A stretch of 64,000 nt of DNA from Bizionia sp. M204. Its GTDB lineage: Bacteria > Bacteroidota > Bacteroidia > Flavobacteriales > Flavobacteriaceae. The translations under genes and the position numbers were made by a program. Shown piece by piece: positions 1 to 64,000 of this stretch (within the stretch, counting starts at the first letter, position 1; each line of letters starts with the position of its first letter). The notes under the pieces are model-generated. The model saw only the letters and a list, made by a program, of their open reading frames with translations, was not told the DNA's origin and ran no database searches. Where the stretch lies: positions 981,001 to 1,045,000 of the forward strand of contig NZ_CP046242.1 in NCBI RefSeq assembly GCF_023205095.1. Reading direction: 5' to 3'.

Positions 1-1
1 T

Positions 2-3000
2 AACTACGAAACGTATCAGCAACCCGGAACATCACTTCCTGGTTATTTAGAAACGTTTACGGAATCACTCTCCGGGAGTTCGGTAACAAGAATCACGGAT
101 AGAAATGTATTTAATGTTTCAGGACAACGATTAAGGCATAATTACAGTCGTGATCAAACTTGGAACAGCGATGAAACATTAATAAAAATGGCGGGTTATC
201 CAGCAGCAATATTAGATGCTGAAACTTATGAGTTTTTGTATTGGAGTGATATTCCTAGTTATGGCCGATGGAGTCACACACAACCAAATATTATGTACGG
301 AACAGATGGTAATACATTTGTTTCTCATGATGTGAATAGCAACCAAAGAACTGTTTTACATCGTTTTTCAAATTATACCTCTGTCGATTTTGGTTTTGGA
401 GAAGGCAATCAAGATAAATTTGACAGATATGTTGGCCTTATTGGTAAGAATGGCAATAATAGTACTCTTATAGTATATGATATTCAGAATAACGTGGTTA
501 CTGGTACAAAAGATATTGGTACAAATGGAAATGAATTAGATTGGTTTTCCGTATCCCAATTAGGTGGCTTTGCTGTTGCCCAATATAAGGACAACGGAAC
601 AGGTCCTACCGCTGGAATTAAATCTTATAATATTAATATGACTAATGAACAGCATATTTATCACAATACGGAACATGGAGATTTAGGTGTAGATGCATAT
701 GGAAATGAGGTTATTGTTGAATATGGTGGTGAAAGTGAATGGAATGCTAATTATAGTCTATATATGGCACGATTAGATGGTCAAGGTGTTACCAAGCTTT
801 TTCCGTATATTAATGGAAAAGGTATTTGGGGTGGTCATATTTCTACTCAAAACGTAGACAGACCAGGTTGGGCTTATATTAGTGAACAATGTTGCCCAAC
901 TAATCCGGTGGCACCTGCGGAAATTTTCGCTATTAAGTTAGATGGTTCTGGAACCATTGAACGTTATGGAAAACACAATGCTGCACCTTCGTCGTATTTA
1001 CACGAAACACAAGTAGTGCCAAATAGAAATGGGACTAAAATGATTTTTGCCAGTAATTGGAATGATTCAGCCGTTATGAGCCAAAGTGGTTCCCCATCTT
1101 TTGTTTTGGAGTATCCACAAGTATCACAAGGGATGACTGTAAATGCCGGAAATGATGTTTCTGTTTGTGAAGGTCAATCTACAAATTTAACGGCTTATGG
1201 AACGGGCGGAACTAATTTTACTTGGAGTACAGGTGAAACAACTCAAAACATAGAAGTAACCCCAAGCCAAACAACAACCTATACGGTAACATTAACAGAT
1301 AATTCTGGGAATAGCGTTACAGATGAGGTCGTGGTAACGGTAAATTCAATTCCGGTTGCAAACGCTGGAGAGGATGTTACTATAAATGAAGGCGAATCTG
1401 TAACCTTAACGGCTACAGGTGGCGACACATTTTTGTGGAATACCACTGAAACGTCTGCAAGTATTACAGTTAGTCCAACTGTAACAACAACCTATACAGT
1501 ACAGGTAATAAGGCAGGGATGTTCATCAGAAGATACGGTTGTCGTATCAGTGACACCAACTCCCATAACAGCCGATGCTGGTGACGATACAACGATTTGC
1601 GAAGGCGCAAGTGTCACTTTAACGGCATCGGGAGGATCAGATTATGAGTGGAGTACAGGTGAAACTTCACAAAGCATAACGGTTAATCCAACAACAACTA
1701 CAAACTATACAGTAACGGTTTCAAACGGTCAGACATCCGCGTCTGATTCAGTTTTGGTAACCGTAAATCCTTTACCAACAGCACATGCTGGTTCAGATAT
1801 AACAATTACGGAAGGCGAGAGTACCATACTAACAGCAACAGGAGGAACATCTTATTTATGGAATACCGGCGAAACCACATCTAGTATATCAGTGAGTCCT
1901 CTGCAAACAACAACATATTCAGTTCAGGTTACTGAAAATAATTGTTCTAGTGAAGCAATTGTAATCGTTGTCGTTGAAGGTTCAAGTCCAACCGTTACAG
2001 CGGATGCAGGTGAAGATGTTACAATTTGCGAAAACGCTTCAACCACATTAACCGCTTCTGGTGGATCTTCCTATGAATGGAGTACCGGAGAAACAACTCA
2101 AAGCATTGAGGTTAACCCGACAACAACCACAACGTATACGGTTTTAGTATCTGATGGTAACACTTCAGATTCAGACTCTGTAGTTGTAACCGTAAACGCA
2201 TTACCTAACGCAAGTGCAGGGTATGACGTAACTATTACAGAAGGCGAAAGCATTACACTTAATGCTTCGGGAGGAACTTCTTATTTATGGAATACAGGTG
2301 ATACATCTCAAAACTTAACTGTTTCGCCTACGGAAACGACAACTTATTCCGTAACAGTAACCGAGAACAATTGCTCCAATCAAGATAGCGTAACCGTATT
2401 TGTAAATCCGGAAGAACCTGTCGTGGAGGCAAATGCTGGTGATGATGTTACCATTTGTGAAAACGCGTCAACCACATTAACCGCATCAGGTGGTTCAATA
2501 TACGAATGGAGCACAGGTGAGACCACACAAAGTATTACCGTTAACCCATTAACTACTACAACATACACAGTACATGTGTCCGAAGGAAATGTTACGGATT
2601 CAGATACAGTGGTGGTTACAGTTAGCCCATTACCAAATGTTGTAACTAGTGATGATCCAACTATTGAGTTTGGACAATATACTACCTTATCCGCTTCTGG
2701 TGGAACCGACTATTTGTGGAGCACAGGCGAAACCACGCCACAAATTTCTGTTAGTCCAACCTATACATCAATTTACACTGTAACGGTTTCAAACAATGGC
2801 TGCGCTAGAACTGAAAATGTTCAAGTAAATGTTGTTGATTTAGTGAATGCCGATGCTGGAGACGATGTTGAAATTTGTGCTGATGGCGACCAAAACACAA
2901 GCGCAACATTACGCGCAACTGGTGGCTTGTATTATGAATGGAGTACTGGGGAAACAACGCAAAGTATTACTGTTAGCCCAGAAGAAACAACGGAATATGA

Positions 3001-3343
3001 AGTAATGGTTTCCAACGGGTTTAACTATGAAACAGATCGCGTAAATGTTATTGTAAATCAATGTTTATCTGCAGGAGAACCTGAAATAGTAAATACTGAT
3101 ATGTTGGTGTTTCCAAACCCCGCAACTAGTGAAATAAATGTGAAAGTTTCAGGATTTGACAATGATACTAAAATTTATATTTATGATATGTTAGGTCGTT
3201 TAATTCAAACCAATTCCATTGGAACCACGTCACATGGCGCAATTACCAAGAAAATTAATGTTTCTAATTTACCTAGAGGAATGGTATTGGTGACCTTAAA
3301 CCAAAATGGAGTAGTTCATACTAAAAAAATTGTACTGAATTAA
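2..3343 (+). CDS. T9SS-secreted repeat protein, 5' end cut by window edge
   Basis: The frame is open from base 2 to the stop at 3341-3343 (at least 1113 residues), so the first ATG at 188 is internal and the real start lies outside the window. The first third (to about 1130) has beta-rich, propeller-like sequence that I cannot assign to a family. From about 1139 to 3060 there are nine tandem domains of about 70 residues sharing the cores AGDDVTICEGAS, W(S/N)TGET and TTTYTV, which look like Ig/PKD-type folds. The last 78 residues (from VFPNPA near 3109 to IVLN) form a type A T9SS sorting domain with the usual YDMLGR and LPRGMVLV motifs. The protein is therefore exported through the outer membrane and probably surface attached. 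Substrate or function is unknown. An adhesin or glycan-binding role is only inference from the repeats. Confidence 0.9.
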   Translation, partial: NYETYQQPGTSLPGYLETFTESLSGSSVTRITDRNVFNVSGQRLRHNYSRDQTWNSDETLIKMAGYPAAILDAETYEFLYWSDIPSYGRWSHTQPNIMYGTDGNTFVSHDVNSNQRTVLHRFSNYTSVDFGFGEGNQDKFDRYVGLIGKNGNNSTLIVYDIQNNVVTGTKDIGTNGNELDWFSVSQLGGFAVAQYKDNGTGPTAGIKSYNINMTNEQHIYHNTEHGDLGVDAYGNEVIVEYGGESEWNANYSLYMARLDGQGVTKLFPYINGKGIWGGHISTQNVDRPGWAYISEQCCPTNPVAPAEIFAIKLDGSGTIERYGKHNAAPSSYLHETQVVPNRNGTKMIFASNWNDSAVMSQSGSPSFVLEYPQVSQGMTVNAGNDVSVCEGQSTNLTAYGTGGTNFTWSTGETTQNIEVTPSQTTTYTVTLTDNSGNSVTDEVVVTVNSIPVANAGEDVTINEGESVTLTATGGDTFLWNTTETSASITVSPTVTTTYTVQVIRQGCSSEDTVVVSVTPTPITADAGDDTTICEGASVTLTASGGSDYEWSTGETSQSITVNPTTTTNYTVTVSNGQTSASDSVLVTVNPLPTAHAGSDITITEGESTILTATGGTSYLWNTGETTSSISVSPLQTTTYSVQVTENNCSSEAIVIVVVEGSSPTVTADAGEDVTICENASTTLTASGGSSYEWSTGETTQSIEVNPTTTTTYTVLVSDGNTSDSDSVVVTVNALPNASAGYDVTITEGESITLNASGGTSYLWNTGDTSQNLTVSPTETTTYSVTVTENNCSNQDSVTVFVNPEEPVVEANAGDDVTICENASTTLTASGGSIYEWSTGETTQSITVNPLTTTTYTVHVSEGNVTDSDTVVVTVSPLPNVVTSDDPTIEFGQYTTLSASGGTDYLWSTGETTPQISVSPTYTSIYTVTVSNNGCARTENVQVNVVDLVNADAGDDVEICADGDQNTSATLRATGGLYYEWSTGETTQSITVSPEETTEYEVMVSNGFNYETDRVNVIVNQCLSAGEPEIVNTDMLVFPNPATSEINVKVSGFDNDTKIYIYDMLGRLIQTNSIGTTSHGAITKKINVSNLPRGMVLVTLNQNGVVHTKKIVLN
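1139..3060 (+). repeat. Nine tandem Ig/PKD-like domain repeats of two alternating types
   Basis: Repeat starts lie near 1139, 1354, 1564, 1779, 1990, 2208, 2422, 2634 and 2842. Odd repeats (1, 3, 5, 7, 9) carry a Cys near the start (ICEG/ICEN type) and mostly EWSTGET. Even repeats (2, 4, 6, 8) lack that Cys (NEGE/TEGE/EFGQ) and instead carry a Cys near the end (NNCSSE type) with LWNTGET or a close variant. Repeats 5 and 7 are also nearly identical at DNA level in their first 60 bases, so the array seems to have grown by duplicating a two-domain unit of about 430 bases. Confidence 0.85.
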
Positions 3344-3367
3344 ACAGTCCATTTAGGCTACATAAAG

Positions 3368-3497
3368 TGGCTGTCTGAAAAGTGAGTATGCTTTGTCAAA
3401 CGAAGCGGAGTAGAAGTTTTAGTGTTTTAAATAACCGGACTATTTCCACTACGCATAAGGTGACATTTAGAACTGCAAATTACTTTTTAGATAGCCA
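3368..3497. repeat. Palindromic intergenic repeat, possible terminator
   Basis: The outer 16-base arms, 3368-3383 (TGGCTGTCTGAAAAGT) and 3482-3497 (ACTTTTTAGATAGCCA), are complementary with two G-U pairs. The inner part has weaker complementarity (GTCA...GCGGAGTAGAAG facing CTATTTCCACTACGC...TGAC). It lies between the stop of the T9SS gene and the convergent gene at 3504, and is followed by a run of nine T. From memory of flavobacterial genomes, similar GGCTGTCTGAAAAGT palindromes occur dispersed between genes, but I could not search for copies. Confidence 0.6.
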
Positions 3498-3503
3498 TTT
3501 TTT

Positions 3504-3875
3504 TTATTTCCATAACACTTCGATAATGGTAGCAATGCTATCGCAGTTTTCAATTTTCAAATCTAAATTAGCGTCTTTTGTTCGGCTTTCTAAAAAGTAA
3601 ATACCACAGGGCTCTCTTCTTGTGTCGCTTTTAGAAAACTGGACGTCGCCAAATTTAATTACGGATCTGATAGTTGTACTATCAATAGATCTCGCTTGTA
3701 GTTCTTTTTCCGCTTCCGGACTTATGTGTAATGTTTTGGAGTTAATATTCTTTAAAACGCGTGCTTCCGGACCGTAATCACAGGACGCTTTTTTACCATT
3801 TAAAAAAAAGGCTAGTAACACTAAACCAATTGAGAATCCACCTAGGTAATACCCAATACGTTGAATTAATTTCAC
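3504..3875 (-). CDS. Small membrane-anchored protein, possibly DUF4258
   Basis: This 123-residue protein starts with MKLIQRIGYYLGG and one hydrophobic segment (about residues 8-26), then a charged extracytoplasmic domain. That domain contains two Cys (CDYG and EPCG) and a central FGDVQFSKSDT stretch. The pattern resembles DUF4258-type proteins found beside alanine dehydrogenase in flavobacteria, but I am unsure of that family name. Its start is 32 bases downstream of the ald stop on the same strand, so the two are probably co-transcribed. Function is unknown. Confidence 0.75.
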   Translation of the reverse strand: MKLIQRIGYYLGGFSIGLVLLAFFLNGKKASCDYGPEARVLKNINSKTLHISPEAEKELQARSIDSTTIRSVIKFGDVQFSKSDTRREPCGIYFLESRTKDANLDLKIENCDSIATIIEVLWK

Positions 3876-3907
3876 AGTTAATATTTTGAATTTTAAAATA
3901 AAATCGA

Positions 3908-5107
3908 CTAAAATATCAATAAATTAATATCGCTATGTTTTAAGTCGAACCATTCGCCAACAGATTTGTTGGTTAAAATGCCGTGGTAAAAATACAACCC
4001 ATTTTTTAAACCCTTATCAAAACGTAAAGAATTTTCTAAACCGCCATCTTCGGCAATTTTTAACAGGTAAGGTGTACAGATATTACTAATAGAAATAGAA
4101 GCTGAGCGTGAGTAGCGTGCTGGAATATTAGGTACACAGTAATGGGTAACGCCATGTTTAATAAATGTAGGTTGTTTATGAGATGTAACTTCGCTGGTTT
4201 CAAAACAACCTCCCATGTCAATACTAACGTCTATAACCACCGAGCCATTTTTCATATTGGAAACCATTGAGTCGCTTACAATAATGGGTGCTCGGTTTTT
4301 TCCACGAACGGCTCCAATAACCACATCGCAACGTTTTAATGCTTTCGATAGGTTTTTTGGTTGTAATGTTGAGGTGAAAATTGTACGACCTAAATTAGTC
4401 TGAATACAGCGTAATTTGGTTATGGAATTGTCAAAAACTTTTACATTGGCACCAAGTCCAATGGCGCTTCTTGCAGCAAATTCACCAACGGTTCCTGCAC
4501 CTAAAATTACGACTTCAATAGGAGGAACACCGCTTATGTTACCAAATAATAAACCGTTACCATTATTTACATTGCTTAAAAGCTCTGATGCTATTAATAC
4601 AGAAGCTGTTCCGGCAATTTCACTTAAACTTCTCACGGCAGGGTAGGCGCCGTCTTCATCCCGAATAAACTCGAAAGCTAATGCTGTAATGCGTTTACTG
4701 GCAAGGGCTTCAAAGTATTTTTTATGTTGGGTTTTGAGTTGTAATGCTGAAATAAGAATGGTTTGCGGATTAATCAGTTTTATTTGATCAAGTGTAGGTG
4801 GTTCCACTTTTAAAATCATGGGACATGCATAAACTTTGGCAGTATCTTTCGTGATTTCCGCACCAGCTTCGCTGTAATCCTTGTCACTAAAATTAGCGCC
4901 CTTTCCTGCGCCAGCTTCCATAAGTATCCGGTGGCCATTACTGGTTAAAGCCGAAACAGCGTCAGGTGTTAAACAAACCCGTTTTTCTTGAAATGCGGTT
5001 TCTTTAGGGATACCTATAAATAACTCACCTTTTTTCTTGTAAACCTCTAGGGTTTCTTCCTGTGGGAGTAATTGTTGTTTTGTAAAAGGGGATAAGGCTT
5101 TGGACAT
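3908..5107 (-). CDS. ald: Alanine dehydrogenase
   Basis: This 399-residue member of the alanine dehydrogenase/PNT family would catalyse the NAD-dependent interconversion of L-alanine with pyruvate and ammonia in the cytoplasm. The N-terminal substrate domain shows IPKE (33-36), the conserved Arg near residue 43 and LKVEPP (99-104), which carries the substrate-binding Lys. The Rossmann domain has GAGTVGEFAA from residue 203, and the later DVSIDMGGCFETS and HYCVPNIPARYSR blocks are typical of the family. An N-terminal extension of about 25 residues precedes the usual start, as in other Bacteroidota enzymes. It lies upstream of the small anchored protein at 3504-3875. Confidence 0.93.
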   Translation of the reverse strand: MSKALSPFTKQQLLPQEETLEVYKKKGELFIGIPKETAFQEKRVCLTPDAVSALTSNGHRILMEAGAGKGANFSDKDYSEAGAEITKDTAKVYACPMILKVEPPTLDQIKLINPQTILISALQLKTQHKKYFEALASKRITALAFEFIRDEDGAYPAVRSLSEIAGTASVLIASELLSNVNNGNGLLFGNISGVPPIEVVILGAGTVGEFAARSAIGLGANVKVFDNSITKLRCIQTNLGRTIFTSTLQPKNLSKALKRCDVVIGAVRGKNRAPIIVSDSMVSNMKNGSVVIDVSIDMGGCFETSEVTSHKQPTFIKHGVTHYCVPNIPARYSRSASISISNICTPYLLKIAEDGGLENSLRFDKGLKNGLYFYHGILTNKSVGEWFDLKHSDINLLIF

Positions 5108-5171
5108 AATTTGACAGCATATTATTGATACCTCAAATTACGAATTAATTTTTGAAAGAATGATGTGTTTT

Positions 5172-5714
5172 TTAAAAATACTGCTTAATCTTACCCCAAA
5201 GTGATGTTGGTTTCAGCATAAATTCATCTTCCAGTTCTTGTAATGATTTATTGGCTGTATTCAATTTGTCAAACATTTTTGCACGTATCAAATAAATGGA
5301 TGGTACTACAATTGCTATTAAAGGGATCAAATATAGCATCTGATTACTGTCAACGTAGCTAATATCATCATTTATAACAGTAAATATTTGAAATATAAAC
5401 ATCGAAATTGGAATAATCAGCACGTGATACCACCAATGTCTGCAAGTGAAAAACCATATGAGAATGAGTAGTAGGGGAATTATCTTGCCAGTTAAAGTCC
5501 AAGCAACTGTAAGTACACTACCGTAATGTGTGCTATCATATGTGAATAAAAAAGTGTCCCAAACCTTTTGGTCTGGAACACTTTCGTATAAATAAAATAA
5601 ATAGGGTGTTGATGCAATAAATACAGCAATAAATGTACCTAGTACAACACTTCTATTATCCGTGCGTTGGAACCACGATTTTTCTTTTTTCAATTTTTGT
5701 TGTTTGTTGGTCAT
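5172..5714 (-). CDS. Four-helix membrane protein of unknown function
   Basis: This 180-residue protein has four predicted transmembrane segments (about residues 25-47, 67-90, 94-114 and 126-145), a basic N-terminus and a charged C-terminal tail (KSLQELEDEF). I do not recognise a family. Its start codon lies inside the 3' part of the small secreted-peptide frame at 5656-5799, in another reading frame, which suggests translational coupling. It runs in the same direction as ald (64-base gap). Confidence 0.75.
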   Translation of the reverse strand: MTNKQQKLKKEKSWFQRTDNRSVVLGTFIAVFIASTPYLFYLYESVPDQKVWDTFLFTYDSTHYGSVLTVAWTLTGKIIPLLLILIWFFTCRHWWYHVLIIPISMFIFQIFTVINDDISYVDSNQMLYLIPLIAIVVPSIYLIRAKMFDKLNTANKSLQELEDEFMLKPTSLWGKIKQYF

Positions 5715-5799
5715 TTAAATCAATTATGTGGGCTGCTTGAGCTGTAAATAACATTCCACCAAAAATTGCAATTGCTAATAAATACTTTTTTGTTCTCAT
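5656..5799 (-). CDS. Tiny predicted secreted peptide (47 aa)
   Basis: An ATG at 5797-5799 opens a 47-residue frame ending in TAA at 5656. It begins MRTKKYLLAIAIFGGMLFTA with a clear signal peptide (cleavage probably after AQA), leaving a mature peptide of about 25 residues that starts AHIIDLND and ends VVPTHG. The frame overlaps the first 20 codons of the membrane-protein gene at 5172-5714 in a different phase. A good TAnnTTTG promoter lies 31 bases upstream. No family recognised. Confidence 0.5.
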   Translation of the reverse strand: MRTKKYLLAIAIFGGMLFTAQAAHIIDLNDQQTTKIEKRKIVVPTHG

Positions 5800-5829
5800 A
5801 ATATTAAGGGATTTAATTAATTAATAATC

Positions 5830-5856
5830 CAAATGTATATGAGTAGTATGATTCAA
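5830..5856 (-). promoter_or_regulatory. Bacteroidota-type promoter for the small peptide operon
   Basis: On the minus strand a TTG (5854-5856) is followed after 16 bases by TACATTTG (5830-5837), an exact match to the TAnnTTTG -7 element. The spacer is one base shorter than the usual 17-23. It fits transcription of the peptide at 5799 and the membrane-protein gene behind it. Confidence 0.45.
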
Positions 5857-5976
5857 AATAGCTCGAAATGTTAAAATTATGTTAAAATTAACGTTTTTTC
5901 AAATTTCGATTACGGTTTTCCCGTAAAATGCCTCAGTTTGAGAATTATGTCATTTTGTCAGTCTCTTAAAATTACC

Positions 5977-6423
5977 TTATTTAAGCGTTAATTGTCTTTT
6001 TTCAGTTCCAAGATGCTCTATTGAAATGATATGAAAATCATCTGATAGAAGCTCTTTTATAATCTCTGGCCATTCTATAAATAACCAATTATTACTTTCT
6101 AAATAATCTTCGATTCCAAAATCATAAGCCTCTTCCATGGAATTTAATCGGTATAAATCAAAATGATAGATATCCGAATTAGAAGTATGATAGGTGTTCA
6201 CTAAAGAAAACGTCGGGCTGCTTACATCATCTGAACTTCCTAGTTTTTTTACTAAAGCTTTAATTAAAGTTGTTTTTCCTGTACCCATGGCACCATCAAA
6301 TAAAATAACTTTGTGCTTTACAGCTTTTATAATAGCTTGAGCCACACTATCTAGACTTTCTAAATTATAATCTACAATCAAAGTATTATATATTAAAGCA
6401 CAATTATAAGAATTAAAAATCAC
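5977..6423 (-). CDS. tsaE: tRNA t6A biosynthesis ATPase TsaE
   Basis: TsaE is the ATPase of the TsaBDE complex that makes threonylcarbamoyladenosine at tRNA position 37. The P-loop GAMGTGKTT, the SSPTFSLVN switch region, HFDLYRL and the FIEWPE motif are all present. The 5' end is uncertain. The longest frame starts with GTG at 6423 and adds 14 residues to the usual N-terminus, while a TTG at 6381 (giving MIVDYNLES) matches the common family start; no in-frame ATG is available. It lies 54 bases downstream of porX on the same strand. Confidence 0.9.
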   Translation of the reverse strand: MIFNSYNCALIYNTLIVDYNLESLDSVAQAIIKAVKHKVILFDGAMGTGKTTLIKALVKKLGSSDDVSSPTFSLVNTYHTSNSDIYHFDLYRLNSMEEAYDFGIEDYLESNNWLFIEWPEIIKELLSDDFHIISIEHLGTEKRQLTLK

Positions 6424-6477
6424 AAAAACTAATAAAAAGTGTATTTCATCGGATTTTTATGTATTTCAAGGATGATT

Positions 6478-8031
6478 TTATTTGGGGTCCAATACTATAA
6501 ACGGTATAATCATTTCTTCTAATGATACGCCTCCATGCTGATAGGTATTCCTGTAATAACTTACATAGTGATTGTAATTATTTGGATAGGCAAAAAACAA
6601 ATCGTTTTTAGCAAATATAAAGGAGCTGCTCATGGTTAAGGCTGGTAAATGAATAGATTTCGGGTCTTTTGCTACCAAAACGTCTTTATCTTCATAGGTT
6701 AAACTTCTTCCAGTTTTGTAACGTAAATTTAAAGACGTGTCCTTGTCGCCAACCACTTTAGACGGATTTTTAACATTTATAGTGCCATGATCTGTAGTTA
6801 GGATTAATTTAAACCCAAGTTGCTGGGCTTGCTGAATCATTTCTAATAACGGTGAATTTTTAAACCAACTTTGTGTTAATGAGCGATACGCTTTATCATT
6901 AGATGCTAATTCTTTTACCACATCCATTTCTGTTTTGGAGTGCGATAGCATATCTACAAAATTGTAAACTACTACAGTTAAGTCGTTATCTTTTAATGAT
7001 TTAAAGTTGTCTACTAATTGTTTGCCATTTTTTAAATTGGTTATTTTAAAATACTTGGTAGATAAGTTCTGTAAGCCTAATCGTTTCAATTGAGCTTCTA
7101 AAAACGCTTCTTCATGTAAATTTTTACCGCCTTCATCCGTATCGTTTTTCCATAAATCAGGATGCATTTTTTCCATGTCGGAAGGCATTAACCCTGAAAA
7201 AATAGCATTTCTAGCATATTGTGTGGCTGTTGGTAGAATGCTAAAAAAAGCTTCTTCTTTTTGCTTTTTATAATAGTTGCTTACCACAGGTTCAAAAGCT
7301 TTCCACTGATCGTAACGTAAATTATCAATTACAACCAATAGCGTAGGTTGTTCTTTGCTAATTTCTGGTGTCACTTTATCTTTAAATAAATTATGAGACA
7401 TTGTTGGTGCATCCGTATTGGGTTCAAACCACTTTGGATAATTTTTATCAATAAACTTCCCAAACTGCGTGTTGGCTTCCGATTTTTGAGATTCTAAAAT
7501 TTCAAACATCCCAGAATCTTCAATATCTTCTAGTTGCATTTCCCAATAAATTAGTTTTTGGTATAAGGAAACCCATTCTTGATAGCTGTTAACCATTGAT
7601 AAATCCATAGCTATTTTGCGAAACTCCTGTTGGTAATTAGAGGTGGTTTTTTCTGAAACTAATCGTGAGTGATCTAAATTTTTCTTTAAACTCAATAAAA
7701 TCTGGTTTGGATTTACTGGCTTTATCAAATAATCAGCTATTTTATTTCCAATAGCTTCTTCCATAATATATTCTTCTTCACTCTTGGTAATCATTACAAC
7801 AGGAAGTGTGTCGCGCTTTTCTTTAATTTCATTTAAGGTTTCTAAACCAGTTAATCCTGGCATGTTTTCATCTAGGAAAACAATATCAAAATTTTTATCT
7901 TCCAAAACTTCCAAAGCTTCAGTTCCACTTTTACAGGTGGTAACTTTATAGTTTTTTTGTTCTAAAAAGATGATATGTGGTTTTAATAAATCAATTTCAT
8001 CGTCAACCCAAAGAATATTTATATGGTTCAT
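6478..8031 (-). CDS. porX: PorX, T9SS-regulating response regulator with PglZ domain
   Basis: PorX is a two-component response regulator that controls type IX secretion in Bacteroidota. The 517-residue protein has an N-terminal receiver domain (ILWVDDE, phosphoacceptor Asp54 in FLDENMPG, LIKPVNP near residue 105). A helical middle part is followed by a C-terminal PglZ/alkaline-phosphatase-like domain with VVIDNLRYDQW, YNFVDMLSHS and TTDHGT metal-site motifs. I start it at the ATG at 8031 (MNHINILWVDD), because the longer frame adds 20 hydrophobic residues not found in receivers. It is divergent from the HD gene, with only 25 bases between the start codons. The three T9SS cargo proteins in this window are plausible downstream clients. 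Confidence 0.93.
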   Translation of the reverse strand: MNHINILWVDDEIDLLKPHIIFLEQKNYKVTTCKSGTEALEVLEDKNFDIVFLDENMPGLTGLETLNEIKEKRDTLPVVMITKSEEEYIMEEAIGNKIADYLIKPVNPNQILLSLKKNLDHSRLVSEKTTSNYQQEFRKIAMDLSMVNSYQEWVSLYQKLIYWEMQLEDIEDSGMFEILESQKSEANTQFGKFIDKNYPKWFEPNTDAPTMSHNLFKDKVTPEISKEQPTLLVVIDNLRYDQWKAFEPVVSNYYKKQKEEAFFSILPTATQYARNAIFSGLMPSDMEKMHPDLWKNDTDEGGKNLHEEAFLEAQLKRLGLQNLSTKYFKITNLKNGKQLVDNFKSLKDNDLTVVVYNFVDMLSHSKTEMDVVKELASNDKAYRSLTQSWFKNSPLLEMIQQAQQLGFKLILTTDHGTINVKNPSKVVGDKDTSLNLRYKTGRSLTYEDKDVLVAKDPKSIHLPALTMSSSFIFAKNDLFFAYPNNYNHYVSYYRNTYQHGGVSLEEMIIPFIVLDPK

Positions 8032-8032
8032 G

Positions 8033-8040
8033 TATATTTG
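8033..8040 (+). promoter_or_regulatory. Possible -7 element for the HD-domain gene
   Basis: TATATTTG matches TAnnTTTG and lies 16 bases before the ATG at 8057. No TTG stands at the expected distance upstream, so this is a weak call. It supports the start at 8057 rather than the much longer upstream frame. Confidence 0.35.
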
Positions 8041-8056
8041 TTTATATATTAATATT

Positions 8057-9298
8057 ATGATAGCAAGCTTGCAGACAAAAAACAAACTCAAGATATTTAA
8101 CGATCCAATTTACGGATTTATTACCATTCCAAATGCGCTGATTTTCGATTTAATCAATCATAAATATTTTCAACGCCTTCGCCGAATATCCCAAATGGGT
8201 TTATCTTATTTAGTTTATCCTGGCGCACATCACACGCGTTTTCATCATGCTTTGGGCGGTATGCATTTAATGCAGAAAGCTGTTCAAGTGCTTCGTTTTA
8301 AAGGGGTTGAAATATCTGAAGCTGAAGAAAATGCCTTGTACATAGCCATACTTTTGCATGATATTGGTCATGGACCTTTTTCTCATGCCATGGAGCATAG
8401 TATTGTAAATGGTGTGAGTCATGAGCATATTTCGCTTCAATTTATGGAGGTTTTAAACGCCGAATTTAACGGAAGTTTAACGCTTGCCATCCAAATTTTT
8501 AAGGGCGAATACAACAGACCCTTTATGTGTGCGTTAATTTCGAGCCAATTTGATATGGATCGAGCCGACTATTTAAAGCGTGATAGTTTTTATACAGGTG
8601 TCGCCGAAGGTAATATTAATAGTGACCGATTAATTACCATGCTACATGTGGTGGATGACGAATTAGTAGTGGAAGAAAAAGGCATTTACAGCATTGAGAA
8701 GTTTTTAGTTGCCAGACGTCTTATGTATTGGCAAGTGTATTTGCATAAAACAGGTTTGGTTGCCGAACAGTTATTAATGCGTGTTTTACAACGCGCTAAA
8801 GAACTTACCCAACAAGGTGTTATTTTAGAAGCCAGTAAACCGTTACAGTTTTTTTTACGGAATGATATACAAATTGCTAATTTTAATAACGAGACTTTAG
8901 ATACATTTTCTAAACTAGATGATTATGATATTATAATGGCAATGAAAGCTTGGCAATATCACGATGATTTTGTTTTAAAAAATTTATGCGAAATGATTAT
9001 TAACAGGCAATTATTAAAGGTGAAGCTAAAAAAGAATCCCGTACAGCCGGAAAAGCTTCAGAAGCATATAAATAAATTAATGAAACAATATAAGGTATCA
9101 GAGCATGAAGCGGCCTATTTTGTTTTTACTGGTGCCATTTCCAATCAGGCTTATGAACAAGATAGCCAGCCGATAAACGTCTTATTTCAATCGGGTAAAA
9201 TTCAAAATATAGTAAAAGCTTCAGACCAATTAAACCTAAAAGCACTGTCAAAACCAGTCACAAAATATTATATATGTTATCCTAAAGATAAAATGTAA
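8057..9298 (+). CDS. HD-domain phosphohydrolase, dGTPase-like
   Basis: This 413-residue cytoplasmic metal-dependent HD phosphohydrolase resembles the dNTPase/SamHD1 group. Visible motifs are [26 protein letters not shown] (His64), the catalytic HD pair in [16 protein letters not shown] (101-102) and [16 protein letters not shown]. The start is taken at 8057 ([10 protein letters not shown]), because the longer frame from 7970 runs back into porX. It may be transcribed with lpxD, whose start lies 25 bases beyond the stop. The substrate (dGTP or another nucleotide) cannot be decided from the sequence. Confidence 0.88.
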
Positions 9299-9323
9299 TA
9301 CATTTTTTCTATTTTTGCTTTCA

Positions 9324-10352
9324 ATGAATTTTACAGCAGAACAAATAGCAGGTATTTTAGAAGGTGAAATTGTTGGCGACTCTACTATTGAAGTTTCCAG
9401 GTTATCTAAAATTGAAGAAGGAGCGGCAGGCGCTTTAACCTTTCTTTCTAATCCTAAATACACACCTTATATATATACAACTAAAGCTTCTATTACAATT
9501 GTTAATAAAAGCTTTATTCCAGAGAAAGATATTCACACTACTTTAATAAAGGTAGATGATGCCTATAAAGCGTTTTCAAAATTATTGGAATATTATAACC
9601 AGGTTAAATTAAACAAATCTGGAATAGAACAGCCAACATTTATTTCTGATTCTGCTAAATTAGGCGAAAACATATATATAGGTGCATTTTCGTACATTGG
9701 AAATAATGTAGAAATAGGTAATCATGTTAAAATTTTTCCCAATAGTTATATTGGCGATAATGTGGTGATTAAGGATCATACGATTGTGTTTGCTGGTGTA
9801 AAAATTTATTCAGATTGTTTGGTTGGTTCCCACTGCGTTCTTAATTCAGGCGCTATTATTGGAGCTGATGGTTTTGGATTTACCCCAAATGAAAAAGGGG
9901 AGTACCATAAAGTACCGCAAATAGGGAATGTTATTTTGGAAGATTTTGTGGATGTTGGTGCAGCCACCACGATAGATCGTGCCACTTTAGGTTCTACAAT
10001 TATTAGAAAAGGTGTAAAGCTGGATAATCAAATTCAAATTGCGCACAATGTTGAAATTGGAAAAAATACTGTTATTGCTGCGCAAACGGGAATTGCTGGC
10101 TCAACCAAAATTGGTGAAAATTGTCAAATAGGAGGCCAAGTTGGTATTTCAGGACACCTTACCATAGGTAATAATGTTAAAATACAGGCACAATCTGGGA
10201 TTGGTAAAAACATTAAGGATAATGAGGTTTTACAAGGCTCGCCTTCATTTAATTATAGCGATTGGAATAAATCCTATGTGCATTTTAAAAATTTACCAAA
10301 ATTATTTAAATCAGTAAACGAGATAGAAAAAAAATTAGATGGGAATAATTAA
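9324..10352 (+). CDS. lpxD: UDP-3-O-acylglucosamine N-acyltransferase LpxD
   Basis: LpxD adds the second 3-hydroxyacyl chain to UDP-3-O-acylglucosamine, the third step of lipid A synthesis. The 342-residue protein has the N-terminal uridine-binding domain ([10 protein letters not shown]...[11 protein letters not shown]), then a left-handed beta-helix of hexapeptide repeats. It retains GADGFGF, QIAHN with the catalytic His, and GISGHLTIG with the second conserved His. The start is set at the ATG at 9324, just after a TATTTTTG sequence. Its 3' end overlaps the lpxC start by 14 bases, so the two are translationally linked. Confidence 0.95.
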
Positions 10353-11253
10353 TACGGATATCAAACAGAAAACCATAGCTAGTGATGTTTCGCTTAAAGG
10401 CGTTGGTTTACACACAGGTAATAATGTAACCTTAACGTTTAAACCTGCTCCTGAAAATTTTGGATTTGCGTTTAAACGCATTGATTTGGAAGGTAGCCCA
10501 ATTATAGAAGCTGATGCTGTTTACGTAACTAATACGCAACGTGGCACATGTCTTGAAAAAAATGGCGTTACAATTCAAACCTGCGAGCATGTTTTGGCAG
10601 CGCTTGTTGGTATGGGCATTGATAATGCTATTTTGGAGCTTGATGCAGCCGAACCACCGATTATGGATGGTTCATCTAAATTTTTTGTTGAAGCTATTGA
10701 AAAGGCTGGCATTGTAGAACAAGAAGCCTTCAGGGAAGCTTACGAGGTTACTGATGTCATTTCTTATACAGACGAAGAAACCGGAAGTGAAATTCTAGTG
10801 ATGCCTGCCAAAGAGTACCAAGTGACTACTATGGTGGATTTTGGCACTAAAGTTTTAGGAACACAGAATGCGTCCATTAAAAATATGGCTGAATTTAAAG
10901 CTGAAATATCAGATTCTAGAACCTTCAGCTTTCTTCATGAAATTGAAACACTTTTAGAACACGGACTTATTAAGGGTGGCGATTTAAATAATGCCATTGT
11001 TTACGTAGATAAAGAATTGTCTCCAGAAACCATGGAGAAACTAAAAGTAGCTTTCAATAAAGACTCCATTTCTGTAAAACCTAATGGAATCTTGGATAAT
11101 TTAACATTGCATCATCCAAATGAAGCGGCACGACATAAATTATTAGATGTTATTGGCGATTTAGCCTTAATAAAAACACATATTAAAGGTAAGGTTATTG
11201 CTAATAAGCCAGGTCATTTTGTAAACACACAATTTGCTAAAAAAAATGTGTAA
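10339..11253 (+). CDS. lpxC: LpxC deacetylase, split from its usual FabZ fusion partner
   Basis: LpxC is the zinc deacetylase of UDP-3-O-acyl-GlcNAc, the committed step of lipid A synthesis. The ORF (304 residues) has [16 protein letters not shown] with one zinc His, MDGSS and the [14 protein letters not shown] block with the other zinc ligands. In most Bacteroidota LpxC is fused in frame to FabZ. Here the frame ends (FAKKNV, stop) just after a run of eight A at 11239-11246. Skipping one A continues smoothly as [16 protein letters not shown] into FabZ, giving about 468 residues, the normal fusion length. So this is a frameshifted fusion, a true split, or a sequencing error in the homopolymer. 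Confidence 0.93.
11239..11246 (+). other. A8 homopolymer at the lpxC/fabZ frame break
   Basis: Eight consecutive A (GCT then AAAAAAAA then TGTG) lie exactly where the LpxC frame must shift by +1, or lose one A, to continue into FabZ. The ATG made by the last A (11246-11248) overlaps the lpxC stop (11251-11253), so reinitiation is also possible. Runs of this kind are known sites of RNA polymerase slippage and of sequencing indels. Confidence 0.8.
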
Positions 11254-11746
11254 GATTATTAAAAATGAGCGTCGTAATAATGTGCCGAATATTGATTTGA
11301 ATAAAGAGCCGTTAATGGACGTAAATCAAATAATGAATATGTTGCCACATAGACAACCGTTTTTGTTAATTGATAAGATATTCGAATTAACAGATTCTGG
11401 CGTTATTGGTATGAAAAACGTAACCATGAATGAGCCCTTTTTTGCAGGACATTTCCCAGGCGCACCAGTTATGCCGGGTGTTCTAATTGTTGAAGCTATG
11501 GCACAAACAGGTGGTATTTTAGTATTAAGTACCGTTCCGGATCCAGAAAATTATTTGACATTCTTTATGAAAATAGATAATGTAAAATTCAAACAAAAAG
11601 TCGTACCAGGAGATACATTAATATTTAAATGCGATTTAATTTCACCTATACGTCGTGGTATTTGTCACATGCAAGGTTATGCTTATGCTAATGGAAAACT
11701 ATGTGCGGAAGCCGAATTAATGGCGCAAATTTCAAAAGTTAAATAA
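11246..11746 (+). CDS. fabZ: 3-hydroxyacyl-ACP dehydratase FabZ (fusion half)
   Basis: FabZ dehydrates 3-hydroxyacyl-ACP in fatty acid elongation and competes with lipid A synthesis for the same substrate. The hotdog-fold signature MLPHRQPFLLID, the catalytic region HFPGAPVMPGVLIVEAMAQ and SPIRRGICHMQGYAY are intact. Upstream of the family-typical start (MDVNQIMNML at 11315) sits a basic stretch ([11 protein letters not shown]) matching the linker of LpxC-FabZ fusions, evidence that the fusion was ancestral. I give the ATG at 11246 as the start if it is translated separately, which overlaps lpxC by 8 bases. Confidence 0.92.
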   Translation: MCKIIKNERRNNVPNIDLNKEPLMDVNQIMNMLPHRQPFLLIDKIFELTDSGVIGMKNVTMNEPFFAGHFPGAPVMPGVLIVEAMAQTGGILVLSTVPDPENYLTFFMKIDNVKFKQKVVPGDTLIFKCDLISPIRRGICHMQGYAYANGKLCAEAELMAQISKVK

Positions 11747-11816
11747 TAATACTAAATGCAGTTTTTTAAACATAACTTGCTAAATAATTTTACCAATTAA
11801 TTAATTCTAGTATAAA

Positions 11817-12602
11817 ATGAATCAACCACTAGCATACGTACATCCAGGAGCTAAAATAGCTAAAAATGTCGTAATTGATCCCTTTACAACTATTCATAAT
11901 AATGTTATTATTGGAGAGGGAACTTGGATAGGAAGTAACGTAACCATTATGGAAGGCGCTCGTATTGGTAAAAATTGTAATATTTTTCCGGGAGCTGTAA
12001 TTTCAGCAACACCTCAAGATTTAAAATATAAAGATGAAGATACCACAGTTGAAATTGGTGATAACGTGACCATTAGGGAATGTGTTACTATTAACCGTGG
12101 AACAACAGATAGAATGAAAACCGTTATTGGTGATAATTGTTTAATTATGGCCTATTGCCACATAGCGCATGACTGCATTGTTGGTAAAAACTGTATCTTT
12201 TCTAATAATAGTACACTTGCAGGTCATATTAATGTTGGCGATTATGTGGTTCTAGCAGGTATGACAGCTGTTCATCAATTCTGCTCAATTGGAAACCATG
12301 CATTTGTAACAGGTGGTTCTTTAGTAAGAAAAGATGTACCACCATTTGTTAAAGCAGCTCGTGAACCTTTATCCTACGTTGGAATTAATTCAGTAGGTTT
12401 AAGACGTCGTGGTTTTACAACTGAAAAAATTACCGAAATACAGGACATTTATAGAATTCTATATCAAAAAAATTATAATAATACACAAGCAGCTGAAATC
12501 ATTGAAGCTGAAATGGAAGCAACCCATGAGCGTGATGAAATTTTGCAATTTATAAAAGATTCGCAACGTGGTATTATGAAGGGTTACTTCAAATCTAATT
12601 AA
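11817..12602 (+). CDS. lpxA: UDP-GlcNAc O-acyltransferase LpxA
   Basis: LpxA transfers a 3-hydroxyacyl chain from ACP to UDP-GlcNAc, the first lipid A step. The 261-residue length is normal. The left-handed beta-helix hexapeptides run through the first two thirds, with ATPQDLKYKDE, TINRGT, the catalytic His in CHIAHDC, GMTAVHQFC and the GLRRRGF helix of the C-terminal domain. It follows fabZ after 70 bases with no terminator visible, so it belongs to the same lpx operon, and efp follows after 15 bases. Confidence 0.95.
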   Translation: MNQPLAYVHPGAKIAKNVVIDPFTTIHNNVIIGEGTWIGSNVTIMEGARIGKNCNIFPGAVISATPQDLKYKDEDTTVEIGDNVTIRECVTINRGTTDRMKTVIGDNCLIMAYCHIAHDCIVGKNCIFSNNSTLAGHINVGDYVVLAGMTAVHQFCSIGNHAFVTGGSLVRKDVPPFVKAAREPLSYVGINSVGLRRRGFTTEKITEIQDIYRILYQKNYNNTQAAEIIEAEMEATHERDEILQFIKDSQRGIMKGYFKSN

Positions 12603-12617
12603 AAATAAACAAGTAAA

Positions 12618-13184
12618 ATGGCAACAACATCAGATATTCGCAACGGATTATGTATTCGTTATAATCATGATATTTATAAAATAATTGAATTTTTACACGT
12701 AAAACCGGGAAAAGGTCCTGCGTTTGTAAGAACTAAAATGAAAAGTGTAACATCAGGAAAAGTATTGGAAAATACCTTTTCGGCGGGACATAAAATTGAA
12801 GATGTGCGTGTTGAAACACATAAGTTTCAGTTTCTATATCATGATGGTGAATTTTATCATTTTATGAACCAAGAAGATTATACACAAATTCGTTTATTAG
12901 AAGCCGCTTTGGATAGAGCTGATTTAATGAAAGAAGGTGAAGTAGTTACCGTATTAATAAATACGGAGGACAATATGCCGCTTTCTGTTGAAATGCCAGC
13001 TAGTGTTATATTAGAAGTAACACATACTGAACCAGGTGTAAAAGGAAATACAGCAACCAACGCTACCAAGCCTGCAACAGTGGAAACAGGAGCAGAGGTA
13101 AATGTGCCACTTTTTATAAATGAAGGTGATAAAATTAAAATTGAAACCGATAAAGGGACTTATAAAGAGCGCGTAAAAGAATAA
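12618..13184 (+). CDS. efp: Elongation factor P
   Basis: EF-P relieves ribosome stalling at polyproline. The 188-residue protein has the KOW-like domain I with the HVKPGKGPAFVRTK loop, whose lysine at the tip (in PGKGPAF) is the position modified in many bacteria. Domain II has LLEAALDRADLMKEGEVV, and domain III has LEVTHTEPGVKGNTAT and GDKIKIETDKGTYKERV. It sits inside the lpx block, 15 bases after lpxA. I see no modification enzyme nearby. Confidence 0.96.
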   Translation: MATTSDIRNGLCIRYNHDIYKIIEFLHVKPGKGPAFVRTKMKSVTSGKVLENTFSAGHKIEDVRVETHKFQFLYHDGEFYHFMNQEDYTQIRLLEAALDRADLMKEGEVVTVLINTEDNMPLSVEMPASVILEVTHTEPGVKGNTATNATKPATVETGAEVNVPLFINEGDKIKIETDKGTYKERVKE

Positions 13185-13234
13185 AAATTAGTAAAACAGT
13201 TAGTTTTAAAATACTGATTGCTAATTATAGAAAT

Positions 13235-14170
13235 ATGAAGTTTCCAAAACCACATACTTTAGAAGAAATTGCCTCGTTAATTGATGTTAACTATATTGGT
13301 GACCCTAGTTTTCCTGTGCTTGGTATGAATGAAATTCATGTCGTAGAACCTGGAGATATTGTTTTTGTAGATCATCCAAAGTACTACAATAAAGCACTAG
13401 ATTCTGCTGCTACCATTGTTCTAATTAATAAAGAGGTTACTTGTCCAGAAGGGAAAGCCCTTTTAATTAGTGATGATCCGTTTCGCGATTTCAACAAGCT
13501 CACCAAACATTTTAAACCGTTTCAACCGGCAACATCTGCTATAACAGATTCGGCTAAAATTGGAAAAAATACTATCATTCAACCTAACTGCTTTATTGGT
13601 AATAATGTTATTATAGGCGACAATTGTGTTATACATTCCAACGTTACTATTTATGATGATACCATTATTGGAAATAATGTAACTATTCATGCAGGAACTA
13701 TATTAGGAGCTAGTGCGTTTTATTATAAAAAGCGTCCAGAAGGATTTGATCCTTTAATCTCTGGCGGCCGTGTGGTTATAAAGGATTATGTAGACATAGG
13801 TGCACTTTGTACGATTGATAAAGGGGTAACGGGTGATACCACGATTGGAGAAGGTTCTAAATTGGATAATCAAATTCAAATAGGTCATGATACCATGGTT
13901 GGAAAGAAATGCTTAATTGCGTCACAAACGGGAATTGCAGGATGTGTAATAATTGAAGATGAAGTAACTATTTGGGGACAAGTAGGCTGTGCAAGTGGTA
14001 TTACTATTGGAGAAAAAGCAGTTATTCATGCTCAATCAGGAATTAGTAAATCCTTGCCAGGACATAAAACGTATTGGGGAACACCAGCTCAAGAAGCACG
14101 AGCAGTCATGAAGGAAATGGCTAATATTAAGCAATTACCCAAAATAATTGAGCAATTAAAACATAAATAA
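13235..14170 (+). CDS. LpxD-like acyltransferase paralog
   Basis: This 311-residue protein has the LpxD layout: an N-terminal domain (HTLEEIASLI...GDIVFVDHPKYY) followed by a hexapeptide-repeat beta-helix. It differs from the canonical LpxD at 9324-10352 at key places: GADGFGF is replaced by GASAFYY, QIAHN by QIGHD (catalytic His kept), and the second conserved His in GISGHLTIG is replaced (GCASGITIG). It may acylate a different sugar nucleotide or use a different acyl donor, or it may be non-catalytic. It follows efp by 50 bases and abuts the NTF2-like gene with no gap. Confidence 0.85.
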   Translation: MKFPKPHTLEEIASLIDVNYIGDPSFPVLGMNEIHVVEPGDIVFVDHPKYYNKALDSAATIVLINKEVTCPEGKALLISDDPFRDFNKLTKHFKPFQPATSAITDSAKIGKNTIIQPNCFIGNNVIIGDNCVIHSNVTIYDDTIIGNNVTIHAGTILGASAFYYKKRPEGFDPLISGGRVVIKDYVDIGALCTIDKGVTGDTTIGEGSKLDNQIQIGHDTMVGKKCLIASQTGIAGCVIIEDEVTIWGQVGCASGITIGEKAVIHAQSGISKSLPGHKTYWGTPAQEARAVMKEMANIKQLPKIIEQLKHK

Positions 14171-14578
14171 ATGACTTCAAAAGCGCTTATTAAATCGTAC
14201 TACGAATCAGATTTAGCAAATGATGAAACGTTAATAGATAAATTTTATCATAAAGATTGCGTCATTCACTGGAATAGTAGCAGAGGCTATACTAAAATGA
14301 ATTTTAGCGGGATAACTGCTTTTTTTAAAAGTGTCAGGGAATCATATAATAATTTAAGATTTGAAATAACCCACTTATTGGAAGAAGATGATGTAGTAAC
14401 CTCTAGACATACCTTATATGCAAACACAATTGAGTCCCAAGGCGAAGAAATGCCAATTGCACATTACATCTGTATTCATCACATAATAGACAATCAAATT
14501 CATCGTACTTTTGAGATTAGTCAACCTGCGGATACCGATAGTTTAGATTCAGGCGCATATTCTAAAATAAATTTATAA
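14171..14578 (+). CDS. NTF2-like (SnoaL-type) small protein
   Basis: This 135-residue protein has the nuclear transport factor 2 fold pattern: an N-terminal helix (LIKSYYESDLANDETLIDKFYHKDC), FFKSVRESYNNLRFEITHLL, then strands with VVTSRHTLYA and IAHYICIHHIIDNQIHRTFEISQ. Members bind small ligands or act as isomerases, and no specific substrate can be named. Its ATG starts immediately after the stop of the LpxD paralog (TAA then ATG), so it is in the same transcript. Confidence 0.75.
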   Translation: MTSKALIKSYYESDLANDETLIDKFYHKDCVIHWNSSRGYTKMNFSGITAFFKSVRESYNNLRFEITHLLEEDDVVTSRHTLYANTIESQGEEMPIAHYICIHHIIDNQIHRTFEISQPADTDSLDSGAYSKINL

Positions 14579-14607
14579 AAACTCTTTACAAATAGGTGGC
14601 AAAACAT

Positions 14608-14615
14608 TACTTTTG
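14608..14615 (+). promoter_or_regulatory. Possible -7 element for sucD
   Basis: TACTTTTG matches TAnnTTTG and lies 33 bases before the sucD ATG. No TTG lies at the usual distance upstream. Confidence 0.35.
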
Positions 14616-14648
14616 TCACGTTTTAAAAACATAAAAAATTAAACTTAG

Positions 14649-15521
14649 ATGAGCGTTTTAGTTAATAAAGATTCAAAGATAATAGTTCAAGGATTTACAG
14701 GTAGTGAAGGAACATTTCACGCTGGCCAAATGATTGAGTACGGAACCAATGTTGTTGGTGGTGTTACACCAGGAAAAGGTGGGCAATCCCATTTAGACAG
14801 ACCTGTTTTTAACACAGTTCAGGAAGCTGTAGAAAAAGTTGGAGCTGATACTTCTATAATTTTTGTGCCACCAGCTTTTGCTGCTGATGCCATTATGGAA
14901 GCTGCTAATGCTGGAATAAAAGTGATTATTACTATTACCGAAGGAATTCCTGTAGCCGATATGATTAAAGCGGCTCATTACATAAAAGATAAAGATTGCC
15001 GATTAATTGGTCCTAACTGTCCAGGCGTTATTACGCCAGGCGAAGCAAAAGTAGGTATTATGCCAGGTTTTGTTTTCAAAAAAGGAACGATTGGTATTGT
15101 GTCTAAATCAGGAACGTTAACCTATGAAGCTGCTGATCAAGTGGTAAAACAAGGTCTAGGTATTACAACAGCTATTGGTATTGGTGGTGATCCAATTATT
15201 GGAACAACAACTAAAGAAGCTATTGAATTATTAATTAACGATCCAGAAACAGAAGCCGTTGTAATGATTGGTGAAATTGGAGGTCAATTAGAAGCAGATG
15301 CTGCACATTGGTATAAAGCAAGTGGCAGTAAAAAACCAGTTATCGGTTTTATTGCTGGTGAAACTGCACCTGCAGGACGTACTATGGGTCATGCTGGAGC
15401 CATTGTTGGTGGTAGTGATGATACGGCGCAAGCTAAAAAGAAAATTATGAGAGAATGTGGTATTCACGTAGTAGATTCTCCAGCTGAAATAGGCAAAAAA
15501 GTAAAAGAAGTTATGGGTTAA
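14649..15521 (+). CDS. sucD: Succinate-CoA ligase subunit alpha
   Basis: SucD is the alpha subunit of succinyl-CoA synthetase, the TCA-cycle enzyme that makes ATP or GTP from succinyl-CoA. The 290-residue sequence has [13 protein letters not shown] (CoA-binding start), [31 protein letters not shown], and [13 protein letters not shown] with the phosphorylated His. The beta subunit gene sucC is not in this window. A strong terminator follows, so sucD closes the upstream gene block. Confidence 0.95.
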
Positions 15522-15541
15522 TTTAACCTAATAAAACTGTT

Positions 15542-15573
15542 AAAAACCTTACAAAATCTTGTAAGGTTTTTTT
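15542..15573 (+). terminator. Rho-independent terminator after sucD
   Basis: A perfect 13-base stem (AAAAACCTTACAA with TTGTAAGGTTTTT, 15542-15554 and 15559-15571), a four-base AATC loop and a run of seven T. It separates sucD from fabG. Confidence 0.9.
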
Positions 15574-15630
15574 ATTTCATGCAACTTGTATTTATTATAT
15601 TTGACAAACAACTAATCACATCAGCGAATT

Positions 15631-16377
15631 ATGAAATTATTAGAAGGAAAAACAGCCATAATTACAGGAGCAAGTAGAGGAATTGGTCGTGGTATCGCCG
15701 AAGTTTTTGCAAAACATGGTGCAAATGTTGCATTTACTTATAGTTCTTCTGTTGAAGCCGCAAACGAACTTGAAAATGAACTGAATGCGCTTGGAATAAA
15801 AGCCAAAGGCTATAAAAGTAATGCTGCTAGTTTTGATGAAGCGCAACAATTAGCCGAAGATGTTGCCAAGGAATTTGGTAGTATTGATATTTTAGTCAAC
15901 AATGCGGGAATAACCAAGGATAACCTGCTCATGCGTTTAAGTGAAGATGATTTTGATAAAGTTATTGAAGTCAATTTAAAATCCGTTTTTAATATGACCA
16001 AAGCAGTTCAGCGCACCATGTTGAAACAACGTAAAGGTTCCATCATTAATATGAGTTCTGTGGTTGGTGTTAAAGGAAATGCCGGTCAAACTAACTACGC
16101 AGCTTCTAAAGCCGGAATGATTGGTTTTTCAAAATCTGTAGCTTTGGAACTTGGTTCTAGAAATATTAGAAGCAACGTAATTGCACCTGGATTTATTGAA
16201 ACGGAAATGACCGCAAAATTAGATGAAGAAACGGTAAAAGGATGGCGTAGTACTATTCCTTTAAAACGTGGCGGAACACCTGAAGATATTGCCAATGCAT
16301 GCGTATTTTTGGCTAGTGATATGTCTGCCTACATTACAGGACAAACACTAAATGTGGATGGTGGTATGCTAACATAA
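15631..16377 (+). CDS. fabG: 3-oxoacyl-ACP reductase FabG
   Basis: This 248-residue short-chain dehydrogenase reduces 3-oxoacyl-ACP in fatty acid synthesis. It has the NADPH motif TGASRGIGRG, NNAGIT, the catalytic Ser in INMSSVVG, Tyr and Lys in YAASKAG, and the C-terminal GQTLNVDGG typical of FabG. A TATATTTG -7-like box lies at 15596-15603. Other SDR functions are possible, but length and motifs fit FabG best. The next gene starts three bases after its stop, so they are co-transcribed. Confidence 0.9.
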   Translation: MKLLEGKTAIITGASRGIGRGIAEVFAKHGANVAFTYSSSVEAANELENELNALGIKAKGYKSNAASFDEAQQLAEDVAKEFGSIDILVNNAGITKDNLLMRLSEDDFDKVIEVNLKSVFNMTKAVQRTMLKQRKGSIINMSSVVGVKGNAGQTNYAASKAGMIGFSKSVALELGSRNIRSNVIAPGFIETEMTAKLDEETVKGWRSTIPLKRGGTPEDIANACVFLASDMSAYITGQTLNVDGGMLT

Positions 16378-16380
16378 TCC

Positions 16381-18411
16381 ATGACAAACTTAACCATAAT
16401 ATACATTATCCTATCTGGAATTATAGCGCTATTATTAGCGCTTTTTCAGTATGTGTATAAGTCAAAACGGACGCGGACTAATAGTATTTTGGCGGGTTTG
16501 CGGTTTGTTACTATTTTTTCAATACTACTGCTATTGGTTAATCCGAAGTTAGATTCGGAAACCTTTTATAATGAAAAGCCAAATTTGGTTGTTGCTATCG
16601 ATAATTCTAATTCTATAGCGTTTTTGAATCAATCGGATAGTGTGCAACAAATTATCGGCGCTATAAAAAATAATACAGGTTTAAACGAAAAATTCAATAT
16701 CGATTTCTATGCATTTAGTGATGATATTTCACGTAATGATTCATTAGAATTTAACACCAAACAGACTAATATTTCAAAAGCCATTAAAGGACTTGAAACT
16801 ATTTATAAAAACACGGTTTCGCCAACCATTTTAATAACAGATGGAAACCAAACTTTTGGTGCAGATTACGAATACACGGCTAAAAGCTACAAGCAGCCTA
16901 TTTATCCAATTATTGTAGGTGATACAACTTCCCACGTGGATTTAAAAATTACACAACTGAATGTAAATAAATACGCATTTTATAAAAATAAATTTCCCAT
17001 AGAAGTTATCCTGGTTTATAATGGTGATGAACCAATAACATCCGAATTTAAAATTACCACGGGATCTACAACTCTTTATTCAGAAAACATTTCCTTTAGT
17101 AAAACCAATAACTCTAAAATTATCCAAACCACGTTAACAGCTAATCAGATTGGTGTTTTTGCATATCAAGCATCTATTCAAGCTATTTTAAACGAAAAAA
17201 ATACGGTTAACAATAGTAAGAATTTTGCAATTGAAGTTATTGATGAACAAACCAATATTGCCATTGTAAGCGATATTTTGCATCCAGATTTAGGTGCGCT
17301 TAAAAAAAGTATTGAAAGCAACGAACAACGAACGGTAAGTATTCTAAAACCCACCGCTTACTTAACAAAAATGGATGAATTTCAATTAGCCATTCTATAT
17401 CAACCAAATGTGCGATTCCAAGCCGTTTTCAATAAGTTGAATTCTGATAATCGGAATCGGTTTGTTATTTCAGGATCCCAAACCAATTGGCAATTTTTAA
17501 ATAGTGTTAGCGCTGATTATCAACATGATCTGGTCTCACAATCGGAAAATTATCTGGCTGTAATTAACCCGAATTATTCGGAGTTTATAATACCAGATGT
17601 TGCTTTTGAAACCTTTCCACCTTTAAAAGGTGCTTTTGGAAACCTCAATATGAAAGTGCCTTTTCAAACATTGTTATATAAACAGATAGGAAGAGTTTCT
17701 ACAGACAAACCTTTATTAGTTAGTTTTGAAAACCAAAATAGGCGAGAAGCTATTCTTTTAGGTGAGAATATTTGGAAATGGCGTGCGCAAAATTATTTAA
17801 ACAATACGGATTTCAAGAGTTTTGATGATTTTACAGGCAAAATGGTACAATATCTAGCATCTAAAAAACGCAGAGAGCGCTTGAGTCTGGCTTATCAATC
17901 GTTTTATGATGGTAATACCAACGTCGTTTTTCAAGCACAATATTTTAATAAAAATTATGAATTTGATAATCGCGAAACACTTTCAATAAAAGTAACTGAT
18001 GAAACATCAAATAAAAGTAAAACCATTCCTTTGGTACTCAAAAACAATAATTATGAGGCCGATTTAAGTAGTCTGCCAGCAGCAAATTATAAGTTTACGG
18101 TTACGGCAAATACGAGTAATATATCTAAATCCGGATCATTTAAGATATTAGATTATAACATTGAGCAACAATTTACAAATGCCAATGTAGCAAAATTAAT
18201 GCAAGTTGCTAATGCTAAAGACGCTACAGTATATTTTAAAGATCAGTTAGCAGATTTGAGCGCGAATTTATTGGCAGATAAACGCTATGCAACAATTGAA
18301 AAAAGTACTAAAAAAACCGTATCTTTGATTGACTGGAAATACCTTTTAGGACTAGTAATTTTAGCCCTTTCGGCTGAATGGTTTTATCGGAAGTATAAAG
18401 GTTTAATTTAA
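16381..18411 (+). CDS. VWA-domain membrane protein of unknown function
   Basis: This 676-residue protein has two N-terminal transmembrane segments (about 5-25 and 38-55), an extracytoplasmic von Willebrand A-like domain from about residue 68 (VVAIDNSNSI, a partial MIDAS motif, and TILITDGNQTFG), a long beta-rich middle part, and a final transmembrane segment near the C-terminus (LLGLVILALSAEWFYR) followed by RKYKG. This layout is common in Bacteroidota proteins related to the BatA/BatB group. Partners and role are unknown. It follows fabG by three bases and precedes the prohibitin-like gene by 10. Confidence 0.8.
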   Translation: MTNLTIIYIILSGIIALLLALFQYVYKSKRTRTNSILAGLRFVTIFSILLLLVNPKLDSETFYNEKPNLVVAIDNSNSIAFLNQSDSVQQIIGAIKNNTGLNEKFNIDFYAFSDDISRNDSLEFNTKQTNISKAIKGLETIYKNTVSPTILITDGNQTFGADYEYTAKSYKQPIYPIIVGDTTSHVDLKITQLNVNKYAFYKNKFPIEVILVYNGDEPITSEFKITTGSTTLYSENISFSKTNNSKIIQTTLTANQIGVFAYQASIQAILNEKNTVNNSKNFAIEVIDEQTNIAIVSDILHPDLGALKKSIESNEQRTVSILKPTAYLTKMDEFQLAILYQPNVRFQAVFNKLNSDNRNRFVISGSQTNWQFLNSVSADYQHDLVSQSENYLAVINPNYSEFIIPDVAFETFPPLKGAFGNLNMKVPFQTLLYKQIGRVSTDKPLLVSFENQNRREAILLGENIWKWRAQNYLNNTDFKSFDDFTGKMVQYLASKKRRERLSLAYQSFYDGNTNVVFQAQYFNKNYEFDNRETLSIKVTDETSNKSKTIPLVLKNNNYEADLSSLPAANYKFTVTANTSNISKSGSFKILDYNIEQQFTNANVAKLMQVANAKDATVYFKDQLADLSANLLADKRYATIEKSTKKTVSLIDWKYLLGLVILALSAEWFYRKYKGLI

Positions 18412-18421
18412 ATAAAAAACT

Positions 18422-19237
18422 ATGGAAAAATTACCAAAAATTGGATTACCTATTATTGTAGTACTTGTTATTTTAATCGTTTTAGTTGCCAAATCGGCTG
18501 TCACTATTGGTTCTGGTGAAGCGGGTGTGCTTTATAAAACTTTTGATGATGGTGTGGTTACTGATGAACCACCTTTAGGTGAAGGGTTTCATATTGTAGC
18601 GCCTTGGAATAAGGTTTTTGTATATGAAGTACGTCAACAAGAACTTGTGGAGCGTATGAATGTACTATCGTCAAACGGTTTAGATATTAAATTAGAAGCT
18701 TCTATCTGGTTTCAACCAGCTTATGAAAGTTTAGGTAAATTGCACCAAGAAAAAAGTGAAATGTATAAGGAGCGTGTGCTTTTACCAGCCATTCGTTCTG
18801 CAGCAAGATCGGTTGTAGGTCGTTACACACCAGAGCAATTATATTCTAGCAAACGTGACGCTATTCAACAAGAAATTTTTGAAGAAACTCAAAAAATTGT
18901 TAAGGATCAATACATCCAATTAAATGAAATTTTAGTGCGTGACGTAACCTTACCCGCTACAATTAAAGATGCTATTGAACGTAAATTAAAACAAGAACAA
19001 GAGTCTTTAGAATACGAATTTAGATTGGTTACTGCTGCAAAAGAAGCTGAAAAGCGTATTATTGATGCCCAAGGTAAAGCGGATGCCAACAGAATTTTAA
19101 GTGCTTCACTTAATGAGAAAATTTTACAAGATAAAGGTATTGAGGCAACTGTTAAGCTATCAGAATCACCTAATAGTAAGGTTATTGTAATAGGTTCAGG
19201 AGATTCGGGATTACCAATTATTTTAGGAAATCAATAA
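18422..19237 (+). CDS. Prohibitin-family (SPFH/band 7) membrane protein
   Basis: This 271-residue protein has an N-terminal transmembrane anchor (about 6-29), then a band 7 domain with SGEAGVLYKTFDDG, GEGFHIVAPWNKVFVYEVR and RSAARSVVGRYTPEQLYSSKR, and a coiled-coil-forming region rich in E, A and K (KRKLKQEQESLEYEFRL onward). Such proteins form large ring scaffolds on the membrane. It may work with the adjacent VWA membrane protein, 10 bases upstream, but that is inference from gene order only. Confidence 0.9.
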   Translation: MEKLPKIGLPIIVVLVILIVLVAKSAVTIGSGEAGVLYKTFDDGVVTDEPPLGEGFHIVAPWNKVFVYEVRQQELVERMNVLSSNGLDIKLEASIWFQPAYESLGKLHQEKSEMYKERVLLPAIRSAARSVVGRYTPEQLYSSKRDAIQQEIFEETQKIVKDQYIQLNEILVRDVTLPATIKDAIERKLKQEQESLEYEFRLVTAAKEAEKRIIDAQGKADANRILSASLNEKILQDKGIEATVKLSESPNSKVIVIGSGDSGLPIILGNQ

Positions 19238-19313
19238 TTAATTTAAAATTAAAACGAAGTTTGTTAGGTTTTATAAAATAATTTTACAAACCTTTGTTCA
19301 AACAAAAAAAGAC

Positions 19314-19370
19314 ATGAGTTTTATTCAATTCCATCATCATCATTTTCATACGTGCACTCAAGCAGGCTGA
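19314..19370 (+). CDS. Histidine-rich leader peptide of the his operon
   Basis: An 18-codon frame encodes MSFIQFHHHHFHTCTQAG and a TGA stop, with five His within six codons (19332-19349). It lies 154 bases upstream of hisG and directly before competing hairpins. An A-rich stretch (AACAAAAAAAGAC) precedes the ATG, and I see no strong Shine-Dalgarno sequence, as is common in this phylum. By analogy with the enterobacterial his leader, slow translation of the His codons when charged His-tRNA is scarce would favour read-through into the operon. Confidence 0.85.
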   Translation: MSFIQFHHHHFHTCTQAG

Positions 19371-19414
19371 AAATGTATTGAATAAAATCAACATATTAAT
19401 AAACCCGTTTGAGT
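19319..19414 (+). promoter_or_regulatory. his attenuator: anti-antiterminator and antiterminator pairings
   Basis: Two pairings are visible. (a) 19319-19329 with 19377-19387 form a perfect 11-base stem enclosing the His codons. (b) ACTCAAGCAGG (19356-19366) pairs with CCCGTTTGAGT (19404-19414) in 10 of 11 positions, including one G-U. Pairing (b) uses the 5' arm of the terminator at 19401-19431, so the two exclude each other. A ribosome stalled on the His codons would leave 19356-19366 free (operon on), while one reaching the stop codon at 19368-19370 would cover it (operon off). The pairings are seen in the sequence; the mechanism is inferred. Confidence 0.75.
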
Positions 19415-19431
19415 ATCTCAAGCGGGTTTTT
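19401..19431 (+). terminator. his operon attenuator terminator
   Basis: A 13-base stem, AAACCCGTTTGAG (19401-19413) with CTCAAGCGGGTTT (19417-19429), has one G-U pair, a TAT loop and a run of five T. It ends 93 bases before hisG and cannot coexist with the antiterminator pairing. Confidence 0.85.
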
Positions 19432-19524
19432 GCATTTTAATCCTTTCGGATTTCTTCTCGTTCTGGTTTACTCAAACATCATTCAAGTTTAACTTAAAAA
19501 AAGCTCACATACGTGAGAGATGTT

Positions 19525-20382
19525 ATGAGAAAATTAAAAATTGCTGTTCAAAAATCGGGTCGCTTACATGACGATTCCATGAAAATCCTGAAAGAAGTCG
19601 GTATTTCAATTGATAATGGTCGGGATCAATTAAAGGCATCTGCCAAAAATTTCCCTTTGGAAGTCTTCTACCTCCGAAATGGTGATATTCCACAATACCT
19701 TGTTGATGGTGTTGTTGATGCCGCTATTATTGGCGAAAACATACTAATTGAAAATGGAAATAATATTTCTATAGTTGAAAAATTAGGATTTTCATCCTGT
19801 CGTGTATCAGTAGCCATCCCAAAATCAGAAACCTATTCTGGAATTCAGGATTTAAACGGTAAACGTATTGCCACATCCTACCCAAATACGGTGACTACTT
19901 TCCTAAAAAACAACAATTTGGAAGCTCAACTTCACATCATTAATGGTTCTGTTGAAATTGCGCCTAATATTGGATTAGCAGACGCTATTGTGGATATTGT
20001 TTCTAGCGGTAGTACCTTATTTAAAAACAATTTGCAAGAGGTTGAAGTGTTACTTCAGTCCGAAGCCGTTTTGGCCGTTTCTCCAAAAATATATCAAGAG
20101 GAACTAGATGTTTTGAATAAACTACAATTCCGATTGCAATCAGTTCTAAAGGCTAGAAAATCGCGTTATGTCTTGCTTAATGCCCCGAATGAAAAGCTAG
20201 AAAAAATTATTCAAATTTTACCGGGTGTAAAAAGTCCAACGGTGTTGCCATTGGCAGAATCAGGATGGAGCTCCCTACATTCCGTGATTGATAAAAATGA
20301 TTTTTGGGAAATAATAGACGAATTAAAAATAGCTGGAGCCGAAGGAATTTTGGTATGTCCAATTGAAAATATGGTATTATGA
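19525..20382 (+). CDS. hisG: ATP phosphoribosyltransferase HisG
   Basis: HisG joins ATP and PRPP, the first and feedback-controlled step of histidine synthesis. The 285-residue length and the C-terminal domain (SPTVLPLAESGWSSLHSV, GAEGILVCPIENMV) indicate the long, self-regulated form that does not need HisZ. Motifs AVQKSGRL near the N-terminus and DIVSSGSTL for PRPP are present. I start it at ATG 19525 (MRKLKIAVQKSGR); an upstream GTG at 19513 would add four residues. The 3' end overlaps hisD by four bases (ATGA). Confidence 0.96.
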   Translation: MRKLKIAVQKSGRLHDDSMKILKEVGISIDNGRDQLKASAKNFPLEVFYLRNGDIPQYLVDGVVDAAIIGENILIENGNNISIVEKLGFSSCRVSVAIPKSETYSGIQDLNGKRIATSYPNTVTTFLKNNNLEAQLHIINGSVEIAPNIGLADAIVDIVSSGSTLFKNNLQEVEVLLQSEAVLAVSPKIYQEELDVLNKLQFRLQSVLKARKSRYVLLNAPNEKLEKIIQILPGVKSPTVLPLAESGWSSLHSVIDKNDFWEIIDELKIAGAEGILVCPIENMVL

Positions 20383-21665
20383 TAGTAGTAGAAAACCCAC
20401 AAAATAAGGTTTGGATGGACTTATTAAAACGTCCAACAGCTTCAGTAGCTGATATTGAAACAACCGTAACTGAAATATTTAAAGATATCCAACAACAAGG
20501 TGATGCCGCTGTTTTAAAGTACACCGATATTTTTGATGGTGTAAAACTTTCAAAGCTGTTGGTTTCACCTGAAGAAATTCAGAACGCCAAAATGAAAGTT
20601 GGTACCGAATTAAAGGAAGCCATTTTATTAGCTAAACGAAATATTACACGTTTTCACCAGGCACAACAAACAGAAAAAATTGAAATTGAAACCGAAACGG
20701 GTGTTTTGTGTTGGCAGGAAAAACGAGCTATTCAAAAAATAGGATTATATATTCCAGGCGGTACAGCACCTTTATTTTCAACAGTCTTAATGTTAGCTGT
20801 TCCTGCAAAAATAGCTGGTTGTGAAGAAATAGTTTTGTGTTCGCCTCCCAATAAATCGGGACAAATTGCTGATGAAATTCTCTTTGCAGCCGATTTATGT
20901 GGTGTAACTAAAATCTACAAAGTTGGTGGTATTCAGGCTATTGCAGCTATGACCTTTGGTACGGAAACGATACAACCTGTTTATAAAATTTTTGGCCCAG
21001 GGAATCAGTTCGTAACCGTAGCTAAACAATTAGCAACTAAATTTGGTGTGGCCATAGATATGCCGGCTGGACCCAGTGAATTACTGGTTGTTGCGGATGA
21101 TTCAGCTGTTCCTAAATATGTGGCTGCTGATTTGTTAAGTCAAGCTGAACATGGTTCGGACAGTCAAGTGGTTTTAGTCTCAACATCTACAACGCTAATT
21201 AATGACGTCATGAAGGAAATTTCGATACAAATGGCACAATTACCGCGAAAGTCTATAACGGAAAAAGCAATGACAAACTCTAAAGCCATAATATTTTCTA
21301 GTAATCAGGACGCCCTGAGTTTTATTAATGCCTATGCGCCAGAACACTTTATTATTTGTACCGAAAACGATGCGTTTTTTGTGGATGGCATTCAAAATGC
21401 TGGTTCTGTTTTTATTGGGAATTATACTCCAGAGAGTGCTGGCGATTATGCATCTGGAACCAACCACACCTTACCAACAAATGGTTTTAGTAAATCCTAT
21501 TCTGGTGTAAATTTAGACAGTTTCACTAAAGCAATTACCTTTCAAAAAATTACAAAAACAGGAATCAAAAACATAGGAAATGCTATTGAGATTATGGCAG
21601 AAGCCGAAGGTTTACAAGCGCACAAAAATGCCGTATCCATCCGTTTAAAAGACTTGCAATCATGA
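20379..21665 (+). CDS. hisD: Histidinol dehydrogenase HisD
   Basis: HisD oxidises histidinol to histidine in two NAD-dependent steps, the last of the pathway. The 428-residue zinc enzyme shows YIPGGTAPLFSTVLM, KIFGPGNQFVTVAK, DMPAGPSELLVVAD, LLSQAEHGSDSQ (zinc Gln/His), APEHF and SAGDYASGTNHTLPTNG. It overlaps hisG and hisC by four bases on each side, so translation is coupled. Confidence 0.97.
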   Translation: MIVVENPQNKVWMDLLKRPTASVADIETTVTEIFKDIQQQGDAAVLKYTDIFDGVKLSKLLVSPEEIQNAKMKVGTELKEAILLAKRNITRFHQAQQTEKIEIETETGVLCWQEKRAIQKIGLYIPGGTAPLFSTVLMLAVPAKIAGCEEIVLCSPPNKSGQIADEILFAADLCGVTKIYKVGGIQAIAAMTFGTETIQPVYKIFGPGNQFVTVAKQLATKFGVAIDMPAGPSELLVVADDSAVPKYVAADLLSQAEHGSDSQVVLVSTSTTLINDVMKEISIQMAQLPRKSITEKAMTNSKAIIFSSNQDALSFINAYAPEHFIICTENDAFFVDGIQNAGSVFIGNYTPESAGDYASGTNHTLPTNGFSKSYSGVNLDSFTKAITFQKITKTGIKNIGNAIEIMAEAEGLQAHKNAVSIRLKDLQS

Positions 21666-22699
21666 ACATTCAAAATTTAATAAGACCCAGTATCCTCAAG
21701 CTGAAACCCTATGCATCAGCTCGCGATGAATTTAAGGATTTTGAAAAAAGCATGACCTTTTTAGACGCAAATGAAAACCCCTTTGAAACAGGTTTAAACC
21801 GCTATCCAGATCCGCAACAGTCTGCTTTAAAATGGCGATTGTCAACTATTAAAAAGTGCAATCCCAATCAATTATTATTAGGAAATGGAAGTGATGAAGT
21901 TTTAGATTTAATTTTTAGAACCTTTTGCGAACCAGGAAAAGACAATGTAATCTTGTTGCCACCAACATACGGTATGTATGAAGTTTTGGCGAATTTAAAT
22001 AATATAGAAACCATTAAAATTCCCTTACAAACGGATTTTCAACCGAACGTTTCTGATATTTTAAAGACATCGAATTCAAATAGTAAAATACTATTTCTTT
22101 GTTCGCCAAACAATCCAACAGCCAACAGTTTTAAAGCAGAATCTATGGAAATATTACTTCAAAAATTTAAAGGTATCGTTGTAATTGATGAAGCATATAT
22201 AGATTTTTCTGAACAGGAAAGTTGGAGTAGTAGGTTAGCTGAATTTCCAAACCTCATTGTGATTCAAACACTTTCAAAGGCTTATGGTCTAGCAGGAATT
22301 CGTTTAGGTATGGGGATGGCTTCGCCTGAAATTATAAATGTTTTAAACCGCATTAAACCACCTTATAATATCAATCAGTTAACGCAAAACACGGCTTTAA
22401 ATAAATTAGAAAATTTAGAACTAGTAACCAATCAAATTAAACTGATTAAGGATGAACGTATCCGTGTGCTTTCAGCAATACAAAACATTAATTTCGTTAA
22501 GAAAAGATATCCAAGTGATGCTAATTTTATTTTAGTTCAAGTAGATGATGCTAACAAACGTTACCAACAATTAATAGAAAATGAGCTGGTTGTTCGCAAT
22601 AGAACGAAAGAGCCGCTATGTGAAAACTGCTTGCGTTTTACCATTGGAACACCTAATGAAAACACCAAATTATTAACCGTTTTAAAGTCACTAATATGA
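21662..22699 (+). CDS. hisC: Histidinol-phosphate aminotransferase HisC
   Basis: This PLP-dependent class I/II aminotransferase converts imidazole acetol phosphate to histidinol phosphate. The 345-residue protein has [41 protein letters not shown] and [15 protein letters not shown], whose Lys forms the PLP Schiff base. It overlaps hisD and hisB by four bases on each side. Confidence 0.96.
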
Positions 22700-23829
22700 A
22701 GAGAGTTTTATTTATAGATCGCGATGGCACCTTAATAAAAGAGCCGCAAGATGAGCAAATTGATGGTTTTGACAAACTGGAATTTTATCCACAGGTGTTT
22801 CAATATTTAGGCAGAATTGCGAAAGAATTAGATTTTGAATTGGTTTTAATTACCAATCAAGATGGCCTTGGAACCAATGCATTTCCTGAAAACACATTTT
22901 GGCCAGTTCATAAATTAATAATGGAAACGTTTAAAAATGAAGGTATAATTTTCAAAGAAGAATTCATTGATAGAACCTTTGCCAAGGACAATGCGCCCAC
23001 CCGGAAACCAAATACAGGCTTGCTTACCAAATATTTTTCAGAAGATTATGATTTGGCAAACTCTTATGTTATTGGCGACCGGTTAACGGATATAGAATTA
23101 GCTAAAAATTTAAACGCAAAAGGGATTTTAATTAATGGTCAAGCTAATTTAGGAGCAAATGAAATTTCACTGAAAGTGGATGCTTTACAGCCTTTTATCG
23201 CATTAGAAACGGATAATTGGGAAGCCATTTATACGTTATTGAAAGCAAAAGAACGAGCTGGTTCTATTGAAAGGAATACCAATGAAACGGCAATAAAAAT
23301 TGATTTAAATATAGATGGTACAGGAAAAAGCTCCATTCAAACGGGAATTGCATTTTTCGATCACATGTTAGAGCAAATTGCCAGACATGGTCAATTGGAT
23401 TTAAGTATTCAGGTTGAAGGCGATTTAGAAGTGGATGAACACCACACCATTGAAGATACGGCCATTGCCTTGGGTGAATTATTTCAAACGGTTTTAGGTA
23501 GTAAATTAGGAATAGAACGCTATGGTTTTTGTATTCCAATGGACGATTGTTTAGCACAAGTTGCTATTGATTTTGGTGGCCGAAATTGGCTCGTTTGGGA
23601 AGCGGATTTTAATCGTGAAATGATTGGTAAAATGCCAACCGAAATGTTCATGCATTTCTTTAAATCCTTTACAGATGGCGCAAAATGCAACTTAAATATA
23701 AAAGCTGAAGGCACCAATGAACACCATAAAATTGAGGCTATTTTTAAAGCGTTTGCAAAAGCCATAAAGATGGCTGTAAAACGAGATGTTACAAAAATGA
23801 TTTTACCAACCACAAAAGGCCTTTTATAA
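22696..23829 (+). CDS. hisB: Bifunctional histidinol-phosphatase / IGP dehydratase HisB
   Basis: The N-terminal HAD phosphatase domain (about 1-165: [32 protein letters not shown]) dephosphorylates histidinol phosphate. The C-terminal domain (about 190-377: [53 protein letters not shown]) dehydrates imidazoleglycerol phosphate using a manganese site. The Cys/His zinc loop that E. coli HisB has before RKP is absent here ([14 protein letters not shown]). Its stop overlaps the hisH start by one base (TAATG). Confidence 0.96.
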
Positions 23830-24410
23830 TGAATGTTGTAATTATTGATTATGGAGTGGGAAACATTAAAAGCATTCAATTTGCTTTTGAACGACTGGGA
23901 ATAACAGCTGTTTTAAGCCAAGATGTGCAAACCATTTTAGCAGCGGATAAAGTTATTTTACCGGGTGTTGGAGAAGCGGGTTCGGCTATGAAAAAACTGA
24001 AAGACACACAATTAGATGTGCTTATACCCAAACTTAAGCAACCTGTTTTAGGGATATGTTTAGGCATGCAGCTGATGTGCAATTATTCAGAAGAAGGAAA
24101 CACCAAAGGATTACAAATATTTGATACAGAGGTAAAACGCTTTTCAAATGCTGTAAAAGTCCCACAAATGGGATGGAATACCATTACAAACTTGAAATCA
24201 ATGCTATTAGAGACCCTAAAAGAGAATGAATACATGTACCTTGTTCATAGTTATTATGCCGAAAACTGTTTGGAAGCCATAGCATTAACGGAATACGATA
24301 TAGTCTATGCCTCTGCCTTAAAAAAAGATAATTTTTACGGTGTTCAATTTCATCCAGAAAAAAGCAGTTTGGCCGGAGAACAACTATTAAAAAACTTTTT
24401 GGCATTGTAA
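23829..24410 (+). CDS. hisH: Imidazole glycerol phosphate synthase subunit HisH
   Basis: HisH is the glutaminase subunit that feeds ammonia to HisF. The 193-residue class I amidotransferase has VIIDYGVGNIKSI, PGVGEAGSAM (oxyanion region), the nucleophile Cys in GICLGMQLM, PQMGWN, and the His/Glu pair in GVQFHPEKSS. The next gene, hisA, begins after a 65-base gap, the largest inside this operon. Confidence 0.96.
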   Translation: MNVVIIDYGVGNIKSIQFAFERLGITAVLSQDVQTILAADKVILPGVGEAGSAMKKLKDTQLDVLIPKLKQPVLGICLGMQLMCNYSEEGNTKGLQIFDTEVKRFSNAVKVPQMGWNTITNLKSMLLETLKENEYMYLVHSYYAENCLEAIALTEYDIVYASALKKDNFYGVQFHPEKSSLAGEQLLKNFLAL

Positions 24411-24475
24411 TTTGAGTAGGCCTTCAAAGAATTATAAAATTGGCGTTTAAAAGTCAGATTGAAAAAAATAAAATT

Positions 24476-25222
24476 ATGAGAATTATACCAGCAATAGATA
24501 TTATAGGTGGAAAGTGCGTCCGACTCACCAAGGGTGATTATGATACAAAAAAAATTTATAACGAAAACCCATTAGAAGTCGCCAAACAGTTTGAAGATTC
24601 CGGGATTGAATACTTGCACTTGGTGGATTTAGATGGTGCCAAAGCGAGTCACGTTGTAAATTATCGCGTTTTAGAATTATTAGCTTCAAAAACAAGCTTA
24701 AAAATCGACTTTGGAGGTGGATTAAAAACAGACGACGATTTACATGTCGCTTTTAATTCGGGCGCACGGCAAATTACAGGAGGCAGTATTGCCGTAAAGA
24801 ATTCGGATACATTTACAGGCTGGCTAGAAACCTACGGATCGGAAAAAATAATACTAGGAGCCGATTGTTACCCTAATGAAACAGGTGGAACAATTGCTGT
24901 TAGTGGATGGCAGGAACGGAGTAATCAGGAGGTCATTCCGTTTGTAAAAAGCTATCAAAAAAAGGGCATTCGCTATGTAATTTGTACAGATATTTCAAAA
25001 GATGGTATGTTAGAAGGTCCAGCCTTAAATCTTTATAAAAACATGTTGGAAACTTGCACGAATAGCAGTGCGCGACAATCTATTAAACTAATTGCGTCGG
25101 GAGGTGTTTCTAATATAGATGATGTCATCGCCTTAAAAGCATTGGGTTGTGAGGGTGTCATTATTGGAAAAGCACTTTATGAAAACAAAATTCAACTCAA
25201 AGATTTAGCACGTTATATTTAG
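24476..25222 (+). CDS. hisA: ProFAR isomerase HisA
   Basis: HisA opens the ribose of ProFAR to PRFAR. The 248-residue TIM barrel has [17 protein letters not shown] (catalytic Asp), [12 protein letters not shown], the second Asp in [24 protein letters not shown] and [14 protein letters not shown] at 24440 would add 12 residues, but ATG 24476 gives the standard N-terminus. It is followed by hisF after five bases. Confidence 0.96.
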
Positions 25223-25227
25223 AAATT

Positions 25228-25986
25228 ATGCTTACAAAACGAATCATTCCATGCTTGGATATTAAAAACGGGCGCACCGTAAAAGGCATTAATTTTGTCG
25301 ATTTAAAAGATGCTGGTGATCCCGTAGCTCTGGCAAAAAAATATGCGCAAACGGGTGCTGATGAACTCGTATTTTTAGATATTTCAGCGACATTAGAAGG
25401 TCGGAAAACACTAATTGATATGGTATTACAAGTTGCCAAGGAGGTGAACATACCTTTCACCGTGGGAGGTGGAGTAAGTTCCGTTGAAGATGTGGACTTG
25501 CTATTACAATCCGGAGCTGATAAAGTAGCCGTAAATTCTGCAGCTATTAAACGACCTGAATTAATTAAAGAATTATCTGATAAATTTGGAAGTCAATGTG
25601 TCGTTGTTGCCATAGATGCCAAACAAATTAAAGGCAAATGGAAAGTCCATTTAGCAGGCGGAACCATTCCAACCGATTTGGATTTATTTACATGGGCAAA
25701 AACCGTAGAACGTCTTGGTGCAGGAGAAATTCTTTTCACATCCATGGATCATGATGGTACCAAAAATGGCTTTGCAAATACCGCATTAGCACGTTTATCC
25801 TCTGAATTACATATTCCTATTATAGCGTCTGGTGGTGCCGGAACGACAGCCCATTTTGTAGACACTTTTCAAAAAGGGCTTGCTGATGCAGCTTTAGCAG
25901 CTAGTGTGTTTCATTTTGAAACTATCGATATTTTAGAATTAAAAAAAGAATTACAACAAAATAATATACCCATTCGCTTATCATGA
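25228..25986 (+). CDS. hisF: Imidazole glycerol phosphate synthase subunit HisF
   Basis: HisF is the cyclase subunit that makes IGP and AICAR from PRFAR and ammonia. The 252-residue TIM barrel has [18 protein letters not shown] (catalytic Asp), [26 protein letters not shown], the second Asp in [11 protein letters not shown], and ASGGAGT. The [13 protein letters not shown] stretch near the C-terminus is typical. It overlaps hisIE by four bases. Confidence 0.97.
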
Positions 25987-26582
25987 TAATCAATTTTAAT
26001 AAATACGAAAACGGATTAGTACCAGCAATCATTCAAGATTATACTACCAAAACAGTATTAATGCTGGGTTATATGAATCAGAAAGCATTCAATAAAACTC
26101 AAAAAACAAAACGCGTTACATTTTTCAGTCGCTCAAAAAATCGGTTATGGACTAAAGGTGAGAGTAGCGGTAATTTTCTAGAAGTTCAAGAAATTCAGGT
26201 GGACTGTGATCAAGATGCTTTATTAGTTTCCGTAAAACCAGAAGGACCAACTTGTCATACAGGATCGGATACCTGTTGGAACGAAAACAATGAATCTAAT
26301 TTTGGTTTTCTTTCAGAATTGGAGCGTGTTATTACAGATAGAAAAGCTAATCAAAAGGAAGACACGTCCTATGTGGCATCGCTTTTTAAAGGTGGTATTA
26401 ATAAAATAGCACAAAAAGTAGGAGAGGAGGCAATTGAAGTTGTTATAGAAGCAAAAGATGAAAACGACTCTTTGTTTCTCAACGAAAGTGCCGATTTGTT
26501 ATTTCATTATCTTATTCTGCTGCAAGCAAAAGGATTTACTTTGAAAGATGTAGAGGCTATTTTAAAAGCACGTCAAAAATAA
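25983..26582 (+). CDS. hisI: Bifunctional PR-AMP cyclohydrolase / PR-ATP pyrophosphatase HisIE
   Basis: This carries out the second and third steps of the pathway in one polypeptide. The N-terminal HisI domain (about 1-105) has [24 protein letters not shown] and the zinc/magnesium site in VDCDQDALL and CHTG. The C-terminal HisE domain (about 110-199) has [28 protein letters not shown]. It is the last his gene, and the next gene is convergent with its end one base away. Confidence 0.96.
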
Positions 26583-26583
26583 A

Positions 26584-27015
26584 TCAAGAAATCCAGCCTT
26601 TAGCAATAGCTGATTTTGAAAACATAATTAAGTAAACGCCAATTACTAAAACCATAATAGGCATTATTAGAGCTCCTGGTCCATATACTTCCATATTATT
26701 ACTGATGAAGAAATTATGTGACATTTGAATAATAATGCCTATTAATGAAATTAAAAACACGATTCTCGCCCATTTTTTGCGCAGCAGTAACCCTATGGCT
26801 CCAAATGTTCCACCAAATACAGCTATGGCAAAAGCTGCGGTAACCCAAGCTGGTAAATCTGCGTACAGAGTTTGTTCAGCTTCAGGTAATTTTTGCAGCG
26901 CATCTTCTGTCATGAATGCTTGTGTTAAATAAGCTGAAACACCCATTAAATTCCAAATTAATGCAACGATGCTGATAATCCAAAAGGATTTAGGTGGTTT
27001 TTGTATTGTGGACAT
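26584..27015 (-). CDS. Four-helix membrane protein of unknown function
   Basis: This 143-residue protein has four predicted transmembrane segments (about residues 10-32, 51-69, 76-97 and 108-127) and begins MSTIQKPPKSFWIISIVALIWN. It resembles a small membrane-protein family common in flavobacteria that is often left unnamed or labelled sugar transporter without evidence. Start chosen at ATG 27015; the longer frame adds 11 residues. It is convergent with hisIE. Confidence 0.75.
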   Translation of the reverse strand: MSTIQKPPKSFWIISIVALIWNLMGVSAYLTQAFMTEDALQKLPEAEQTLYADLPAWVTAAFAIAVFGGTFGAIGLLLRKKWARIVFLISLIGIIIQMSHNFFISNNMEVYGPGALIMPIMVLVIGVYLIMFSKSAIAKGWIS

Positions 27016-27113
27016 AATCGAGGTTTGATTGGTTAATATGTTAAACAAGATAAGAATAATTTGTAAACCATGATTAAAATAGTAATTTTCGGAACTCTTA
27101 AAAAAACTCCGAA

Positions 27114-27920
27114 GTGTTCGAAAAACGCCACTATTACTTAATTACTTGTCAATATTTAGGTTATCGATTTCATGGTTGGCAAAAGCAACCACAATTAAAA
27201 ACGGTACACCTAATGATTGATAAAACGTTGAATTTTATTTTGGAAGGGAAACGGTTTAAAACCTTGGGGTCCGGTAGGACAGATGCTATGGTTTCAGCTA
27301 ACGAGGCCGCCTTTGAGTTGTTTATTTATCATGAGATAGAAGATTTAGATGCTTTTCTTAAACTCTTCAACCACAATTTACCGCAAGATATTAGAGCTTT
27401 AACTATAACAAAGGTGGATGCCGATTTTAATGTGATTCAAGATTCCAAGGTTAAAGAATACCTGTATGTTTTTGCTTATGGCAATAAGTTTCATCCGTTT
27501 TGCGCGCCTGTAATTACAACTATTTTAGATCCATTGGATATAGAACAGATGAAAGCCGGGGCTAAATTATTTGAAGGCGAACATTATTTTAAATCCTATT
27601 GCTATAAGCCCACTGATAATGGTATTTACAACCGGGAGATTTTGACATGTGAGATTGTTGAAAACACCATGTTTACGGCAAACTTCTTTCCTGAGCAATC
27701 CTTTATTCTCCGGGTTAAAGGAAAGGGTTTTATGCGCAATCAAATCCGCCTTATGATGGGCGCTTTGATCGAGTTGGGTAGAGGGGAGAAATCCCTAGAA
27801 GATATTACGGAAAGTTTAAAACCTAATAATCATATAGCAGTTCATTATATCGCGCCAGCTTCTGGATTAATCCTTAATAAAATCGAATTTGAAACACTAA
27901 AAGATGCGACAAAGGTTTAA
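27114..27920 (+). CDS. TruA-like pseudouridine synthase
   Basis: This 268-residue protein has the TruA layout: YLGYRFHGWQKQP, then the catalytic Asp in SGRTDAMVSA, FNHNLPQDIRALTI, KVKEYLYVFAYG, and the C-terminal GKGFMRNQIRLMMGALIELGRG. Canonical TruA modifies U38-U40 of tRNA. The GRTDAMVSA loop differs from the more usual GRTDAGVHA, and the product may be a second TruA-family enzyme rather than TruA itself. No in-frame ATG exists upstream, so translation probably starts with GTG at 27114. Confidence 0.85.
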   Translation: MFEKRHYYLITCQYLGYRFHGWQKQPQLKTVHLMIDKTLNFILEGKRFKTLGSGRTDAMVSANEAAFELFIYHEIEDLDAFLKLFNHNLPQDIRALTITKVDADFNVIQDSKVKEYLYVFAYGNKFHPFCAPVITTILDPLDIEQMKAGAKLFEGEHYFKSYCYKPTDNGIYNREILTCEIVENTMFTANFFPEQSFILRVKGKGFMRNQIRLMMGALIELGRGEKSLEDITESLKPNNHIAVHYIAPASGLILNKIEFETLKDATKV

Positions 27921-28114
27921 TTTTTTAATGATGTAATTTGACTTTGTATCATTGATAGAGCTAATAATATTTTTGATAACGCCAAGCTAAATCTCCGTTT
28001 AAGCGTAAATTTGAATTCCAAAGTGGTGGAGAACTAATAGCTCAAAAAACGGATGAGCGTCAAAATATCAGAATTTAATAATAACGCCATTTTAAGGAAA
28101 ACGCAGCAAAACAA

Positions 28115-29038
28115 ATGGATGAACAATTTTCAGAAGCTTTAGATAACTTATATGATAAATTAGAAGGATGGTTTAATGCAATCATTGAAAATATCCCTAA
28201 TTTCGGTTTGGCGATACTTGTTATATTTGCCTCTTACTTTTTGGCTAAATACATTAATAAGTTTACATACCGCTTAGTATCAAAACAAGTTAGGCAAGAT
28301 TCTGTTAGCAGAATGGTAGCTAAAATGGCGGCTGTTGTAATTGTTTTGATTGGTTTGTTCCTATCTTTAGGAATCTTAAATTTAAGTAAAGCATTAACAT
28401 CTGTTTTGGCAACAGCAGGTGTTGCAGGTTTAGCTATTGGTTTAGCGTTGCAAAACACCCTATCTAATACAGTTGCAGGTATTGTGTTATCTTTTAGAGA
28501 AAAAATACAAATTGGTAATTGGATAGAAACCAATGGATTTTCTGGGGAAGTTTTAGATATTAATCTGAAAAATTTTGTCATGAAAGAAGCCGATAATAAT
28601 GTGGTTATTTTACCTAATAAAATCATTTTAGAAAACCCATTAAAAAACTACTCATTAACGGATAAAATGCGAATTTTTATCAACTGTGGTGTTGGTTACG
28701 AATCTGATTTAGAACAGGTAATGCAACTAACCAAAGAAACCATTGCCAATGCTTTTGATCAAGTTGAAAAAGCGGACGATGTAGAATTTTTTTATACGGA
28801 ATTTGGTGACAGCTCCATAAACTATTTATGTCGTTTTTGGGTAGAAGCCGTAAACAAAAAACAGGAATTGGAAGCACAAACCATAGCCATGATTGCCATT
28901 AAGAAAGCTTATGATGCAGAAGGCATAAATATTCCTTTCCCAATTAGGACTTTGGAATTTAATAATAAATTAGGATTGCAAAAAGAAAATCAAGAAACAA
29001 CAAAACAAGAATCTTCAAAAGATGATACAACGAAATAG
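28115..29038 (+). CDS. MscS-family mechanosensitive channel
   Basis: This small-conductance mechanosensitive channel homologue has 307 residues. Three transmembrane segments (about 28-47, 67-88 and 95-125) end in a glycine/alanine-rich pore helix (LATAGVAGLAIGLALQNTLSN). The beta domain follows with KIQIGNWIETNGFSGEVLDI and VVILPNKIILENPLKNYS, then the alpha/beta C-terminal domain with IPFPIRTLEF. The tail (after about 285) is rich in K, E, Q and S. The 190 bases upstream hold no gene that I can see. Confidence 0.93.
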   Translation: MDEQFSEALDNLYDKLEGWFNAIIENIPNFGLAILVIFASYFLAKYINKFTYRLVSKQVRQDSVSRMVAKMAAVVIVLIGLFLSLGILNLSKALTSVLATAGVAGLAIGLALQNTLSNTVAGIVLSFREKIQIGNWIETNGFSGEVLDINLKNFVMKEADNNVVILPNKIILENPLKNYSLTDKMRIFINCGVGYESDLEQVMQLTKETIANAFDQVEKADDVEFFYTEFGDSSINYLCRFWVEAVNKKQELEAQTIAMIAIKKAYDAEGINIPFPIRTLEFNNKLGLQKENQETTKQESSKDDTTK

Positions 29039-29111
29039 TTGAAAACATTATTTGAAGTATTATAAAACTATTTAAAATTTTAAAATGAGTATTAATTTAA
29101 AATCAAACAAC

Positions 29112-29660
29112 ATGAAAAAGCTAGTATACATAGGCGTATTCCTTATTTCGGGAATCGTATTTGCACAGGAAAAATCAAGAGATAAAATGTCTACAACAGA
29201 AACTAAAACTGTAACGGTAGATGATGGACAGAAAGTTACTCAAAAGAAAGTTAAAGTAACCACAACAGAAGAAGGTGAAGTAAAGCTGTCTGAAGGAGAT
29301 GCCAACAAAGTAAACCAAGAACGCATTGTAAATGGAACTGATAAAAAAGTTACGCAAACAATTGAAATTGATAATGATATGGATCCCTTTTACGACTCTA
29401 AAATGGAAACTGTAAATTATCAAAAAGACGGGACGGATTATAAATTTGTTAAAACCTCAAATGGATTTGATGTTTCTTCAATAAAGCCAGACATGGAATA
29501 TGGACGCGCTATAAAAAATGTGGAGTCTAAAAAATATGAATTTAAAACATCTGATTTTTCAGGCGTTGGATATTTTGATAGTGAAGGAAATTTTGTTCTA
29601 GAATATTATGATAAGGACACCAAAGAATACGTTACTAAGAAATTTATGAGTTTAAAATAA
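29112..29660 (+). CDS. Secreted hypothetical protein
   Basis: This 182-residue protein has a signal peptide (MKKLVYIGVFLISGIVFAQE, cleavage after FAQ). The mature part is very polar and rich in K, T, E and D, with repeated KVTVD/KVTQ patterns in the first half and a more structured second half ending SGVGYFDSEGNFVLEYYD. Probably periplasmic. No family recognised. Start at 29112, because the longer frame would hide the signal peptide. A terminator follows. Confidence 0.75.
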   Translation: MKKLVYIGVFLISGIVFAQEKSRDKMSTTETKTVTVDDGQKVTQKKVKVTTTEEGEVKLSEGDANKVNQERIVNGTDKKVTQTIEIDNDMDPFYDSKMETVNYQKDGTDYKFVKTSNGFDVSSIKPDMEYGRAIKNVESKKYEFKTSDFSGVGYFDSEGNFVLEYYDKDTKEYVTKKFMSLK

Positions 29661-29682
29661 TAGTAACCTTATAAAATAAATG

Positions 29683-29713
29683 AAAGACTGTCAGTTTATG
29701 ACAGTCTTTTTTT
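29683..29713 (+). terminator. Terminator after the secreted hypothetical gene
   Basis: A perfect 11-base stem (AAAGACTGTCA at 29683-29693 with TGACAGTCTTT at 29699-29709), a five-base loop and a run of T. Confidence 0.9.
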
Positions 29714-29735
29714 ATAATTTTAAAATAAAAACAAT

Positions 29736-30410
29736 ATGGTACCAATTGATAAGCGCATATTCCCTTTTTTAAAGAAATTAGAAGAAAATAACAACAGGGA
29801 ATGGTTTACAGAAAATAAAACGGAATTTAAATCGATTGAAAGTGCCGTTAAAAAGTCTGTTAAATCCTTATTTGAAGCCATGAAGGTTCATGAAGATATA
29901 GATCAGTTTAAGATATTCCGTATTTATCGCGATGTGCGGTTTTCTAAAAACAAACTTCCATACAAAACACATTTTGCAGGATCATTTAAGCGTCGTAAGC
30001 CCGAATTACGAGGTGGCTATTATTTACATATTTCCCCAAATAACAAATCGTTTATTGCCGTTGGTTTTTGGGATCCTAATAAAGAAGATTTACTCCGAAT
30101 TCGAAAAGAGTTTGAAATGGATGCCTCGGAAATGCGCGATATCATGACTGCCGAATCCTTTAAATCCGTTTGGGGAGATCTGGAAGGTGATGAATTAATT
30201 TCAGCGCCAAGAAATTTCGATAAGGCGCATCCAAATATTGATTTAATAAGAAAGAAGCAATACATATTCACAAGAAAATTCAGTGATACTGACGTGTTAG
30301 AACCCAATTTTTTAGAGGTGGTAAACGCTTCTTTTAAAGCAGTAAAACCCTTTTTTAATTATATGAGTGATGTACTCACTACCAATTTAAATGGTGAGCG
30401 TATTATTTAA
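29736..30410 (+). CDS. DUF2461 family protein
   Basis: This 224-residue cytoplasmic protein has the conserved pattern of DUF2461/TIGR02453: FLKKLEENNNREWFTENK near the N-terminus, FKIFRIYRDVRFSKNKLPYKTHF, GGYYLHISPNNKSFIAVGFW and a C-terminal FNYMSDVL. The family is widespread with no established function. It sits alone between a terminator and the convergent GreA-like gene, whose end overlaps this one by eight bases. Confidence 0.88.
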   Translation: MVPIDKRIFPFLKKLEENNNREWFTENKTEFKSIESAVKKSVKSLFEAMKVHEDIDQFKIFRIYRDVRFSKNKLPYKTHFAGSFKRRKPELRGGYYLHISPNNKSFIAVGFWDPNKEDLLRIRKEFEMDASEMRDIMTAESFKSVWGDLEGDELISAPRNFDKAHPNIDLIRKKQYIFTRKFSDTDVLEPNFLEVVNASFKAVKPFFNYMSDVLTTNLNGERII

Positions 30411-30849
30411 TCTCTAAAATTTTATGGGTAATATTATTAAACGTCACCGTATCGCCAATAACTTTGCCTTTTAATAATTGACCAATAGGAGATAGGAGTG
30501 AAATACCAAAATAGGATTGATTTTCGGTTTCTAAAACACCTATACTAATACTTATAAAAAAAGTATTCTGTGTGGTTTTTACAATACTTCCTAAAGAAAC
30601 AGTATCAGAATTCTTTTTAGGATTAATTAATTTTAAGGTGTCTAAAGTTTTGGTAGCATCCGTTAAGTGTTGGGCGTTCTTTTCCAAATCATTAAATAAC
30701 TTGCCGTTTCCTGAATCATCCTCCATATCATTACTTTTGTCATTGGCTTCAATAGATTCTTTTATGGTTTCTATTTCATCTTTATAACTAGCAATACGTT
30801 TTTTTACATAGCTAAAACAAGCTTGTAAAAGTGCTTCTTTTTCATTCAT
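30403..30849 (-). CDS. GreA/GreB C-terminal domain-like protein
   Basis: This 148-residue protein has an N-terminal coiled coil (about 1-75) and a C-terminal FKBP-like domain like that of Gre factors, with ISLLSPIGQLLKGKVIGDTV. Gre factors insert a coiled coil into RNA polymerase to rescue stalled complexes, but here the coiled coil lacks a clear pair of acidic tip residues, so it may bind the polymerase without promoting cleavage. It is two bases downstream of the 133-residue protein on the same strand, so the two are probably an operon. Confidence 0.75.
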   Translation of the reverse strand: MNEKEALLQACFSYVKKRIASYKDEIETIKESIEANDKSNDMEDDSGNGKLFNDLEKNAQHLTDATKTLDTLKLINPKKNSDTVSLGSIVKTTQNTFFISISIGVLETENQSYFGISLLSPIGQLLKGKVIGDTVTFNNITHKILEIK

Positions 30850-30851
30850 AG

Positions 30852-31253
30852 TTAAGCCAACTGTGTTTCGAATAATTGAATGTTGCTTATTAATCGTTCT
30901 TTAACAATATTCATCATGCGTTTGTTTAATGCAGAAGAATTGGTAATGTAATAATGATACTCATCAACTGTAAATTGACCAATAATAATTCCTTTTAAAG
31001 CGTTTCTAAATTTGATATCTTTTTGAATGGCATTTTCAATATAGTCCAGTTGCTTTTCTATAGAGAAATCATAAAAAATACCTTTGTGTTTATTGGCGTA
31101 ATTTTTAAAAACTTCAATTAATAAATCGTTTTGAAATTTAATAACAGGCCTTAGCGTGGTATTCTGAAAACGCTCATCAAGACTCATGGTATCATGGAAT
31201 TTAGCTGATGGAATTTCAGGTCTACAGGTTAAAAGTTGTTCAGATCTATTCAT
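30852..31253 (-). CDS. Conserved hypothetical protein
   Basis: A 133-residue, mostly helical, charged protein with no signal peptide or membrane segment. It contains RPEIPSAKFHDTMSLDERFQNTTLRPVIKFQNDLL and GIIIGQFTVDEYHYYITNSS blocks that look conserved in flavobacteria. I recall similar proteins carrying the label glyoxalase, but no metal-binding glyoxalase motif is visible, so I would not use it. It is transcribed with the GreA-like gene, two bases downstream. Confidence 0.7.
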   Translation of the reverse strand: MNRSEQLLTCRPEIPSAKFHDTMSLDERFQNTTLRPVIKFQNDLLIEVFKNYANKHKGIFYDFSIEKQLDYIENAIQKDIKFRNALKGIIIGQFTVDEYHYYITNSSALNKRMMNIVKERLISNIQLFETQLA

Positions 31254-31439
31254 GACATAAGTTTTAATAAATGTAAGAATTCTATGAGCCCTAAAAGCTT
31301 TTACTATAACGGAATATCAACAGCTTTATTAACAAATAAAAAAATACTATAGTGCAATAACATGTTTATGTACTTTTTATAAACTTAAAATTTGAATTAC
31401 CTGTATCTTTGATTGTAGAACTAAATAGAAATATAAAAT

Positions 31440-31826
31440 ATGAGATTTCATTCACGAAAATGGGTTAAACCAGAAGATTTAAATCCAAATGGCACTTTAT
31501 TTGGAGGTCGTTTATTAGCTTGGATAGATGAAGAAGCCGCCTTATACACGGTTGTACAGTTAGAAAACCCTAAAATAGTAACCAAATATATTTCGGAAAT
31601 TAATTTTATGAGTTCTGCCAAACAAGGTGATATTGTAGAAGTAGGTATGCAGGTAACTAAATTTGGAACTAGTTCCATTACTTTAAAATGTGAAGCCCGA
31701 AATAAAATGACACGCGAAACCATTTTGACCGTAGATAATATTATTATGGTTAATCTTGGAGATGATGGAAAACCTAAACCACATGGCAAAACGCAAATAG
31801 AATTTGTTAAAGACCGTTTAAGTTAA
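31440..31826 (+). CDS. Acyl-CoA thioesterase, hotdog fold
   Basis: This 128-residue single-domain hotdog thioesterase of the YciA/BFIT type has PNGTLFGGRLLAWIDEEAALY with the catalytic Asp on the hotdog helix, NFMSSAKQGDIVEVGMQV and SSITLKCEARNKMT. It hydrolyses acyl-CoA, with chain preference unknown. A TATCTTTG -7-like box is at 31404-31411. Confidence 0.9.
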   Translation: MRFHSRKWVKPEDLNPNGTLFGGRLLAWIDEEAALYTVVQLENPKIVTKYISEINFMSSAKQGDIVEVGMQVTKFGTSSITLKCEARNKMTRETILTVDNIIMVNLGDDGKPKPHGKTQIEFVKDRLS

Positions 31827-31846
31827 GTTGTTTTAGGTTAATAAAA

Positions 31847-31880
31847 TTGTAAAAGACTTGACATGAGTGGTTTAGTTTTG
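31847..31880 (+). promoter_or_regulatory. Promoter of the 31904 gene
   Basis: TTG (31847-31849), a 23-base spacer and TAGTTTTG (31873-31880), a match to TTG-N17-23-TAnnTTTG. It lies 23 bases before the ATG. Confidence 0.5.
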
Positions 31881-31903
31881 TAAATTATAGTAAAATTTAA
31901 ATT

Positions 31904-32272
31904 ATGAAAACACTTACTGTATTACTGACTTTTTTTATATCCATAAATTTGTGGGCACAAGATCCCCTCTTGCAGAAAAATAATCCAGCCTTGGATAAGC
32001 AGGCCAAAGAATTAACCCAAACGTATAGTAAAGAATTAGCACTGAATGGTGAACAAATTGGCATGTTTGAAAATAAGGTAGAAGAATTCTTAATTCGCAA
32101 AGAAAAAATTGAAAGAGAATTTGAAGGTCGTGAAAAATTGAACATGTTATATACCTTGCAAACAAGAGAAATAGCTGAAATGGATAATATATTAACCCGG
32201 CCACAATTGGAACTCTATAAAAAAATTAGACCAACCATTCAACCCTTGGAGCAATTGGAAGAGGATAAATAG
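31904..32272 (+). CDS. Small secreted helical protein
   Basis: This 122-residue protein has a signal peptide (MKTLTVLLTFFISINLWAQ). The mature part is helical and charged (KELTQTYSKELALNGEQ..., KVEEFLIRKEKIEREFEG), probably periplasmic. The layout is like small CpxP/Spy-type proteins, but no LTxxQ motif is visible. It has its own promoter. Confidence 0.75.
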   Translation: MKTLTVLLTFFISINLWAQDPLLQKNNPALDKQAKELTQTYSKELALNGEQIGMFENKVEEFLIRKEKIEREFEGREKLNMLYTLQTREIAEMDNILTRPQLELYKKIRPTIQPLEQLEEDK

Positions 32273-32362
32273 TAGGTTTTCCAATTCGTTATAAGTATAT
32301 CCGCCAAGAATTATTGTTTTTTATCGATAAAAATGTACGTTAATAAGAAACAAAATCCATTC

Positions 32363-32381
32363 AACGTAAATATTTTACGTT
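32363..32381. promoter_or_regulatory. 19-base palindrome, possible operator
   Basis: AACGTAAA-TAT-TTTACGTT is perfectly symmetric. It lies 67 bases before the dioxygenase start and upstream of a TAATTTTG -7-like box at 32418-32425. No T run follows directly, so it looks like a protein-binding site rather than a terminator. Confidence 0.45.
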
Positions 32382-32448
32382 CATAAGATTTTTTATAGGC
32401 AAAGCAGTATAGTTGCTTAATTTTGAAGTAATTATCAAATGTTGTCTT

Positions 32449-33090
32449 ATGAAAAATCTATTAACAAGCCTGCTTTTTATAGGTGCTATCGGTGTTATTT
32501 ATGCTCAAAATTCAGTGCAAAAAACAAAATATTGTGACCATGTATCTAAACTTATAAAAAATCAAAACCCATTTTATGCTTATGATGAGGCAACTCTAAA
32601 AAGTGAAGCATCAATGGTGGAGCACCAAACACAATCTCATAAACTTAAAATTACTGGAACGGTTTATCAAACCGATGGCGTTACACCAGCTCCAAATGTT
32701 ATTATATTCATTCAACAAGCCGATGAAAACGGCGAATACGCCGTGGTGTCCAATTCTAAAATTACCCATGTTAAAAACAGGTTATGGGTTAAAACAGATG
32801 AAAATGGGCAATACACAATTAACACGTTTATTCCAGGTTCCACAACAAAGCCGTTAATTTATCCGCATGAATTGCAACCCATGCATATCCATGCCATGAT
32901 TAAGGAACCAGGGAAACCTGAATATGCTATGCATAGGATGTTATTCGATATCGACCCTTTAATTACGAAGTCCTGCAGAAAGCGCCTAAAACGAAAAAAC
33001 ATTGATAGTATTTTAGCCTTAAAAACAGAAGGCGATGTACAAATAGCTACTAAAAATATTGTTTTGGAATCACAAAGTGAAAGTCTGTAA
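32449..33090 (+). CDS. Secreted intradiol dioxygenase-like protein
   Basis: This 213-residue protein has a signal peptide (MKNLLTSLLFIGAIGVIYAQ). The core has the beta-sandwich pattern of intradiol ring-cleavage dioxygenases: LKITGTVYQTDGVTPAPNVIIFI, WVKTDENGQYTINTFIPG, then IYPHELQPMHIHAMIKE with a Tyr and the paired HIH that would bind iron. The equivalents of all four ligands (two Tyr, two His) cannot be fixed from sequence alone. The exported location is unusual for aromatic degradation, and the substrate is unknown. ATG 32449 was chosen because it restores a signal peptide. Confidence 0.75.
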   Translation: MKNLLTSLLFIGAIGVIYAQNSVQKTKYCDHVSKLIKNQNPFYAYDEATLKSEASMVEHQTQSHKLKITGTVYQTDGVTPAPNVIIFIQQADENGEYAVVSNSKITHVKNRLWVKTDENGQYTINTFIPGSTTKPLIYPHELQPMHIHAMIKEPGKPEYAMHRMLFDIDPLITKSCRKRLKRKNIDSILALKTEGDVQIATKNIVLESQSESL

Positions 33091-33201
33091 TATTATATAA
33101 AATGCTATAATTAGTTGAAAAGCATGGCGTTTTAACATTTAAATTAAAAGGTTTTGTCGTATTTTGCATAGTCCAAACTATCAATAATCAAAACCTAACG
33201 A

Positions 33202-36200
33202 ATGAGGCTACTTTACTTATTCTTACTTTTCGGAATTTTTTGTACCACGATTTTTTCGCAAACTACCGCTATTCCTGACCCTAATTTTGAACAGGTTTTA
33301 ATAGATCAAGGAATTGATACCAACGGTTTAAATGGAAACATATTAGATTCAGATGCCCAAGTAGTTACAATTTTAGACCTAGGAATAAATGGTATTGTTG
33401 ATATTACCGGAATTAATGCTTTTATAAATATTACAGATTTAGATTTAGGAACAAATCAAATTGCCGATATTAATCTATCTACTTTAACCCAACTTATCAC
33501 ATTAAGATCGGAAGATAATGATGCTTTAACAACATTAAACGTTACACAAAACACACTTTTAGAATATGTATTTCTTGCTAGTAGGCCTTCTTTGCCTGGA
33601 ATTCCACCAATAACCGTAATGGATTTTTCCCAAAACAGTAATATTATCTCCATTGAAATACGGTGGTTTAATAATGTGTCAGATTTTATTACGCCTGTAA
33701 CCAACACCTTAACGCATGTAAATATTCGTGCTTTAGGGGACGCAACTTTAGATTTTTCGTTGTTAGATAATTTGGAAGATCTACAAATACGTGGAAGTTC
33801 TATTGCAACAAACATCACACTTCCCAATGTGTTCACCAATTTAACGTACTTAAATATTACGAGTATTAATATTCCAACTATTGATATTTCAGATTATATA
33901 AACTTAGAAGCTATTTACTTTTGGGGAACCTATGTGGAGAATTTAATTTTACCCAACTCTACGACCTTAACGGATATTTTCATCATTCTTCATAATATTC
34001 AGATTCCGATGGATTTCTCCATCATGCCAAATTTAACGGATATTGATATTACATTAAATCAAACAACACCCTTGGTTGTTGATGTAACTCAAAATTATCT
34101 ATTAGAAGATTTGGATTTAGCCAATAATGATATGACATCTCTGGATGTGACTTAAAATGCAGTTTTAAGAAATTTGGATATCAGTCGGAATAATTTAACG
34201 TCTCTTGATTTAACCCAAAATTTAGAGCTATATAGATTAGATGCTTATGAAAATCAGTTGCCTAGCATTGATTTAACTCAAAATATCATTTTAGAATATT
34301 TAAATTTAAGACAAAACCTAATACCTATTTTAGATGTAACACAAAACATAATAATTAGATCTATAAATATTGCCAATAATTTGTTTACAGGTACGGGTTT
34401 AGATTTAACTCAAAACCCTACACTAGCTTCGTTTGTGGCTTCTTTTAATCAAATAGAATCCTTGGATATTAGTCAAAATGCTAATTTGAGTTATTTAGTT
34501 TTGGATAATAATCTATTTTCGGGAACGGATATTATGGATCAATTTTATACCATTCGTTTAAATGCTGGTGGGATTTATGGAGGTTCTTTAATATTGAGTC
34601 ATAATTTATTGTCGGGACAAATACCAGACTTTGCTTCATTAATAGCTATGAGGTTAGGACAACCAATTGGATTTAATTTAGCTTTTGATAATAACTATTT
34701 TGAATTTGGTCATTTTGAAAATCAACATGCTGATTTAGTGCTGTATGATAACACATTTGGTCCACCTCCGCATTGGAACACCATTCCAAATATTCGCGAT
34801 TATTTTTATGCACCACAAGCTAAAGTGGATGTAATTGAAACCATAAATGCCAATGCTGGAGATGCTGTAACCTTAACAACAGCATGCGCTGGTAACCAAA
34901 ATCATTATACCTGGTTTAAAAATGGCGTAGCTATTCCTGACGCTCCCGATTCTCCAACTTATACTATTCCGGCTGTTACTAGTTGTGATGAGGCTGTATA
35001 TCATTCGGAAATCTTGAGTGATTTGGTACCATTTGAAAACGCAAGTCCGGCCGGAACTGGAGGAAAAAACTTGTTGCTAATTAGAAACGATATCACCTTA
35101 AATATTACATCACCTACAGAAGATTGTGTTAATCTTATTTCACCTGCACCTGGAAGTACAGCCATACCTATTAACGAAACACTTACGTGGTCGGACAATT
35201 TAGGCGCATGTGGTTATTTTATTAGTATAGGAACAACGTCAGGCGGAACAGACATTTTGGATAATGAAGATGTTGGGGATGTGAATAGCTTTAATTTAGG
35301 TACAGATTTTCCATTAAACACGGTCATTTATGTTACTATAACACCTTATTTTTATAGTGGAACGACTTTAATCTGTACGGAAGTTAGTTTTACAACAGCG
35401 GCAACTGCAAGTCCTACAGTTTGTACACTATTAAATGCACCAACTGCAGGCGAATTACATGTGCCCTTAATAGCCAATGTTTCTTGGGACTCAAGTCCAT
35501 ATGCAACGGGTTATATTATTTCCATGGGAACAACGCCGGGAGGAATAGATATTGCCGATACCATTGACGTTGGTAATGTTACGTCCTATAATCCACCAAT
35601 GAATTTGCCTGAATCTACAATAATTTATGTAACCATATCACCATATAATAGTTTGGGAATTATTTCAGGTTGTACTGAAGAAAGCTTTACCACGGAAGGG
35701 TTTTATCCGCCTTGTACTAATTTAATTGCGCCGTTGAATGCGTATACAAATGTTGCTATTTCATCTGATATATCTTGGAATCCAATTTCTGAAGCAACGG
35801 GTTATATTTTAACTGTAGGAACCACATCTGGCGGAATTGATATTGTTGATAATTTAGATGTCAATAATATGACAACTTATAATTTTCCTGCGGATTTACC
35901 TTATGGAACCCAAATTTTCGTGTCAGTTACGCCTTACAATTCAGCAGGAAACGCTTTGGGTTGTACCGAAGAAACATTTACAACAGAAATTATTCCACCA
36001 ATGTGTACTGCATTAACAATGCCATTAAATGGGGAAACGAATGTGTTATTATCTTCTAATATTTCTTGGAATGCCATACCTACTGCAACAGGCTATATAT
36101 TGACGGTAGGAACCACATCTGGTGGAATAGATATTGCCGATAATCTAGATGTAAGCAATGTAACGTCTTACAATTTCCCAACCGACTTACCCGAAAACTC

Positions 36201-37995
36201 CCAAATTTTTGTAACTATTACACCTTATAATTCCATTGGAAACGCGACCGGTTGTGTAGAAGAAAGTTTTACCACAGAATTATTGCCGCCAATCTGTACA
36301 CAATTAACAACACCAGTAAATGGAAGCACAGTGGTTCCTGTTGCAACAGATTTGTTTTGGAACGCATCACCAACCGCCACGGGTTACATTTTATCTGTTG
36401 GAACCGCATCGGGCGGAACAGATATTGTAGATAATCTAGATGTGAATAATGTTACAACTTATAATTTACCAACAGATTTGCCTGCGGAAACAACTATTTT
36501 CGTTACTGTTTCACCATATAATTCATCAGGTACCAATTCAACTTGTTTTGAAGTGAGTTTCATAACCGAATTGCCTTTACCAACGTGTATTAATGTTGTT
36601 TTTCCTCTGTATCAAGCTACAAACGTTCCTGTTAATACTAATATTTCGTGGGCTGCTAGTGATTTTGCCACGGGATACACCATTAGTTTAGGAACAACAA
36701 CAGGAGCAACGGATATTCTTAATATAACCGATGTAGGGAATGTAACCACTTACAGTCCGCTAGTTGATTTACCTAGTAATACTACTATTTTTGTAACCAT
36801 TGGCGCGTATAATGGCACAGGAAGTACTGTTTGCGGTGATGATCAATTTACTACAGAAGATTTAAATGTAAATTGTGTGTCATTAACAACCCCACTAAAT
36901 AATGCTACAAATGTCTCCTTATTAACAAATCTAACATGGAATCCCGATGTTCATGCAGAAGGCTATATGTTGACGGTTGGCTCATCGCCTGGTGGAACTG
37001 ATATAGCAAATAATTTGGATGTTGGGAATGTTACCACTTACACTTTTCCAGCCGAACTGCCACAAAACCAACAAATATTTGTCACCATTCAACCTTATAA
37101 TTTTATAGGAATTGCAACCGGATGTGCGGAAGAACGTTTTTTAACGGAATTACTAATACCAGATTGTACAAGTTTAAATTCACCCCAAAATAATGAAACT
37201 CAAGTGCCAATTAACACAACACTTTCTTGGTTGCCAACAGATAATACAACTGGATATATAATTTCTGCGGGAACCTCACCATTTGGCGCGGAATTACTAA
37301 ATAATGTGGATGTGGGTAATTCAACAAGTTATAATTTCAATTCAGATTTGCCTAGTAATACCATAATCTATGTTGTTATTACACCTTACAATGAAGCAGG
37401 ACCGGCTACGAGTTGTAACGAGGTGTCTTTTACTACAGAAGAAGTTATTCCATTATGTACGGAATTAATTATGCCATATTCAGGCGAAATAGATGTTTTA
37501 GAAAATTCAAGCATATCCTGGATCGCCGTTAATAATGCAACGGGTTATGTTTTAAATATTGGAAAGGTTTCTGGGGTAGCTAATTTAGTTTCCAATGAAG
37601 ATGTTGGAAACACCACAACCTATAATCCAACAACTAATTGGCCAGAAGGAGAAACCATTTACATTTCCATTACGCCTTATAATAATGTTGGAGTAGGTGT
37701 TGCTTGTAATGAACAATCATTTACTATTATAAACCGCGATATTATTACACCAGCATTTTTTACACCAAATGGAGATGGTCAGAATGATGTTTGGCGGGTT
37801 GCCGATTTGCAAAACGAAATAAAACAGATTACTATTTTTGATCGTTATGGAAAATTAATTAAGCAACTTCATAATAGGTCTGCAGGTTGGGATGGTACAT
37901 TTAGAGGGATTGAACAACCAACCAGTGACTATTGGTTTCTCATGGAATTACATTCTGGCGAACAACGACGTGGCCATTTCACATTAAAACGCTAA
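33202..37995 (+). pseudogene. Giant LRR/FnIII-like T9SS type B protein broken by one stop codon
   Basis: Two stretches in the same frame, 33202-34155 and 34156-37995, make one protein of about 1597 codons interrupted by TAA at 34153-34155. The local repeat reads DVTQN, so CAA (Gln) to TAA is the likely change. The protein has a signal peptide (LLYLFLLFGIFCTTIFSQ), leucine-rich repeats rich in LDLTQN/DIS units (to about 34800), nine FnIII-like repeats and a C-terminal type B T9SS domain (PAFFTPNGDGQNDVWRV...IFDRYGKLI...GWDGTFRG). As read, the N-terminal fragment would lack its sorting signal. Suppression or a sequencing error cannot be excluded. Confidence 0.85.
35122..37731 (+). repeat. Nine tandem FnIII-like repeats with paired cysteines
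   Basis: Nine repeats of about 97 residues share an opening Cys (xCTxLxxP), SW, ATGYILTVGTTSGGIDI, DVGNVTSYN, LP, IFVTITPYN and a closing Cys before E-SFTTE. One Cys at each end of every repeat suggests one disulfide per domain. The repeats are clearly diverged at DNA level, so expansion is not recent. Confidence 0.85.
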
Positions 37996-38205
37996 AATCC
38001 AACATATAATACTTTAACAAATACTTGTTACACTTTTAGTTTAGAAAGCCTACTTTTACCGTATAAATTATTTAGACTGTCTTCTTTTTTAAGATCCCTC
38101 TTTATCTTAATCAATCCTTTACTTTCTTCATTTCTTTACAGAACCAAAAGGACACATGGTGTGTGCTTTTAAAATAACAGTGTACCAAATCATAATATAA
38201 GTTTC

Positions 38206-39306
38206 ATGGAAAATCCAAAGTTTTCACGAGTAGCTGATAACGATTTTTCAAAAACGTTACGTCGTCGCGTCAATCTATATTTCAAAACAAACAAATTAAG
38301 TAAAAAAGCAAATACCACCATGGTGACTAAAACCGTTGTGATGCTATCCTTGTTTTTTATTCCCTTAATTTTACTGTCTACGGGCTTGGTTACACAAACT
38401 TGGGTGCTTTTTTCACTCTATATTATTTGTGGTTTTGGTATGTCTGGGATAGGTATGGGAGTTATGCATGATGCCATACATGGTGCATATTCTAAAAATA
38501 AAACTATTAATAGATTGTTGGGGTATACGTTTAACATGATAGGTGCCAATGCAACCGTTTGGAAAATTCAGCACAATGTTCTTCATCATACGTACACTAA
38601 TATAGATCATGCCGACGACGATATTAACACACCTTTTTTCTTACGCTTTTCCCCAAATGGCGAACATCATAAATCTCAAAGATTTCAACATATATACATC
38701 TGGTTCTTTTACGGAATTTCAACTATATTTTGGATAACGGCTAAAGATTTTGTGCGCTTAACACGTTACAAAAACATGGGGCTTTTAAATAATGATCAAA
38801 ATTATCAGAAGGAAATTACAAAAGTAATTGCTTGGAAAATTTTTTACTATTCATACGCTTTGGTACTACCCATGATTATAGTACCTTTGTCATGGTGGGT
38901 CATTTTGCTAGGCTTTTTAAGTATGCATCTCGTAACCGGGATCATGGTGAGTATCGTGTTTCAAATAGCTCATATAATGCCTGAAACGGATTTTCCATTA
39001 CCTAATGAGCACGGAATGATGACAAATGAGTGGTATCGTCATCAATTTGCAACAACAAGTAACTTTGCTCCAAAAAGCAAGTTGTTATTTTGGATTATAG
39101 GTGGTTTAAATTATCAGGTAGAGCACCATGTGCTTCCAGACGTTTGTCATGTTCATTATAAGGCGTTAAGCCCCATAGTGGCGCAAACAGCCAAGGAATT
39201 TGGAATGACATACCACGTTAAAAAGAGTATCTTTCAAGCGATTGTAGATCATACCAAAATGCTTCGGTCTCTTGGTAGAAATGAACCAGAATACAAAGCG
39301 GCTTAA
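38206..39306 (+). CDS. Acyl-lipid/fatty acid desaturase with fused-box pattern
   Basis: This 366-residue integral membrane di-iron desaturase has three His boxes: HDAIH, HNVLHH and QVEHH, the last typical of front-end or omega-type acyl-lipid desaturases. Several transmembrane segments flank the boxes. The N-terminus has no cytochrome b5 domain. It precedes a cold-shock gene by 36 bases, and a second desaturase lies just beyond, so it may serve membrane adjustment to cold. Substrate and double-bond position are unknown. Confidence 0.9.
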   Translation: MENPKFSRVADNDFSKTLRRRVNLYFKTNKLSKKANTTMVTKTVVMLSLFFIPLILLSTGLVTQTWVLFSLYIICGFGMSGIGMGVMHDAIHGAYSKNKTINRLLGYTFNMIGANATVWKIQHNVLHHTYTNIDHADDDINTPFFLRFSPNGEHHKSQRFQHIYIWFFYGISTIFWITAKDFVRLTRYKNMGLLNNDQNYQKEITKVIAWKIFYYSYALVLPMIIVPLSWWVILLGFLSMHLVTGIMVSIVFQIAHIMPETDFPLPNEHGMMTNEWYRHQFATTSNFAPKSKLLFWIIGGLNYQVEHHVLPDVCHVHYKALSPIVAQTAKEFGMTYHVKKSIFQAIVDHTKMLRSLGRNEPEYKAA

Positions 39307-39342
39307 AAACAGTATATAACGAAATTAAAATTACGATTACGC

Positions 39343-39621
39343 ATGTTTAAAAAATGGATTAATAAATTATTTAATACGGGTTCAGCTGAAACATCACAAG
39401 CTGGAAGTACTAAATCAGGATCAACTAAAGAAGGTACTGTTAAGTTTTTCAATAGAACAAAAGGATTTGGTTTTATAAATGTAAATGGAACCGATGAAGA
39501 AATCTTCGTTCACAAATCAAACCTTATTGATAAAATAAAAAAGTCTGATAAAGTGACCTTTAAAATTGAAAAAGGGGATAGAGGATTAACGGCTACAAAC
39601 GTTAAACGTTTTAAAAAATAA
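39343..39621 (+). CDS. Cold-shock domain protein with N-terminal extension
   Basis: The C-terminal 62 residues are a cold-shock domain (EGTVKFFNRTKGFGFINVNG with RNP-1-like KGFGFI, then EEIFVHKSNL). The first 30 residues (MFKKWINKLF then a Ser/Thr/Gly-rich linker) are extra compared with CspA and could form a short amphipathic helix. The protein probably binds single-stranded RNA or DNA. It follows the desaturase gene in the same direction and is closed by a terminator. Confidence 0.92.
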   Translation: MFKKWINKLFNTGSAETSQAGSTKSGSTKEGTVKFFNRTKGFGFINVNGTDEEIFVHKSNLIDKIKKSDKVTFKIEKGDRGLTATNVKRFKK

Positions 39622-39636
39622 TATCGTTTTACAATT

Positions 39637-39665
39637 AAAAACCATCCGAATCGGATGGTTTTTTT
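39637..39665 (+). terminator. Terminator after the cold-shock gene
   Basis: A 12-base stem (AAAAACCATCCG at 39637-39648 with CGGATGGTTTTT at 39652-39663), an AAT loop and a T run. The A-rich arm makes it usable from both strands, serving the convergent desaturase gene too. Confidence 0.88.
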
Positions 39666-39713
39666 ATGCTATTAATTGTTTTAATATTTGTAATAAAGTC
39701 TTTAAAATTAGGC

Positions 39714-40454
39714 TTATTTTTTGATTGGAATTGGTTTTAATTCAATAATTCCAACGGCATCCAATACACGAATTATAAGATATGTCATATCAATCTCATA
39801 CCATTTTACACCAAAATTAGCACGACTTGCAAACTTGTGGTGATTATTATGATAACCTTCTCCCATCATTAGAAAATCAAAACGGAAAAGGTTTTTGCTG
39901 GTGTTTTTCATTTTAAAATTTACATAACCATAAATATGCCCAAACCAGTTGATAATGACACCATGAATAGGCGCCATTAAAAATGTTATCGGCAAAAGCA
40001 ACCATTGCCACCAAGCGGTTGCAAAGAACACAAAGAACAAGGTGTATAAGCTAATCCATAATAATCTAGAAAATCTTGAACTAGCAAAAGTATCAAAAGA
40101 CTTCCATTGTGGTACGTTTTTGGTAAACCGTGGATCTACGGCAATTCGTTCTTGATTTATATCTTGATATATAGTTTTGGTTTTCCACATCATGGCAAAC
40201 ATATTGTCATCATACGATGGCGAATGTGGGTCTTGCTCCGTATCTGTGTAGGCATGGTGCATACGATGCATGATACCATAACCATAGGCGCTTAAGTAAC
40301 TAGAACCTTGGAAAATCCAAGTTAAAACAAAGGTAATGCGTTCCATGGTTTTGGACATAGTAAAAACTTGGTGTGCTGCATAACGATGTAAGAAGAAAGA
40401 CTGAAAAAATAAGCCACCATACCAAAGCACTAAAACGAAAATAACGACTGCCAT
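39714..40454 (-). CDS. Acyl-CoA desaturase (stearoyl-CoA delta-9 type)
   Basis: This 246-residue membrane di-iron desaturase has the delta-9 acyl-CoA pattern: HRYAAH, HRMHHAYTDTEQDPH and GEGYHNNHH. It has fewer transmembrane segments and a shorter length than the desaturase at 38206, so the two are from different subfamilies. It has its own promoter and is convergent with the cold-shock gene. Confidence 0.92.
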   Translation of the reverse strand: MAVVIFVLVLWYGGLFFQSFFLHRYAAHQVFTMSKTMERITFVLTWIFQGSSYLSAYGYGIMHRMHHAYTDTEQDPHSPSYDDNMFAMMWKTKTIYQDINQERIAVDPRFTKNVPQWKSFDTFASSRFSRLLWISLYTLFFVFFATAWWQWLLLPITFLMAPIHGVIINWFGHIYGYVNFKMKNTSKNLFRFDFLMMGEGYHNNHHKFASRANFGVKWYEIDMTYLIIRVLDAVGIIELKPIPIKK

Positions 40455-40465
40455 ATCTTTTTTTG

Positions 40466-40496
40466 CAAAGATAATTTGTGGTCAGGTGTTAAACAA
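40466..40496 (-). promoter_or_regulatory. Promoter of the delta-9 desaturase
   Basis: On the minus strand, TTG (40494-40496), a 20-base spacer and TATCTTTG (40466-40473). The expected transcript start is only a few bases from the ATG at 40454, so the mRNA leader would be very short. Confidence 0.6.
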
Positions 40497-40585
40497 TGAA
40501 CCTAAATTAAGAAACCTATGTTTTGGGTGCAGTAATAACAGGAAATAAGCCAATCCAATAAGTGAAATTTCAAAAATAATTAAGC

Positions 40586-41155
40586 TTAAATACGTTTCCG
40601 AATGCGGCTTAATGCTTGAGGCGTAACACCAATATAAGAGCTTATATATTTTAAAGGGACTTCTTTTAGTAACTCTGGTCGTTCCTTAAATAATTTCAAA
40701 TAGCGTTCTTCGGCTGTTAGGTTTAACAAGTGTTGCTCGCGTCTGGATTTGATTAAAAACAAACGTTCAGCAGTTAGCCTACCAATTAAATTTCCAATTT
40801 GGGTGTTTTTGTAGACGTCTTGTAAATCGGCATAGCTCATACTTAAAAGTGTGGTGTCCGTTAAAGCTTGGAGCTCATAAGCTGAAGGAGATTGGGTTAA
40901 GAACGAATCATAAGCACTTACAAATTGATCCGTAAAACTGAAACCAAAGGTAATTTCTTTTTCAGGGTTTTCCTTTGGAATAAATAAACGTACTACACCA
41001 GACTCAATAAAAGAAATATGATTTTCTATGTCATGTAGCTTTAAAAAAATATGCTTTTTGGGAATTACACGACGCGTTAATTTAGATGTGAAAAATGCCC
41101 AATCTGCATCTGATATGGTTGCTATTTGTTCTAAATACGTTTTAATTTGTTGCAC
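40586..41155 (-). CDS. Crp/Fnr-family transcriptional regulator
   Basis: This 189-residue regulator has an N-terminal cyclic-nucleotide-binding-like beta roll (about 20-120; FIESGVVRLFI, EITFGFSFTDQFVSAYDSF) without the Arg/Ser phosphate cassette of true cAMP receptors, and a short C-terminal winged helix ending in PLKYISSYIGVTPQALSRIRKRI as the recognition helix. No Cys cluster for an iron-sulfur centre. Target genes are unknown; the divergent or neighbouring genes are candidates. Confidence 0.87.
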   Translation of the reverse strand: MQQIKTYLEQIATISDADWAFFTSKLTRRVIPKKHIFLKLHDIENHISFIESGVVRLFIPKENPEKEITFGFSFTDQFVSAYDSFLTQSPSAYELQALTDTTLLSMSYADLQDVYKNTQIGNLIGRLTAERLFLIKSRREQHLLNLTAEERYLKLFKERPELLKEVPLKYISSYIGVTPQALSRIRKRI

Positions 41156-41314
41156 CTATATTGCTTGTAAAAGTTGATTGGCGAAGGTAATAAATTTTGC
41201 ATGACGATATAATGTTTTTGCTTTATAGCGCCAATTATGTGTCTTAATTTCTACAAACAAAAAGGTCATCCAAAAACGGACGACCTCTTAACTACTTACT
41301 AAAATAAACTAAAC

Positions 41315-42121
41315 TTACTTTAAACTTTCCAGTATTTTTTCTGCCACTAATTCAGATGATGCCGGATTTTGACCTGTAATTAAATTACCATCCTGAACGG
41401 CATAAGCCGCCCAATCATCCTTTTTTGAATAGATTCCACCATTATTATTAAGCATATCTTCAACTAAAAAAGGTACCACATCAGTCAGACCAACAGCAGC
41501 TTCTTCTGTGTTGGTAAAACCAGTAACTTTTTTCCCTTTTACTAATGGGTTTCCATCTGTACCTTTTACACGTTTTAAAGCAGCAGGTGCGTGACATACA
41601 AAACCTATAGGTTTGGCTTGGCTATTAAATTTTTCGATTAGTGCAATAGATGTTTCATCATTTGCTAAATCCCATAAAGGACCATGTCCGCCTGGATAAA
41701 ATACAGCGTCAAAATCATCTGGATTCATATCGGATAATTTCTGTGTGTTCGCAATTCGTGCCTTGGCTTCCTCATCTTTATCAAAACGTTTGGTGGCTTC
41801 TGTAGCAGCATCTGGCGTATCACTACTTGGATCAATAGGAGCAGCACCACCTTTTGGTGTTGCAATAGTTATGGTTGCACCTTTATCTAATAACGTGTAA
41901 TAAGGGCTTGCAAATTCTTCAACCCAAAATCCTGTTTTCTTTCCGGTATCTCCTAATTTATCGTGAGATGTTAATACAAATAATATATTCATAGTTTTTT
42001 CTTTTTTACTGTTTAATGGTTCTTCAAAAACGCTTTCAGAAGTATTTTTTATTTTGCTGTCTTTACAGCTTGAAACTGTAAGAATGGTTAGCACAAATGC
42101 GACGGTTTGAATAAGTTTCAT
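41315..42121 (-). CDS. DJ-1/PfpI-family lipoprotein (Hsp31-like)
   Basis: The 268-residue protein begins with a lipoprotein signal (LTILTVSSC lipobox, Cys19), so unlike most DJ-1 proteins it should be anchored outside the cytoplasm. The class I amidotransferase-like core has ITIATPKGG, YPGGHGPLWDL and the nucleophile elbow GFVCHAPAAL. Hsp31-type members act as glyoxalase or deglycase-like enzymes or chaperones. It is the last gene of the TetR-headed operon, eight bases after the alcohol dehydrogenase gene, consistent with carbonyl detoxification. Confidence 0.85.
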   Translation of the reverse strand: MKLIQTVAFVLTILTVSSCKDSKIKNTSESVFEEPLNSKKEKTMNILFVLTSHDKLGDTGKKTGFWVEEFASPYYTLLDKGATITIATPKGGAAPIDPSSDTPDAATEATKRFDKDEEAKARIANTQKLSDMNPDDFDAVFYPGGHGPLWDLANDETSIALIEKFNSQAKPIGFVCHAPAALKRVKGTDGNPLVKGKKVTGFTNTEEAAVGLTDVVPFLVEDMLNNNGGIYSKKDDWAAYAVQDGNLITGQNPASSELVAEKILESLK

Positions 42122-42129
42122 TTGTAAAA

Positions 42130-43290
42130 CTAGTAAGCCATTTTTACAATTTTTTCCACCTTGTCTGGAGATAAGGATTGGTGTTCACCTAATCCTAACC
42201 AACCACGATCCGTGAATCGTTGCGATATGGTTTCTGCAGTACCTTCAAAGTCTTTGGTATAATCAGAGAGTTTGGTATTAATTCCCAAAGCATGAAAAAA
42301 TGCGACAGTTTTTTCAATAGCTAAATATGCAATGTCATCTGTGTTGCCTTCTGTAATATTCCAAACACGTTCGCCATATTGTGCTAATTTGTCTTTTTTC
42401 GCTTCAAAATTATACTTGTAATGACTTGGTGCAATAACGGCGAGAGTCCGTGCATGGTCTATGCCAAATAAAGCGGTTAACTCATGGCCAATGGCATGAA
42501 CTGCCCAATCTGTAGGAACACCTTTTTGAATGAGTCCGTTTAAGGCCATTGTACAGCTCCACATGAAATTTGAAGCTGCTTGATAATCTGTTGGATCTTT
42601 CAATACCTTTGGAGCGACCTCTATAATGGTTTGCATAATACTTTCAGCAAAACGATCTTGTAATAACGCACCACTAGGATAGGTCATATATTGTTCTAAA
42701 ACATGTGTGAAGGCATCTGCTAAACCATTAGCCAATTGGCGCTCAGGAATAGAGGTTATAACCTGTGGATCCAAAATGGAAAACTCTGGAAATAAGCCAG
42801 GACCACCCATGCTTAATTTTTCTTTCGTTTCAGCTCGGGTAATTACGGCACCTGAATTCATTTCAGAACCGGTTGCAGGTAGGGTTAAAACCGTACCAAA
42901 TGGCAAGCCTTTTTCGGTTCTAATATTATCGGCTAAAATATCCCAAGGTGTAAGACCTTCATATAAGCCCGCAGCTGATAAAAATTTAGTACCATCAATT
43001 ACGGAACCACCACCAACAGCTATTAAAAAGTTGATATTTTCTGTTTTAATAATTTCCAATGCTTCCAATAAAACAGCATATTCTGGATTGGCAGGGATGC
43101 CACCAAATTCAATAACGGTTGCATTACCCAATGCTGCTTTTACTTGATTATAAATACCGTTTTTCTTAATACTTCCGCCACCATACAAGAGCAGAATTTT
43201 AGCGTTTTCAGGTATTTCGTTCTCTAATTTTTTGATACTATCCTTTCCAAATATAATTTTGGTCGGGTTTTTAAATTCAAAATTGTTCAT
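42130..43290 (-). CDS. Iron-containing alcohol dehydrogenase (YqhD/BDH type)
   Basis: This 386-residue group III alcohol dehydrogenase has GGGSIKKNG and AVGGGSVIDGTKF for the nucleotide, and metal ligands in GLADAFTHVLEQY (Asp, His) and VHAIGHELTALFGIDHARTLA (two His). Relatives of the YqhD type reduce short-chain aldehydes with NADPH, which fits an aldehyde-protective role. It lies between the MDR oxidoreductase (27-base gap) and the DJ-1-like gene (8 bases). Confidence 0.92.
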   Translation of the reverse strand: MNNFEFKNPTKIIFGKDSIKKLENEIPENAKILLLYGGGSIKKNGIYNQVKAALGNATVIEFGGIPANPEYAVLLEALEIIKTENINFLIAVGGGSVIDGTKFLSAAGLYEGLTPWDILADNIRTEKGLPFGTVLTLPATGSEMNSGAVITRAETKEKLSMGGPGLFPEFSILDPQVITSIPERQLANGLADAFTHVLEQYMTYPSGALLQDRFAESIMQTIIEVAPKVLKDPTDYQAASNFMWSCTMALNGLIQKGVPTDWAVHAIGHELTALFGIDHARTLAVIAPSHYKYNFEAKKDKLAQYGERVWNITEGNTDDIAYLAIEKTVAFFHALGINTKLSDYTKDFEGTAETISQRFTDRGWLGLGEHQSLSPDKVEKIVKMAY

Positions 43291-43317
43291 AATATTTTTT
43301 TTATGTTTTTCTAAAAT

Positions 43318-44319
43318 TTAGATTTTAACAATCATTTTACCTTTGTTTTTACCTTCAAATAAATCGATAAAAGCTTTTGGAATGTTGTCGAAACCATCTA
43401 CTATTGTTTCTGTATAGGTAAGTTTTCCTTCGGATAACCATTCTGATAGTTGCTTCATGGCTTCAGGAAATTTTTCTGCATAATTCGAAACGATAAAGCC
43501 TTGCATGAGTGCGCTATTTTTAACTAGAAATGGTTGTACGCTTAAGCCTTTTGGCAATTCAGTGTTATTGTATACCGATATAGCGCCACAATTAATAATG
43601 CGTGCAAATTTGTTAATACTAAAGAATATAGCATCAGAAATTGGTCCTCCTACATTATCAAAATAAATATCCACGCCATCTGGAGCAGCTTCGGCTATTG
43701 CCGATTTCATATCGTCTGTTGTGTTATAATTAATACCTGCATCAAAACCAAATTTGGATTTTAGCATGTCAATCTTTTCATCTGTACCAGCTATACCAAC
43801 AACGCGTAATCCAAGGATTTTCCCTATCTGACCAACAACAGATCCAACGGCTCCTGCAGCTCCCGAAACGACTAATGTTTCGCCAGCTTGCGGTTTACCA
43901 ATTTGTGTTAATCCACAATAAGCTGTTAAACCGGTCATGCCTAAAATTCCTAAATATGCACTCAAGGGTGCTTTGTTAGCATCAACCTTTAAAAGATCTT
44001 CGCCCTTTGATATTTGTTGGGTTTTCCAATCCAACATACCTGAAACATAATCACCTTCCGAAAATTTGTCGTTTTTAGAGTCGATAACTTTGGCTACAAC
44101 ACCAGAGTGAATGGGTTTGTTCAATTCAAACGGAGGAACATAAGACTTGGCGTCACTCATGCGACCACGTAAATAAGGATCTACGGAAACGTATGCCGTT
44201 TCTAATAACATTTCACCAGAACTGATGGTTTCTTTTACGTCTTCTGTTATAAACTCGAAATCTGAAAGCGTTGGTTTGCCTTCAGGTCTATTTTTTAATA
44301 ATATGGTTTGTGTTTTCAT
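43318..44319 (-). CDS. NADP-dependent MDR oxidoreductase (CurA/leukotriene B4 dehydrogenase type)
   Basis: This 333-residue zinc-free medium-chain reductase has SVDPYLRGRMSDAKSYVPPF near the N-terminus and the Rossmann motif VSGAAGAVGSVVGQIGK, then YFDNVGG. This subfamily reduces alpha,beta-unsaturated ketones or aldehydes. It is 12 bases downstream of tetR, so repression by that TetR protein is likely. Confidence 0.9.
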   Translation of the reverse strand: MKTQTILLKNRPEGKPTLSDFEFITEDVKETISSGEMLLETAYVSVDPYLRGRMSDAKSYVPPFELNKPIHSGVVAKVIDSKNDKFSEGDYVSGMLDWKTQQISKGEDLLKVDANKAPLSAYLGILGMTGLTAYCGLTQIGKPQAGETLVVSGAAGAVGSVVGQIGKILGLRVVGIAGTDEKIDMLKSKFGFDAGINYNTTDDMKSAIAEAAPDGVDIYFDNVGGPISDAIFFSINKFARIINCGAISVYNNTELPKGLSVQPFLVKNSALMQGFIVSNYAEKFPEAMKQLSEWLSEGKLTYTETIVDGFDNIPKAFIDLFEGKNKGKMIVKI

Positions 44320-44331
44320 TATATGATAATT

Positions 44332-44925
44332 TTATATGTTGTGTTCAATTGTTTTTATACTGCTCCAAGCCGATTGAAAAGCTGCATCTATTTGTGTCTG
44401 GTCGAGTTGAAAATTACCACGCTTTTGTGCCATCATTAAAAAGGATAATGGATTAATAGCATAGGCATATAATATATAGTTGGATAGAGGCTTTATAACA
44501 CCTTCTTGCTTTCCACGTTCCCAAAGGTCGAGTAGGGGTTGTAAATGTTTAATCCCTTGTTGCACACTAGGTTCGTCAATCATGGGTGTGTTATCACATT
44601 GCGCTAAAAACATGGCTTTGTCAAGTTCGGTCTGTTTAAATTCGGCTATGCGTTTCCAAATGGTTTCAAATCCAGATTCAACAGAAACTTCATCACTATA
44701 GGTAGCAAAGGCAAAATCCGTATATGCGGCTTTTACTTCTAAATAGGTTTTATTAACCAAATCCTGTTTGTTTTCAAAATAGAGGTAAATAGTTGCTGGC
44801 GATACATTGGCCATCTTCGCTATTTTACTCATAGGCGTGGCGTGAAACCCATTATTATTTACTAACTCAATGGTAGCTTTAATAAGGGCGTTTCGTTTAT
44901 CGATACTTTTCTGAAGTTTTGCCAT
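44332..44925 (-). CDS. TetR/AcrR-family repressor
   Basis: This 197-residue regulator has an N-terminal helix-turn-helix (about 8-55; ALIKATIELVNNNGFHATPMSKIAKMANVSPATIYLYFENKQDL) and a helical ligand domain. It heads the operon of MDR reductase, alcohol dehydrogenase and DJ-1-like lipoprotein. A palindrome 34 bases before its ATG overlaps the promoter region, so it probably represses its own operon until a small ligand (perhaps a reactive aldehyde or enone) binds. Confidence 0.92.
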   Translation of the reverse strand: MAKLQKSIDKRNALIKATIELVNNNGFHATPMSKIAKMANVSPATIYLYFENKQDLVNKTYLEVKAAYTDFAFATYSDEVSVESGFETIWKRIAEFKQTELDKAMFLAQCDNTPMIDEPSVQQGIKHLQPLLDLWERGKQEGVIKPLSNYILYAYAINPLSFLMMAQKRGNFQLDQTQIDAAFQSAWSSIKTIEHNI

Positions 44926-44942
44926 GTTTTTTAATTCTTGTA

Positions 44943-44972
44943 CAAAGATAGATTAAAAAATGAATGTTCATT
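44943..44972 (-). promoter_or_regulatory. Operator and -7 element of the tetR operon
   Basis: On the minus strand TATCTTTG (44943-44950) matches TAnnTTTG. Just upstream, AATGAA-TG-TTCATT (44959-44972, written as the plus strand) is a 6-2-6 palindrome of the size bound by TetR proteins, sitting in the spacer where binding would block the promoter. No TTG at the proper distance is visible. Confidence 0.5.
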
Positions 44973-45079
44973 CTTTTTTAACAAATGTTTAGGTTTAATG
45001 ATTTAAGGTTGGGACAGGAATAAAAGGCGACTAACCATTAGGTAAAATAACGGTTAGCCGTAAACTTAGAATCAATTAA

Positions 45080-45116
45080 TTCTAAAAAAGGTCAATTCTA
45101 CAAGAATTGACCTTTT
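45080..45116 (-). terminator. Terminator after the cupin gene
   Basis: A 13-base stem (45086-45098 AAAAGGTCAATTC with 45104-45116 GAATTGACCTTTT) and a five-base loop, followed on the minus strand by a T run. It separates the cupin gene from the tetR operon. Confidence 0.85.
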
Positions 45117-45138
45117 AAATAATAGTTTGTATTTAAAT

Positions 45139-45477
45139 CTATTCAACCACACGCTCCACACGATTAACACTATCTGTTTTGGATAAAGATAAGCGCACAA
45201 TACAATCAGCGGTACATAACAAATCATGAGGAACATGGGCTTCTAAAGCAATTAAATCGCCTTTTTTTAATTGTAATTTTTCGCCATTAACGCCAAATTC
45301 TATGGCGCCTTCAAAAATAGAAACCACAATAGGAGCAGGTGCTTTATGTTCTTTCATAATTTGGCCTTTGCGCATGACAATTCTAATTTCTTTAGAGTGA
45401 TCGCTATCAAGTAGTACACTAATAGCAGGTTTATCTGTTTTATAAACCAATTGGTCTGTTATGGATGCTGTTTTCAT
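45139..45477 (-). CDS. Cupin-domain protein
   Basis: This 112-residue single cupin has RKGQIMKEHKAPAPIVVSIFEG and GDLIALEAHVPHDLL, giving His/Glu positions for a metal in a reduced form of the two cupin motifs (HxH is replaced by EHK). Function cannot be told from sequence: it may be a small-molecule enzyme or a sensor. It has an ideal Bacteroidota promoter with a leader of about 60 bases and its own terminator. Confidence 0.82.
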   Translation of the reverse strand: MKTASITDQLVYKTDKPAISVLLDSDHSKEIRIVMRKGQIMKEHKAPAPIVVSIFEGAIEFGVNGEKLQLKKGDLIALEAHVPHDLLCTADCIVRLSLSKTDSVNRVERVVE

Positions 45478-45544
45478 AAATGTATATTTAAAGATGGATG
45501 TTTGTTAATAAAATGTTGGCTATAGCTTTATTGTATTTGTTTCA

Positions 45545-45574
45545 CAAAGGTAAAGCATATTTAATAGCGGACAA
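45545..45574 (-). promoter_or_regulatory. Consensus promoter of the cupin gene
   Basis: On the minus strand TTG (45572-45574), exactly 19 bases, then TACCTTTG (45545-45552), an ideal match to the Bacteroidota sigma-factor consensus TTG-N19-TAnnTTTG. Confidence 0.75.
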
Positions 45575-45632
45575 AAATATCCGAGATAAAATATGCTTTT
45601 CTGATATTCCTAGATTTTAAGATAAAAATTTA

Positions 45633-47021
45633 CTAATCGCTAATTAATATAGACTTAACGTTTACAAATTCTTTCATACCAAATCCACCGTGCTCACGAC
45701 CATAACCAGAATCTTTTACACCACCAAATGGCATTGTAGGATCGGCCAAACCAAAGGAGTTGATAAAAACCATTCCCGTATCAAAATGTGTTTCAGCTAA
45801 CTTTGTAGCACGATCTACGTCCTTGGAAAAAATTCCGCCTCCCAATCCAAAACGGCTGTCGTTGGCAATTCGCATGGCGTCTTCTTCATCTTTAGCTTTG
45901 ATAAGTGATGCAACGGGTCCAAAAAGTTCATCATCGTAAGCTGGCTGTCCAGGTTTTACATTTTCTAAAACTGTAGCCGGATAATAATAACCGTCACCTT
46001 CTTGCGGTTTTCCACCACATAGAATTTTTGCTCCTTTTTCAACACTTTCCGTTACTTGTTTATGGATTTTTTCACGTAAATCTTTGCGAGCCATAGGACC
46101 TAACTCCGTCTCTTTTTCATTGGGATTTCCTAATTTAATTTCGCTCATAGCCTTTACAAAAGCGTCTTTGAATTTATCGTAAATGGCATCCACAGCAATA
46201 AATCGTTTGGCAGCAATACATGTTTCACCGTTGTTATAAATACGACCCATAACAGATTGTTTTACGGCATTTTCCATATCAGCATCCTTTAAAATTAGAT
46301 AAGCATCATTACTTCCTAATTCTAAAACGGTTTTCTTTAAATTTTCACTAGCCAATTTACCAATAGCTTTTCCAGCAACTGGACTACCTGTAAGGGTAAC
46401 ACCTCTAACTAATTTATGTTTTATAACCGTATCTGATTGGTCGTGATCTATTATTAAAACGCTAAATAATCCATCTGGTAAGCCTGCATTTTTAAATATA
46501 GATTCTAAACGTTTAGCCGTTCCAGTAACGTTAGCAGCATGCTTTAATAACACACTATTTCCAGCCATTAAATTAGTAATAGCATAACGAATTACCTGGT
46601 AGCTTGGGTAATTCCAAGGCTGAATACCGTAAATAATTCCAATAGGTGCGTAGGTAATAATACCTTTACCGCCGTTGGATAATTCGCGGGTTTCGTTTTT
46701 TAAATTATCGGCAGCAATAGAGGCGGAATAATCGCAAATACCAGCACACAATTTTACTTCCTGATGACTTTGTTTAATGAGTTTTCCCATTTCGTTTGTC
46801 ATAAGTTGTGCTAATTCGGACTTTTGATTTATTAATTCTTTTCCTATTGCTTGAATTATTTTACCACGTGCTTCAATGGATTTTGAACGCCATGCTGTAA
46901 ACGCTTTGTGCGATTTTTCTATTATTAACTCCACTTCAGAATCAGACATATAATTATAGGTTTCCAACGTTTTTCCAGTGGCTGGGTTTATAGTTTTAAA
47001 GGTTTTTGTTTCAGTTTTCAT
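45633..47021 (-). CDS. NAD(P)-dependent aldehyde dehydrogenase, succinate-semialdehyde type
   Basis: This 462-residue aldehyde dehydrogenase has QPWNYPSYQVIR, LTGSPVAGKAIG, the catalytic Glu in KTVLELGSNDAYLIL and the catalytic Cys in NNGETCIAAKRF. The ELGSNDA form and MPFGGVKDSGYGREHG resemble succinate-semialdehyde dehydrogenases of the Sad/YneI group, so that substrate is likely but not proven. It follows the SDR gene by 12 bases and shares its promoter. Confidence 0.9.
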   Translation of the reverse strand: MKTETKTFKTINPATGKTLETYNYMSDSEVELIIEKSHKAFTAWRSKSIEARGKIIQAIGKELINQKSELAQLMTNEMGKLIKQSHQEVKLCAGICDYSASIAADNLKNETRELSNGGKGIITYAPIGIIYGIQPWNYPSYQVIRYAITNLMAGNSVLLKHAANVTGTAKRLESIFKNAGLPDGLFSVLIIDHDQSDTVIKHKLVRGVTLTGSPVAGKAIGKLASENLKKTVLELGSNDAYLILKDADMENAVKQSVMGRIYNNGETCIAAKRFIAVDAIYDKFKDAFVKAMSEIKLGNPNEKETELGPMARKDLREKIHKQVTESVEKGAKILCGGKPQEGDGYYYPATVLENVKPGQPAYDDELFGPVASLIKAKDEEDAMRIANDSRFGLGGGIFSKDVDRATKLAETHFDTGMVFINSFGLADPTMPFGGVKDSGYGREHGGFGMKEFVNVKSILISD

Positions 47022-47033
47022 AGTTTTTATTTT

Positions 47034-47768
47034 TTATTGTTGTTCACTTGGCACGATATACACATCATTAATATTTACATGATCAGGTTGTGATAAAGCG
47101 TAGTAAATAGCGTTGGCAATATCATCGGCTTTTAAAGTTGTCATGCTCTCCATGCCAGACATTTTCTCTTTAATGTCTTCATCGGTAATGGTATCAGTTA
47201 AATTCGTATCCACAGCTCCGGGCTCAATAGACGTTACATTAATACCGTATTTTGGTGCTAATTCTTGTCGTAGTCCTTCGGAAAACATTTTAACAGCAGA
47301 TTTTGTAGCGCAGTAAACCGCACCTCCTGGGAAATAACGATTTGCAGCCATAGAAGAAATATTAATGATGTCACCGCCTTTATTTTTGATTAGAGTAGGG
47401 AGTACAGCTGACACACCATTTAACACGCCTTTAATATTGACGTCTACCATGGTATTCCATTCATCAGTTTTTAATTTTTCAACAAATGATAAGGGCATTA
47501 AACCTGCATTGTTAATTAAAGAATTAATGGTTCCATATTTTTCTAGTGTTTTAGTCACCACAGTTTCAAATGCTTTTTTATCAGTAACATCTGCAGTTAC
47601 AACATATGCTTCACCTTGGTTATCTTCAATTTCTTTTTTTAAAGTGTTTAATTTATCTGTGCTTCTGGCCGTAAGCACCACTTTAGCACCTTTTTTAGCT
47701 AATAGTTTTGCTGTAGCTTTACCAATTCCACTTGAGGCTCCAGTAATTATAATGACGTTGTTTTTCAT
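47034..47768 (-). CDS. Short-chain dehydrogenase/reductase
   Basis: This 244-residue classical SDR has TGASSGIGKATAKLL, NNAGLM, the catalytic Ser in INISSMAA and YCATKSAV with Tyr and Lys. It is close to the YdfG/serine-3-dehydrogenase type that reduces small aldehydes or 3-hydroxy acids. First gene of the pair with the aldehyde dehydrogenase. The cluster of redox enzymes here points to carbonyl metabolism. Confidence 0.9.
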   Translation of the reverse strand: MKNNVIIITGASSGIGKATAKLLAKKGAKVVLTARSTDKLNTLKKEIEDNQGEAYVVTADVTDKKAFETVVTKTLEKYGTINSLINNAGLMPLSFVEKLKTDEWNTMVDVNIKGVLNGVSAVLPTLIKNKGGDIINISSMAANRYFPGGAVYCATKSAVKMFSEGLRQELAPKYGINVTSIEPGAVDTNLTDTITDEDIKEKMSGMESMTTLKADDIANAIYYALSQPDHVNINDVYIVPSEQQ

Positions 47769-47915
47769 AGTTCCATAGTTTTAGAATTTTTTAGGTTTTC
47801 AGGAATGTAATTATTATCAATGTATCAGACAGTCTCTAATAGATTTATATTTAACGCAATACAAAAAATATTAATAGTAATTACGGATGTTTTTGGAATG
47901 TTTGAAATTTTAAAC

Positions 47916-47947
47916 CAAACCTATTAGCATAAGTTTTCTTGCTACAA
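47916..47947 (-). promoter_or_regulatory. Promoter of the SDR/aldehyde dehydrogenase operon
   Basis: On the minus strand TTG (47945-47947), a 21-base spacer and TAGGTTTG (47916-47923). It predicts a leader of about 140 bases. I see no further gene in the 425-base gap 47769-48193 beyond this and the hairpin near 48100-48175. Confidence 0.5.
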
Positions 47948-48100
47948 TAGGAGAAAGAGGAATTTGCCTTGGCCTTTAATCAAAGGGGCTCATTATTTAA
48001 ATTTCTGAAGAAAAAACACAATTAAGGAATAACCAACTTCAAGAGAAAATAGCATTTGGGCATCCAAAATTATAATTTGGTAGTAAATTCGTGCATTAGT

Positions 48101-48175
48101 AAAAACAATATTAGCTTGCTAAATCATGACACCATTGTGAAATAGTGATAATTCGGCAAGCTAATGTTGTAAAAA
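48101..48175 (-). terminator. Long-loop hairpin, probable terminator of the beta-helix gene
   Basis: Arms of 15 bases (48105-48119 ACAATATTAGCTTGC with 48156-48170 GCAAGCTAATGTTGT, one G-U pair) enclose a 36-base loop. On the minus strand a short T run follows. It starts about 20 bases after the stop of the gene at 48194. The long loop is unusual for a plain terminator. Confidence 0.6.
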
Positions 48176-48193
48176 AGTTGATTAGTAAGTAGG

Positions 48194-50116
48194 TTACTTT
48201 TTAATCACTTTATAGGAATAAGATTTTTCATTAGTATCAATAATCAAAACATAAACGCCTGTAGCAAAATTATTGAAATCTATGCGTTGCATTTGATTAT
48301 TGGATGCTTTAGAAGTAATCAGTTGCCCTTGTACAGAGTAAATGGTATACTTATAATTTGTTAATTGGGTATTAATTGTTAAGAAGTTAGAAACCGGATT
48401 TGGATAGAAACTAACAGCATTAAAATTAACTTTGGTTAAACCTAATGTTGAACTATCATAAATGCCTAAATCAATATCTAAATTGTTTGAACCACCTGCT
48501 GTTAGCGTCACATTGACAGTTTTGGTTATAGGATCAAAATCACTATCTACTGTGGGATCTCCACCTGCATTTTGAATACTAATATCTGGCAAGTTTAAGG
48601 TAGGTACTGCAGTTAAGGTATACGTTCCTGGTGTTAAAGCAGGTAAGATGTAAATACCGTTGGCATTAGATGTTGTAGATCCTAAAAAGCCATTTCCTGT
48701 AATGCGAATTGTTACACCTTCTACACCAGTCTCACCTGAATCCTTAATGCCGTTACCGTCCAAGTCATTCCAAACTAAATTGCCAATTTCAAACAAATCA
48801 AGGCTGTTTGAAACAGGGTCTGCTATACTTGTAGGATTTCCTAATAATGTTGGTGCGCAAGAGTTTCCTGAAGCAGCATAATTTATGATAGCTGTAGCTT
48901 CTAGCGTTGTTGTAGGTCTTGCAATAATAATACAATCTGAAACACCATTAAGATTGGTAATGGTATTGTTTGTTATTTCAGCATTAATAATATAATTTTC
49001 ATCATCAATACCTGATGAATCTGTAATTAAAATTCCCGCTTGACTCATATCGGCAGGTGAATTGTCGGAATTTGGATTATCTATAGTATTATTATTAATA
49101 ACTAAATTCCAAACGTCTGTTGAAACATCATCGCAAAATGGCCTAACATAAATACCGTTGTTTATGATACCAGATATCGTGTTGTTATCAATTGTTAAGG
49201 TTGCTTGCACACCATTGGATGTACTGTCACCATCTATAAACATACCATTACTCGTGTTTAAATTATCACCTATAATGGTGTTATTTGATATAGTTCCATA
49301 AAGGGTGTTATTAATACCATCTAAATTAATTAAAAGCGCATCACCATCCACATTGGTTAACATGTTTCCAGCAATAGTAAAGCGAGCTTCTAAATTAGTA
49401 GCTGCAGGACTACCATTTCCTAGGTGTACATCTATACCGCTACCAGATCCAAGCCAGTTGCTGAAATTATTATTGGTTATTACCAAAGTTGCATGGCTAT
49501 TGTTATTTTCAAAAGCAACCTCTATAGCATCATCTTCTAATGTTCCTGTGTTGGAGTTATTATCAATCAGAATATTAGCATCTCCACCAATACCATTTTC
49601 ACCTACACCAATTTTTATCAGGTCGTCATTGCCGAAATTACCAAAACTATTATTTAAAATAGAGGTACTCAATTCTGTAGTACTATTAGAGTTCAGATAG
49701 ATTCCGTTTGTGTTATCTGCTGAAAACGCGTTACCAATTACGGATATATGACCCAATACATTGGACATATGAATAATACCTTGACTATTAGAGTTTAAAG
49801 AAGAGGTTAAGGTAAACCCAGAGATTGTAATATTTCCGGTATGTCCAGCCGCAAAAAAAGCTGGTGCCGAATTACCATTAATGGTTGCATTACCTGCATT
49901 TTCTGCTTGAATAGAAATACCATTTGGTCCCGTAGCAAGATTAATACTTTCGTTATAAGTACCATTGGCAACAACTATTATATCATTATTGGATGCGGCA
50001 TTTACCGCAGCTTGAATAGTAGATTGATCTGTTGGAACATGGATAACCGTTTGTGCTAAAGCAAACTCTGTTATACATAAGCAAATTGTAAAAATTGTAA
50101 ACGTAATTTTTTTCAT
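48194..50116 (-). CDS. Secreted beta-helix protein with T9SS type A signal
   Basis: This 640-residue protein has a signal peptide (MKKITFTIFTICLCITEFALAQ), a long right-handed parallel beta-helix (about 25-450) rich in N, I and T with repeated INNNTI/ITNNTI turns, and an SdrD B-like domain (EIGNLVWNDLDGNGIKDSGETGVEGVTI, about 455-560). It ends in a T9SS type A sorting domain (VSFYPNPVSNFLTI...GVYVLIID...YKVIKK). The start of the helix (TIQAAVNAASNNDIIVVANGTY) resembles pectate-lyase/right-handed helix proteins, but I see no clear catalytic residues. Surface location is well supported, while the function is unknown. Confidence 0.88.
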   Translation of the reverse strand: MKKITFTIFTICLCITEFALAQTVIHVPTDQSTIQAAVNAASNNDIIVVANGTYNESINLATGPNGISIQAENAGNATINGNSAPAFFAAGHTGNITISGFTLTSSLNSNSQGIIHMSNVLGHISVIGNAFSADNTNGIYLNSNSTTELSTSILNNSFGNFGNDDLIKIGVGENGIGGDANILIDNNSNTGTLEDDAIEVAFENNNSHATLVITNNNFSNWLGSGSGIDVHLGNGSPAATNLEARFTIAGNMLTNVDGDALLINLDGINNTLYGTISNNTIIGDNLNTSNGMFIDGDSTSNGVQATLTIDNNTISGIINNGIYVRPFCDDVSTDVWNLVINNNTIDNPNSDNSPADMSQAGILITDSSGIDDENYIINAEITNNTITNLNGVSDCIIIARPTTTLEATAIINYAASGNSCAPTLLGNPTSIADPVSNSLDLFEIGNLVWNDLDGNGIKDSGETGVEGVTIRITGNGFLGSTTSNANGIYILPALTPGTYTLTAVPTLNLPDISIQNAGGDPTVDSDFDPITKTVNVTLTAGGSNNLDIDLGIYDSSTLGLTKVNFNAVSFYPNPVSNFLTINTQLTNYKYTIYSVQGQLITSKASNNQMQRIDFNNFATGVYVLIIDTNEKSYSYKVIKK

Positions 50117-50279
50117 GTGTTTAAAAATTTGGGGTTATTAAAATTGGGGTCAAATATAACCTTTATATAAAATTATACTAGGTTTAATGTATTAAAGGTT
50201 TAGGGTTTTAAAATTTCGGCAAAATTTTTATGCGGTTTTAACCCTAATTTCAAGTAAATGAATAGTATAGACGTACATG

Positions 50280-50717
50280 TTAATTATTTATAAGCGCTTC
50301 AATAGCGTAGTAGAGCCTGTTCTGGGCATTAGCTTGCGACCCAAAAAAGGAACGGAACAAGGTGCCATTTTCTGTAATTAATACCCATTGCGGAGTCCCT
50401 TCTGCTTCGAATTGATCATAGACTCTATGATGTTCGTCAATGTAAATTGGAAAGGGAATTTGACCATTTCGAAAAATACGCGTTATAGATGTTTTAGTTC
50501 CTTCTCGATTCTTAAAATCAGCATGAATACCAATTACTTGAATAACCGGGTATTTTGTTTGAAATTCATAAGCAAGAGGAATAGCGCGTCCTGTACATCC
50601 TAAACAGTCATTATTATAAATAATTAGTAATAAAATTTTGTTGTTGTACCTCGATATTAAATCAACAACAGCACCTTCTAAATCTTTAACATGAATGGAT
50701 TGGATTTTTGAAGTCAT
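50280..50717 (-). CDS. Thioredoxin-like (AhpC/TSA-type) protein
   Basis: This 145-residue protein has a thioredoxin fold with a CLGC motif (LIIYNNDCLGCTGRAIPLAYEF), QVIGIHADF and the cis-Pro region EGTPQWVLI. No signal peptide, so it is cytoplasmic. The double Cys suggests a reductase or redox role. It stands alone with more than 100 bases on each side and no recognised partner. Confidence 0.8.
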   Translation of the reverse strand: MTSKIQSIHVKDLEGAVVDLISRYNNKILLLIIYNNDCLGCTGRAIPLAYEFQTKYPVIQVIGIHADFKNREGTKTSITRIFRNGQIPFPIYIDEHHRVYDQFEAEGTPQWVLITENGTLFRSFFGSQANAQNRLYYAIEALINN

Positions 50718-50818
50718 ATTTCAGTAAGATTTTAAGGATAACAGAATTTATTCATGGTTATAAAATTAATCATATTTAATAGATTAAAAATCAACTAAAC
50801 ATTATTTAATTATTAATG

Positions 50819-50848
50819 TTGTTTATGTGTTATTTACATGTACTTTTG
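50819..50848 (+). promoter_or_regulatory. Consensus promoter of the J-domain/KTSC gene
   Basis: TTG (50819-50821), exactly 19 bases, then TACTTTTG (50841-50848), an ideal Bacteroidota promoter. It lies 20 bases before the ATG at 50869 and argues against the longer upstream start. Confidence 0.75.
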
Positions 50849-50868
50849 CGCCCTCAAATAAATTTGGT

Positions 50869-51318
50869 ATGAAGCGCATAAACGAATACAAGAAACTCTT
50901 TGGAGTTGAAAAGGAATTGGAACTTAAGTCTTTAAAAAAGAGCTATCGTGATTTGGTTAAAGAGTGGCATCCAGACAAGTTTCAAGATGGAGACGAGCGT
51001 CAAGAAGAAGCTGAAATAAAAAGTAGAAAGATTATAGATGGCTACCATTTTTTAGTCAGTATTGCACCAGAAACTATTGCTGCTAATTTAGAAGCTTACA
51101 CAGAAACCATTACCAATTCTAGTATTGCAGATTATACCCATAAAGGCTTATTACTTGAAATTTTCTTTCAAGACGGTTCGTCTTATGAGTATTTTGGTGT
51201 AACGAAACAAGTGTATATTAAAATGATTAATAGTGATAAATTAAACCGTTTTGCAAAACGTAGTATCTATCCAAATTACACCTATAGAAGAACACAACGC
51301 ACGCTAGAAAACGCGTAA
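50869..51318 (+). CDS. DnaJ-like plus KTSC-domain protein
   Basis: This 149-residue protein joins an N-terminal J-domain (about 1-65: YKKLFGVEKELELKSLKKSYRDLVKEWHPDKFQDG with HPD) to a C-terminal KTSC domain (about 95-145: GLLLEIFFQDGSSYEYFGVTKQVYIKMI). J-domains stimulate Hsp70 ATPase. KTSC domains are often linked to nucleic-acid proteins. The fusion suggests an Hsp70 co-chaperone with an unknown client. Start at ATG 50869, because the longer frame begins upstream of the promoter. Confidence 0.85.
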   Translation: MKRINEYKKLFGVEKELELKSLKKSYRDLVKEWHPDKFQDGDERQEEAEIKSRKIIDGYHFLVSIAPETIAANLEAYTETITNSSIADYTHKGLLLEIFFQDGSSYEYFGVTKQVYIKMINSDKLNRFAKRSIYPNYTYRRTQRTLENA

Positions 51319-51353
51319 CACATAAAATAGTTTTTAACTTTTAATAAAAATTT

Positions 51354-51402
51354 AAAACTCCAATAGCGGTCTGTTTGGTCATATCTATTGGAGTTTTCTT
51401 TT
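51354..51402 (+). terminator. Terminator after the KTSC gene
   Basis: A 13-base stem (AAAACTCCAATAG at 51354-51366 with CTATTGGAGTTTT at 51385-51397), an 18-base loop and a T-rich tail. Confidence 0.8.
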
Positions 51403-51511
51403 TATAAATACATGATTATTAACACGCCTGATAATTGTCATGTTATCTAATTATTATATTTTATACTTTAGTAATATCTTCATTCTCACGAAGAAATTTA
51501 AAAACTTGGGT

Positions 51512-51928
51512 ATGCGAATATTTACAATTCTACTGTTCATTTTACTGCTGAATAGCTGTAAGTCTGAAAAAAAAATAGAAGAATCTATTGATAATTATGT
51601 TCCCGCACGTACGGAATTAAGTTACGATTCTAAAATCTTTCTAGGTAATCGCTTATTTTCAGAAAAAACCTGTGTTACCTGTCACGACATAGACACCTAT
51701 TTTAAAGCGCCATCGGTTATTGAAATTATGAAGGTGTACAAAGAAAACAACGCTGATATTGTGGCGTTTTTAAAGGGCAATTCCAAACCAATTTTAGATG
51801 TAACGGCAAGTGAAATTGCTATTATGCAAGACAATATTGATGGGTTCCTAAAAAATATTACCGATGAGGAACTAAATGCCATCGCTACATATATGATGCA
51901 TGTTGATGAGTTGGTGAAAAATAGATAG
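51512..51928 (+). CDS. Cytochrome c lipoprotein
   Basis: The 138-residue protein has a lipoprotein signal (MRIFTILLFILLLNSC, Cys16) and a single haem site CVTCH, with a later Met for the sixth ligand. It is anchored on the outer face of the inner membrane or the outer membrane. The electron partner is unknown; a role beside xanthine dehydrogenase is possible only by proximity (the guanine deaminase gene is 129 bases away). ATG 51512 was chosen because it gives the lipobox. Confidence 0.85.
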   Translation: MRIFTILLFILLLNSCKSEKKIEESIDNYVPARTELSYDSKIFLGNRLFSEKTCVTCHDIDTYFKAPSVIEIMKVYKENNADIVAFLKGNSKPILDVTASEIAIMQDNIDGFLKNITDEELNAIATYMMHVDELVKNR

Positions 51929-52057
51929 CATTTTTTATAATAAAATGTGCATAAATCAAGCGTAATAAAAGCTATGACACATTGTGTTTATAAATATCAG
52001 CAATTTTCGGTCGGATTACTTCAAATGATTTGTATTTTTCAGAAAAATATTTTTAAA

Positions 52058-52528
52058 ATGTCGAAAGAACAATTTATGAAAGAAGCTGTAAACGCAGCTT
52101 TAAAAGGAATGAATAATAACGAAGGTGGACCATTTGGTTGCGTTATTGTTAAAGATGGAAAAATAGTTGGACGTGGAAATAACAAAGTTACCTCTAGTAA
52201 TGACCCTACGGCACATGCTGAAGTGACTGCCATTAGAGATGCCTGCAAAAATTTGGGCTCTTTTCAATTGGATGGTTGTGAAATTTACACATCTTGCGAA
52301 CCGTGTCCTATGTGTTTAGGTGCTATTTATTGGGCAAGACCTGATAAAGTGTATTACGGAAGTAGCCAAAATGACGCTGCTAATATTGGTTTTGATGATG
52401 AGTTTATATACAAGGAAATTCCATTACCATATGCTGAACGTAGCATTCCATTTGAGCAATTGGCGCGCGATATTGCTATTGAACCTTTTCAGGAATGGAC
52501 GAAAAAAATTGATAAAACGGCTTATTAG
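52058..52528 (+). CDS. guaD: Guanine deaminase GuaD
   Basis: This 156-residue zinc deaminase of the cytidine deaminase superfamily has NNNEGGPFGCVIVKDG, the zinc site in SNDPTAHAEVTAIR and CEPCPMCLGAIYWAR, and FDDEFIYKEI, the same order and length as Bacillus GuaD. It converts guanine to xanthine, the substrate of the xanthine dehydrogenase just downstream. Start at ATG 52058 (MSKEQFMKEAV); the longer frame adds 37 unrelated residues. Confidence 0.92.
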   Translation: MSKEQFMKEAVNAALKGMNNNEGGPFGCVIVKDGKIVGRGNNKVTSSNDPTAHAEVTAIRDACKNLGSFQLDGCEIYTSCEPCPMCLGAIYWARPDKVYYGSSQNDAANIGFDDEFIYKEIPLPYAERSIPFEQLARDIAIEPFQEWTKKIDKTAY

Positions 52529-52539
52529 ATTAGAGATAA

Positions 52540-52646
52540 CGTCAGTTCGAGTGTTCCGAGTTTACGAGAAATGTATCAAGAACGTTTGTTATAATAAAAC
52601 CTTCTCGACACAAAATTTCTAAATTGAAATTTCACTCGAAGTGACG
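52540..52646. repeat. Imperfect palindromic intergenic repeat
   Basis: Outer arms CGTCAGTTCGAGTG (52540-52553) and CACTCGAAGTGACG (52633-52646) match in 13 of 14 positions. Inner CGAGAAATGTATCAAGAACG and CCTTCTCGACACAAAATTTC are partly complementary. It fills the guaD-xdhA gap. Palindromes built on GTCA-TTCGAGTG...TCTCGA are a dispersed repeat type in flavobacteria, from memory and not verified here. Confidence 0.6.
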
Positions 52647-52707
52647 ATATAGTTAAGAAGCAATTCTCCAATCGATAGAACTTTCTAAAACAAATTGAAA
52701 CTAAAAC

Positions 52708-54120
52708 ATGATCACCTTCATACTAAATAACAAAACCATTAAAACGCCAGAACATGCGGGAATGACGTTATTGGATTTTGTTCGTTACCAACAACGACTC
52801 ACTGGCACCAAAATAGGATGTCGTGAAGGCGATTGTGGTGCATGCACCGTTTTAGTCGGCACTCTAAATGAGCGTGGTGTTATGGAATACCAAACTATTA
52901 CATCCTGTATTTCACCATTAGGAAATGCCCATGGTAAACATATTGTAACGGTTGAAGGTACTAATCTAAAAGACAAATTAACTACGTCTCAAGAAGCCAT
53001 GAAAGCAAATTACGCCACGCAATGTGGTTTTTGCACACCAGGTTTTGTCGTTTCGCTAACAGGTTTTGCATTATCAAATTCGGAAAAAAACTATAGTAAT
53101 GCTTTAGATGCTATTAGCGGAAACATCTGTAGATGTACAGGTTACAAAGCCATAGAGAAAGCAGCACTTCAAGTGGTTGAAAAATTAGAAAATCAAGAAG
53201 TTCATTCTTTTGGTTGGTTGATTGATCATGGCTTTATTCCAGAATACTTTAAAAGCATTCCACAACGTTTACTAGATATTAAAGCAAAGGAATTAAATCA
53301 GCCCAAAGGAAAATTTGTTTCTGGAGGAACTGATTTATACGTGCAACAAGCCGATGATTTGGCGGATAACGATGTACACTTAATTGCTGAAAAAGGTTAT
53401 TTAAAAGGAATTTCAATTAATGATGCTATCTGCACAATTGGAACCAATGCAACGGTTACCGATTTATGGAATCATACGGAACTAAACAGTTTGCTACCCA
53501 ACTTACGAAAACACCTGAAGTTGGTGTCTTCAGAACAAATTAGAAATATGGCTTCCTTCGGTGGAAACCTAGTAAACGCGTCGCCAATTGGCGATATGAC
53601 CATTTTCTTTTTAGCGTTAAATAGTGAGCTTACTATTATTGACGAACATGAAAATGAACGAACCCTTGCACTTAAAAATTTCTACCAAGATTATAAGAAA
53701 TTTGACTTAAACGATGGGGAATTACTAAAGGAAATCCGTTTCAATATACCGTCAAATCAGTCCTATTTTAATTTTGAAAAAGTTTGCAAACGTACACATT
53801 TAGATATTGCAAGCGTTAATTCGGCTATTCATATTGCAGTAAATGACGATCATATTTCAGAAGTTCATGTATCCATTGGTGGCGTTTCCGCTATCCCAAA
53901 ATATTTGCACGAGACCTCTAAATTTTTAAGGAGAAAAGATTTGACTGTTGAAATCATAATGCAGGCTAACGAAATTCTTCAATCTGAAATCTCACCAATT
54001 AGTGATGTTCGTGGCACTAGTGATTATAAACGACTATTGGCAAGACAATTATTTTTCGCACATTTTACCACGTTATTTCCAAAACAATTCACTTTAAACG
54101 ATTTTGTTCAACATGCATAA
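52708..54120 (+). CDS. xdhA: Xanthine dehydrogenase small subunit (2Fe-2S and FAD)
   Basis: The 470-residue subunit has two N-terminal 2Fe-2S sites: GCREGDCGACTV (plant-ferredoxin type) and TQCGFCTPGFVVSL with NICRCTGY, followed by the FAD-binding domain (about 200-470: FVSGGTDLYV, RNMASFGGNLVNASPIGDM). It passes electrons from the molybdenum subunit to NAD or another acceptor. Its 3' end overlaps the large subunit gene by eight bases. Confidence 0.94.
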   Translation: MITFILNNKTIKTPEHAGMTLLDFVRYQQRLTGTKIGCREGDCGACTVLVGTLNERGVMEYQTITSCISPLGNAHGKHIVTVEGTNLKDKLTTSQEAMKANYATQCGFCTPGFVVSLTGFALSNSEKNYSNALDAISGNICRCTGYKAIEKAALQVVEKLENQEVHSFGWLIDHGFIPEYFKSIPQRLLDIKAKELNQPKGKFVSGGTDLYVQQADDLADNDVHLIAEKGYLKGISINDAICTIGTNATVTDLWNHTELNSLLPNLRKHLKLVSSEQIRNMASFGGNLVNASPIGDMTIFFLALNSELTIIDEHENERTLALKNFYQDYKKFDLNDGELLKEIRFNIPSNQSYFNFEKVCKRTHLDIASVNSAIHIAVNDDHISEVHVSIGGVSAIPKYLHETSKFLRRKDLTVEIIMQANEILQSEISPISDVRGTSDYKRLLARQLFFAHFTTLFPKQFTLNDFVQHA

Positions 54121-56437
54121 AAACAAATCACATACCAATTTAGATTCTAAACTTGATGCCGTTACAAAATCATTAAAAAACAGCGTTAAAAATAGAGATT
54201 CGTACACGCATGTTCGTGGCGAATCACTCTATGTGGACGATGTCAATATCAGACAAGGTACCTTCCATGCTGTTGTTTTTGATTCACCAAAAGCACATGG
54301 AAAAATTATAAGTATCGATTATTCTAAAGCAGAAGCCTTGGAAGGTGTTGAACGTATTTTTACCTATAAAGATATTCCTGGTATTAATGAAATTGGGGGA
54401 ATCATTGCAGATGAACCACTTTTTGCAGAAGATGAAGTCCATTTTTGGGGTATGCCAATTGCTCTTATTGTGGCAGAAACCGAATTTATTGCACGCCAAG
54501 CCAGACAATTAATTGCCATTGAAATTGAAGAATTACCAGTGATTACAACGGCCAAAGAAGCCAAAGCCAAAGGTAGTTTTATCAACGCACCACGTTCTTT
54601 TAGTTTAGGAGACACGGAAAAAGCATTTGCCAATTGTGAGTATGTGTTTGAAGGCGAAACTTTTTCAAACGGACAGGAGCATTTATATATTGAAACACAA
54701 GGTGCCTATGCTGAACCATTGGAGAATGGGAACATAAAAATCACATCGTCCACCCAAGGACCAACGGCTGTGCAAGCCACAACAGCGCGCGTTTTAGGTA
54801 TTGCCATGAATAAAATTGAAATTGATGTTACCAGACTTGGTGGTGGTTTTGGTGGTAAAGAAGACCAAGCAACACCTTGGGCTGTTATGGCAGCTTTAGC
54901 CGCGTATTATTTAAATCAATCGGTTAAATTGGTTTTGAATCGTCATGATGATTTACGCATGACAGGTAAACGCCATCCGTATGAAAGTACTTATAAAATA
55001 GGTTTATCTAAAGACTTGAAAATTTTAGCTTACCAAGCGGAGTTTCTTCAAAATTCTGGTGCTGCAGCCGATTTGTCGCCAGCCATAGCAGAACGAACTT
55101 TATTTCACGCCACAAATAGTTATTATGTACCTAATGTAAGTACAACCGTTTTAAGTTGCAAAACCAATTTGCCACCAAACACCGCGTTTCGAGGTTTTGG
55201 TGGACCACAGGGTATGTTCGTCATTGAATCTGCTATTGCAAAAGCGGCTCATGAAATTGGCGTGAGTTCAAGACAAATTCAAGAAGCGAATTTATTGGAT
55301 GAAAATGATACGTTTTCTTATGGACAAATTGCCAAACAAGTAGAAGCGAAAAATTCATGGAATTCGGCAAAATTAGTATTTAATAGTGACGCATTGGAGC
55401 AGGAGGTGGCTGATTTTAATAAATTGAATTCTGACTTTAAAAAAGGCATCGCTTTTATGCCAATAACTTTTGGTATTTCCTTTACAAATACTCCAATGAA
55501 TCATGCGCGTGCTTTGGTTCATATTTATTTGGATGGAAGTGTTGGTATCAGCACGGCCGCTGTAGAAATGGGACAAGGTGTTAATACGAAGATGATGCAA
55601 ATTGCCGCTGATATATTTTCCATTCCTATTGAAAAAATCAAGATAGAAACGACCAATACAACCCGAGTTGCCAATACCTCGCCATCAGCTGCTAGCTCTA
55701 CTGCAGATTTAAATGGAAAAGCTACACAAATGGCATGTCATGCTCTTTTGGAGCGTTTAAGGTTAGTAGCGTCTGAAGAATTGAATAGTAAAGTTGATGA
55801 TATATCATTGCGATACGAATTTATTCATATAAATGACAAAAAATCCGAATTATCTTGGACAGAACTCATTAGTAAAGCCATGTTAAAACGTGTAGCTTTA
55901 ACGGAAAATGCCCATTATGCCACACCGGAAATTCACTTTGATAAAACCAAGGAAAAAGGCCATCCGTTTGCCTACCATGTATATGGAACAGCTATTATTA
56001 CCACTACAGTAGATTGCACACGTGGAACTTATGAATTTGATAGCGTGAAAATGGTTCACGATTACGGAAAAAGTATGAGTGAAGGGATTGATTTAGGTCA
56101 AGTTGAAGGTGCTTTAATTCAAGGTATTGGTTGGATGACGATGGAAGAAATTGCGTATAATGAAGATGGAAAATTACTTTCTAATGCCTTATCAACTTAT
56201 AAAATTCCAGATTTATTTTCGGTGCCTAAAATTGTTGAAACCATTCCTTTGGAAACTGAAGGTCATGAGCACGCTATTTTAAAATCGAAAGCCGTTGGTG
56301 AACCCCCTTTAATGTATGGTATTGGTGCTTATTTTGCACTTCAAAATGCAATTAAAGCCTTTAATCCGAATTATAATTTAAAGTTTCATGCACCTATGAC
56401 ACCAGAAAAAGTTTTGATGAGTCTTTATCAAAAATAA
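54113..56437 (+). CDS. xdhB: Xanthine dehydrogenase molybdenum-binding subunit
   Basis: This 774-residue subunit binds the molybdopterin cofactor and hydroxylates xanthine to urate. It has GGGFGGKEDQ, RGFGGPQG, MGQGVNTKMMQIAAD, and VGEPPLMYGIGAYFALQNAI with the catalytic Glu near the C-terminus. ATG 54113 overlaps xdhA by eight bases, so translation is coupled. The 3' end overlaps the convergent NTPase gene by 10 bases. Confidence 0.94.
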   Translation: MHKNKSHTNLDSKLDAVTKSLKNSVKNRDSYTHVRGESLYVDDVNIRQGTFHAVVFDSPKAHGKIISIDYSKAEALEGVERIFTYKDIPGINEIGGIIADEPLFAEDEVHFWGMPIALIVAETEFIARQARQLIAIEIEELPVITTAKEAKAKGSFINAPRSFSLGDTEKAFANCEYVFEGETFSNGQEHLYIETQGAYAEPLENGNIKITSSTQGPTAVQATTARVLGIAMNKIEIDVTRLGGGFGGKEDQATPWAVMAALAAYYLNQSVKLVLNRHDDLRMTGKRHPYESTYKIGLSKDLKILAYQAEFLQNSGAAADLSPAIAERTLFHATNSYYVPNVSTTVLSCKTNLPPNTAFRGFGGPQGMFVIESAIAKAAHEIGVSSRQIQEANLLDENDTFSYGQIAKQVEAKNSWNSAKLVFNSDALEQEVADFNKLNSDFKKGIAFMPITFGISFTNTPMNHARALVHIYLDGSVGISTAAVEMGQGVNTKMMQIAADIFSIPIEKIKIETTNTTRVANTSPSAASSTADLNGKATQMACHALLERLRLVASEELNSKVDDISLRYEFIHINDKKSELSWTELISKAMLKRVALTENAHYATPEIHFDKTKEKGHPFAYHVYGTAIITTTVDCTRGTYEFDSVKMVHDYGKSMSEGIDLGQVEGALIQGIGWMTMEEIAYNEDGKLLSNALSTYKIPDLFSVPKIVETIPLETEGHEHAILKSKAVGEPPLMYGIGAYFALQNAIKAFNPNYNLKFHAPMTPEKVLMSLYQK

Positions 56438-56922
56438 TCTCTTTTCAAATCTTCATTTTTGATAACCGAATATTCAGAAATAGCATAATGTTCCAAAACA
56501 GCATCTAATAAATAATCGCGAACCACTAGAATTACATGGTGTTTCTCATCCAATTGAAATTTTGAAATCAATTGTTCAGCCGATTCATGCAACCCATCAT
56601 TTTTCAATTCTAATTTTCCAATTTCATCAATAATGATGTAGGTATTAGGGTTATTAGAAGCTATTGACAATAAATAATTATTAGCTTTATCAAAGGCAGA
56701 TTTTAAAAACCGAAAGCTTCCAATTTGAATAATTTTTTCAGTTTCAACATCAGTTCCAACTTCAAGTGCAACTTCTACTTCAGATGGTATCTTTAAAAAA
56801 AACCGTTTGCCAACCGAATTATCGGGACATAGCAAACCATCTACATCTTGTCGGTTTTTACACCAATTGAAAAGCGTGGTTGTTTTACCTGATCTAATGG
56901 CACCTGTTAAGATGTAAATCAT
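56428..56922 (-). CDS. P-loop NTPase of the THEP1 type
   Basis: This 164-residue protein has Walker A GAIRSGKTTT and a Walker B region IIIDEIGKLEL that resembles the THEP1/NTPase signature. THEP1-type enzymes hydrolyse nucleoside triphosphates, but their role in bacteria is not settled. Its start overlaps the stop of the upstream membrane-protein gene by four bases (ATGA), which links their expression and suggests a functional pair. Confidence 0.82.
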   Translation of the reverse strand: MIYILTGAIRSGKTTTLFNWCKNRQDVDGLLCPDNSVGKRFFLKIPSEVEVALEVGTDVETEKIIQIGSFRFLKSAFDKANNYLLSIASNNPNTYIIIDEIGKLELKNDGLHESAEQLISKFQLDEKHHVILVVRDYLLDAVLEHYAISEYSVIKNEDLKRDYF

Positions 56923-57926
56923 TCGGTAGGAATTTTAAAATGGATGCAATTAGAAATACTATTCGCCATAAAATACTCAAATCGCGCATAACCTTTTAAA
57001 TGCTTGGTTTCTTTCCATGTATAGGCCATAATTTGTCGGAAATATGGAAACAAATCCATTGCATTGCTGATATCTTCTTGATACTTGGACTCCTTATGTT
57101 TAAGGTACTTTCGAATGAACTTCAAAAGAAAAGGCCCTAAAACTAGATACCAAATCATTAAAATAAAGAAACTACGTAGGATAATATAAATCGCTTTTTG
57201 CCAGCCAAATAAAGTACCGCCAAAAAAGGTGAAAGCTAAAACAATAATAGCAATGGTTATGAGCCAAACCCAAATGATTTTTGATGAATAATTGCGTTTT
57301 GGGGTGTTAGTATTTGCAGTTAGAGTTACTGGTTCTAAATAAAAATCGGTGTTTGCTTTGGTTGCAATAATTCCAATCATACGATTGATAAAAAGTCCAG
57401 CCAGTAAGCCACAAACACCATAAATAAACAAATATAATCCAATCAAAACCGATGTCGTAGATGTTTCGGTAAGAAGATTTATTTTGTTCTGAATCCATGA
57501 CCCATAGATGTTTATGGCTTCCCAAAATTCGGTACCATAAATTATAGTCAAGGTTAATAGTTTTTGCAGTGCCGACTGCAAGAAGGTAACCGCGCCTAAA
57601 ACAATCAACGAAAAACTATGCCATGAGAAATTGGAAAATAAGAAAGCTGCTAGAACCGCTTGAAAACTTACGGATATATAGGCTGTAAAAGGGGAGTAGG
57701 GACTAACCGCCATTTTTATAATTAATACAATAATTAAAGCTTTTAAAATGGATTGCCATTTATTTTCGGCATAGAAGGCAATCAAACTAATTAATAAAAT
57801 AGCGATTCCACCAACAATCAATCCTGTAAATGGCGAATTGAATACATGTAAAAAACCACCTAAACCAGATTCGTTTAAAGCCCAAAGTGCAGTTAGTCTG
57901 TTTATAATGAGTTTGTTGTTTTTCAT
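56919..57926 (-). CDS. Multispanning membrane protein paired with the NTPase
   Basis: This 335-residue protein has about eight hydrophobic segments. The first half (ALWALNESGLGGFLH...NSPFTGLIVGG) and the AVSPYSPFTAYISVSFQAVL block have the feel of an ECF-transporter substrate-binding (S) component, but I cannot confirm this. The second half has a charged loop and ends with KETKHLKGYARFEYFMANSI. It is 29 bases downstream of xdhC and overlaps the NTPase by four bases. Role unknown; a transporter or cofactor-handling function tied to xanthine dehydrogenase is an inference from context. Confidence 0.72.
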   Translation of the reverse strand: MKNNKLIINRLTALWALNESGLGGFLHVFNSPFTGLIVGGIAILLISLIAFYAENKWQSILKALIIVLIIKMAVSPYSPFTAYISVSFQAVLAAFLFSNFSWHSFSLIVLGAVTFLQSALQKLLTLTIIYGTEFWEAINIYGSWIQNKINLLTETSTTSVLIGLYLFIYGVCGLLAGLFINRMIGIIATKANTDFYLEPVTLTANTNTPKRNYSSKIIWVWLITIAIIVLAFTFFGGTLFGWQKAIYIILRSFFILMIWYLVLGPFLLKFIRKYLKHKESKYQEDISNAMDLFPYFRQIMAYTWKETKHLKGYARFEYFMANSISNCIHFKIPTE

Positions 57927-57955
57927 GTGTACCTCCTGCGAAAGTAGGAATCTCT

Positions 57956-58738
57956 TTAAGATTTTTGCTTTAACTTATAGTGCACTTGAAGCAGTTGAGC
58001 AACCACACTTATAGCAATTTCTTTTGGTGTATCGCCTCCAATATCTAATCCAATAGGACAAACGACATGGGTCATACCATCCGGAATATTCATGTCTTTA
58101 ATAAGCATGTTGTTAAAGCGGACCTTTTTGGTTTTACTGCCAATCAATCCCAAAAACTTGGTGTCTTTTAATAAAGCCATACTTATAATGTCAAAATCAA
58201 TGGCGTGATTATGAGTGAGCACTAAAACATAACAATTTTCTCCCCACATTACCGCATCAGCAAACGTTTTGAAATCCGTTTCAGATACCTGGCATGTTGA
58301 AATGCGTGAATCTAATTCCAAATTAGAAAACCAATCGGTTCGTGAATCGATTAGCGTAACGTTAAATGGCGTGCCAATTAGTAATTTGGCAATCTCAACA
58401 CCAATATGGCCTGCGCCAAACAAAAATAAGTTGGGTGATTGGTTCATAGGTTCTATCATAAATTCAACTTTTCCGCCACAGCATTGTTCAAACTCGGGTC
58501 CTAAAGTATAGCTGGATTCTATAATTCTATTTTCATTGAGTGCGGTCATGGCTTCTTTGGTAGCCAAAAACTCCAATTTGCCACCACCAATTGTTCCATA
58601 CAGTTCTTGGTTGTTAGTTATAATCATTCTGGAACCTACCACACAAGGCGTTGACCCGTAACACTTGGTTACAGTAACAAAAGCAACAGGTTGTTGCTTT
58701 TTTTTAAATTCTGATAATAGTTCAATCCAATTAGTCAT
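57956..58738 (-). CDS. xdhC: XdhC-family molybdenum cofactor maturation factor
   Basis: The 260-residue protein has the XdhC pattern: N-terminal GSTPCVVGSRMIIT and GTIGGGKLEFLA, the Cys pair in FEQCCGGKVE, then a C-terminal Rossmann part (FLFGAGHIGVEIAKLL, VLTHNHAIDFDII, GLIGSKTKKVRF, CPIGLDIGGDTPKEIAISV). XdhC binds and delivers the sulfurated molybdenum cofactor to xanthine dehydrogenase. It heads a minus-strand operon with the membrane protein and NTPase, facing the xdhAB genes. Confidence 0.92.
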   Translation of the reverse strand: MTNWIELLSEFKKKQQPVAFVTVTKCYGSTPCVVGSRMIITNNQELYGTIGGGKLEFLATKEAMTALNENRIIESSYTLGPEFEQCCGGKVEFMIEPMNQSPNLFLFGAGHIGVEIAKLLIGTPFNVTLIDSRTDWFSNLELDSRISTCQVSETDFKTFADAVMWGENCYVLVLTHNHAIDFDIISMALLKDTKFLGLIGSKTKKVRFNNMLIKDMNIPDGMTHVVCPIGLDIGGDTPKEIAISVVAQLLQVHYKLKQKS

Positions 58739-58893
58739 AGCTCATTAAATGAGACTTTAAAAGTAAGACTTTTTTAGTGTAAATTCTACAGTAGCAAGAT
58801 CGGCTTGTTGTAAACCTGTTTTTTTTATGATTACTACTCAAGATTATGATGTTTTTTATAAGCAACCTTTCACAAAACATTAAGCTAACTAAT

Positions 58894-58925
58894 TTGCCAC
58901 GTTTCAGAACAAAGGACTACTTTTG
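58894..58925 (+). promoter_or_regulatory. Promoter of the MFS transporter gene
   Basis: TTG (58894-58896), a 21-base spacer and TACTTTTG (58918-58925). Transcription would begin near 58932, so the open frame upstream of 58951 cannot be translated from this promoter. The ATG at 58951 (or 59011) is favoured. Confidence 0.55.
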
Positions 58926-58950
58926 CCCTTTGTTATCCGTAGGTCATTTC

Positions 58951-60201
58951 ATGGCGACTGATAACAATATTTTCGAGATTTCGAAAGCAAGTGACTGCAT
59001 TTTAAAAACTATGGGAAAACTAGACGAAAACGGATTGAATAAAGCCTCACGAATATGGTTACTCGTGGGAATTTTATTCATTGCCGTAAATTTAAGGCCT
59101 GCACTTTCAAGCATTGGACCATTAATCGATATGATTAGACAAGATGTTGGACTTTCTGAAACCTTACTAGGCTTACTCACTACGTTACCATTAATTGCTT
59201 TTGGTGTTGTTTCTACTATTACGCCCTTATTTACAAAGCGTTATGGAATTGGTAATACACTACTCGGCTCATTAATTTTATTGGCTGTTGGAATTATAAT
59301 TCGCTCCATTGGCGGTGTTTTCGAATTGTATTTGGGAACTGTTTTTTTAGGAATTGCCATTGCTTTTGGAAATGTGTTAATTCCTGCCATGATAAAAAGA
59401 AATTTTCCGCATAAAGCCGGATTAGTTACCAGCTTATACTCTGGAATCATGTCACTAGGTGCTGCTTTTGCAGCCGGTTTAAGTGTGCCATTAGCTATGG
59501 AAATGAATTTAGGCTGGCGAGGCTCCTTGGGCGTTTGGGCCGGTTTAGCAATTATAGCAGTAATCATTTGGGTGCCTAACTTGAAACGGATTAATCGAAC
59601 AGTTCCCAACCGAAGTTTTAAAGAGGCCATGAAGAAATTAAGTGGTTCCAAGTTGGTTTGGAAATTGGCTTTGTATATGGGGCTGCAGTCCTTTGCCTTT
59701 TATGTTATTTTAGCCTGGTTACCCGCCATACTTATGGATCGTGGTTATGATGCTTCTTATGCCGGTTGGATGCTTTCTTTATCTCAAGCTACAGGAATTA
59801 TTGGTGCTATTTTTATTCCTATTTGGGCCGGTTCACGAAAAGATCAACGCTTGGTTATTGTATCTTTAATTATTGTTGAAGTCATTGCAATAATTGGGCT
59901 TCTGTTTCCAGAAGTTGGTTTAACAGAAATCTGGGTTGGTCTTATTGGTATGGTTTTAGGTGGCACTTTTGGTTTGGCCTTGCTATTAATTGTGTTGCGC
60001 TCAGATGATGCCGAAACAGCTGCTGAATTGTCTGGAATTGTGCAATCAATTGGCTATTTTATCGCAGCAACAGGTCCGTTTATTGTGGGTGTTATTTATG
60101 ATATAACAGATATGTGGAGTTATGCGTTACTATTACTGGTGTTAATTTCAATCATTAAATTGGTAATGGGTATTGACGTTGGAAAGGACAGAAAGGTGTA
60201 A
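58951..60201 (+). CDS. MFS transporter, CynX/NimT family
   Basis: This 416-residue protein has about 12 transmembrane segments of the CynX/NimT type: NLRPALSSIGPLIDMI near the first helix, GIAIAFGNVLIPAMIKRNFPHKAGLVTSLYSG, and VQSIGYFIAATGPFIVGVIYD near the end. The location beside the purine genes suggests uptake or export of a purine or related nitrogen compound, but the family also carries cyanate and nitroimidazoles. Start chosen from the promoter position; ATG 59011 is the alternative. Confidence 0.85.
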   Translation: MATDNNIFEISKASDCILKTMGKLDENGLNKASRIWLLVGILFIAVNLRPALSSIGPLIDMIRQDVGLSETLLGLLTTLPLIAFGVVSTITPLFTKRYGIGNTLLGSLILLAVGIIIRSIGGVFELYLGTVFLGIAIAFGNVLIPAMIKRNFPHKAGLVTSLYSGIMSLGAAFAAGLSVPLAMEMNLGWRGSLGVWAGLAIIAVIIWVPNLKRINRTVPNRSFKEAMKKLSGSKLVWKLALYMGLQSFAFYVILAWLPAILMDRGYDASYAGWMLSLSQATGIIGAIFIPIWAGSRKDQRLVIVSLIIVEVIAIIGLLFPEVGLTEIWVGLIGMVLGGTFGLALLLIVLRSDDAETAAELSGIVQSIGYFIAATGPFIVGVIYDITDMWSYALLLLVLISIIKLVMGIDVGKDRKV

Positions 60202-60378
60202 CTGGAACTAACAGATTAGATTTTTTAGAGATGAAATTTGCCTCTACGTCATAAATAGTTCATAAATCAGTCAAAAGCAACAAATAATATCATAAAAACG
60301 TGCCATAAAGACGTTAATTATTGGTGGTATGTTATTTGATGTTTTCTAGTTGAAACCCGCATAACGAATTTATTTCCT

Positions 60379-61386
60379 ATGAAAACAAAACAAACAGCAT
60401 ATTCAATTTTAGACCTCGCATTAGTATCTAAAAATCATACACTCAAACAAACCTATAATAACGCCTTAGAACTAGCTCAAAACGCAGAAACCTTTGGCTA
60501 TACACGCTATTGGTTAGCAGAACACCACAATGCGCCTAATATTGGAAGTAGTGCAACAGCTGTATTAATTGGTTACGTGGCTCAAGGAACCAAAACCCTT
60601 CGTATAGGTTCTGGAGGCATTATGCTACCCAATCATTCCCCATTAATTATCGCCGAACAATTTGGAACTTTAGGGTCTCTGTATCCAAACCGTATTGATT
60701 TAGGTTTAGGAAGAGCGCCAGGAACCGATAGGGAAACAGCACAAGCCATCCGTTCCGATTTTATGCAAGCAGCGCATTCATTTCCAGTTGAATTAGAGAA
60801 ATTGGAACAATACTTTTCTTCTGAAAATTCAAAATCTAAAGTTCGCGCTACAGTCGCCGAAGGTGTAGATGTACCACTTTATATTTTAGGTTCTAGTACA
60901 GATAGCGCTCATTTAGCAGCCAAAAAAGGTTTGCCTTATGCATTTGCTAGTCATTTTGCAACAACCCATTTGTGGGATGCCATTGAAATTTACAGAAAGG
61001 AGTTTCAACCATCCAAAACATTACAAAAACCATATGTTATGGCAGGTGTTAATATTATTGTAGCCGATACAGATGAAGAAGCACAGCGCCTTTCAACTTC
61101 ATTAATCCGTATGATTTTGGGTATATTTACAGGGAAACGCGATTTTGTGCCGCCACCAACAGACATGACTGCTGAATATGAAGAGATATTACAGCATCCG
61201 CAAATCCATCAAATGTTGAAATATTCTTTTATTGGGAGTAAAGCGACTGTCAAAGCGCAAGTGAAAGAATTTATGGAAAAAACCCAAGCAGACGAACTGA
61301 TAGCTGTGACCAATATTTATGATGGGAAAGACAGAATCCGCTCATATGAGTTGTTTGCGGAAATTATGAAGGAATTAAACGAATAA
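60379..61386 (+). CDS. Luciferase-like (LLM) flavin-dependent oxidoreductase
   Basis: This 335-residue TIM-barrel monooxygenase of the bacterial luciferase superfamily has RYWLAEHHNAPNIGSSATAVLIGYVA near the N-terminus, LRIGSGGIMLPNHSPLIIAEQFGTL and RIDLGLGRAPGTD. It uses reduced flavin and oxygen on an unknown substrate, like the YhbW group. It stands alone with 177 bases upstream; I see no other gene there. Confidence 0.88.
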   Translation: MKTKQTAYSILDLALVSKNHTLKQTYNNALELAQNAETFGYTRYWLAEHHNAPNIGSSATAVLIGYVAQGTKTLRIGSGGIMLPNHSPLIIAEQFGTLGSLYPNRIDLGLGRAPGTDRETAQAIRSDFMQAAHSFPVELEKLEQYFSSENSKSKVRATVAEGVDVPLYILGSSTDSAHLAAKKGLPYAFASHFATTHLWDAIEIYRKEFQPSKTLQKPYVMAGVNIIVADTDEEAQRLSTSLIRMILGIFTGKRDFVPPPTDMTAEYEEILQHPQIHQMLKYSFIGSKATVKAQVKEFMEKTQADELIAVTNIYDGKDRIRSYELFAEIMKELNE

Positions 61387-61423
61387 GAATGTCAATAGAA
61401 GCTAATCCTTATAAAAGTGTGAT

Positions 61424-61431
61424 TATCTTTG
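61424..61431 (+). promoter_or_regulatory. -7 element of the DEAD-box helicase gene
   Basis: TATCTTTG matches TAnnTTTG and lies 15 bases before the ATG at 61447. It supports that start over the TTG at 61429. No upstream TTG at the expected spacing. Confidence 0.4.
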
Positions 61432-61446
61432 CCCAAAAATAGAGTC

Positions 61447-62787
61447 ATGTTAAAACAGTTTTCAGATTTAGGATTAAATATTCAATTGCAAAAGAGTTTA
61501 CTTGCTTTAAAAATTTCCGAACCTACGGATATACAAAAAAAGGCGATTCCTATAATTCTCAATCAGAAGGATGATGTGGTTGTTTTGGCAAAAACTGGAA
61601 CTGGTAAAACAGCGGCTTTTGGCTTGCCATTACTACAGTTAATAGATACGAAAAACGACACGGTTCAAGCATTAATATTAGCCCCAACACGCGAATTAGG
61701 GCAACAAATTTTTGCGAATTTAGAATCCTTTGCGGCAAACAGTCCAGATATTTCTATGGCTTCCGTTTTTGGTGGTATTCCTATAAAACCACAAATAGAA
61801 CGTTTACAAACACCAACACATATTGTGGTGGCAACACCCGGTCGTTTGGTTGATTTAATCAAACGTGGTGCTATTTCCATTAAAAACGTTTCCTATTTGG
61901 TGTTAGACGAAGCGGATGAAATGGTGAGTGCATTAAAAGACGAAGTAGACACTATTATAAAAGACATTCCAAAAACAAGAAGAACCTTATTGTTTACAGC
62001 AACCATGCCAGGAACCATCAAGCAATTGGTTCAAAATTATATGTCCAAAAAAGTGGTGCATATAGAAGCTGATATGGCAACGGTTGGTCATCAAGGAATC
62101 GATCATCAATATGTGGTGGTGGAACCCATTGAAAAACTGGAAGTTTTACTACATTTTTTGAATTCAAAAGAAGGCGAACGCGGAATTATATTTTGCAAAA
62201 CCAAAGCTGCTGTAAATAAACTGGCCAAAAAACTAGCCATTAATAAATTTTCATCTGGGGCTATTCATGGGAGTTTAACCCAGGGAATTCGCGACCGGAT
62301 TATGGGTCAATTTAGAGAAGGCCATATTGATATTTTAGTGGCAACCGATTTGGCTGCTCGTGGTATTGACGTGAAAGAAGTAGCTTATGTGGTAAATTAT
62401 CATTTACCAGACACCTATGATGCTTATGTGCATAGAAGTGGACGAACGGCTAGGGCAGGAGCCACAGGACTTTCATTAAGTGTGATACAAAAAGATGAAA
62501 TAGAAGACATTCCAGAGTTCGAAAATGAATTAGGGATCACTTTTCATGAATTTAAAAAAGCAGACGCCCAAAGTATTGAAGAAAATAACGGATTAATTTG
62601 GGCAAAGAAAATTTTTAAAACCAAACCGAATCGGGAGGTATCTGAAGATTTTAAAGCCAAGATCAAAACCATCTTTCATCATCTAACCAAAGAGGAATTG
62701 GTCGATAAAATATTGGCAAATTATTTATCGGAATCGGGTGCCGAAAATATGAAAGTAGAAACACCAAAAAAGTCGAAAAAGAAATAG
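61447..62787 (+). CDS. DEAD-box RNA helicase
   Basis: This 446-residue helicase has the Q-motif region (FSDLGLNIQLQKSLLALKISEPTDIQ), AKTGTGKTAAFGLP, APTRELGQQ, TPGRL, VLDEADEM, FTATMPG, ATDLAARGIDV and HRSGRTARAG. Motif II reads DEAD followed by E. The C-terminal tail is short and lysine-rich (KKSKKK), without a DbpA RNA-binding domain, so it belongs to the general RhlE/DeaD-like group for RNA remodelling. Start at ATG 61447; a TTG at 61429 would add six residues. Confidence 0.93.
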   Translation: MLKQFSDLGLNIQLQKSLLALKISEPTDIQKKAIPIILNQKDDVVVLAKTGTGKTAAFGLPLLQLIDTKNDTVQALILAPTRELGQQIFANLESFAANSPDISMASVFGGIPIKPQIERLQTPTHIVVATPGRLVDLIKRGAISIKNVSYLVLDEADEMVSALKDEVDTIIKDIPKTRRTLLFTATMPGTIKQLVQNYMSKKVVHIEADMATVGHQGIDHQYVVVEPIEKLEVLLHFLNSKEGERGIIFCKTKAAVNKLAKKLAINKFSSGAIHGSLTQGIRDRIMGQFREGHIDILVATDLAARGIDVKEVAYVVNYHLPDTYDAYVHRSGRTARAGATGLSLSVIQKDEIEDIPEFENELGITFHEFKKADAQSIEENNGLIWAKKIFKTKPNREVSEDFKAKIKTIFHHLTKEELVDKILANYLSESGAENMKVETPKKSKKK

Positions 62788-62964
62788 TTATTTGCTTGTA
62801 TAGCTATTCAAAATATAATTTACAATACACTATTTAACTTATTTTTTCAACTCAAATATTCCATTTTTTGATATTTTAAAACATAGATAATATAACAATG
62901 TTTATATAAATGCAAAATCGGCCTACCGAAAATTTATCGTAAAATCTGAAATATAAACACCGTG

Positions 62965-63121
62965 AAATTTTAGGCTGTTTGAGCAAGAAAAATTTTTGAA
63001 CCGAGGAATGTTTTTAATGCGAGTTCCTAAAATTTAGGTGTCGAATGATAAATTTAGATATAGATTCGTAAGCCTAGACTTTTTTGTTTCTTTTTTTCTC
63101 AATGAAAAAAAGAATAAAAGA
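62965..63121. repeat. Palindromic intergenic repeat with terminator-like end
   Basis: AAATTTTAGG (62965-62974) pairs exactly with CCTAAAATTT (63026-63035), and TAGGCT (62971-62976) also faces AGCCTA (63071-63076). A T-rich/A-rich hairpin follows (near 63084-63121, with TTCTTTTTTTC facing GAAAAAAAGAA). The rest of the 362-base gap 62788-63149 holds no gene I can see. The GGCTGTTTGAG...AGCCTAGAC pattern is, from memory, a dispersed flavobacterial repeat. Confidence 0.55.
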
Positions 63122-63149
63122 TTAGGGAAGCTTAATGATAAGTATTTAT

Positions 63150-63896
63150 CTAATTGACAATTAGGGGCTCCAACGTTTCCCAAACGGTATTCGCAACAAT
63201 CTTATGACCCTCCACATTTGGGTGAATCCCATCATTCTGATTGAGAGAAGCAATACCACCAACATCTTTCAAAATAAAAGGAATAAAGGCAATGTTATTT
63301 TGTTCAGCAACATCAATAAAAAGCTGTTTAAATTCCGTGGTATAGTCTTGTCCCATATTGGGCGGTAACTGCATGCCAGCCAAAATAATAGTGGTTTCTG
63401 GACTTTGTGCTTTAACCACATCTATAATGGCTTGTAAATTAGATTTCGTTTCGGTCAGAGCCACCCCTCGTAACCCATCATTTGCACCTAATTCTAATAG
63501 AAAAATAGAGGGCTTTTGTTTAATTACCCAATCAATTCGGCCTCTTCCACCTGCGGTGGTTTCACCACTTACACCAGAATTAATGACGGTATAATCTAAA
63601 TTTAAAGAGTCAATACGTTGTTGTAAAACAGCTGTGTATCCATCATTTACATCATCTAAACCGTAACCTGCCGTAATACTATCACCAAAACACAAAATGG
63701 TTTTAGTGGTACTTTTAGGTTCTGGTGTGGTTTCGGATTGTTCAACCGTTTGTTGCATTTTAGGCGTGTTTCCAGTTTTAGCGTCACCACAGGAAACCAC
63801 CAAAAGCGCCAAAATAAAATAACAAAACTTTATGAGTTTATAAGGGCTTGAGGTTGGCAGAACTGAATTCAATTGAGTATTTTGGGCATTGGACAT
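63150..63896 (-). CDS. SGNH-hydrolase lipoprotein, TesA-like esterase
   Basis: This 248-residue protein has a lipobox (LALLVVSC, Cys36) after a hydrophobic segment. The SGNH core has GDSITAGYGLDD (catalytic Ser), the oxyanion Gly/Asn in SGVSGETTAGG and LGANDGLRG, and DGIHPNVEGH with the Asp-His pair, all typical of the TesA/arylesterase family. It is divergent from an ABC ATPase of the YbbA type, 27 bases away, the same arrangement as tesA/ybbA in E. coli. Anchoring to a membrane differs from periplasmic TesA. Confidence 0.9.
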   Translation of the reverse strand: MSNAQNTQLNSVLPTSSPYKLIKFCYFILALLVVSCGDAKTGNTPKMQQTVEQSETTPEPKSTTKTILCFGDSITAGYGLDDVNDGYTAVLQQRIDSLNLDYTVINSGVSGETTAGGRGRIDWVIKQKPSIFLLELGANDGLRGVALTETKSNLQAIIDVVKAQSPETTIILAGMQLPPNMGQDYTTEFKQLFIDVAEQNNIAFIPFILKDVGGIASLNQNDGIHPNVEGHKIVANTVWETLEPLIVN

Positions 63897-63923
63897 GAGT
63901 CGCTATTTTAATTAAAAATTTAT

Positions 63924-64000
63924 ATGTCAAAGATATTAAAGATTACTGGTTTAGAAAAGACATATACCAGTGGTAACAAACAATTAACGGTCTTACATGA
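63924..64000 (+). CDS. ABC transporter ATP-binding protein, 3' end cut by window edge
   Basis: An ATG at 63924 opens a frame of at least 25 residues running off the end: MSKILKITGLEKTYTSG then NKQLTVLH. This matches the start of LolD/YbbA-type ABC ATPases. The divergent TesA-like gene supports a YbbA identity. Walker motifs lie outside the window. Confidence 0.72.
   Translation, partial: MSKILKITGLEKTYTSGNKQLTVLH

Follow-up and report, generated by a model that had tools for sequence, protein, structure and literature searches.

Lipid A and fatty acid synthesis share a branch point: LpxC commits material to the former pathway, and FabZ acts on hydroxyacyl-ACP in the latter. The two activities are combined in the bifunctional LpxC/FabZ protein described by the NCBIfam model PRK13188 (NF009667). 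In several chlamydiae and cyanobacteria, according to the partial text of PMC516016, lpxC and fabZ are separate genes that lie adjacent in operons; that partial text contains no description of a split LpxC–FabZ fusion. A further system for comparison is provided by genes of Blochmannia and Buchnera that are frameshifted at poly(A) tracts and, in extracts of PMC3017870, are thought to be rescued by slippage.

Here, we describe an lpxC–fabZ locus of Bizionia sp. M204 that shares features with each of these systems. The window, a 64,000-nt stretch of a one-contig genome of 3.36 Mb, carries the two domains in the gene order of the bifunctional protein and with nearly the same inter-domain sequence, and its two halves jointly span nearly the whole PRK13188 profile (positions 3–297 and 294–462 of 464). 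Unlike the bifunctional protein, which PRK13188 defines by a single frame over both domains, the window has two frames, and each half alone falls below the curated cut-off of 465 bits (442.6 and 287.7 bits). As in the chlamydial and cyanobacterial pairs (PMC516016, partial text), two enzymes are encoded by neighbouring genes, but the pair in the window traces back to a fusion, from which a single base separates it, and its FabZ N terminus is the old linker: as an earlier note on this DNA had claimed, the former inter-domain stretch is retained on the fabZ side, near-identical to that of relatives. As in Blochmannia and Buchnera, an important gene is broken at an A-run and is undecayed; those genes need frame repair (extracts of PMC3017870), whereas the halves in the window may function unrepaired, and the run is merely 8 bases long.

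Two reading frames meet at a run of eight adenines

ORF analysis confirms that the lpxC and fabZ frames are one base apart and meet at an A8 run, with the coordinates that the earlier note had given (Table 1). The 3′ end of lpxC reads GCT AAA AAA AAT GTG TAA, with A8 preceded by GCT, and its last two residues (N-V) and stop are products of the frameshift. The fabZ frame extends from TTG 11234 to 11746, with ATG 11246 inside it, and is 166–170 aa long depending on the start. When the gene is aligned to that of the closest relative, the congener G001, the sole indel is one extra base at the junction, and the aligners used place this gap at the T before A8. The extra base may have originated in either of two ways: an A gained by an ancestor with GCT followed by A7, or a T gained before an A8 like that of G001.

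Table 1. Features of the lpxC–fabZ locus (positions in the window)
Feature	Position	Strand	Basis or remark
lpxD, upstream neighbour	9315..10352	+	TIGR01853, 346.6 bits (cut-off 242.5)
lpxC, UDP-3-O-acyl-GlcNAc deacetylase half	10339..11253	+	304 aa; TIGR00325 and PF03331 matches
A8 run, meeting point of the frames	11239..11246	+	One base more than in fused relatives
Candidate fabZ start (ATG 11246) overlapping lpxC stop (TAA 11251–11253)	11246..11253	+	Sequence
Former inter-domain stretch, present FabZ N terminus	11246..11341	+	Codon comparison with G001
fabZ, 3-hydroxyacyl-ACP dehydratase half	11246..11746	+	166 aa from ATG 11246; NF000582 and PF07977
lpxA, downstream neighbour	11817..12602	+	TIGR01852, 329.8 bits (cut-off 231.05)

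The fusion is kept in relatives

All five congeners have a single open frame of 465–469 aa across the junction. A scan of the family gave matches in 389 of 397 genomes; among the matches listed (150 of the 389), all 149 other genomes are fused, at 468 aa or longer. A scan of the phylum matched 112 of 148 genomes, leaving 36 without a match, and 110 of the 111 other matched genomes reach at least 463 aa; the exception (330 aa) sits at a contig edge, its match beginning at base 2.

Among 80 named loci, 79 are fused. The sole broken one, in the complete genome of Lacinutrix neustonica (L024; NZ_CP113088.1, 3637–7403), is interrupted in the same linker. We rejected it as a second natural split because two genes upstream are also frame-broken: the counterpart of a 407-aa gene of L026 is in two frames, and lpxD runs into lpxC. 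By its reading frames, this looks like an error-rich assembly. Separately, the lpxC part of lpxC–fabZ in the congener G005 (L014/L015, G005:C99) contains a run of N. The genome of the window encodes a relative of protein BA42 of Bizionia argentinensis that resembles the solved protein without being identical to it, so the strain probably belongs to another species.

The junctions were tabulated in 86 rows comprising the window, the five congeners and the 80 loci, with one genome (G004/L018) counted twice. A8 is present in 24 of these rows including the window, and in the 23 among the other 85 it is in frame. The earlier note had placed the break at A8 and had suggested comparing A7 and A8 in close relatives; that comparison finds A8 in frame in G001, in the form GCA AAA AAA ATG, and in 22 of the 79 further fused relatives (L024 excluded), which carry GCAAAAAAAATG, that is, A8 in frame. 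We therefore rejected the reading that A8 itself is unusual; what sets the window apart is one base more. An invariant lysine pair is coded AAA-AAA in 48 of the 79 fused relatives. AAA accounts for 81.6% of lysine codons in the genome of the window, from which 0.816 squared, or around 67%, would be expected to be AAA-AAA, assuming that the relatives share this codon usage. Across the 79 relatives, the run is therefore not conserved and there is no sign of selection keeping it slippery.

Effect of the break on the two proteins

Each half is recognized by models of its own family. The lpxC half scores 222.5 bits against TIGR00325 (LpxC; curated cut-off 187.25), and the fabZ half scores 175.3 bits against NF000582 (FabZ; cut-off 113) and 171.4 bits against TIGR01750 (FabZ; cut-off 155.15). 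PF03331 covers residues 10–302 of the lpxC half (profile 1–265 of 268) and PF07977 covers residues 33–156 of the fabZ half; in the fused congener protein, these domains occupy residues 10–304 and 335–458. The break falls at 302/303 in fused-protein numbering, two residues short of the end of PF03331. Both enzyme domains look nearly complete from these matches, and the catalytic motifs of LpxC and FabZ presumably lie outside the lost part.

For the fused protein of the congener Bizionia myxarmorum, a structure model with 26 sequences (mean pLDDT 72, pTM 0.70) predicts a helix at residues 293–313, with blocks 291–310 at a pLDDT of 89; the FabZ part is poorly modelled in large part, with 363–415 below 50. 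Because the break at 302/303 is inside this predicted helix, LpxC would keep only the inner half of its last helix, the outer half remaining on FabZ. Just past the break, the stretch KNERRNNVP (residues 308–316) is 94–100% conserved in the 79 relatives.

The upstream context of ATG 11246 ranks at the 33rd percentile among 544 mechanical ATG ORF starts, and around 10% of 5041 internal ATGs score equal to or above it. Bacteroidota initiate without Shine–Dalgarno sequences and favour A at −3, as stated in sections of PMC6847099, and ATG 11246 has A at this position. As a start for fabZ, the context appears workable.

Compared with G001, the first 27 codons past the break carry 6 synonymous changes and 2 nonsynonymous ones, with one residue altered, against 51 synonymous and 7 nonsynonymous changes in 300 codons of lpxC and 26 synonymous and no nonsynonymous changes in the remaining 139 codons of fabZ. 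This comparison finds no decay after the break, so the split, if real, is recent.

A second split gene in the same genome

The genome of the window (G000) contains a second gene divided by one base. In its metX–thrA, which lies outside the window (G000:C1:37021-40417; L250, L253), a change from A6 to A7 yields ORFs of 318 and 806 aa. The congeners G001, G002 and G004 encode, in frames of 1132–1133 aa, a homoserine acetyltransferase-like domain joined to aspartate kinase/homoserine dehydrogenase; the congeners G003 and G005 gave no metX–thrA match. The break is near residue 311, with the MetX-like part at 10–317 (TIGR01392) and aspartate kinase from 327. The kinase part scores above its cut-off, whereas the MetX models score well under their curated cut-offs, so the acetyltransferase is named by similarity only. 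The linker is almost identical to that of G001, again with no decay after the break.

A family scan for metX–thrA matched 126 of 149 genomes. The 125 matched genomes other than G000 divide into 79 with the long form (at least 1128 aa) and 46 with a short frame of 315–408 aa. Four other short metX frames, in genomes of at least 64% identity (G064, G082, G101 and G051), were considered as fissions of the kind seen in G000, and this reading was rejected for the set. Adjacent metX and thrA matches that overlap in two frames are present in G082 alone; in G064 and G101 only the homoserine dehydrogenase part adjoins metX, and in G051 the thrA-like match is on a different contig.

Frame breaks and homopolymer runs in the genome

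Around 1.0 Mb of the 3.36 Mb of G000 was aligned to 1.8 Mb of G001, and DNA identity is approximately 87–95% in the larger aligned segments. Shared ORFs tested are frame-broken in 7 of 544 cases (571 kb) in G000 and in 4 of 547 in G001; on manual inspection of the alignments, two or more of the G001 breaks are close to an ORF start or belong to a doubtful short ORF. Besides those in lpxC–fabZ and metX–thrA, the seven breaks of G000 comprise a 10-base deletion, T runs altered from T4 to T5 and from T3 to T2, a site at a G-run and a T next to A7. By Pfam, none of the last five genes is a recognized core enzyme: the gene with the 10-base deletion matches DUF2807, that with the G-run site matches PF13557, an outer-membrane-type family, that with the T beside A7 is MotA/ExbB-like just below the cut-off, and the other two have no Pfam match. 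The PF13557 case (G000:C1:898290-899208) is the counterpart of a 306-aa gene of the relative, broken at a seven-G run that is the only G7 counted in 482 shared ORFs.

The same 482 ORFs contain 74 A/T runs of at least 8 bases, and a break was found only at the A8 of lpxC–fabZ. In runs of at least 7 bases, one-base gaps lengthen the G000 run relative to G001 in 9 non-coding and 3 coding cases and shorten it in 12 non-coding and 2 coding cases; in this count the lpxC gap, placed at the T, belongs to the short-run class and is outside these longer runs. No general homopolymer length bias emerges from the roughly 1.0 Mb compared, a test that a single error could escape, and G000 does not look indel-ridden.

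Weighing the explanations

The reading that we favour, at close to an even chance, is a recent real fission at the domain edge, in which one base inserted within or immediately ahead of the A-run divided an ancestral LpxC–FabZ fusion gene. The mutation would be tolerated because it is situated where, we infer, it does little harm. LpxC would terminate in the middle of its C-terminal helix, FabZ would be translated from ATG 11246 by coupling to the overlapping lpxC stop or reinitiation there, and slippage on A8 may still yield a small share of fused protein. The position of the break, at the end of PF03331 and ahead of PF07977 in the congener protein, is in keeping with this, as is the workable start context of fabZ, and the small number of frame breaks and the second case in metX–thrA favour a real, tolerated mutation: two of the seven breaks are at fused-gene boundaries, for which random errors should have no preference, and the other five are outside recognized core enzymes. 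Two single-base breaks near domain boundaries exceed what random errors would readily give, and by our rough guess, which is no measurement, they weigh for real mutation at odds of about 5 to 10; lysine-rich linkers may hold more A-runs, so errors might cluster there too. The cut inside a predicted helix, followed by the conserved KNERRNNVP, speaks against fission, and tolerated fission must be rare, given that almost all other genomes examined keep an unbroken fusion. The alternative that the gene is an ordinary fusion, with a base added at the A-run by an uncorrected sequencing or assembly error in a one-contig assembly, is a serious one to which we give somewhat less than an even chance. 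A-runs are classic sites of single-base indel errors, the fusion is kept in all 149 other family genomes listed and in 110 of the 111 others matched in the phylum, neither side of the break is decayed, the metX–thrA linker is as close to that of G001 as an error would leave it, frame breaks are slightly commoner in G000 than in G001, and L. neustonica offers an error-type precedent in the same linker; against an error stand the lack of run-length bias in the stretch compared and the single break among the 74 A/T runs. The earlier note had named a sequencing indel and a recent split as possibilities; both keep weight, and the data shift modestly towards the split.

Three further explanations would make the A-run functional. 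It is improbable that A-runs at the boundaries of fused metabolic genes serve this lineage as reversible splitting points, where an A gained or lost would toggle LpxC–FabZ and MetX–ThrA between fused and separate and leaky slippage would yield a mixture, so that fusion state could vary among members of a population. Even less probable is programmed transcriptional slippage at A8, by which fused and separate proteins would be made together and lipid A linked to fatty acid flux, as the earlier note had proposed for RNA polymerase. Slippage on A-runs exists, in frameshifted genes of Blochmannia (extracts of PMC3017870) and in an E. coli test gene whose indels within an 8A repeat are bypassed at basal expression (portions of PMC3812077), and on the latter ground low-level leaky fusion may plausibly accompany a real split. 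As an evolved device, however, it is unsupported: the A-run is unconserved, the A8 of relatives is in frame, and restoring the frame in the transcript takes one base fewer or two more, whereas in transcription of E. coli and Buchnera insertions prevail in A/T runs and deletions are seldom tied to runs (parts of PMC5574713). The run is also short, tracts of 9 or more being those termed long in the extracts of PMC3017870. Nothing in these data marks the lpxC–fabZ break as regulatory. Ribosomal frameshifting at A8 that connects both frames deserves the least credence of all; AAA-AAA is a slippery string, but ribosomal shifts on A-runs are mostly −1 and A8 here requires +1.

If recent fission is real, the strain is a natural test of the need for an LpxC–FabZ fusion that nearly all relatives examined have kept, and separate enzymes in it would show that the covalent link is non-essential. 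If the extra base is an error, it is a warning that single-base errors at A-rich linkers can mimic gene fission.

Gene neighbourhood

Searches of the window for tRNAs and for Rfam families (gathering threshold) gave no matches. The neighbourhood of lpxC and fabZ comprises lpxD, lpxA, efp and a second lpxD-like gene. Of the two lpxD-like genes in the cluster (9315–10352 and 13235–14170), the second barely passes the lpxD cut-off, at 251.9 against 242.5 bits.
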